Positions 1-64,000 of a DNA stretch of 64,000 nucleotides are shown one piece after another. This DNA is from Panorpa germanica (taxonomy: Eukaryota > Arthropoda > Insecta > Mecoptera > Panorpidae). The notes beneath the pieces were generated by a model that saw only the letters and a program-made list of their open reading frames with translations, was not told the DNA's origin and made no database searches. Each line of letters opens with the position of its first letter. The first letter of the stretch is position 1. Where the stretch lies: assembly GCA_963678705.1 (NCBI GenBank), contig OY783212.1, positions 310,001 through 374,000 on the forward strand. Reading direction: 5' to 3'. A program made the position numbers and the translations under genes.

Positions 1-375
1 TCACGTCAACGTCACGTCAACGGAACGTCAACGTCACGTCAACGGAACGTCAACGTCACGTCAACGGAACGTCAACGTCACGTCAACGGAACGTCAACGT
101 AACGTCAACGTCACGTCAACGGAACGTCACGTCAACGTAACGTCAACGTCACGTCAACGGAACGTCAACGTAACGCCCACGGAACGTCAACGTAACGCCC
201 ACGGAACGTCAACGTCACGTCACGTCACGTCGACGTCGACATGATGTCCACGTCAACGTTGACATAACGTCCACGTCAACGTCACATAACATCAACGTCG
301 ACATGACGTCCACGTCAACGTAAACGTAAGATCAACGTCGACATGACGTCCACGTCAACGTAAACGTAACGTCAA
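1..375. repeat. CpG-rich minisatellite (11-bp unit, higher-order 22 and ~40 bp)
   Basis: The basic unit is 11 bp, (T/G)(C/A)ACGTCAACG, arranged at first as a 22-bp dimer TCACGTCAACGGAACGTCAACG repeated with little change over about 1-200. From about 230 the array changes to a ~40-bp unit built round ATGACGTCCACGTCAACGT, which decays by about 375. Nearly every unit has two or three CpG in an otherwise AT-rich region. The array probably continues left of the window. Confidence 0.9.
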
Positions 376-554
376 TGTAAGGTTTAGAAAGATAAGGTAA
401 GGTAAGATACTTTTGATAGATACGTTATTTAATGTATCTAGACACTTTTTGTTAGGTACGTTAGTTAACGACACTTGTTAGATACGTATCTAGATACTTA
501 CTTTCTATAAAGTTGGATACATCTCCCAGTCACTGATTTAATACCTTGAGTTAA

Positions 555-656
555 GGTAGTTGTTCACTGACAGTCCTATTCGAAAGAATAGTTCAAGAAA
601 AATAATAATCAATCAAAGTAAAATTCTGCATTTAGTGCATCCAGTGAACAACTACC
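555..656. mobile_element. 102-bp MITE flanked by TTAA
   Basis: Perfect terminal inverted repeats GGTAGTTGTTCACTG (555-569) and its complement (642-656) are flanked on both sides by TTAA (551-554, 657-660). The 70-bp interior has no coding capacity. TTAA target duplication is known for piggyBac and Kolobok transposons; the GG start is unlike the CC start usual for piggyBac. Confidence 0.75.
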
Positions 657-660
657 TTAA

Positions 661-1772
661 CAGTTTAGTACGCATTATCTTAAACAAAATAAAAATTGTC
701 ATTTTTCTTTAATTGGATATTTTTAAACTTTATTAAAAGATATGTTTTTTAAATATAAAAAAATTAAAGATATAGATATTTACAATTTGAAAACTGCTTC
801 AGCTATAAAATCTTTAAATTATTGTAAAAAATACAAACAGTGCACCAATATTTATACATTATTATTTTAACTTATATATAATAAATACTTGAATCCATAA
901 TGTCATTCATTTAATACTTTTTAAAGACTGTTTCAGAAAAAATATAAAACCGTATAATTTTCCATTACCCCTTTAAACTTACTCCTATCATCATTTGTTT
1001 ATATACTCGTATATAGTTGCATTATCGTTTAAAAAATAAACATTTTCATTCAAAATTAATTTCTTAATGGTATAGCCTTTCACAAAACCTAAAAATACTG
1101 ACTTCTCTTCCTTTTGTTTTCACTTTTTTTTTGGCTCTCATACAAAATACATTTGTGGCCCCTGGTCCATTAGCATTAATGGAAGCTATATCCATTAAAT
1201 AAGGAAAATACTGAATATTTTTACCTAAACCTTGCTTATACTAATGAGAAATTTATACAAAGCCAGTTTATACAAAATAAAACTGATCGAAAATATAAAA
1301 AGATCTGATTTTCTAGATTTGCTTAATTATTAAATATATATTCATATTATTTATTTTAATATTATATACTATACACTATAATTTCTAATTATTTTAGAAC
1401 TTTAAAATTAATAAATAAATTTCATGTAGCAAAAGTGCAACCATAAAATAAAAGAAAGCAACCAATTTCCGAAATAACAAATTAAACTTATGAACGTGTC
1501 CAATTTAGATAATTAGTTTGTTCAACAATCAGTTTTACAATCACTCGTTTCATGTGTGTACAAACACGTGTAAAACCCTCGTACGTTGCTGATAAAACTT
1601 ATTATAGACAATAACAATTAATAATTTAGGTTTAGTTTTCCAGGAGTGCACTCGTCGTACAATTTGAAATTGTTGCTTTCTTTCACTCGCGCCTATTATG
1701 CGCAACGCCAATTTAACAAGCCTACAGTTCCGTTATAATTCGCTTTCCAAATAAAAATCTTCTCGATTTTAC
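661..1772. other. AT-rich flank, probable 3' UTR of MGRN1
   Basis: No open frame or family hit is recognisable. The part next to 1773 would be the 3' UTR of the minus-strand MGRN1 gene; minus-strand AATAAA signals lie near 1350. A microsatellite-like AT-rich stretch fills 1300-1420. Confidence 0.4.
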
Positions 1773-4700
1773 TCAAATTTGTACCGTACTCTCTTGACCG
1801 CCATTGTTCGTTGAAGCAGCTACCGTGACTACAGGAGCTGGAGCAACAGCAAGAAGATGTCGAGTAGAACTAGATGAACTGTAGCTATCTGCGCTGGACC
1901 GGTTGCTAGTGTGGCTAATATGACTGTTGTTGCTCAAAGGTGTACCTAAAACAGAACAGATCCATTATTTTCGTCTGATTGGGTTTTTATAACTAAATTT
2001 GGATTTCGATTTGTCATAAAGTTAAAATGACAGAGTAACGATATTTAGTGAATGATAAGAAAATGAAACTTAATTTTAATTAACATTGACATGCGGAGAA
2101 GATTTGAATACAGGTTTGCAATGATACAAGAATGCATACCTGGGAGCGAAGTTAAGGTATCGTGGCGCAGAGCACAATTCCACCTCTGAGGTGTACCTTC
2201 TGTACTAGCAGGAGCAGGCGATGTACCCGGCAGTACAAAATTAGAAGAGTCCTGCTTTAATATTGTAAAGTAATTTATCACGATACCATGGATATAAGTT
2301 ATTATACACATATTAAAATAAAGGTGCTTTTACTACAAATGCTTAGCTAATTCAATGGGCTTGTGTCCTATGTCTTAATTTCTATAAAAGTGTACTATAT
2401 ATTGATAAAGTGGGTTACTAGAACCTCAAATGTTCAATTATTTTTTAATAACTCCTTATATGTTAAGAGATATTGACAATTAAAAAAGTCATTTTGTCTC
2501 TTTAATTATTAAAGGGATTCAACGTTGTACACATTCCAAGTGCATGTGACATCACAATCCTTGTGTAAGGTTACCAACCTTACAGATCATAAATCTCTGC
2601 TGTATGTATTTATATATCAAAATATCAAATATTATTTATAGCTATTTCAAGGAACAATGAAATTTCAATATTATGTCTGCCTTAGCAGGGTTAAATAAAT
2701 TTTATTCTTTGACTTGACTTAATTATTTGACTACCAACCGCTACAAAACATTACCACAGCACTGACCTACTCAACAAATAACTGACGTTACACACTTTAA
2801 ATTGCTATATCTAGTCAACATTTAGATATTTAATAAAATAGACACGCCAATACACATTTATTAACATCAATTTCAATCAACAATTGAAAAATCGACCACT
2901 AAAAAATGAGGACACAAGCCCATTACTATTATATAAATGTGTATGTATATAAATAAATATTAAATAATAGTTCTTAAAGCGCCTATGATCGATGCAACGC
3001 AACTTAAATAAGGTTTTAAATAAATATTACTTAGTATATCGATGTTTGCTACGAACATGTTTAAATATTTCCAGTTTAGTAAAACGTAAGAGAAGTTACG
3101 CGTTAATAATCACCTTGTCTCCATAAAGTGGGCTCAAGATAGTGGTTTGCGGATCCTCTGGTGTATAATAATCAGAATCTTCACCAGGTGCCAAAGCCAC
3201 AGTTTCTCCATCCGTAAGAGCCGGCCGTGAATTTCTATGCTGCATCTATTAAAAACAACATTCTTTATACACGCTACTACCTTAAAATGAAATAATTTAT
3301 TAAAAATATAATTACCATAGGCGGTTTGTTACTTTTAGTTGGAGATTTAACAATGTCAATATCTTCTAAATCTGTGTCGGTGTCATCAATAGGTTCTACT
3401 ACACCATCTGGAGATAATAAAAATAATGTTAAATATTTGTTTGCATAGCAATATGGGAACATCAATTCATACCAATGTGTAAGGGAAGAATTTCGGCACT
3501 GGTCATGGTAGCGGCATCTAATAATGGTGACAATTTTTCTGCTTCGCTGTCTGTGTCTTGATCAATGTTATTTTTTTCGTTAATATGTTTCACAGCATCA
3601 CGCTTTTGAGATGTTAATTTATTTAAGGATTTAACATTATTTTGATTTTGTAGTAAGCTTTGTGTTGATGTGGATTCATTCATATTTTGCTCATCTCGGG
3701 ATAATAGAACTGACATACGAAACTGTGAAAGAAATCAAACAGGCTAAAACACGGACTGCTCTCGCTTTTTATTATTGAATTTCAATATGTATAAGGTTCT
3801 AGTGTAAAAGAATAAAATGAAACAATTATTAAAGAACCACAGCCACAAACAAATAAGAAATAAATGAAACTGATCAAACTTGTGCAGTGGAATTTATTTA
3901 ACAATTAAATAATTTTAATATTAAAGAACCTCACCTCTGGAGTTACCTGTGAAGAATTATTGTGACGATTTTCTTTGTTTTCAGTTAAACGTGGGCTGCC
4001 TTGACGACCATTACTCGTTCGATCCAAATTTGATCTATTCAAAACTTCGGCTGCCTATAAAATACAAAATGTTCTACTAATTTCAAAGATAACCATTAAA
4101 TAATTATATAAAACGTAAAGTACATGAAAACTTTAATATTTTTAATTAATATATTCATTAATCTCCCCTAATTAATGATCCCAACAAAATCAATAATAGC
4201 TAATAGTAGCCGTGTCTCCAAATATATAATAGTCCACGCAAAATATCAACTATAGTTCAAATTACGAGAGTTCGGCGGCGACTCATACTTAAAACAAGTT
4301 GTGGGGTATAAACTGCCGATATAATTAAAAAGCACTGACTCACTTATTTTTCTATAATGTATATAGAAACGAATAAGATAAAATTCATTATCGTATTATA
4401 GATTTATACCGCTCTTATAACCTCTTTTAAGTATAAGTAATAGCAGTGAAGGAAAGCAGGAGAAAGAAAGAAGTAACGAGGAAACAGTTAAACTTCAGCC
4501 CAGAAAAATAGAGGATTTGCGGAAAGGATATAAGGACAAGAGGTGGATGACGGAGATAGAGACAATAATAAAATAGTAAAGGAAGAGAGTCAAGAGGAAA
4601 TAGTAAAGATAGTGTTTATGCCTGTAATAGACATAAGTGGAGAAGTGAAAACGAAGAGAGAAGGCAGGAAGGATAGTGAAAAGATAATAGAGGGTCTGTC

Positions 4701-6720
4701 GAGAGGAGAAAAGGAAGGCAAGAGGTGGTAGATGAAGATACAGGCAATAAGGAAGGAGAAGAAGGAAACGGTGTGAATAAAGGAGGAGTAGGGGACATGA
4801 AGAGAGAGGATCAAGAAAAGAAGAAACAGAAAGTACTATTCGAAGTAGTAATAGTCTAGAATAGTTTTAAGTTTAGTTTTTAACTTTGAATTTATATGAA
4901 ATGCATTAAGAAATATAATAATGTAGATTGTAAAGCCGAAAGGCACACAATTAATATAATAAATAATAATGTATAAGTCGCCGCCGAACTCTCGTGATTT
5001 GGACTATACCTCAGTTATGTTTTTGTTAAGTCAAGAAAAATAATTCAATGTTTTCCTACTTGTGTGGCCACTTCTGTATCGGGACTTTCAGGATCACATG
5101 TCACTACTGGCATCACAGGTCTGATAACGCATGGACCATTGAGAGCTTCTATTAATGAAACCGCTTCATACCCTGCTGGTATATTTTCACAGCTTCCCTA
5201 CACATTAAAAACATATCACTAGTTAACTATTGTTAATTTCAATAATAATAAATACATAGCTAACATCTACAACACCTACATCTGTCGGCTGGTTAGCAGG
5301 TGCAGAGTTTGCTGTCCGTTGCAAAGCGCGTATTTGTAAAAGGGCACGAAATGGGGCTCGACAAATTGGACAATTATTTGCTTGATATCGAAGAGAATCT
5401 GCGCAACTATTACATAAACATAAATGACGACACGGTAAAATTAAAGTATCCCGAACATCACACATACATATAACGCATTCGCTTCCATTATCTTCCAGAT
5501 CATCATCTCCCGATATCTAAAAATATATATATATAAATGGTTGCAATTAGGTATAGATAATTAACTGCTTTAGTGCATACCCCCTTTCCGTCATTATTTT
5601 TATTTTCGATGCCATATATTTCTTGTAATAAGTAGCACAAGCCGTCTACAAAAAGTTTTTGTTTCAATGCTTTCAGAACGTAGGATCCATCTGAATGTTT
5701 TTCCACAACTGCAATTGTTGTGTGAGATTGTCTTGGTTCTATACATACATTAAATGGGTTATCACAATTCTTACTGTACTTTACATTTAATAAACAGGAT
5801 TAATTTGCTTGCCTTCTGTTCCTTCTTCAACCATGCAGTGAATTGCTATCGGAATTATTTCTTTTTCTGTATTGTAGCACAATTCTTCGTCGGTAAAATT
5901 TGAAGGATCAAAGACATGCATTGGCTGAGAGAATTGTTGATTTGCCCCACGTTTGTAATGAAATGTTTCTGAGGTTAACGTGGAATCTCTTGAAGTATAA
6001 CTAAAATTAAAATAAAAGTATTTATTATACATACACATGCTAATAAATGTCACCGCAATGTTGACAGTTCAAGAATGACCATATGCCATACGCATGGATG
6101 AATAAGTTTTCTATTAACGTTCGATAATCAACTATACCTTACTCCATTCGCTCCAAAATCTTCAACACAAAAGTAATAAAGTGTAATAGCACACTTTGCA
6201 TCTGCATCGAAGGTGAACTCAATGTTGAATTTAGAAGATTTTATATTATCAGTGTCTTCCTGATCTCCCTTTCGTAGTGTTTCTGCCGCCTTTACAAACT
6301 TCATAGATTCCTTACGTATATTTACTAAACTTTTTAAAGTTTTTGTAGGCTCATTTGTTTGAGGTGGAGGATAAGGAAACTGAAATTAAATATGACATAT
6401 TCCATGACAATTCAAAACCATTAATTATATATAAAATAATACGCAATACGTACTGGAGTTGGTTTGCTGCCTAAAAAATTTAAATCAGCATTTTCGCCAA
6501 ATAAATAAGCTTCTGGCTGTGGAGTATCAAACCTTTCGCCGCCCATAATGAAATGACTTCCAAAATAATTTCCTAAAAGTTATATGGAGGTAATTAAAAT
6601 CAAGAAAAACATTAAACAGATTAAAAACTTACCTGATCTAGGGGGATATTTGTAGGCATGGTTAGAGACAATATCAACTTCTTCTACACCAGCATTTTGT
6701 CTACTTGTCAATGCACCCAT
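1773..6720 (-). CDS. MGRN1: E3 ubiquitin ligase MGRN1/RNF157 homolog (13 coding exons, 684 aa)
   Basis: Exons (descending): 6720-6633, 6572-6454, 6379-6138, 6000-5813, 5738-5581, 5516-5265, 5197-5060, 4054-3947, 3722-3473, 3407-3316, 3245-3114, 2254-2140, 1945-1773; all phases close. The protein begins MGALTSRQNAG, matching the N-myristoylation-type start of the family, then the conserved block GNYFGSHFIMGGERFDTP. A C3HC4 RING finger uses C279, C282, C294, H296, C300, C303, C314 and C317. The tail is acidic and Ser-rich. Family members ubiquitinate targets at endosomes and the plasma membrane (TSG101 and MC4R for vertebrate MGRN1); the length is close to RNF157. The intron after exon 4 has a GC donor. 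A second in-frame donor after exon 8 (GAG|GTGAGG, near 3935) could add four residues. Introns at 2255-3113 and 4055-5059 carry MITEs. MGRN1 and RNF157 cannot be told apart here. Confidence 0.92.
2354..2924 (+). mobile_element. MITE family A, copy 1 (MGRN1 intron)
   Basis: It starts AATGGGCTTGTGTCCT and ends AGGACACAAGCCCATT, so the termini are inverted repeats of about 16 bp. The interior is non-coding and matches the copies at 18282, 21104, 39350, 52618 and 62460. It lies in the intron between exons 11 and 12 of MGRN1. I see no clear target duplication. Confidence 0.85.
4253..5006 (+). mobile_element. TA-flanked MITE (family T), split by a nested insertion
   Basis: Termini are inverted repeats of about 30 bp starting TAG(T/C)CAAAT and containing ACGAGAGTTCGGCGGCGACT, flanked by TA (4251-4252, 5007-5008). 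The short copy at 53947-54160 shows the uninterrupted element of 214 bp. Here a further 532-bp sequence (4439-4970) sits inside. It lies in the intron between exons 7 and 8 of MGRN1. Confidence 0.85.
4439..4970 (+). mobile_element. Probable 5'-truncated non-LTR retrotransposon nested in a MITE
   Basis: The insert is bounded by an 8-bp direct repeat GTATAAGT (4431-4438 and 4971-4978) that occurs once in the empty relative at 53947-54160, so it is a target-site duplication. The insert is purine-rich and ends with a TAA-rich tail (4951-4970). A short hairpin GCC-GAAA-GGC (4935-4944) lies just before the tail. These are features of LINE 3' ends. A 62-codon open stretch (4543-4731) is strongly charged and matches nothing I recognise. 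The clade is undetermined. Confidence 0.6.
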
Positions 6721-7051
6721 TTCAAAAACAATGATAAGACAATTGATATTGATATATATATATATAAACAATATACTCCAGTAGATAATAATAAAAACGA
6801 TAATAAGTAAACGACTAATGTCAAACAGAGATAATGGAGATAATCTAATGTCAAACTTGACAAACTAGTGTTACCCGAGTTGCCAGGAAAACAAAAATTA
6901 ATAAACGGTGTGGGTGCGTTCAGAATCTGCTCACGGAGTGACTTTAGTCGACTAAATAAATCAAGTCCCCTGCGCGTCAGTCAAACTAATTAACACACGT
7001 TTAAATGGTTGCCAACACCAACTACTATATGTCAAAGTGAACCGCTGTGTC
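6721..7051. promoter_or_regulatory. Bidirectional promoter interval MGRN1 / MED9
   Basis: The start codons of MGRN1 (-) and MED9 (+) are 331 bp apart, head to head, with no other gene between. The stretch near 6900-7000 is less AT-rich than its surroundings. No TATA box is obvious for either gene; a shared housekeeping-type promoter is inferred from the arrangement. Confidence 0.5.
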
Positions 7052-7496
7052 ATGGAGCCTATGGTAACTGATCAAAGCGAATTAAAAAATAACACAACTC
7101 TTACCGTTGAACAAGTGGAAATAGATATCTTGCCAACTATATACGATATTATACGAAGGTATGTTTATGTAATTATTTTTATTTAATTATATAAGAATTT
7201 ATTTTTAGGTTAATTAATGTTACATATGTGTTATAATTATTAATTTCAGTGTAGAACGAGACCCACACGACAGTGCTGGTAAATTAAGAGAATCTCAAGA
7301 TTGTGCAACCAAAGTTTTGGAGCTGCAGAAAAAATTATTAAAAGCTAGAAATCAAATAAAGCAACTCCCTGGTATAGATCTTAATCCAGAAGAACAATTA
7401 AAAAAAGTAGATACCCTTAGAAATCAATTAAAGTTGAAGGAAGAATTACTTCATAAATATCGTAATATGTATTCATTTGATTCTTCTAAAATATAA
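7052..7496 (+). CDS. MED9: Mediator complex subunit 9 (2 exons, 117 aa)
   Basis: Exons 7052-7158 and 7250-7496, with donor AG|GTATGT and acceptor TTTCAG|T. The predicted protein has the MED9 layout: an N-terminal segment VEIDILPTIYDIIRSVERD followed by a long heptad-rich helix (LQKKLLKARNQIKQLPG ... LRNQLKLKEELLHKYRNMY). MED9 belongs to the Mediator middle module, which links transcription factors to RNA polymerase II in the nucleus. The length fits the family. The stop lies only 41 bp before the next start codon, so the two frames may share one transcript; no AATAAA followed by a GT-rich element is obvious in the gap. Confidence 0.85.
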
Positions 7497-7537
7497 GAGT
7501 GTAGATATAAAAATAAATAGTTTCAATATATTTCAAA

Positions 7538-7783
7538 ATGCTTAAGTTTTTACTACGTTATTTTGCAAACAACGAACAAATGATTACTCGTTTGTCTGAA
7601 TCTTACCCAGTACGTAGAGCAGCACAATTGGCAGTTTCTGCGTTTTTCAAAACAAAATCAATTACTCAAGATTCTGAAAAATTACTGAAAGAAAAGGAAC
7701 GCATAATGAAATTTACCAAAGAATTTACAAAAAACATTAAGGAAGAATATCAGAAAATTAAAGATCAACAGAATGTTAAATAA
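7538..7783 (+). CDS. NCBP2AS2-like microprotein (81 aa), cluster member A
   Basis: Single exon. The segment RLSESYPVRRAAQL (residues 18-31) matches the hallmark RLSES-P-RRAAQL stretch I remember from the small conserved animal protein NCBP2AS2. The protein is basic; the N-terminus (LKFLLRYFANNEQ) is amphipathic, and a Lys/Glu-rich helix ends with EEYQKIKDQ. The family is poorly characterised and the human member has been linked to mitochondria or secretion, so no function is assigned. The frame follows MED9 by 41 bp, and the next polyadenylation signal, AATAAA, is at about 7824, so a MED9-microprotein dicistronic mRNA is possible. Residues 1-75 align with the starts of the next two genes. Confidence 0.8.
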   Translation: MLKFLLRYFANNEQMITRLSESYPVRRAAQLAVSAFFKTKSITQDSEKLLKEKERIMKFTKEFTKNIKEEYQKIKDQQNVK

Positions 7784-8416
7784 TGAATTTTTTTGTAATT
7801 TAGAGAAACTGTAAAAATTATAAATAAAATACCCGATAGTTACTTCAAAGATTAATCATGGCTTTTATTTACCTCTCATTTCACTAATTTACTTATGTAA
7901 ATTCAGAATTACAACACTGAGGCTCAATAACTCGAGTTACAGCATCTCGAACAAAAAACATTAGGAATGTAAAACAATTGAAGATTAATTGATAAATTTG
8001 TACCGGATAGAATATCTCATCATGTTATACAATACAAATTATGTGTTTACCTGTGGGATGTTGAATAATATGTCATCATTATGGACTGGGATACTTAGGA
8101 TTCACTTTCGATATAATATTTTTTTATATAATTTTCCACATTCCTTTTTTTTAGTAAAATATGTAATATTCCCGCATGAAGATCAAGTCAGAAGTTACAC
8201 TTCTTATTTCTGTTTTATTGCATTTAAAGAAAATGAAAACAAAACACTATTGCAATAAAAAAATTACTAATGTATAACTGTCATAAATAATTTTAACTAA
8301 TTTCCTTTTTTCACAATACCATACATGAATATTATTATATAAATTCATGATGTTATTAAAAAAAAATAAAGGTAATTTACGTAAAGAAAATAACATAAAG
8401 TAAAAGTATTGTAAAA
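7784..8416. other. Intergenic, AT-rich
   Basis: It holds the 3' end of the preceding transcript (AATAAA near 7824) and presumably the promoter of the gene at 8417. The open frame 7989-8258 has no codon structure or family resemblance and is not called. Confidence 0.4.
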
Positions 8417-8980
8417 ATGATTCGCAAAATATGCAAATTTGTTGTACAGCAAGAACATAAATTTCAAAACATAAACAGTGACTCTCCCGTAAAGAAACTT
8501 GGTGAAATTGGAGTAGCTGTATTTAATGGCACTGTAATTGTCGTCAGACAAGGGCTCTCCATCGCCCATACCTCCTATACTTCAATATCTCAACAATTTT
8601 CAACTGAGTACAAAAGAGCCAAAGCAGAACTCGAAGCACAGGTACGTGAAAAACCGTTGTTTAAGGATCCAAAATCTGCTCACTTTGGTGAAGCGATGAA
8701 AAAAGCACAGAATACATTTCAGCAATTGAAAAAAACCGCTGCGGAAAATAGTATGTTGAATAGAGACAAAGGTGATTCGAAAGAAGACCAAAAGGCTGAG
8801 AAAGCCCACCCACCGGTTGATACTTCAAAAAAAGAAAGCAAATCTGATAGCAATACTAAAATCGTTAGAGTAAAATATTTAACTCCAATCTCTGATCACA
8901 AGCCGGTTAGTCTACAAAATTCTGACCCTGATAAACAAATAACACCGCTCATTAAAAAGACGAGCAAAGAAGATAAATGA
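8417..8980 (+). CDS. NCBP2AS2-like paralog B (187 aa, intronless)
   Basis: The first ~70 residues align without gaps over the core with member A: (I)RKICKFVVQQE ... SPVKKLGEIGVAVFNGT corresponds to LKFLLRYFANNE ... YPVRRAAQLAVSAFFKT. Both domains close with an EY..(A/I)K motif (Y65 here, Y71 in A). The RRAAQL core itself is diverged. After residue ~75 comes a unique Lys/Glu-rich tail, predicted hydrophilic and disordered (for example REKPLFKDPKS, then KEDQKAEKAH). The first ATG of the open frame is used, with AAAA before it. No membrane segment is clear. Similarity to A and C suggests tandem duplication followed by fast divergence; the function is unknown. Confidence 0.7.
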   Translation: MIRKICKFVVQQEHKFQNINSDSPVKKLGEIGVAVFNGTVIVVRQGLSIAHTSYTSISQQFSTEYKRAKAELEAQVREKPLFKDPKSAHFGEAMKKAQNTFQQLKKTAAENSMLNRDKGDSKEDQKAEKAHPPVDTSKKESKSDSNTKIVRVKYLTPISDHKPVSLQNSDPDKQITPLIKKTSKEDK

Positions 8981-9429
8981 CTATTTAGTTGTAACTTGCG
9001 AGTATTTTTAATGATTCCCTTATTTTACTAAAAAACTTTATGTAATAGAATACAATTAAAAATAAAAATACAATAATTAATGTGATAATGTAAAACAACA
9101 AGTTAAAAGTGCTACATTATGTAAATAATAAATATTGGGATGATATTATAATTCGTTTTAGTTCTTCATTATAAATATATAAGTAGAATAATTAGGGCAA
9201 CTAAGTAGACTGCATTTTTAAAAACAATAACAAAACAAAATAACATTTAACAATTTTCATTCTAAATTCAACTTTTTAATAAATTTTATTATGATAATTA
9301 TATTAAAAATAAATCTGTGTGTGTAAAGAATTAAAAACAATCTATATAAATATAATAGTAACTTAATACTCTTTTTCAATTTGTCTAAATTCTGGTGTTG
9401 AACGGTCTTAAAATTTAAGATTTGTTAAA
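8981..9429. other. Intergenic, AT-rich
   Basis: It holds AATAAA-like signals near 9050-9070 for the gene ending at 8980 and the upstream region of the gene at 9430. Nothing else is recognisable. Confidence 0.4.
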
Positions 9430-12081
9430 ATGGTTCTCAGATATGTATGCCGTGTTATTGTTAGGAACGAGGAACAGTTTAAAAAAATATTCAAATATTA
9501 TCCAATTAATGAAATAGGACGACTGGGATGTCGTCTCGCTTTAGAAACTGCAAAGATTATAGACGTAAGCCTGCTTTATTTACGTTCAGAAGGAGTTTAC
9601 CGTTCGAAAAAATTAGTAAAAAGGATGAAATCAAAAATGATAGAAGAGTACAATATAGCAAAAGAAGAACATAGGCAGGCAACGGGTAAACATACTTTGA
9701 ATAGTGTAACATCGAAACATATAAAGTATGCTTTCATAAACGTTTGTAAACATAATCCTTTATACGATAATAAAATGACAAGTAGTTTTTTATATGAACC
9801 CAAGAAGACAGCAGCCCTGTTTATGTACAAACGAAAACTAGATAGTAAATGGAAAAGAGAATCGAAGCCATCCTTTAGTGATACAGTATTATCACACATT
9901 TTAAATAAAATATCTACGAAGTGTCAACAATATTTGCCAACTAAAACAGATAAGTCGTTAATAATGCCAGTTGCCTTGAACCAACAATATAAAAACAATC
10001 CAATCAATTCAAAATTACTTCTTGTACCAGCAGACTTAAGTTCTATATCGCCTTCATTAACTGGAGATTCCGGAGTGAATTACAATTATAACAAAATGTC
10101 TTCAGACTACCTTTGTAATAGAATTGATGTATTGAACAACACAAATCAACTATTGAGGCATAGCAAACTTGAAAATGTTGTATTTCATCACATAAAATCT
10201 GCAAATCTCTACAAACCACAAAATACAAAAATGTCCGATCCTAAAACCATAACTAAACAATTTACGACATTAAAAACACATGCAGTTGTAACAAATCTAA
10301 TTTCCAGACCGAGTGTGCCAAAGCAAGAAATAAGTAATATATTTAACGAAAATCGTTATAAATATTACAATACTGAGCAAGAAACTATTGGCCGTAAAGC
10401 TCCCTTAAATAAACAACAAGAGAGGGAAGAACAATCATTTGAAAAGATTCATAAAAAGAAATTGGAGTGGATTATAATAGATGAAAAAAAGAATAGAAAA
10501 GAAATTCGAGTGAAATCAACTCAAACGAAAAAACCCTGTACCAATGTAAAAGTTGACTCCTCCTTTTGCTTTTCCAAACCAGGGTTGGTGCCTGTACATT
10601 ATTTAACTAAACCAGAACAGAAATGGAATTGTTGGTATGAATTACCTGGCTTTAAATCAGCTGAATCAGAATTTATTAATGAATTTGAGAAAAAGCTGAT
10701 TTCACAGAGGAGTGATAATTATTACCGTTCTAGTGCAAACTCACCTCGAATAATGGTTCATAGTAAAGAAAAAATGTCTAATGTGTTAAGAAGCCCCACG
10801 CCTACAACCTCTTTAGGATTGTATTTACCCCAAACAAATAATAACAAAGTAAAGGCTAATATAAAAGTATCTGAAGAGATTTCTGTTGTTAAAGAAGGAA
10901 TGTCTAAGGATTTGAGACATACCAAGCCTGAATCCTCTTTAGGGTTATATTTTGGGCAAAAGAAAGATAATAACTTAAGTTTTAACGTAAAATCACCTCA
11001 AGTAATATCTCAAGAGAAACAGGTAGCTAATAGTAACGCAGAATTACTGCAAAAAGAAGAAAATGTGCCATCTAATGCAACATCACCGCTAGTAAAGTCT
11101 GAAGAGCAACAAAAACCTTTTAATGATGTAAGATACATCATGCCTGAGTCCTCTTTAAGATTAAATGCAACGCAAAAAGAAAATAAGGCCTGTTCAGATG
11201 TAAAATCAGCTGAAGTGAAATCTGAAAACAAAGAAGCAACTCGTAATGATGTAAGATACAAGAGACCTGAGTCCGCTTTAGGATTATATGCTCATGTAAA
11301 ATCACCTGACGATAAGTCTGAAATTGAAGAAGAAACATCTCATGATCCAAGATACATCAGGCCGGAATCCTCGTTAGGTTTAAATTCTCCGGATATAGAA
11401 GATAAAATACATGCTAATATAAAACCGCCGGAAGTGCGGTCTGATACCAATGTATCAGCTTCTAATAATATAGGTCTTGAGAGTACTGAATCAAATAGAA
11501 CACGCGAGGAAAAGAATCTAACTACTACACAAGTAGTACCTTCACCCAAAAAAAAGACACCTAATGATTTAAGTCAGGGCGATACCCCCAAGTTATCTGA
11601 CGGTAAATCACTTCAAGTAATTCATTCTGATGCTGACAAATTTACCTTGAATAATTCACCGGATATATCCAGCTACACTAGACCTAAATCCGCTTTAGGA
11701 CTATATTCTAACACAAATTATTTACCAATGTGCTTCTTAAAAATAGGTTCCGAAATACAGCCTGCTACAAGTTCAGGCCCAACATCAAAAATACAGTCTC
11801 AGGAAGGATCCTTTGATTTAAAGAATGAAGCAAAGGTAGTTGAAAGAATTCAAAAAATATCAAAGCAGGATGAATTATCGGAGTTAGATAAAGGCTCTAC
11901 CACAAAATTAAACGAAAAAAATAAGGAAGACAAAAACTCTACATCATTCTGGCCAGATTTATGGATGAAGCAAACATACAGGAAACAATTTGACGAATCT
12001 TACGCTCCTCATTCGAAAACCGCAACAAAATCAACTAAATCTACTAAAAGAGAAGATAATAACTTTAAAAAACTAGGTTGA
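9430..12081 (+). CDS. NCBP2AS2-like paralog C with long repeat tail (883 aa, intronless)
   Basis: Residues 1-~85 (VLRYVCRVIVRNEEQFKK ... YYPINEIGRLGCRLALET, closing IEEYNIAKEEH) align with members A and B. The rest is unlike anything I recognise: a Lys/Asn/Ser-rich region to ~450, then six degenerate copies of a motif around RY-RPESSLGLY, starting at about residues 453, 494, 566, 607, 639 and 745. These are separated by acidic/Lys linkers that often contain VKSPEV-like or KSE-like strings. The C-terminal ~100 residues are charged with one aromatic island (FWPDLWMKQTYRKQF). It is a 2.6-kb open frame with no intron, and AATAAA follows at about 12107 and 12175. A single uninterrupted frame of this length argues strongly for a real gene; the function is unknown. 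Confidence 0.8.
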   Translation: MVLRYVCRVIVRNEEQFKKIFKYYPINEIGRLGCRLALETAKIIDVSLLYLRSEGVYRSKKLVKRMKSKMIEEYNIAKEEHRQATGKHTLNSVTSKHIKYAFINVCKHNPLYDNKMTSSFLYEPKKTAALFMYKRKLDSKWKRESKPSFSDTVLSHILNKISTKCQQYLPTKTDKSLIMPVALNQQYKNNPINSKLLLVPADLSSISPSLTGDSGVNYNYNKMSSDYLCNRIDVLNNTNQLLRHSKLENVVFHHIKSANLYKPQNTKMSDPKTITKQFTTLKTHAVVTNLISRPSVPKQEISNIFNENRYKYYNTEQETIGRKAPLNKQQEREEQSFEKIHKKKLEWIIIDEKKNRKEIRVKSTQTKKPCTNVKVDSSFCFSKPGLVPVHYLTKPEQKWNCWYELPGFKSAESEFINEFEKKLISQRSDNYYRSSANSPRIMVHSKEKMSNVLRSPTPTTSLGLYLPQTNNNKVKANIKVSEEISVVKEGMSKDLRHTKPESSLGLYFGQKKDNNLSFNVKSPQVISQEKQVANSNAELLQKEENVPSNATSPLVKSEEQQKPFNDVRYIMPESSLRLNATQKENKACSDVKSAEVKSENKEATRNDVRYKRPESALGLYAHVKSPDDKSEIEEETSHDPRYIRPESSLGLNSPDIEDKIHANIKPPEVRSDTNVSASNNIGLESTESNRTREEKNLTTTQVVPSPKKKTPNDLSQGDTPKLSDGKSLQVIHSDADKFTLNNSPDISSYTRPKSALGLYSNTNYLPMCFLKIGSEIQPATSSGPTSKIQSQEGSFDLKNEAKVVERIQKISKQDELSELDKGSTTKLNEKNKEDKNSTSFWPDLWMKQTYRKQFDESYAPHSKTATKSTKSTKREDNNFKKLG

Positions 12082-12514
12082 TTTGTTGAGTGATGTTTTT
12101 ACCCTAAAAATAAAATGTATTGTACACGTTTTTGTAATTAATGTTGTATAAATATTTGTTATCAATAATTTCCAATAAAAAAGTGTCATTTTATTTAGTT
12201 ATTTTTATTAGATTTGAACTGTATGAGTATGCATGTTTGTCAAATTAGTCTTATCTACACTTATCTTCCTCTTAATTTAAATACCCTCCTCCATTCTTAA
12301 TTTTGTAATAACACTTCATTATCTTAAAAATATTAACAAAATTCCTTTTTTTTATTTTATATATTAAATACTTTTAATAAGAAAACAATATAACTAAAAT
12401 TAAATCGAATAGTTTAATTTAAATAAAAAATATTTTAGACGTACCAGACGGTGTATTATTACATAACAAATATTTCTTAAACTTGCTGAATTCAAATAAA
12501 TTATACATTACGGT
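12082..12514. other. Convergent 3' ends of paralog C and GTPBP1
   Basis: AT-rich interval between two converging genes. Plus-strand AATAAA signals near 12107 and 12175 serve paralog C. Minus-strand signals (TTTATT on the given strand) for GTPBP1 are present around 12350-12360. No gene is visible. Confidence 0.45.
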
Positions 12515-16707
<4,193 letters not shown>

Positions 16708-17917
16708 TTTTAAATTGTTTACAGAATGTTAACACATGTATTTTACCTTTTTTTTAATATATTTTTCAGTTGATTATTTTGCATTCAACATGTTACTTGG
16801 TAATCCTTTCAAGTATCATTTTTCTAAATCATTTCACTCACAATTAAAACATTCACTTTTGCATAACACTTGACATATTGTTCTATGGTGCTAAATAGTA
16901 ACTTTAAATTTCTTTCCTTCGATTCTGAAAAACAGAAGTACTATACATTATATTATATTGTAGTTAATTGTTTTAAAACAATTAATGGTATTATCTTATA
17001 AATTAAATCATAAAACTCTGAAACATATTGATATTTAAGAGGAAATGTCTGTTTGTCACAGAAGAGGTTAATATATTATTAAATGTGATTTTATGCAAAC
17101 TTAACGTCATCAGTAAGTATTAGCAATTAATTATTGCCAAATACAATTAGAAACATATTTAGACATTTACGAAATAGTAATTTATGTTATGTCAGATGTT
17201 TAGGGTACCTGAAACTACTAAACGAATTTGTTGTCAATTTCGCAATGTTCAATGCAATGTGTCACTATTTTTGGATGCGTTCACTACGAGAGATAATTTC
17301 ACTATCTATACTTAGCGATACAATTAAGTGTAATTTTATTATGAATTTAATGTGTTTTTTCATATTTATCGACGACCTTCAATTAATATCGTAAGATTCA
17401 CACATGTATCAGATATATATAATGCACCGCTCTATTTACTAAATATTTACTTTATATTTGGCGTATACATAATTTGTAAACCAGTTACAAGATAGCGCTG
17501 ATAATGGTAAATGAATTATCTCGGCCCTTACCGCGCTTAAGTTTTATATATTACCTATTTTTATATTTATATTTTTATTATAGTTCAAACACAATTAGAT
17601 ATACCACTAAAATTTTATACCTATGCAAGAGATTAACCTTTTCAAATGATAAATAGACTACCTTTAACTACACTAAACCTTTACTACAACTACAATTTAC
17701 ATTTTAAGTTTAATTAAACGTTATGCGTTAAATAGTCATTGAAGAGTTTTATATAATAATTATATTTTAATAGAATTTTGAAATATTATAATATTTAAAA
17801 TGCATCACGAACCTCATTATGAATCCTCAAGTAGAGTTTATTATCTTATTTTGTTTGTCATGTCTAAACTTGAACTAAAAACGAACTACTCATAACATTT
17901 ACTTTTATACCCCAACT
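16708..17917. other. Upstream of GTPBP1, AT-rich
   Basis: The GTPBP1 promoter should lie in the first few hundred bases. No TATA box or other gene is evident, and the open frames at 17134-17394 and 17864-18046 look spurious. Confidence 0.4.
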
Positions 17918-18178
17918 ATATATATTATATTTCCTGCATATCTTCAAGTTGTGAAATTCAAAACACACTGATGAAATACAACAATAATCCAAGCAATATA
18001 TTGAAATATTAGCTACAGCTTCGTTTGGTGGGTACAGTCGGTACAATTATATATATTATATTTCCTGCATTTCTTCAAGTTTGAAATTCAAAACACACTG
18101 ATGAAATACAACAATAATCCAAGCAATATATTGAAATATTAGCTACAGCTTCGTTTGGTGGGTACAGTCGGTACAATT
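17918..18178. repeat. Tandem duplication, 131-bp unit x 2
   Basis: Two head-to-tail copies (17918-18048, 18049-18178) differ by only a few bases and one or two short indels. They begin TATATATTATATTTCCTGCA and end GGGTACAGTCGGTACAATTA. No coding potential; a recent local duplication. Confidence 0.85.
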
Positions 18179-18281
18179 AAATTTTTGTTAACATTTATAA
18201 TTGAATATCGGTCAATTTTTGATACTAATCTTGTTACCGACGACCTGTTACTATGTAGGCAGTTTTATGATATCTAGTCGC

Positions 18282-18641
18282 AATGGGCTTGTATCCTCAT
18301 TTTTTAGTGGTCGATTTTTCAATTGGTAATTTAAATTGATGTTAATAAATGTGTATTGGCGTGTCTATTTTATTATTATTATGATATATAAATACATATA
18401 GCAGAGATTTATGATCTGTAAGGTTGGTAACCTTACACAAGGATTGTGATGTCACATGCACTTGGAATGTGTACAACGTTGAATCCCTTTAATAATTAAA
18501 GAGACAAAATGATTAATTGTTAATATCTCTTAGCATATAAGGAGTTATTAAAAATAATTGAACATTTGAGGTTCTAGTAACCCACTGTATCAATACATAG
18601 TACACTTTTATAAAAATTAAGACATAGGACACAAGCCCATT
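18282..18641 (-). mobile_element. MITE family A, copy 2 (internally deleted)
   Basis: Both termini are present (AATGGGCTTGTATCCTC and AGGACACAAGCCCATT). The internal ~270 bp found in the 632-bp copy at 52618 are missing, including the AAAATGGCCGACC-like and GCATTTCACGTC blocks. Orientation is opposite to the copy at 2354. Confidence 0.85.
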
Positions 18642-19592
18642 GCTTATCGTCAGCATAAATTGTATCTGGTCATAATTGGCTTCAGTCAATTTTATCTAGT
18701 TCAATTATATTCAGCCACAATTGCCTTTATTGCTATGCCTATTTCAAAGGTAAGCCTGTCGCAAGTAAAGATAGGCCTAAGTCATTTGCGACATGGTGGT
18801 CACTAGCTACAGAGGAAGAGATTAACAATTGGAACAGTCAGTCTAATTTAAAATTTTGAACTGGTTTGTGCTTTTATATCCTTTTAGCCATATTTTAAAT
18901 AACCCCTTTACCCTTTACAATATTGGAATTTTATGTATTTCTCGATACAGCTGTAACTAGTATCTGACATTTGACTATGCACTCTTACCTCTGATGTATA
19001 ACAGAAAAGGCAATTCACAGAACGGAAAAGGGTAAGATTTTTTAATAAATTTAGATCCTTTTCTCAACCCAACGTAGTCACTTAAGAAGCTTTACGTACA
19101 TGTAAAATGTTACTACTAATACTACAGTAGATAAAATACAGAATCGTTTAAGAGATGGCGCTGCAACAATCATGTAAACAACGCCTGGTACGTATGCTAC
19201 TGCTAATACATACTAATTTATTATTAATCAAAGACTTTGTTAATATAATTTTAAGCAATTTCATAAGAATTTATTGAGAATAAATATACCTACATTTCAT
19301 GAAGTTTTGAGGTACATGTCTGTACAGATAATGTAGACATGGCAATTGAGATGATAGCCATATACCACCCACAAAACTTCCAGACCAGCTTAAATATATT
19401 TTTGCTTTAAAATACTTTGATCGAATATTTCAGACAGAAGCCAAAGATTTAACAGAAAATATAAGTGTGACTGGATATAATTGATTTTCGCGTGGGACCT
19501 AAAAAAGAAAGTAATTTATAGCTACATATGGCGAGTTGTGGTAGGTTTTTCTGGGTTTAATTAAAATTTGTGAATGGCAACACTGGTAAATA

Positions 19593-20022
19593 CGAGGCAT
19601 GTTTTTTAAGTAAGTACCGTTTTGCGATTCCGCCTTTGCAGCGCTACGGTCGGCGTTCCGCGACAATCATCAAATCTTTTAAATGGGAAACTCTAGATCA
19701 TCCTCCATACAGCCCTGATCTGGCGCCCAGCGACTACCATTTGTTCCTGCACTTGAAGAAACACCTGGGTGGTCAGCGTCTTCAAGACGATAACGAAGTC
19801 AAAACAGTTGCGATACAGTGGTTAACAAGTCAGGCGGCAAAATTTTATGAGGAGGGTATTCAAAAACTGGTGCCACGTTATGACAAGTGCCTCAATATTC
19901 ACGGAAATTATGTAGAAAAGTAGATTAAGGTACAGGCTTTTATGTAAAAATAAAATTATTGCGATATCTTTGCACGTCTTTTTTTAATTCCAGAACGGTA
20001 CTTACTTAAAAAACACGCCTCG
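19593..20022 (+). mobile_element. Deleted mariner element with intact ends
   Basis: Inverted termini of ~28 bp start CGAGGC(A/G)TGTTTTTTAAG and continue to AAGTACCGTT. The element is flanked by TA (19591-19592, 20023-20024). The body of 430 bp retains only the last third of the transposase, so this copy cannot move itself but keeps both ends. Confidence 0.9.
19660..19923 (+). pseudogene. Mariner transposase, C-terminal remnant
   Basis: The frame encodes HPPYSPDLAPSDYHLF, the motif around the third catalytic Asp of mariner DD34D transposases. A normal C-terminal helical region and a stop at 19921-19923 follow. The N-terminal DNA-binding domain and the first two catalytic Asp are missing, because the deletion joins the left terminus directly to this part. 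The open frame starts artificially upstream of the element at 19570. Confidence 0.9.
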
Positions 20023-20190
20023 TACATATTCAACTATAATTTTATATAAATAAAATTGAAATTTTTAAGTAAACTATAATATGTTTTTTTTTATAAAATG
20101 TACATAAATGCGTTTACCCGCTAAACACAAAACATGCCACTAATGCTACTTATTTTATCATAATTTATACTTAATATATAATAATTATGT

Positions 20191-22937
20191 TTATAAAGTT
20201 TTGGGGCAGTCTGTATTTTTTGAAATTGTCAATCTATCAAAATCTATTTGAAGTTCAGTTAATGCGCTATAGATGTCAGCACGGAGGCGTGCAGACAATT
20301 CTCGAGTTCTTCCAAGAATCCAAATTTGATCTGAAAACAACAAAATACTACATAGAATATTTGTTTGATTTAGAGATTTGTACAGATTTACAACTTACCA
20401 AGATATGCTAATCTCAAATTGGAACAGGACCACAAGATGGCAAAATTATCATAGTCCGTGTACAAGATGTGATATTTTCCAGCCCCTGGAAGCATACGTG
20501 CGAGTGTCGTGGGTAGTCGGGAGCTCACCTATATTTAAAATGTTACAACTTATTTAAACGTACCATCTCTTGGTCAGTAGACAAGCAGAAGCATTCGTTT
20601 AAATTCAGAACAAATATGCGCCTGCTCCGAATGCTACTACTAATACATAAAATATTTTAGTCACTCTTTGGGTATATAGTGCGTTAATTGCTCTTTCTTA
20701 ATTAGTTTCCTTACCTGCTTACCTCATATTTTAAAATGGATGACCCAGGAGCTGTCGGAGTTGCAGTGCCCAATATAATTGAAGGGCTTCCAGTCCTATT
20801 AAAACATAACAACATTACAGTTATTTAGAAAATATCAAATACAATTTATGTGTTCAAAAAACCTAATTTAAAATGCAATGAAGATTTTCATAATATTTGT
20901 GCTACGTACCATCTGTTTAGAGATTTCGCTGCAACTTCTATTTGTCCTTTGGAATTCTTTTGAAAGTTTAGTGTAGTACAACCCGATGCAATTTCTAACA
21001 GGTAAAACGATCTTTCAACTTCGTACCAGTTTCCTGTAAACTGTGAAAAGCCATTTAATATTCAGAGTTCAATTTAATTTAAGAAATGCATAGATAATTA
21101 TAACGGGCTTGTGTCCTCATTTTTTAGTGGTCGATTTTTCAATTGTTGATTGAAATTGATGTTAATAAATGTGTATTAGCGTGTCTATTTTATTAAATAT
21201 CTAATCGTGAAATGCATTTTAACGTCAGTTATTTGTTGATTAGGTCAGTGCTGTGGTAATGTTTTGTAGCTGTTGGTAGTCAAATAATTAAGTCAAGTCA
21301 AAGAATAATAAGTTTTTATTTTATTTAACCCTGCTAAGGCAGACATAATATTGGAATTTTATTGTTCCTTGAAATAGTTGTAAATAATATTTGATATTTG
21401 GTATATAAATACATATAGCAGAGATTTATGAGCTGTAAGGTTGGCAGCGGTTGTGATGTCACATACATTTGGAATCTGTACAACGTTGAATCCCTTTAAT
21501 AATTAAAAAATAATTGAACATTTGAGATTCTAGTAACCCACTTTATCAATATATAGTACACTTTTATAGAAATTAAGACATAGGACACAAGCCCATTATA
21601 AGTTAAGAAATACATAGATAATTAGAATTGTCTGAATATGATATGTAGCATGTGACAATTTAATGAGTCACGTGGTTTTTCTGTCTTAGGGGGCGTCCAT
21701 AAATTACGTGAGATGTTTAAGGGGGGGAGGGGGTCGAGTCAAATCTCATCTAATCTTCCGTTGGAGAGAGGGGGGGTCTCGGCAAATATCACGCAATTTT
21801 TTTTCTGATTGAAACAAAAAAAAATTATACTATTTTGGTCCATTTAATCTAGATTGTACATGCTTAAGGCCTGTCTCAGTATGGGACCGTATTTAAGTGA
21901 ATTTCTGCCGGACGTATACGGGCTACTACGCTTTACCTATCCGAACCATGTAAATGTAATGAGATCGCTCTGGAGCTCTCAGACTGCACGCTACAAAGCC
22001 GTCCGAATACGGGCGGCACTACCTCGCACAGTAGAACCGAATAAAGGCGAATTTTATCCAAGCGTTACCACTACTACAACGATACCTTATCCGAACCTTT
22101 GTAAATGCAAAAAGCCGCCTCAGACTGAAGGGGATACCTAAGATCGCTTGTTGTTACGGTGCAATACGAGTCAAATGAAATCTATCGGCGACATGGGTAT
22201 GTTCTGCATGCTGTTTATGTTTGTATTTCAGTGAATCATGGACACGGATGCCGATACCAATACGATAGAACTAAGTATTCTATTGTTAAATTTTTATTAC
22301 ACTTATAATTAAACTCTCAGCAATATTGATTACTAATCTTAACTAGTCGTAAATAAAAGCACGAAGCAATTTTTTTTTTTCTTTTTACAATAACAATCCA
22401 ACGCGTTTACGTAAGAAACCCACATTTTGAAAAATCTCACGTGAGATTGGGGGATGGGGGAGGGGGTTGAATAAAATCTCACGACATCTCACCAGGGGGG
22501 GAGGGAGGTACAGAAAATTTAAAAAAACACCTCACGTAATTTATGGACGCCCCCTTATCTCGACTTCGGCTTGTTTGGAAAATGAAATTAGTAATATTCG
22601 AGATAAAATACACGAGTATTACTACAGTGGTCAGTGGTCACGTCCAATGCCAAAAGAATGACGGACTAATTACATTTACATTGTGTAACAGACGGATAGG
22701 ACACAAAGTATTGCAGTTATCCCGAAAACACAAAACATGATTATCTTACATTCACGTAATGAATAAATAAAAATTCCGTTTCATACTTACTTTAGTCATA
22801 TTAAAATTAGGCATACTGGGATAATTTGGGCAGCTTCCGAAGCCAGCACTGTCCACTATTTTAAATGTGAATCCGGTGAGTAGGATGGCACACAATCCAC
22901 TCAAGTTTAGTTTCGGCATGTTCACTTTTACTGCCAT
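20191..22937 (-). CDS. Apolipoprotein D-like secreted lipocalin (5 exons, 206 aa)
   Basis: Exons (descending): 22937-22791, 21040-20910, 20795-20723, 20528-20399, 20330-20191; all phases close. There is a hydrophobic N-terminal signal (LCAILLTGFTFKIVDSAG), then CPNYPSMPNFN. The lipocalin motif 1 is F50-T-G-N-W-Y-E56, motif 2 is ILYTDYDNFAILWSC and motif 3 is QIWILGRTRELS. This is the order of ApoD/Lazarillo-type lipocalins, which bind small hydrophobic ligands outside the cell. M7 is an alternative start that would give a tidier signal peptide. Intron 1 (21041-22790) hosts a MITE family A copy and an 866-bp element. A noncoding 5' exon may exist further upstream. Which arthropod lipocalin subgroup (NLaz, GLaz, Karl, apoD) it belongs to is not determined. 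Confidence 0.9.
21104..21595 (-). mobile_element. MITE family A, copy 3 (lipocalin intron 1)
   Basis: Termini CGGGCTTGTGTCCTC and its counterpart AGGACACAAGCCC are present, with TTATAA on both sides (21098-21103, 21596-21601). An imperfect ~22-bp direct repeat, TTAAGAAATRCATAGATAAT, lies on both sides as well. The interior lacks parts present in the 632-bp copy. Confidence 0.85.
21689..22554. mobile_element. 866-bp element with GGGGGCGTCC termini (lipocalin intron 1)
   Basis: Inverted termini GGGGGCGTCCATAAATTACG, continuing to GTGAG, end at the matching CTCAC...CGCCCCC at 22554. TTA occurs on each side (21686-21688, 22555-22557). Poly-G runs and further inverted sub-blocks (TCTCACGTGAGA) lie inside each end. 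A 3-bp TWA target fits PIF/Harbinger, but that is tentative. The internal frame at 21854-22141 shows no transposase motif. Confidence 0.75.
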
Positions 22938-25900
22938 TGCTTGTTCTGTTGATTAATTGCAGTTCGTGGAATTCCCCTACACTGTTTAAGTCATTTAATT
23001 TACATCAATTACAGGCAGGCTTGCAATCAGACATGGAACGTAATAAACATGTTCTAAATTAGATGAAGGCACGGCACTGGGTCGTCAATATTCATATTTC
23101 ACATGCGCAAATTACGCTTGTAATTAGAGTACTTCGATGGGGAGCAATTTGTTGGTGGAACTGCGTAGATGAACTATTCTGTTCGCTTGACACAACAAAA
23201 GAATCAACTAATAAAAGTGGATAGACCACCATGAAATTTTAAACAAAATCAATTTCTTCTTTCTTATTTAGTAATTATACTTCTATTGGTATTCTTTCTG
23301 GTCTGATTATTAAGTAATAAATTCACAGAAATGACTATGAATAATAATTACTTTCTAATGTGCGAGGTTATTAAGCAAGATATATTTTATAAGATGTATT
23401 ACTGAACTCATAATTATAATTTTCGAGAGTTATTTTGCAAAATTAGTTAACCTTTGAAATGCAAAGAGGTAATCGAAATATTAATATATCCACTTGAAGG
23501 CCTAAAGCCTAGAAGGAAATAAAGCTAATAGTTTTATGATTTGTACTTGAAAATAACGAATTTCTTAAAATCATACTTCAAGACAACTAGGTAATAAATA
23601 ACCAATGCGTCAGTTAGTTACCTCGATTCATACTCATACGATTTCACTTTTTAAATATTTTATCAACAGACGTTTAGCCCATTCATAAACTTATATCATC
23701 GTCAAAGATGACAAATTGGATAACGGTTAGGAAAACCAAAAATGGCCAAGCACTTAAACAAGTTTCCACAAATGAATGTAAGTTAGAAGTGAATGCTTTT
23801 GACCTACAAATGCATTTGTTAATTTTATTATATAAATTTAAAATATCAAACACGAATTCTAAAGTGAAGATATGAATATTGAGGTCCATGTATACACTAG
23901 ATAAAAACGAAAGTATTATTTATGTAGCAGGTACGTTTAGAGGTAAATGCTACATTAACGTCTTTTTCTGAATCTGAGGTAATATCCTCTGTTAAGTAAC
24001 CATTCATAATAACTAGATATATGTATTTAATAAACGAGTTTAACCGTATTATTTCACGTTACCTGTTCGTCGTACAGTTGCAATTCTACCTGCTGCTGCT
24101 GTCTGCGCATTACACTTTCACTGACAAATGCAAACTGAGAACTGAGTGATGTTGTTCCGTTGTCAAAATTGCACAGCGTGGTTGAGTCTACTACAGATAC
24201 TAAATACTCCATGCCACATGAATGGATATATTCAGAAAGTAATAATGATGAATCAAATATTTTTATGTAACAATGTAATGACGCTATGCGACTTGTGAAT
24301 TCATTTTTTTAGATAGCTTTTTTAACTTTGATTGGAATATACGTTTATATATGTACTAGCTTTTACTCTGCCACATCGATAAGTCCTTCGTTTTGTGAAA
24401 TGAAATATGTTTTCTTTCAAGCTTTAAATATGTATCTGAACATAGAATTTCCCGACAATTTCAAATCTGGAAACCATTTAGAAATATTTCCATTATATAA
24501 CCCTTGACACGGCAATATCTCGTAAACGGGTAGGCCTACCAATAATATGAGTCGTTGTCATTCTATTGCATTAGAATTATATAGAACGCTGCTGACATGT
24601 TTTAACTGACTTGTCAAATGTATACAGCACATAACAAAATAAAATATTATACAATCAAAGAGCAGCGATTCAACTAAGTATGTTATACAAAAAATAAAGT
24701 TTTGCAAAATGAGTTATAGTTTCATGTTTAATACTTACTGCATAAATCGTCCAGAGCCACTGATCACTACTGCGCTTCTAACAGTGTTACATTTTTTTTT
24801 AACTGCTCTTATTCACTTATTCATATAAGGTTTTGTTTGGTTTTATTTCTCCTTTCAGAGAACAAACTGAGTATTGACTTGTTTTAATCTCATTATAGCA
24901 CTTCTCAGGCTTAGTCATTGCATATTACATATAAAATTATTGTGGCAAAATGGGATCACACACTTTATGGAAGACGCCTTGTGATTCTACAAACGAAAAA
25001 GTAAACAAAAGAAAAGAAAACACTATTGTTCTATCAGATAATATAATGTATCGACAATAAGTCTTTCGACGTACCTAAAAAATGTGCTTCTTACAGTTTT
25101 TTCCAACTGTGCGATACATTTATGTGTTGTATAATTTTTCGTATAAATAATCGATTTTATTTTTTCAGTTCTCAGCGTTAATAATATCAACATTTTATAT
25201 ATTGCAAAAGTAACATAATTACAATATAAACCGCAATCAATTTGTGTGTATCAGTAGTAGCATTCTGATCAGGCGCTTTGCTAACACATCATTTGATTAT
25301 CAAGCAATATTTATAATTACAAAAACTTACAATTTTCAACCCAGTAACTAAATTACTGAAGCACCTGTTGCACAAGTGCACCCTGAAAATGAAGTGGTCA
25401 TTTTGTAGGAGAAATATAAACTTCATTTTTACTATCAATATTAATACAAATTATGTATTAACAATTTAAAATATATTTCTATTTTCATTAAATTTATATT
25501 AATTATATTTACAGAATTTATTATTTTATATGTTATAAATAATATATATATCTGTTATTCTAAACAATCAAAATAAATAAAATTGCCGAAAAGATAGTTT
25601 TTTTATAGTATTTTTTTATTTTTTATAGATATTTAAAATGTTTTTTTTGTTTACTCTTATAATCACAGAGTACTCGAGAGGGACGGGCACTTTATTAATT
25701 TAAAAATTTAGGCCATGAATTTTAAATTTATTTCATACATATCGAAAAAATTGTTGAGTTTATTTTGTGGATAATTCACTCTCACATTTAATCATTTAAT
25801 CATAAGTATATTTATTTATTTAAATAATGAAACACAAAACTCTTATGGTAAAATAAGACTAACAATAGGGATGGACTTATTTTCTAAGAACGGTGATAAT

Positions 25901-28400
25901 TGTACACAGGAAAATAATGTTTTTTTAGTTACCTATCTTAAACCAGAAAAACAATATCTCTAAGACCTGCAGATATTTAATGCTGAGTATAATGCATTCA
26001 CTTTTTTGTAAATGAATGCAAAACACATTTTGAAACTTCATTCTACATTCATTAAAAATTATATTCGTTCGTTTATAAATTTTAATATAAAACCAATTAC
26101 TAAGTTATACAAAATGGCGTAATTTTGCAGCAACATTCGATGGGGGGGGTGTGCTGAGGAGCTACGAAGCTCAAGAAATAACATTTTATTTCCTAAGTAA
26201 AGACAGTCGAAAAATGTAAGTTGCGTAGCTCGCTGATACTGCTTATAATTATATGAGGTTCAGTGCACCACTGCAGAAGTGCTGCTTACCACTTATCTGT
26301 TACAACCTCACTCACTATAAAAGAGAAAACAATTGAGATATTATCTAGAAAATAGTAAGAACAGAATAACATGGACCTCAAATAGTGACGTCATAAGTAA
26401 CAGGGGCAGGGCATGCGGTGGTTGTTGGATATTAATTAGTGGTTTCATTTATAGAATTCTGTTTCAAAAATTAATTTCTTGATGAAGGGCAAATAAGACT
26501 GTTAGGTTTTACAATTTTGTCTGTATCTCTAATAATTTAAATTTTAGCATGCTTACATACAACTAGAACCAGCTAGCAGTAACATGTATATAAAGGTTTG
26601 TTTCTTTAATTAATGTATTTTTTAAATGAGATACTTTTTGTTAATTAGTCCCAATTAGATGTTTAAACGAAGTTGGTTAACAGGGGTCCATTCTGGATTT
26701 ATTGATTGGGGTCCATTCTGGATGTCACGCCTTGTTATTGGGTTCACAGAGTCTCTGCCATGGGTTCTGGGGATTCTAACACATGGATCTTCTTGAATTT
26801 AAGAAGATATTTCAACTGTTGGTGAAACTGTACAAAAAAAATATGTTAATAACTTTGATTATATGTATGAAATATTATATGTGTATATACAAAAATGTAA
26901 ATAGAATAAAATTAATATGTAATACTTACAACATGCGAATCCATTAATTCTTGTGTTATAAAACAAAAATGTCTACATGATCCAGTCTTTTTTGGATTTG
27001 TGTATAACAAGGTGTGTCAAACTCAAAAAAAGATATTAACAATTGATTCAAAATAAGGAGTATTTGAAAAAATCCTATATTACTAATTACACTGTCCAAC
27101 AACTAGTTCTGATGGCTATTTTGGATTAGAAACAGTAGAAATGTGTGTTGGACAGTGACCTCGTAAATGCGGCGATACATTTCTTGTGGTTTATATTTTG
27201 AATCAACTGTTGCCAGTGGTAAATTCAATCACATTTGAACATTTCCACAGTTAGTATTAATATCACACATAAGTTAAGAGATCAAATATAAATGCAATTA
27301 ATTTTTGTTTAAAAAACCTTATCTTAATTTATTTATTAACACATTATGGAGATTTGCTTAAGTTATATAGATGTTATTATTACCTAACATACTCCTGCTT
27401 AATATAGCGCCGTTATTATAAATTTGAAACAATTAACGATACAATTTGGCACAACTGTAACAAATTTATATTCTAATTGCCTATATTAGAAATGAGGTAA
27501 TTTATACAGAATCCAGAACAACAGCCGGAACTGTGTTTCGGAATATTTTGGAAAAACGACTAAATTTCCAAAGTAATTTTAAAGAAGACTGTTTATTAAT
27601 TCCTGCATGTAAAAGACTTTATTTCTGTTATTGTCACTGATTTAATCTTAGTACCAAGCAAATTGATACGAATCTATAATATTTTTTGTAAAATTTATTA
27701 CTATGTATACTTCAATTTAAAAAAAAAATCAATATATACAAAATATTCCATCAGTGATAAAGTCACACAACTATGGAAGATTCAACTTTAATTTACTTAA
27801 ATTAATAACAAATTAAATCAGTAACAAGTATTTAATTATTTTAAAAAACATTACTGCATTTGATTTGGCAAATACTTCCCCAATCCTACTACTATTTTAC
27901 AAATGTCCATTCTTTATCCTTTATTTATTTTAAAAGTAATTCTTAAAGAGAATTAATTCATTGTTTTGGGTTAGGTATACGCTTTATGCTATCTCAGTCA
28001 ATAGTCAACTAGGTTTATGAAATTATCCGATTAAACCAAAAAGAATTTAAAAAAATAAAGTTGTAAGTTTATAACTGATACTATTACAGAAGGCTACTTC
28101 CATAATATCAAAACAATTTAAATAAATTTACATAAAAGATGCACAAACATAAAATTAGAAACAAAAAAGAAAAACAAATAAAAATGTAAAAAAAATACAA
28201 ACTTTTAAATTGCGTAAAAATACATGTGTTAGATTGTTAGTTATGTAATCTTGAAAAGAACCGAATCTTAAATCTTTTCGTTCACTTAAAACTACATCTA
28301 ACACAAATATTATATTACGAACTAAATTTTTACAACGTGTTTCTATAATCCATTTTTTAAAAGCCCATAAATATTAAAACCTAAAAGTTAATTTATTTAA
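22938..28400. other. Gene-poor interval between lipocalin and SERCA
   Basis: No convincing gene. The stretch 24064-24220 is less AT-rich and carries a minus-strand donor (GAACAG|GTAACG at about 24064), so it could be a noncoding lipocalin exon. A direct repeat GGGGTCCATTCTGGAT occurs twice near 26690-26720. Poly-G (8 nt) lies at about 26142. The rest is AT-rich with nothing recognised. Confidence 0.35.
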
Positions 28401-29104
28401 AAAATATAATTACTTATTAAGGAGTAGTTTTGTGATCCTAAAACTAGCACCAAGATTCGAAATTAAAAGACTGTTCTAGTTCTTACCACTCAAACTAAAT
28501 GTTTTATATTTTAATTATTTATATGCTTTTGCTAAATTTATTATCTATGACCTTGTTGTAATTAGTCTCTCACTTTATTCAATTACACGAAGTTGTCTGA
28601 GAATCAATTTTATAGAATTTACAAAATGAAAAAATAAAATACATCTTCGCTGCATGTGACCTCACAAGTAATGAACTATTAATAAATTGTTTTAAGAATA
28701 GTAAGGTACAGTTAGCATGTTTCACGTTTGGCATACAAAATCTCAGCAACTGGATCTAATTACAACAAATAAATATTAATATTAAATTACTTTAATCTAC
28801 AACTCCTAATTTATCTAATTAGGAATTTATTTTCATAATATACTTTCATTATTTGTAAATGCATCAAAAAACCAATGCAGTCCGTAAAACACTACATACT
28901 ATCAAACTCGCTCGATAATTATATTAATTATTTGTTAAATTATTATTTTTACAAAACACAATTATCATTAATAAAACAAACGCACAAACACATACGAAAA
29001 CTTCGGGGTGTATGTATTGTAACAAAGGGCGGGAACATAAAAAGTATGGTCGTGGTTTAAAAGGGTCAGGGTAGGTCGAAGGGTAGTGAAGTATAATGTC
29101 CTAT
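28401..29104 (-). other. Probable SERCA 3' UTR and polyadenylation region
   Basis: Downstream of the SERCA stop on the minus strand. Minus-strand AATAAA occurs near 28826, about 280 nt after the stop. There is no other gene; the plus-strand frame 28875-29060 is spurious. Confidence 0.4.
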
Positions 29105-46172
<17,068 letters not shown>

Positions 46173-46202
46173 GTTTGCTGCTTACTCTCTTGGTAGTTCT
46201 AA
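46173..46202 (-). other. SERCA 5' UTR with leader-intron acceptor
   Basis: On the minus strand a T-rich tract ends in TTTTAG at about 46203, followed by 30 nt of leader (AACTACCAAGAGAGTAAGCA ...) and the SERCA ATG. It implies a spliced noncoding first exon upstream. Confidence 0.55.
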
Positions 46203-48306
46203 AATAATAAAAAAAATTGTTTCTAATTTTGTCGAATATTGTTATACCTAAAATTTATAATTGCAAATATACAAATGGCTTAATTAAAGTATAGAACGTA
46301 ATTGTGAAGAAATAAATTCAAGAAAGAACTCAAATATATAACGAATATAAATAATGTAGAGTGATTGATCAATAAATAAAACCTTTATAGTTAATATATT
46401 CATTATATAATTATATTAGTTTTATAAGACAACTAAAAATAGTGCAATTAATGTGTCTTTCTCCTTATCACCTTTTAAACGTTGCTGTCATGTGGTATTT
46501 TATGATAAATTTTTCAATTATATTCTGAATAGACATTTCTGATAATTGTATGATGTAATAGAAACAAAAAACTATAAACAGTATCGAATGTTATAGAGAT
46601 AAGTCATTAATGTTAATGATACAATCAACTTTTCGTTTATAAATTATAGGTTAGAAATCTTTTTAGCAAATATAGTTTAACAATAAATGCTGTCTGATTA
46701 TTTGAATCATATTTTTTAAATAATTGAATAAGAACCATGTTCATATGTCAACCAATGCTTAACTACCACGTAAAGCTAATTCAAGGAATCAACGCCACGC
46801 AAGTTAAGAATAGATGATACATGTGTTCTAAGCCCATCGTTTTAAAATAGAAGCTAGGTAATAAGACTTCTTTGTGTTAAAATGTTGAAGAGATTACTGA
46901 CATTGAAGTATAGCAATTAAACAGGTAAAATGTTCTTAAAGAAATAGTCAATCTTGTGATGTTTAACTTATGAAATAAGCTTTCCGTTTCACTGGAAATA
47001 AAATTGCAGTATGCTATATTTACATTACGTTTCATTTTAGTTTTAAAATAGGAACAATGTAAAACGTATTGAAGTTAGATTCGAGCATACAAATACAGCA
47101 ATGTCAACGTACCCAATTCATGGCACATTTATTTGGAATATATATAATTAGGCCGGTTAACCAAGAATAAGCACGGAATATATAGTTAACATAAAATTAT
47201 GTTAACATATTAATATGTAAAAAGTACTATCGTGTCTGGATATGACGAAATCTAATTAGAATGAAAAAAAATGTGCAACTAATTAAAAAAGAATTACATT
47301 ATGACTTACATGATTTATACACTAAACTAATTCTAATCGAGTTTATATTTTGAACACTGTTAGAAAAAAAAATCACTAGCACGTATGTAGTATTTTAATC
47401 GAACCCATGTAATATCATAAATTTTTACAAAAACCCTCGAGAACAAACCAGTACGACATTTTTAACTCGACTGCTAACTGGTTGCCTTGCCTTGATGTAC
47501 TGACGCTTATTACGGAGATAATAGCGCCGCTATGCGGCTGTTTATAGAACTGCCGGATGGTTGGGTTCTTCAGCTATCGCAATCACTTTTATATATGTAG
47601 ATAATAATTTAAGAATGGTGTATTTAAAAAGTAGAAATATATAACAAAAACATTCTCTACAATCTATCGCAGATATAGAATAATAGTTCAAATATTTGTA
47701 TTATATATTCTAACGATTACGTACATTATTTCGTACTTAAACATAAAAGATAAACTGCAAAGTATTATAAAAGAAGTTGCAAAGTTTGTTTAGTATATTA
47801 TTTAATAAATTATTAATTAGAAAAAGTAATCTGTATATCACTCATAAGAAACCCTGGTTTTTGTGTATCAAAATAGAAATCGTAAAATCATTTATGTGGA
47901 GAGGTGCTATTGGTTGGATCGTTGGTTCTAGTTCGGATGGCTAGTTCATGTAACTGGCCACAAGTTATTTTCAGATCGGACTAATACCGCCAAAGTGCGG
48001 TATTTTTAAACGTATTAAAAGTATGAACGCAATCTGTTCATTTTGCATAAAAATGTTGATTATATAACACTTAAAACTTTATAAAAGAATGCTGTACAAA
48101 TACTTTAAGCATTATTCGCATTTACAAAACACAATATAATTCACATAAATCGATAAATAAAAACACATGGCGCGAAAATTCACTATTTCAAATTAAAAAA
48201 AGTACGATTGTAAATTAAAATTGTAAAAAATTGTAAAACAATAAACACGTTTGTAGTATTCTATTATTTGATACAAACAATATATTTTTTTTTTGTTAAA
48301 ACTTAC
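46203..48306. other. AT-rich interval, probable SERCA leader intron
   Basis: No open frames or repeats of the families described here are visible. A lone GC-richer patch lies near 47480-47570. Confidence 0.4.
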
Positions 48307-48400
48307 TCGTAAAAATTGTATTGCACCAAGAGCAAAAGTAAGTAGCAACTAAACTCTTGAAACTAAGCACAGAAACTGACCCCACCGACTGAAGCCCAGG
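48307..48400 (-). promoter_or_regulatory. Probable SERCA noncoding first exon and core promoter
   Basis: On the minus strand a GC-rich island (about 48370-48480) contains an initiator-like TCAGTC centred at 48390. About 84 nt downstream is a strong donor, ACGA|GTAAGT (exon end 48307). With the acceptor at 46203 this makes a 2.1-kb leader intron. No TATA box is seen. It is inferred from position, base composition and splice sites only. Confidence 0.45.
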
Positions 48401-49714
48401 CTGGTCGTCCTAGGAATCGGTTGCCCCGGACCCGGTCGTAGACACTTTTAGCACATCAGAAAAGCGAGCGACTTTCCTAATTATTTTGGCAAGGAGCTCT
48501 GAGCCATGGCACAACCAATTCTCAGGGACGTAGCGTATTTTAGAATATATTTTATTACGTGGTGGGAATACGCGTATCTCAAATGCACATGTAGTAATAT
48601 TATTGCGAACTACGTCCTGGGGATCGTAGTGGGAAGTAGTTTTTGGGATCGAAGTGGACGTGGAAATACCACGGAGGCCATCCAGTGGCTAACTTGGTCT
48701 CTAGGTCTCGGATGACACATTGGGACGGCTGCTAGGACATACATCTATTCCGTATGAATTTAAATTAAAATTTCTTGCAACTGTGTATTGTGTTTTTAAT
48801 TGTTTATATTGATTATACTGATTTTAGGGGAAATTTAAACTGGATGGAATGCAATATTAATTAAATTTACACTAGAGAAAATGGAATATCAGGAATCTTA
48901 GGTTTCGCAAATTACGTTTAATAACATTTTCTTCACAGATTTTTCACTCATACTTTGTAACTTTTTCAGATACTATTTAACAAAATTTAGATATAAGGCA
49001 TTGGACCCATTTTGAAACTGATTAAAAGGAGGATAGAATGACTAGGTGGAGTTCTAGTCACTCGTACATTTCAATTCTAACGTTTTACAAGTTGGAGCAA
49101 CACACAGAAAATCAATTTTAGTTCAAATTGATTCCCTACCTGTCACAGGAGTCGCTTTTATTCAGCAGTGAGTAGTCGTTGCGCCGTCTGCAGCTTATAA
49201 AAGGGACATTCTCTATGAACGACTGAATAGAAAACAAACGCGTTCATGACAAAAAACTTATGAAAAGTAATAGAATTTACTCCAAAATGTATACTGAGAA
49301 TAATCACCGTCTTATGTTGAAAGCATTTTAAAAAGTTACACAATTTAGTTTTAAAAATTTTTATTTAAAAAACGTCTAAATAGTTTTTGTATGTAGTCTG
49401 CGCCTGATATATATGCTTCCAGATAAACTATAATAATAATTAATAATAAAATTCAGGAATAGTACAGGAATACTCTTTTAAAAGTGATTCGTAAAATGTT
49501 TCACTCATATAAATCATATGTGTTCGATCACGATCATTGTTCGCAAGCCTCAGGAAAGGCGAGGCTAGACTAAAACACATTAGAGTACATCCGACGGAAC
49601 TAAACTAATATTGTCGTACCGTCTTAATGGTAGTGCAATTAGACTGACGTTTTTGAGTGAAAAGAATAACAGAATTACAGGTCTCACTGGACGTGTTAAA
49701 CTGCGTCTCAATAT
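48401..49714. other. Intergenic; isolated TATA box at 49196
   Basis: The frame 48506-48715 lacks any family resemblance. A canonical TATAAAAGGG occurs at 49196 on the plus strand in a less AT-rich patch (49145-49240), but no coding region follows it. Confidence 0.35.
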
Positions 49715-49965
49715 TATAAAAGATATTAGCAATTAAAAATCATTTTGTAAACTTCCGATGCAACTTACAGCTGTTTCGAGCAACACATTAGACAAATAAG
49801 AATAAATAAAATAGTTTACTTATTATTCTACAGATATTAATACCTATCACTTGGTAAAAACTATGCGGTAAAAGAGAAATTCAAATTTTAAATATCTATA
49901 TCTCCATCAAATTTCAGATATTTAACAATAGTAAAAAAATGCATTTACAAGTATCTACTAAACTG
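49715..49965 (+). mobile_element. Old, diverged relative of MITE family A
   Basis: Blocks appear in the same order as in family A: a GATATTAGCAATTAAAAATC-like start, TTACAGCT, AATAAATAAAATAG, AATTCAAATTTT, TATATCTCCATCAA and ATTTAACAATAG. Each is heavily substituted, and the ends are lost. A similar trace occurs at about 57300-57490 and a shorter one near 50850-50930. Confidence 0.5.
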
Positions 49966-50433
49966 ATGTAGCATTTACGTCAAAGTTATATTGCAAAAAC
50001 ATTTAAATGAGTTGAGAAACACTGCACATAGCAAATAGTTTCAGATGAATTTACGCGAGGCAGTATCACTTGTTGATCAACACACTAATCGGTGCGCTGC
50101 ACTAACACAGATTCGCTGTAGCATCCATTCTATGAACCAGCAGCTGTTCACTGGACAAGTACCAAAATATCTCTTCTAGAAACTAAAAATATTTCGTACT
50201 ACGGATTTGTGGGTACATGTTTGCTTTGTTTCCTAGTTACAGTGCCGGTTTGTACGGGTTGCAATCTTACGCGATTTTCTTTTTATCAGTAAATATCAGA
50301 AATATTACAGAACCATTCAATATACAACAAATTTATAAATTGCTAATAAATCTTTGAAGGGGTTATTGTGGTGGCGTCACATTTACTGCAGGCGTAATAA
50401 AGAAAATGTCAAGGCCGGCATTAACGCTAAGAC

Positions 50434-50449
50434 AATGGGCTTGTGTCTA
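50434..50449. mobile_element. Solo terminus of MITE family A
   Basis: AATGGGCTTGTGTCTA followed by poly-A, with no further family sequence; a remnant end. A weaker one (AACGGGCTTGTG) is at about 41239. Confidence 0.4.
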
Positions 50450-51575
50450 AAAAAAAAAAATGTTTTACGGTAATCGTGTCTCCAGTGTGCGACTGTCTTT
50501 AGTTGTTATGCAACATGCGATAAAATTTATGCGGTTATTTTCGTTTTTTGAGTAATTTATTTGTTGTATGACAGCTCATGTTATGAAAGTTATTTAAAAA
50601 ATGATTTTAGTTTACTGCCTGTTTATTTTTTCTATACATTTATGTACGAGTGTTTTCTATGTGTAAATAGAAGCTTGTTTAATAATTCATAGTTGCGATT
50701 ATAAACAAAAAGAAAACAGTTTCTCGCTTACATACTTCTGTTCATTTACAAATTACTACTGCAGGTTTGTAAATTAATATTTAAGGGTGGGGTTTTTAAT
50801 TTATTATTGAAATATATGCTAATAATATGCTATTGGAGTTTTTATTTGAATAAATACTCAAAAATTGACGTAGATATAGCTATTTAAAATTTGAACTTCG
50901 CCTCTACTGTTAGTCATATTTTAAACGCACAATTTCTGCGCCTGAAATATAGTCTACCACTACAAGTCTCTACACATTAACCCTAATAATTACGATATTA
51001 TCGAACCATTGCTATTTAAATATTTGTCTGCACTATTTAATTATGTGTTTACTTTAAGTGAGGTTTAGAGTGTCAAGATTAGTAGTTTGTTTGTATTTTG
51101 TGTAATGAGGACTTGTGACGTCAGCTTGAAACTAGTTTAAATAAATATTGCACCGCTGTGTTGGGTTATGGGCCTTTTAGACCATCAGATTTGATGAACT
51201 ATTTATTAATTGTATCTGAACGAAAGCGTAGATCTGATCTGAGAGATAGTAGAAGCAGTGGGGAATCTTTATTAGCATATTGGAAAACTAGCGGCGGTTG
51301 TAAATCAAATTAGTAAGCATCGCAGTAATTAATTTTTGAATGACAGCTATTAAATATAGCGCTAGGTTTTTAAGTATTTCTTTTAGACAATTTGTGTACA
51401 AAAATAATTAATATTAATTGTTCACATAAATTTATTTAATTATATAAATAAGTATTTTTTTTATCCTTTTCTTAAGAACATGTGTACATCTTATACAAGT
51501 GTAGTTTTTTCGAATAATTTAAGGCCAGCACCGGTTTTCTGGCATAGAAAACCACTCGAATAAATCCAGTATTAA

Positions 51576-51937
51576 GGTGAAACGATACAATTTTTATATT
51601 AAGTGTTAAGCGTAAGTTTGAGAACCATAATAAAGGTTATAAAATTTATGACAAACCCTTAGAAATGTTACCAGTCATATAAAAATTGGAATTTAACTAG
51701 AAAATATAACAATATTCATTTTCATAACTTATTCTTGCTGTTCCAACTCATTAAAAGTCAGTGGAAGAAAGCATAAAATGTAGATACGTTATTCGTCTAA
51801 CTAATTGCAGCTTTATAGTTACTTACATAAAACGATTTAAACATAAAAAAAACATGGTTTTTTTGATAATATTCTACCTGCTGTATAGTATCGCCATCTA
51901 TATTTCGCGAGAAAAAATGGCCAAGTATCGTTTCACC
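51576..51937. mobile_element. 362-bp MITE flanked by TTAA (GGTGAAACGATAC ends)
   Basis: Perfect 13-bp inverted termini GGTGAAACGATAC / GTATCGTTTCACC are flanked by TTAA on both sides (51572-51575, 51938-51941). The interior is AT-rich without transposase motifs. It is unrelated in sequence to the other TTAA families here. Confidence 0.8.
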
Positions 51938-52617
51938 TTAAGCTATTACTTCTTACTAAAATTAAAAGTAATTATTCTATTTATTTTACTTATCTAATAA
52001 ATTTTAAAATCTACAATTTTATTCTTTAAAATATTTTCAAGTTCACATTGAACAAAAAAGAATATATAACAATATGCTTCTAAATAAGATTTTCTATTGT
52101 TAGAAAAGTGTATGGCATAAAACAAAGGCCTATTGTTTTCAGAAATATTTGTATAAGTACTTTTGTAGAAGTTCTTTGCAACTACTCGTACTAAAAAAAT
52201 ATTGTGAAAGGTTTACTTGCAGCCGAGAGCTTTCGTTCTAGCTTTAAGATGATTACACTGAGGTAGATGAGGTAGTACAGATGAGGTAGGTTAGGGATGA
52301 GATTGCTAAAAGCACATATTAAAATATGGGCGTCACAAAAATCGAAAGCAGCTAGCAGTCTTAGAATATTTCCAAATAACTTTTGATAATAATAAAATGT
52401 ATTAATAATATATTACATTATCAATCATTTTCGTTGTTTTGAGCGTCTTTCTTTTCTTAGCTAATTTCAATAGAGTGATTTGTTTTAATATTAAAAGTAA
52501 AAAAGCACACATCAAATGTATTTGCTCCAATGACTCTCATTGCTTTGTCAATAGCAATTTATCTCGGACCCGAAAAGATCGATTGAATTTAAATTTTCAG
52601 GATAATTAGAATTAGAT

Positions 52618-53249
52618 AATGGGCTTGTGTCCTCATTTTTTAGTGGTCGATTTTTCAATTGTTGGTTGAAATTGATGTTAATAAATGTGTATTGGCGTGT
52701 CTATTTTATTAAATATCTAAATATTAACGGAGATATAGCAATTAAAAGTTTGAATTGTAGTTTTAGCGCTAGAAATGGTCGCCCATATTTGTATGACGTG
52801 AAATGCATTTTAACGTCAGTTATTTGTTGAGTAGGTCAGAGCTGTGGTAATGTTTTGTAGCTGGTGGTAGTCGAAATAATCAAGTCAAGTCAAAGAATAA
52901 TAAGTTTTTATTTTATTTAACCCTGCTAAGCCAGACATAATATTGAAATTTGATTGTTCCTTGAAATAGCTGTAAATAATATTTGATATTTTGATATATA
53001 AATACATATAGCAGAGATTTATGAGCTGTAAGGTTGGTAGCGGTTATGATGTCACATGCACTTGGAATGTGTACTACGTTGAATCCCTTTAATAATTAAA
53101 AAGACAAAATGACATTTTTAATTGTTAATATCTCCTAACATATAAGGAGTTATTAAAAAAAATAATTGAACATTTGAGGTTCTAGTAACCCACTTTATCA
53201 ATATACAGTACACTTTTATAGAAATTAAGACATAGGACACAAGCCCATT
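52618..53249 (-). mobile_element. MITE family A, longest copy (632 bp)
   Basis: Both termini are intact and all internal blocks seen in other copies are present, including AGCGCTAGAAATGG, ATGACGTGAAATGCATTTTA and the TTATTTAACCCTGCTAAG block. It serves as the reference for the family. Confidence 0.9.
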
Positions 53250-53946
53250 GTATAAAAACTTGTTTTAAGTGTAACAGAAAATAAAGGAAATTTCCAATGA
53301 AAATGATCAACATATTAATTTACTTCTATCTTTATATACCGCGGCTGAATTTATCATTTTACTTGTATACAAATATGCGATCCCCATCAAAGTATTTTTC
53401 ACTTTTCTTTCACGTGATCAAAATAAAAATAGAAAAACATTACTTTGCCAAGTTTTTTCCTGGGTTCACTTTGACATTTTGTTAGATAAATATTTTATAA
53501 TTTGTATAGCTAAATATTTTTAGAAATTGTGCTTGTGTTACTAATTCCTGCGTATAAAAATAACTTCATCAAAATCTTTTATAAAGAACTTTGATAACAT
53601 CTTATATAATAACTTCATTTTTTTAATAACTTTGTCAATTTAATAATATATCACTAAATAAAAGAATTTAGGTATATTTTGTGGCATTAAACGATTCGTG
53701 ATTAACATCTGTTCAATTAAAACTACTTCTTTTAAATGAAAAACTATTGTAATTTCATAAATTCGCGTAGTGCTTTTAAAAAGCTGATTTTGGAATTTTT
53801 TGTCACACACATTTCACTTGCTTCACTCCATTGCAATACCGACAAACGCAAAAAAACATAATGATATGAGAAATGGCTACTCGAAAATATCGCAAGGAAT
53901 TATTTTAAAAGTTAAGACATTTGTTGCTACGATATAACCTTATTTA

Positions 53947-54160
53947 TAGTTGAAATTACGAGAGTTCGGCTGCGATTCATACTTAAAACAAGTTGTGGGG
54001 TATAAACTGTCGATATAACTAAAAAGCACTGACTCACTTATTTTTCTATAATGTATATAGAAACGAATAAGATAAAATTCATGATCGTATTATAGATTTA
54101 TACCGCTCTTATAACCTGTTTTAAGTATAAGTTACCGCCAAACTATCGTGATTTGGATTA
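53947..54160 (+). mobile_element. TA-flanked MITE (family T), uninterrupted 214-bp copy
   Basis: Termini TAGTTGAAATTACGAGAGTT and a matching right end reading AAACTATCGTGATTTGGATT then A, flanked by TA (53945-53946, 54161-54162). It is nearly identical to the outer parts of 4253-5006 and shows that element without the nested insertion. Confidence 0.9.
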
Positions 54161-55189
54161 TAGTAGGTTCTACTCAAGTTTCTATATTATTTAGGACAAT
54201 TTAAAAGTAAAAAAAAATTAAACAACTAATTGAATTGAATTGGGTGAAAGACTAAAGTTACAGGATATGCCGCAAGAAAAAAAAAATAACAAAATATATT
54301 TAATTTACCCCAATTCCTGCGAAAAAGCTAAAATTTTTGACTTGCGTTGCTATTGCAATTACAGCAGCTTTTTCTAATTTTCAGTTAAGCTAGGTTTATT
54401 ATAAACCGTGATTAATACATTTGTTTCTCAATTTTTAGGTTAACGTTCAGTTATGACTTCAGTTTAACTGAGGGTCAAGTGAGAGATTAATATAACCTAA
54501 ACCTATATTGATTCGTTTCAGTATTCAGCCATTTTACTTTGATATTTAAATTTGTGCCCTCCATGTTATTAACCAAAGCAGAAAGAACTGGTTTAATAGA
54601 ACTATAAATACCGATAGCGTCCTAACAGCCGTCCCAGCGCCAGCGACGTCGTAACGCGTTAGATCATCTCTGGGCCGGTGACAGTACTAACATGTCACCG
54701 GAAGCCGGGACTATGTCATAGCTCACCGGTGTACCGCAGGAAATAGTAAACGTGACTGCTATAAACTGTTTGTTCGACTAGCAACAAAAACATCTGAGTT
54801 TTAACCCAGTAAACTTTAGAATGAAATAGAGCTAGAGTTCATAAATGAATCAATAGTGAATTCATTGTTAAGTCGAGTTCGTTGCTTGAGTTTATAACGA
54901 ACTCTACGTTATATGGAGTTCGTTATAAGTCTACAACTGCCGCTAAACCCAGTTACATGTCTTTAAAATTTATTTAACATAACAAAAATGAAGTTAGAAT
55001 CATTAAAACTTATAATGAATGCCTATTAAAGGATTATAATATCTTATAAAGTTCTCTTTAAGTTTTGAAGGTTTAGTAGCTTAAATTTGACTAGGTTTCT
55101 TTAAGTAAAATATTACATGAATGTAAAATAACATCTATGATTTGTGTAGCAATCGGAATATTTTACGAAAATTTACATAAGTATTTTTG
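54161..55189. other. Intergenic; GC-richer patch at 54610-54750
   Basis: The patch contains inverted blocks (GGCCGGTGACAG, CATGTCACCGG, CTCACCGGTG) but no gene is recognisable. Confidence 0.3.
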
Positions 55190-55450
55190 ATGATAATTGA
55201 CGAGAACTAAAATTTTATATTGGAAGTTTTATAAAAGTTAACAAGACTACAAATATTAATAATGATAAACTAAGGCACATGAATGTCTTAAAAGATATAC
55301 GCAGTGATTCTAGTGGGGTTTCTAAAGAGCGAGGCGCGAGATTCAAATACATATATAGTAATAAATTTTTTCTACTTGGGTTTTTGCGCGAGAATGCGAG
55401 GCTCCGGGCGGTCGCCCTGCTTGACACCCCCTAAGGCTGCCTCTGGTAAC
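55190..55450 (-). repeat. Dispersed repeat family R4, copy a
   Basis: Shares GATTCTAGTGGG, AAGAGCGAGGCGCGAGATTC and CTACTTGGGTTTTTGC with the copies at 57955 and 61765. The conserved end reads CCCCCTAAGGCTGCCTCTGG. Its class is unknown; no inverted termini are seen. Confidence 0.7.
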
Positions 55451-56543
55451 AATTTTAGCATGAACGGAACGAATGAATCATTATATAAACTGTGCATATG
55501 TCCGATTGCTGAAGTCATAATTATAGCAAAAATTAGTTAAAGAGAAGTAAATCAGCAGAACGATTTATTGTTATTTTTCTTTAACTGGTCACGTTAAGAA
55601 AATTTTTGCTATAATGAGTTCAGGAACTGACTGTAGCACCGATTCCAGACACCGATAGATAGTATTGGGCGCTTTTAATCAATTAGTTTTCATCGATAAT
55701 AAGGTAGAAAATTAATTTGTAGTGCAGTTTCTGCTAGCTTACTACAAGCTAATTAATGTGTTACAATGAATGAAGTCACAGCCTCTAAACAAGGTTACGA
55801 AGTGGCACAATCCTTGTAAGAGTAAAATCCTTTGGGCACAAATCACACCGCTTTTTGTTTCACTCACAAATTCACTTTAATATCACTGTCAACGTAAAAC
55901 TTAGGTTAACTCTAATATAGAAAACTTACCAGTTTTAAAATCACTTGTGGTCCCTTGGTTTAACAAATCGAATTAATTAGATGGAGCTAGATATTTATTA
56001 GGTTATTCGTTAGCGTCGCTATGACTCCATCGACTTGTCAATTAATTTATAGTTAGTAATTATTCTAACGCAACGCTAGCGCCGTTGTTTGGAGACGGGC
56101 AATAAGAAAAACTTGTTCGTCCCTTTTATAATCTCAGACACCGATTTGATCTGGTGGACGATTTCAGAAGCTCTACCCATCCGGGATATGGCAATAAGCC
56201 AACTATCGTACAGTTCCAAGTCGTAAGGAACAAGTACATACAAATCCATTTTTAATTAATTATTGTTCGACTGATGTATGGGTAAACCCTAATGCCTAAT
56301 TTGCCGAGGACAAGTACGAGGACCGGGTATTCGTCCCATAATGCCTTGCAGCATCACAATTCACTATTTGATCAAGATCGCGGACATTGCTTGATGCCTT
56401 CTATTAATCATTTTAACTGTTAGATGTAGAACGTGAACTAATTAGACGTTTAAATTGCAATGGCTTTTAGGAGCTATGTATATTGAGGTTCTGCTTAGCG
56501 CTAGCTAGAAATTAGCATGCAGATACTAATTGCTTTAGGTAGT
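55451..56543. other. Intergenic, no gene recognised
   Basis: A minus-strand donor-like site (ACTG|GTAAGT near 55927) and a moderately GC-rich segment 56030-56400 are present, but no supportable exon chain. Confidence 0.3.
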
Positions 56544-57260
56544 AAGGTCAAAACGATAAAAAAGCAGCATATTTTCGATAATGCTTTTTGACGACACAGT
56601 TAATATATAATTATTTCTATAATTACTACATGATAAAATGACATTTGAAGAATACTTTGTGAAATTTTCATAAATAAATATCAAGAAATGAGGCATTGAC
56701 AGCGAATCTCAAAAGACGTCACAAAAAAAAAGTAACATTGCGGTGCCACTCATAACTCATCACTGGATTTTCTGAAACCGAAAAACCAAAATGATTTCAT
56801 TAGTTGATAAGTTTCTGCAGGTAATGCTGTCGAGTTTTTCTTTATTTATTGATTTTTCAATTTTTTACAGCAGTTAAAAGTCAAAATACCGATTTTTCAT
56901 GAAAAGAATCATAAACTTCGTTATTTTAAAATATGTTAATATTAATTTTTTTTAAAAAACTCGACAGCGTTACCTCGGCATTTACGTAAAGAAAGAGTGT
57001 ACAAAATTTCAAAAGAATCGGTCCAGTAGATTTTGAGCTAGAGAGGGCCGACTCTGAAAAAGCTATGTGTGAGAAACCGCATTTAAAAGTTTCAAAGTAA
57101 CACGAAAGCAGACCAGAGAGGTGAAGACTTAAAACTCTATATCTCCGACAGTTTTACTCCAATCGACTTCAAACTTTTACACAACAAACTTAATATGTTG
57201 TACAATAATATATTTAGATAAAAGTAAATGAAAAAAAAAAGTTGAAACCTTACCCCCTTG
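56544..57260 (+). repeat. Dispersed repeat family R3, copy 1
   Basis: It starts AAGGTCAAAACGATAAAAAA and ends just after a CTTACCCCC run. The copy at 59480 matches it over most of its length, and an inverted copy starts at 63521. No inverted termini or intact frame. A likely old transposon with lost coding capacity. Confidence 0.8.
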
Positions 57261-57918
57261 AAATATTAGCCCTAAAATTATTGAAGATATTACTAATTAA
57301 TGTAGTCATTTAAAGAACTAGATATTTATTAGGTTAAAATAATAAATTAGGAAATATTATAGAAATAAAAATATTTATAGAAATTAAGCGGTAAAACAAA
57401 TATTCAAATTATAAATAGCTGTTACATCTTCGTTACTTTTTGGATATTTAAAAAAAGGCTAATAGATAATATATTATTAGCATGTCAATAAAAATTAAAA
57501 AGAACCGATCATAAAAAAACTAGTACAGAAGTTCATTGGTGGTGGAGGTATTTGTAACATCAACCAAATGACAGGCTTTGACAGTAACTCCATACAAAAT
57601 ACAAGTAATATTCTAAATATTTTCCAAACTAAAATAAATATTTAGTTTAAAATTGATTCTTTTTTCCTGAAAGATGATGGCGCGCGGCGCAGGCGCTAGC
57701 TATTTTCTATGATCCCGTTGAATAAATATTTAGAATGAATACAATTTTGATTACTATTGCCTATTGGATTGGTATCTTTGTTTAAATTGTTTTACAGTCA
57801 GTCACAGTATATTTCCATGTTTAATGACCATTTCATTATAATATTAAACAGACCGACCGTGCCCCGACGATTGACTGTGTCTTGTGTAAACAGTTTATTG
57901 AACTGTCAGGTTTGCTGG

Positions 57919-57948
57919 GCACTGGGCACTGGGCACTGGGCTCTGGAT
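57919..57948. repeat. Short tandem repeat (GGGCACT)
   Basis: Three copies of CTGGGCA plus a degenerate fourth (GGGCTCTGG), just before the R4 copy. Confidence 0.8.
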
Positions 57949-57954
57949 AAGAGC

Positions 57955-58232
57955 CCCTTAGTCAGAGGCGGTCTTAGGGGGTGGCAAGCATTCTCGTGCA
58001 AAAACCCAAGTAGAAAAATTCATTACTATATATGTATTTGAATCTCGCGCCTCGCTCTTTAGAAATCCCACTAGAATCACTGCGTATATCTTTTAAGGCA
58101 TTCATGTACCTAAGTTAACTTCTAAGTTAATTCATGTACCTTAGTTTATCATCATTAATATTTGTCGACTTTGTGCTTGTTAACTTTTATAAAACTTCCA
58201 AATATAAAATTTTATTTCTCGTCAATTATCAA
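57955..58232 (+). repeat. Dispersed repeat family R4, copy b
   Basis: Begins at GTCAGAGGCGGTCTTAGGGG and extends through the block AATCTCGCGCCTCGCTCTTT. It contains a small internal duplication of TTCATGTACCT (58100-58145) absent from the other copies. Confidence 0.7.
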
Positions 58233-58507
58233 CAAAAATACTTACTTACAATTTACATAAATTATACAAAGAACAAGTGTCTTGCAAAAATCTGCCGCCC
58301 GGTGCTTAAAAACCCATAAAATTTGAGTGGCGTATTTTATGGATGATCTAAATTTATATTCAATTGTATCTAGTATAAGTTTGTCACAGACTCCATTCAA
58401 TCAAAATTCATTTCCAAATTTCCAAATACAATTGATTTTGGCTTGAGAGCAAAGAAAGGTCATTTTGTAAGTAGTAGTAGAAAAATACATGGTAAAGAAC
58501 TATAGTA

Positions 58508-58739
58508 CAGGGTGTCCCAAAATTCAACGATAAGCGGGCACCAGAGGGTGGTCCTGCTCATGACTACACGAGAAACATCTTAAAAACATCTTAAGGTGTT
58601 TCAATTTTCGAAAGATTTTTATTTTTTTTTTGTAATTTCTAAATAAAATGAGATAATTTTTTTTTTCCTTTTTTCTCGTGTAGTCATGAGCACGACCACG
58701 CTCTGGTGCCCGCTTATCGTTGAATTTTGGGACACCCTG
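58508..58739. mobile_element. Mariner/Tc1-type MITE with ~68-bp inverted ends
   Basis: CAGGGTGTCCCAAAATTCAA at the left and its complement at the right extend to inverted repeats of about 68 bp with about two mismatches (up to ACTACACGAGAAA). The element is flanked by TA (58506-58507, 58740-58741). The ~95-bp centre is A/T-rich. The transcript would fold into a long hairpin. Confidence 0.9.
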
Positions 58740-58741
58740 TA

Positions 58742-59479
58742 TAAATAAAAATATATGTATGTATTTTTCGCAGAAGTTGACATATCGATCATGTTCACTT
58801 ACATTTCTATTATTCGCAAAGTGTCATGACTCAACCACCTCGGCCCCACAAAGATCTTAAAAGTGTACCATAAATAAATATTTAAGTAAAAAATTGATGA
58901 CGTCACAAACCGTAAATAAATATTTTGAAGCTACCACCAGTCCAGGTCGTCGCGGTGTTTTATAATAGACTCGGTGATACAGCACAGCATGGCTATTCAT
59001 GTTCATAAAGTTTATTTCTTAATATGGTCCTATATATCTGGTTATAAAGCAGATTGCTTCTCTTGATTGGTATCGCTATTTTAGAGTTGAGTTATTATAC
59101 GACTATACTCGTATCTATACATGCGTACTTGAAATAAAGGCATTTTAAAGTTTCGGAGACAGATCTATTTTTGAAACAAGACATGACACATTGCCAAAAA
59201 CTCTTGAGACTTTGGTTAGATGTTTTATTCTAAATTACATATCTCACGCATTAATTCTAACTACCAGGTTACGAAAACAGGTTAGGATCGTGGTAGTGAG
59301 GTTGCGTTGATCGAACCGCAGGCGCATTATGTTATATTATTACGTCATTAGGATTTAATCTAAGTTAATTCAATAAAACTGTTGTAAAACTATATGACTG
59401 GATATAATATTAATGGGAGGGATGAATGAGAAAAGCGAGGAATCTTATTTGAAGCGTATTTGAAATACTCTGAGGCCTG
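58742..59479. other. Intergenic, no gene recognised
   Basis: AT-rich unique sequence with no open frame of interest. Confidence 0.35.
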
Positions 59480-60141
59480 AAGGTCAAAACGATAAAAAAG
59501 AAGCATATTTTCGATAATGTTTTTTGACGACACAGTTAATATATAATTATTTCTATAATTACTACATGATAAAATGACATTTGAAGAATAGTTTGTGAAA
59601 TTTTCATAAATAAATATCAAGATATAAGGGATTGATAGCGAATCTCCGCTGACGTCACAAAAAAAAGTAACATTGCGGTGCCACTCATAACTCATCACTG
59701 GATTTACTGAAATCGAAAAACCAAAATGATTTCATTAGTTGATAAGTTTCTGCAGGTAACGCTGTCGAGTTTTTCTTTCTTTATTGATTATTCAATTTTT
59801 TACAGCACTTAAAAGTCAAAATACCGATGAAAAAAGTCTGAAACTTATTTAAAAATAGTTATTTTAAAATACGTTAAAATTAAAAAATCAACAGCGTTAC
59901 CTCAGCATTTATGTAAAGAAAGAGTGTGCAAAATTTCAAAAGAATCGGTCCAATAGATTTTGAGCTAGAGAGGGCACCGTTTCAACCGTTAAAAGTTTCA
60001 AAGTAACACGAAAGAAGACCTAAAACTCTATATCTCCGACAGTTTTACTCCAATCGACTTCAAATTTTTACTCAATAAACTGAATATGTTGTACAATAAT
60101 AAAAATATATAAAGAAAGTTGAAATCTTACCCCCCCCTTAC
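59480..60141 (+). repeat. Dispersed repeat family R3, copy 2
   Basis: Starts AAGGTCAAAACGATAAAAAA and ends after an 8-C run. It has small internal deletions relative to the copy at 56544. The antisense frame 59390-59698 is created by this repeat. Confidence 0.8.
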
Positions 60142-61040
60142 TTATATATAGAATTGTAAATATACAGCGTGCCTAAAATATAAAAGAAATCGAAGGATGC
60201 AAATAAATATCCATATGCTGTCACTTATTCCTGTGCCAAATAAAATAAATGAAGAAAATTACGCAGCTTGTCTCTAGCTATTGCTTTCTACCTAATCCAC
60301 CCACTCCCCTTGACCATCGTTATACACTGCGACGGTGTCCTTGGTGTCAAAATCTAAATCCAAGTACGCCTCTGTATACCCAATTGATAGACACTGTGAT
60401 AATCATTTGAAAACAGTTAGAGTCACCATTTGAAGTAGACGAACTTTATTAATTTGTAATTTCCTGTATACTAAATCATAAATTAAAAAATATATAAAAA
60501 TAATTCAGCCTGCAGAACGATGATAGATCCATACGCTTTACTCTTACATGTCTACAGGTTACAGGCTACAGGCTACAGGCTAGAACATACCTTCAGGTTT
60601 ATTTTTAAAACGTACTTTGAATTTTGAATCATTGCGTGCCAGCGAGAGTGTGACGTCATCAACATGTTGAAATTAAATTATCTAAATATTGTTTAATAGT
60701 TTTCATACTTTACTGGTATTGGTCCCGTTCGGCTCGGCATCGTATGTGTACCAACATCAACACCAACTACGAGTGCCTACTGGATACTGTTGGCTCTTGA
60801 AAAGCAATAAAACCGAGAGTTTATAGCAAATTATACGAGTATTATGAAATAGCATTAACAGCCTTAAACATTGTTTTGAACTAACGATATTATTAGTTTG
60901 ACAAGCGCTGGATTTGCGTGTTGTACTTATTAATAACTTTTATAACATTCGTTTTATTACCCTTTATAACAAAGTAACTATATCAAGTTTTAATGAATTT
61001 AAGACTGGGCTCACACTCTTTTTATTACAACATTTGTTAA
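60142..61040. other. Intergenic with a short tandem repeat
   Basis: Contains four copies of a 7-bp unit CAGG(C/T)TA at about 60556-60585. No gene is recognised. Confidence 0.4.
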
Positions 61041-61731
61041 GGAGGATAGGACGTTAACGTAAATGATGAAAACGTTGTGAAATTTGGAGAGTCGATACAA
61101 ATAGTTAAAATACATGCTGTCTCAAAATTTTAGAGACCTAGAGTTCATAGTTTTCTTTTTATACATGATTAAAAATAGTCATTTTCCATACAAATCATAA
61201 TTTTTAGCTCAATTTCACCACATAATATAACTTTTAACTATAAAAAATGGTGACACGGCTTTCAAAAACTAGGTGTATATAAAAGAATCTTTTCTGTAAC
61301 TATTGCAAAAAGAAAATTATCAAAAGGATACCTATTTACGAAAATATTTAAATAAAACCAGTAAGAAACAGTAAATGTAGGTTATAAGCTGACAACGTTG
61401 CAAATCCCAATTTGGGCGGGAAATTCAAAATCGGAATAAATATTATATAAAATATAACAATTTATTTGTCAAAAAACCAAATCACTTTTTCAAAATATTT
61501 AATTTGTATTTAAATTGAATTAATATAAATTTGATATTAATTATAGGTAATTTTTCATTTATTAAACTATTATATGCATAAAAAATTCATTTTAACAAGC
61601 AAAAAGCAGTTTAATAAGGAATTGAAAAATTCATTTTCAAAGGTACAGTCCCAATATTTGCTCGTCTCTCATGTACTTCGTATTTTGCATTGAGATAAAC
61701 TTTTTGCATTAACGGTACGTTCTGTACCTCC
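61041..61731 (+). mobile_element. TTAA-flanked element (family G), long copy 691 bp
   Basis: Left terminus GGAGGATAGGACGTTAACGT and right terminus ACGTTCTGTACCTCC, flanked by TTAA (61037-61040, 61732-61735). The first ~150 bp match the 179-bp copy at 15077; the interior is AT-rich and non-coding. Confidence 0.85.
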
Positions 61732-61764
61732 TTAACACTTCTCTACCTAGATGGGAAATATATA

Positions 61765-61980
61765 GAAACGCTTTCCACAAGCACAAAGACGACAAATATT
61801 AATGATGATAAACTAAGGTACATGAATGCCTGAAAAGCTATATGCAGTGATTCTAGTGGGTTTTCTAAAGAGCGAGGCGCGAGATTCAAATACGTAAATA
61901 ATAAAGAATTTTTCTACTTGGGTTGTTAGACGGTTGCCCTACTTGCCACCTCTGCTTCTGGTTACACCTTATCATACATT
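61765..61980 (-). repeat. Dispersed repeat family R4, copy c
   Basis: Carries TGATTCTAGTGGGTTTTCTA, AGAGCGAGGCGCGAGATTCA and CTACTTGGGTTG. The GC-rich end is degraded compared with copies a and b. Confidence 0.65.
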
Positions 61981-62459
61981 GCGAACCGTACTTTCCTGAT
62001 TTTTCTGAAGTAGTCTAAGATGGAGATATAATAGATAAATTCTACATAAAGCTATTACAAACCCAATATATCACAATAAACAAATTGCAAAGTTGTGGAC
62101 CCCCTTGAGGCACCTAACCCCGTGAGTTTTGTGGCCCGATGTACTCAGTGCCTAAGTAATTAAATTGATTAAGTATACTTGACGAATTCTGATTGAACAA
62201 TAACGAACATAAAGTTATTTATAAATTGACACGAATATTTTAGCCGTGGAGGTTGCTGAGACTTTGAGAGTCTGGTCTGTCCGTCAGGGTCATAGTTTGC
62301 TAAGATCTGTCCTAGAACAAACATAAATTATCATTCATTTTTACTTCTAACTCGTAAGTAACATGCGCCAGCTACGTACTCAGTGATTTTCTATTTGCTT
62401 TTCATTTACATAACCTTAATAATCACAACCGCAAGTTACTATCTCTTTTATACGACAGA

Positions 62460-62879
62460 CCAACCTTACAGCTCATAAATCTATGCTATATGTATTTATA
62501 TATCAAAATATCACATATTATTTACAGTTATTTCAAGGAACAATCAAATTCCAATATTATGTCTGCCTTAGTAGGGTTAAATAAAATAAAAACTTATTAT
62601 TCTTTGACTTGACTTGATTATTTCGACTACCAACAGCTACAAAACATTACCACAGCACTGACCTACTCAACAAATAACTGACGTTAAAATGCATTTCACG
62701 TCATACAAATATGGCCGACCATTTCTAGCGCTAAAACTACAATTCAAATTTTTAATTGCTATATCTCCGTCAATATTTAGATATTTAATAAAATAGATAC
62801 GCCAATACACATTTATTAACATCAATTTCAATCAACAATTGAAAAATCGACCACTAAAAAATGAGGACACCAGCCCATT
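62460..62879 (+). mobile_element. MITE family A, copy 6 (left part missing)
   Basis: Starts within the family at CCAACCTTACAGCTCATAAA and runs to the right terminus (GAGGACACCAGCCCATT, one substitution). All blocks to the right are close to the 632-bp copy. Confidence 0.85.
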
Positions 62880-63520
62880 GAATTTTCTTCTGAGTACGTC
62901 ACTGTACCATCGCAGTTCACTAAAGATTTGTAGGCAGTATCTTGGCGGTAAACTATAGCGCATTAATTATATTGTCTGTGCTGAAGGATACGTATGTACA
63001 AAAATAACATATGTAAATGGGAAATTATGAACACAACAAAGATGCTGGCGTTTACGAAGCAAAAATTTATTCTTTGGGAGACATGTTTATTAGAAGAATG
63101 CTTTTGTTACATTTATGTACCTAATAATTTAAGGGTTTAACGGCCGCAGGTTGACGCTTTGTTTTTGTTGGAGTCGTTGTACCAACTGCGTGAGTAGTTT
63201 AACCCCTCGCACTGAAATGACGTTTCATTTTGCGATTTTTCACTTCCTTATGGAACTTCGGAGAAAGAAAGAGACACCACTATATGAACATATTGAAGAA
63301 AGAGAGACAAACCTTTTCTGCCGTGGTTTTATGATATAATATAAATAATAATACGTTACATCTCAATTAAGACCTGATATACCTGTCCTGTTTGCTCTCA
63401 TACTACTCATACATAAGTGCTTCTCGCTTACTCATTGATAGTAATGTCGTAAGACAAAGTAGCCTGTAGTGTGCGCTATGTACCGGAAAAATATTAAAAG
63501 AAAATTTAAAACTGAACTGC
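62880..63520. other. Intergenic, no gene recognised
   Basis: The frame at 63151-63339 is short and has no family resemblance. Confidence 0.35.
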
Positions 63521-64000
63521 CCTTAAGATAGGGGGGAGAGGGGGAAGTTGTTTGGTTTCAACTTTTTTCCATTTATTGTACATGTTTATTGTGTAAAAAT
63601 TTGAAGTCGATTGGAGTAAAACTGTCGGAGATATAGAGTATGAAGTCTTCACCTCTCTGGTCTGCTTTCGTGTTACTTTGAAACTTTTAAATGCGGTTTC
63701 TCACACATAGATTTTTCAGAGTCGTAATGCTCTTGAGTTTTTTTTTGAATTTATTAATTTTAACGTATTTTAAAATAACAAAGTTTCTTAATTTTTTCAT
63801 GAAAAATCGGTATTTTGACTTTTAAGTGCTATAAAAAATTGAAAAATTAATAAAAAAAAGAAAAACTCGACAGCGTTACCTGCAGAAATTTATCAACTAA
63901 TGAAATCATTTTGGTTTTTCGATTTTAGAAAATCCAATGATGAGTTATGAGTGGCTCCGCAATGTTACTTTTTTTTTGTGACGTCAGCGGAGATTCGCTG
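63521..64000 (-). repeat. Dispersed repeat family R3, copy 3 (inverted, cut by window end)
   Basis: Reverse complement of the copies at 56544 and 59480, entering at their 3' end (poly-C becomes a GGGGGG run at 63531) and still matching at the window edge, AGCGGAGATTCGCTG. It continues beyond 64000. Confidence 0.8.

Follow-up and report, generated by a model that had tools for sequence, protein, structure and literature searches.

Three open reading frames follow one another behind MED9 on the forward strand of Panorpa germanica contig OY783212.1, and the locus raises the question of whether they form one family, to which known protein that family belongs, and how two of its members came to carry long tails. 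The window is the whole stretch of 64,000 nucleotides that was analysed (positions 310,001 to 374,000 of the contig, assembly GCA_963678705.1), and all coordinates below refer to it. In the same assembly, the mitochondrial contig encodes a COX1 that looks insect-like when translated with table 5, the invertebrate mitochondrial code. Gene A (7538-7783, + strand) encodes 81 aa, gene B (8417-8980, + strand) 187 aa and gene C (9430-12081, + strand) 883 aa, each in a single frame running from ATG to stop. The sequence-only reading of this DNA had described three consecutive genes on one strand, and all of them were recovered at their positions, in that order. AAA stands directly before the ATG in genes A, B and C, and AATAAA occurs at most 81 bases past the stop, at 7823 (A), 9061 (B) and 12109 (C), with a second AATAAA past gene C at 12174. 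The 883 open codons of gene C compare with a maximum of 137 stop-free codons in 300 first-order Markov simulations, and for the length of gene B simulations of first-order composition (2000 runs) reached at most 139 stop-free codons. The 81 codons of gene A were reached in 0.85% of 2000 simulated runs, so its coding status leans on the match to NCBP2AS2 described below more than on its length.

The three genes start with a common domain of approximately 80 residues. In gene B the shared domain comprises residues 1-80 (8417-8656, + strand), supported by shuffles, alignment and profiles, and in gene C residues 1-86 (9430-9687, + strand), supported by blastp, shuffles, profiles and AlphaFold (AF2) modelling. 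The motif positions proposed earlier, namely (K/R)xx(L/C)(R/K)xxx(N/Q/R)(N/Q)E, P(V/I), (L/I)(A/G)(V/C) and EY..(A/I)K, hold in the alignment. The same core had been described as gapless; this is correct for the first ~36 columns, but the EY..K end needs gaps, its register relative to C being restored by a gap of 2 in A and of 8 in B. Identity to A is 14% for B and 23% for C. Pairwise blastp yielded E 0.002 for A-C and E 0.11 for B-C, and no match for A against B. When local scores were compared with those of shuffled sequences, the observed A-C and B-C values were reached by 0 of 2000 shuffles in both directions, and the A-B value by 10 of 2000 and 7 of 2000 in the two directions. When the ungapped alignment is shifted by a single residue in either direction, all three pair scores become negative. 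Over 36 columns, the three sequences aligned without gaps score 147; shuffles average -87 (sd 21.8), and none of 20,000 reached the observed value. The window holds 28 ORFs of ≥ 70 aa that start with ATG, and among these A, B and C each rank the other two first among non-self sequences; scores within the trio are 44-70, and scores of the trio with the other 25 ORFs are at most 33.

Profile and phmmer searches were run on 157 stop-to-stop ORFs of at least 60 aa, with Z set to 15,000 proteins. The HMM comparison that had been proposed for the kinship of the trio links all three genes through two-member sequence profiles: the A+C profile finds B at E 0.0015, the A+B profile finds C at E 0.0019 and the B+C profile finds A at E 0.0045, with the best ORF outside the trio at E 3.1 or worse. 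As a single query, the C domain finds A at E 0.0057 and B at E 0.019, the next ORF following at E 140. With gene A as the single query, an unrelated ORF (E 5.2) comes ahead of B (9.6) and C (11); with gene B, an unrelated ORF (E 0.14) narrowly precedes C (0.17). In the whole genome (464 Mb, 249 contigs) the C domain matches itself and A only at E ≤ 10; A, which is its sole non-self match, lies 1.9 kb upstream and is found at E 6.96, a value that is weak alone. Whole-genome searches with complete A, B and C and with the B domain returned self-matches only. Since the A query returned neither B nor C in the genome, such searches would miss other copies that are equally diverged, and at this sensitivity no closer copy is found elsewhere in the genome. 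A weak profile match at 45809-46021 (- strand), for which the two-member profiles all give E values of 3.1-10, was rejected as noise; it is an AT-rich frame with no Pfam match and gives E 23 with the B domain alone. Taken as evidence from sequence, these results support homology of A, B and C through their N-terminal domain.

A confident match of orthologues of B and C to another family had been named as evidence against this kinship, and Pfam shows no such match for B and C themselves. None of the three proteins has a Pfam-A match over the curated cut-off; sub-threshold matches were obtained for A and B, and none for C. No credible match came from PDB sequence searches, in which the best E was 0.13 for A and 0.17 for B, and C had none ≤ 1; the best PDB match of the three-row profile, at E 0.059, is a designed protein and likewise not credible. 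Scans of viral contigs for A-, B- and C-like sequences gave 20, 12 and 11 pattern matches, respectively, of which 0 were confirmed.

By alignment, gene A is a member of the NCBP2AS2 family, a micropeptide gene of 81 codons with the core RLSESYPVRRAAQL. Against a hand-entered human NCBP2AS2 sequence, which has the published length of 99 aa, it is matched at E 2e-10 with 21 of 67 identities, and both RLSES and RRAAQL are intact in this alignment. It also resembles NCBP2AS2 in its short single-domain form, which has no tail, and in its RLSES-P-(V/I)RRAAQL core. As stated earlier for this locus, the RLSES-P-RRAAQL core is confined to A among the three genes; only its proline and register are kept in B and C. 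These two differ from NCBP2AS2 in the missing core and in their tails of ~107 and ~797 residues, and they are reached only through A. Compared directly with the hand-entered human sequence they give no meaningful match, and a profile of A plus human finds C at E 25, with B absent from its matches. The hand-entered human sequence is found by the A+C profile at 7e-5 and by the A+B profile at 0.006, matches that are probably carried largely by A. The description of the whole trio as NCBP2AS2-like therefore stands for A (E 2e-10, hand-entered human sequence) and falls short for B and C, which have no direct match of their own. Because they are tied to NCBP2AS2 only through A, B and C are called paralogues of A and not orthologues of NCBP2AS2; on this evidence they are diverged paralogues that fail direct membership in the family.

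Human NCBP2AS2 (KRASIM, HIAR) is a micropeptide of 99 aa. It is reported as a hypoxia-induced angiogenesis factor and as a KRAS-binding, cytoplasmic peptide, and is also treated as a secreted or secretome factor. A 2026 paper describes its function as essentially unknown. BDH1 is stated elsewhere to be the sole 3q29 gene in MitoCarta3.0, which implies that NCBP2AS2 is unlisted there (PMC13326166). A literature search for a mitochondrial location of human NCBP2AS2 found no support among the matches listed.

Structure prediction for gene A with the three-row alignment gave the helices H2-11, H13-22, H25-42 and H46-80 (AF2; mean pLDDT 68), and for the first 90 residues of C alone H2-12, H14-22, H28-53 and H60-85 (mean pLDDT 49). 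The AlphaFold comparison suggested earlier thus returns the same order of four helices in A and C, but both models are of low confidence, and owing to the low pLDDT they count as weak agreement. Residues 1-12 carry a net charge of +2 in A, +3 in B and +3 in C, and contain no acidic residue. Their helical moment is unconvincing, since 4.6-10.2% of shuffles reach it in A, B and C, and 27% do so for the hand-entered human sequence.

The tails, which had been estimated at ~110 and ~800 residues, measure ~107 in B and ~797 in C. The tail of gene B (8657-8980, + strand) is polar and lysine-rich, with 20% lysine and 25% E+K, and has no Pfam family over the cut-off. The tail of gene C (9688-12081, + strand) is polar as well, with 20% E+K, and has neither a Pfam family nor a PDB match at E ≤ 1. 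It is not clearly unstructured: a crude charge-hydropathy index, taken over 20 windows, places 14 of them on the disordered side and 5 on the ordered side, with 1 at zero. A PESSLGLY motif, P-(E/K/T)-(S/T)-(S/A)-L-(G/R)-L-(Y/N), recurs in six scattered variants along this tail (10783-11718, + strand), starting at residues 458, 500, 572, 613, 645 and 752; 0 of 5000 shuffles match this arrangement, the pattern having been defined on C itself. In the same region Tandem Repeats Finder detects a unit of 96 bases in two tandem DNA copies (11198-11389, + strand; 75% matches, score 214), which points to tail growth by duplication.

The human NCBP2AS2 gene is antisense to NCBP2, whereas gene A sits behind MED9. 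The last coding exon of MED9 is contained in the open frame 7218-7496 (+ strand; Pfam Med9, PF07544, E 2e-19, extent from the frame coordinates), and its stop ends at 7496, 41 bases upstream of the gene A ATG at 7538. AATAAA occurs at 7512, between the MED9 stop and the start of gene A. In Drosophila, CG42518 is a gene that we take, with low confidence, to be the fly homologue of NCBP2AS2, and we assume with equally low confidence that CG42518 and MED9 are carried on one dicistronic mRNA. A literature search pairing 'dicistronic' with 'MED9' found nothing. If CG42518 is indeed a dicistronic fly homologue of NCBP2AS2, then the position of gene A would be old, and B and C would be additions to it. 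In a Drosophila P-element table, one insertion carries the names of both MED9 and CG42518, from which it follows that CG42518 adjoins MED9 (PMC4978919). By this position next to MED9, CG42518 may be the Drosophila counterpart of gene A.

The explanation that accounts best for the locus is that A, B and C arose by tandem duplication of an NCBP2AS2-type gene, that B and C diverged and gained tails, and that in these two the domain docks while the tail tethers; as a whole it is held with about even confidence. A single ancestral NCBP2AS2-type micropeptide gene behind MED9 would have given rise to the tandem duplicates. Gene A would have retained the conserved short form, which is the probable ancestral state, and B and C would have diverged far, losing the RLSES-P-RRAAQ core and acquiring new tails, but retaining the register on either side of the central proline. 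The tail of C may have grown partly by internal duplication of a unit bearing the PESSLGLY motif. The basic N-terminal domain would then dock to a membrane, or to the partner complex that A would also bind; the polar tail would serve as scaffold or tether, carrying the docked partner to a new structure.

The model for this last step is Knotted onions (Knon) of Drosophila, described as a testis-enriched paralogue of ATP synthase subunit d with a long tail (PMC5364652). Knon is 734 aa long, with 532 residues past the homology region, and shares 32% identity with ATPsynD; its tail is charged (28% E+K) and predicted to be mostly unstructured (PMC5364652). It is located on spermatid mitochondria and needed for their shaping and for Nebenkern structure (PMC5364652). 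B and C are like Knon in combining an N-terminal domain derived from a short protein with a long polar tail that has no known relatives. They differ from it in the domain, for which no homology is claimed. That B and C have a role confined to certain tissues, the male germ line being the likeliest, is a guess, and Knon makes it the guess with the best precedent. The further idea that in insects the domain came to serve a long scaffold protein as its docking head, with repeated PESSLGLY motifs as ligands, in the building of a sperm-specific structure, mitochondrial or other, is considered unlikely. A mitochondrial version of the docking mechanism is weakened by the MitoCarta3.0 statement (PMC13326166), together with the cytoplasmic and secreted reports of the human peptide.

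The evolutionary half of this explanation could be right without the other: B and C would be diverged copies of A whose tails drift under weak constraint with no scaffold role, and the domain would act as it does in A. Growth of the gene C tail by short repeats, and its lack of a Pfam or PDB relative, agree with such drift. The 883-codon frame of gene C is nevertheless still open, and the L and the S/T-S/A pair are kept in all six motif copies, which drift would blur; this alternative is judged rather improbable. More plausible, though still tentative, is that B and C represent an older, separate insect family sharing a remote ancestor with NCBP2AS2, the trio then being an ancient syntenic block and not a lineage-specific expansion. 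The divergence is extreme for tandem copies, and in the 36 columns the pair B-C scores 60, above the scores of the two against A (44 and 43); over the whole domain, however, A is the closer partner of C, with a score of 70 against 63 for B. The likelihoods given to these two alternatives overlap with that of the best explanation and are not shares of one total.

Convergence would require three unrelated genes to have arrived at a similar basic amphipathic N-terminal helix, serving as a targeting signal, followed by a proline turn. High scores come easily to short helical segments of like composition, and the low identities to A and the missing blastp match between A and B are what this alternative would predict. 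Shuffles that preserve the hydrophobic, basic, acidic and other classes keep such a pattern, yet they average 40 (sd 17.6) and 0 of 20,000 reach the three-way score of 147; the likeness of A, B and C therefore exceeds that of a common amphipathic start. The C domain, moreover, singles out A from the entire genome, and the likeness returns outside the 36 tested columns, at EY..(I/A)K (residues 64-78). Convergence is regarded as very improbable, and common descent of the three domains, as in the best explanation, is the reading retained here.

Among the matches listed, titles and abstract openings mention no NCBP2AS2 family in insects; subscription journals and protein databases were outside the scope of this search, and B and C may for that reason well be present in insect annotations as uncharacterised proteins. 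The trio is likely a further case of short genes gaining long tails after duplication. The tailed paralogues keep only the frame of the domain and so form a natural experiment, in which the requirements of the domain can be read from the positions common to A, B and C. The large protein C is, moreover, easier to localise and to pull down than a peptide of 81 residues. If the reading of the domain as a docking head on a scaffold is true, the long-tailed copies would reveal the binding partner of a widespread micropeptide.

The stop codon of MED9, the gene upstream of the NCBP2AS2-type micropeptide gene A, is separated from the gene A ATG by a gap of just 41 bases (7496-7538), and an AATAAA lies inside this gap at 7512. 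In Drosophila, MED9 is paired with CG42518 (PMC4978919). From the short gap and the Drosophila pairing, it is possible that MED9 and gene A share a dicistronic transcript.

The whole genome contains 20 COX1 matches, 19 of them on contigs other than the mitochondrial contig C249. TGA codons or other stops are present in every one of these 19, which read as putative nuclear mitochondrial copies; some are fragments of a single insertion. Contig C5 carries two pairs of COX1 matches about 100 kb apart with identical scores.

A P-type cation ATPase, SERCA-like by reading, occupies one long coding stretch at 30514-32322 (-) (Pfam E1-E2_ATPase, E 8.8e-49), where GC rises locally to 0.43. A Pao-type LTR element remnant at 35955-39061 (-) contains DUF1759 and Peptidase_A17 (Pfam search, 36369-38075), flanked by frames 35955-36257 and 38774-39061, whose translations match across about 80 residues and which are probably the LTRs of the element. 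The open frame at 19561-19923 (+) contains DHPPYSPDLAPSDYHLF, which we take to be a mariner-type transposase signature; a Pfam search of this frame at E 0.01 gave no match. The left end of the window (1-375) is a minisatellite of ACGTCA-type units with periods of 11 and 22.
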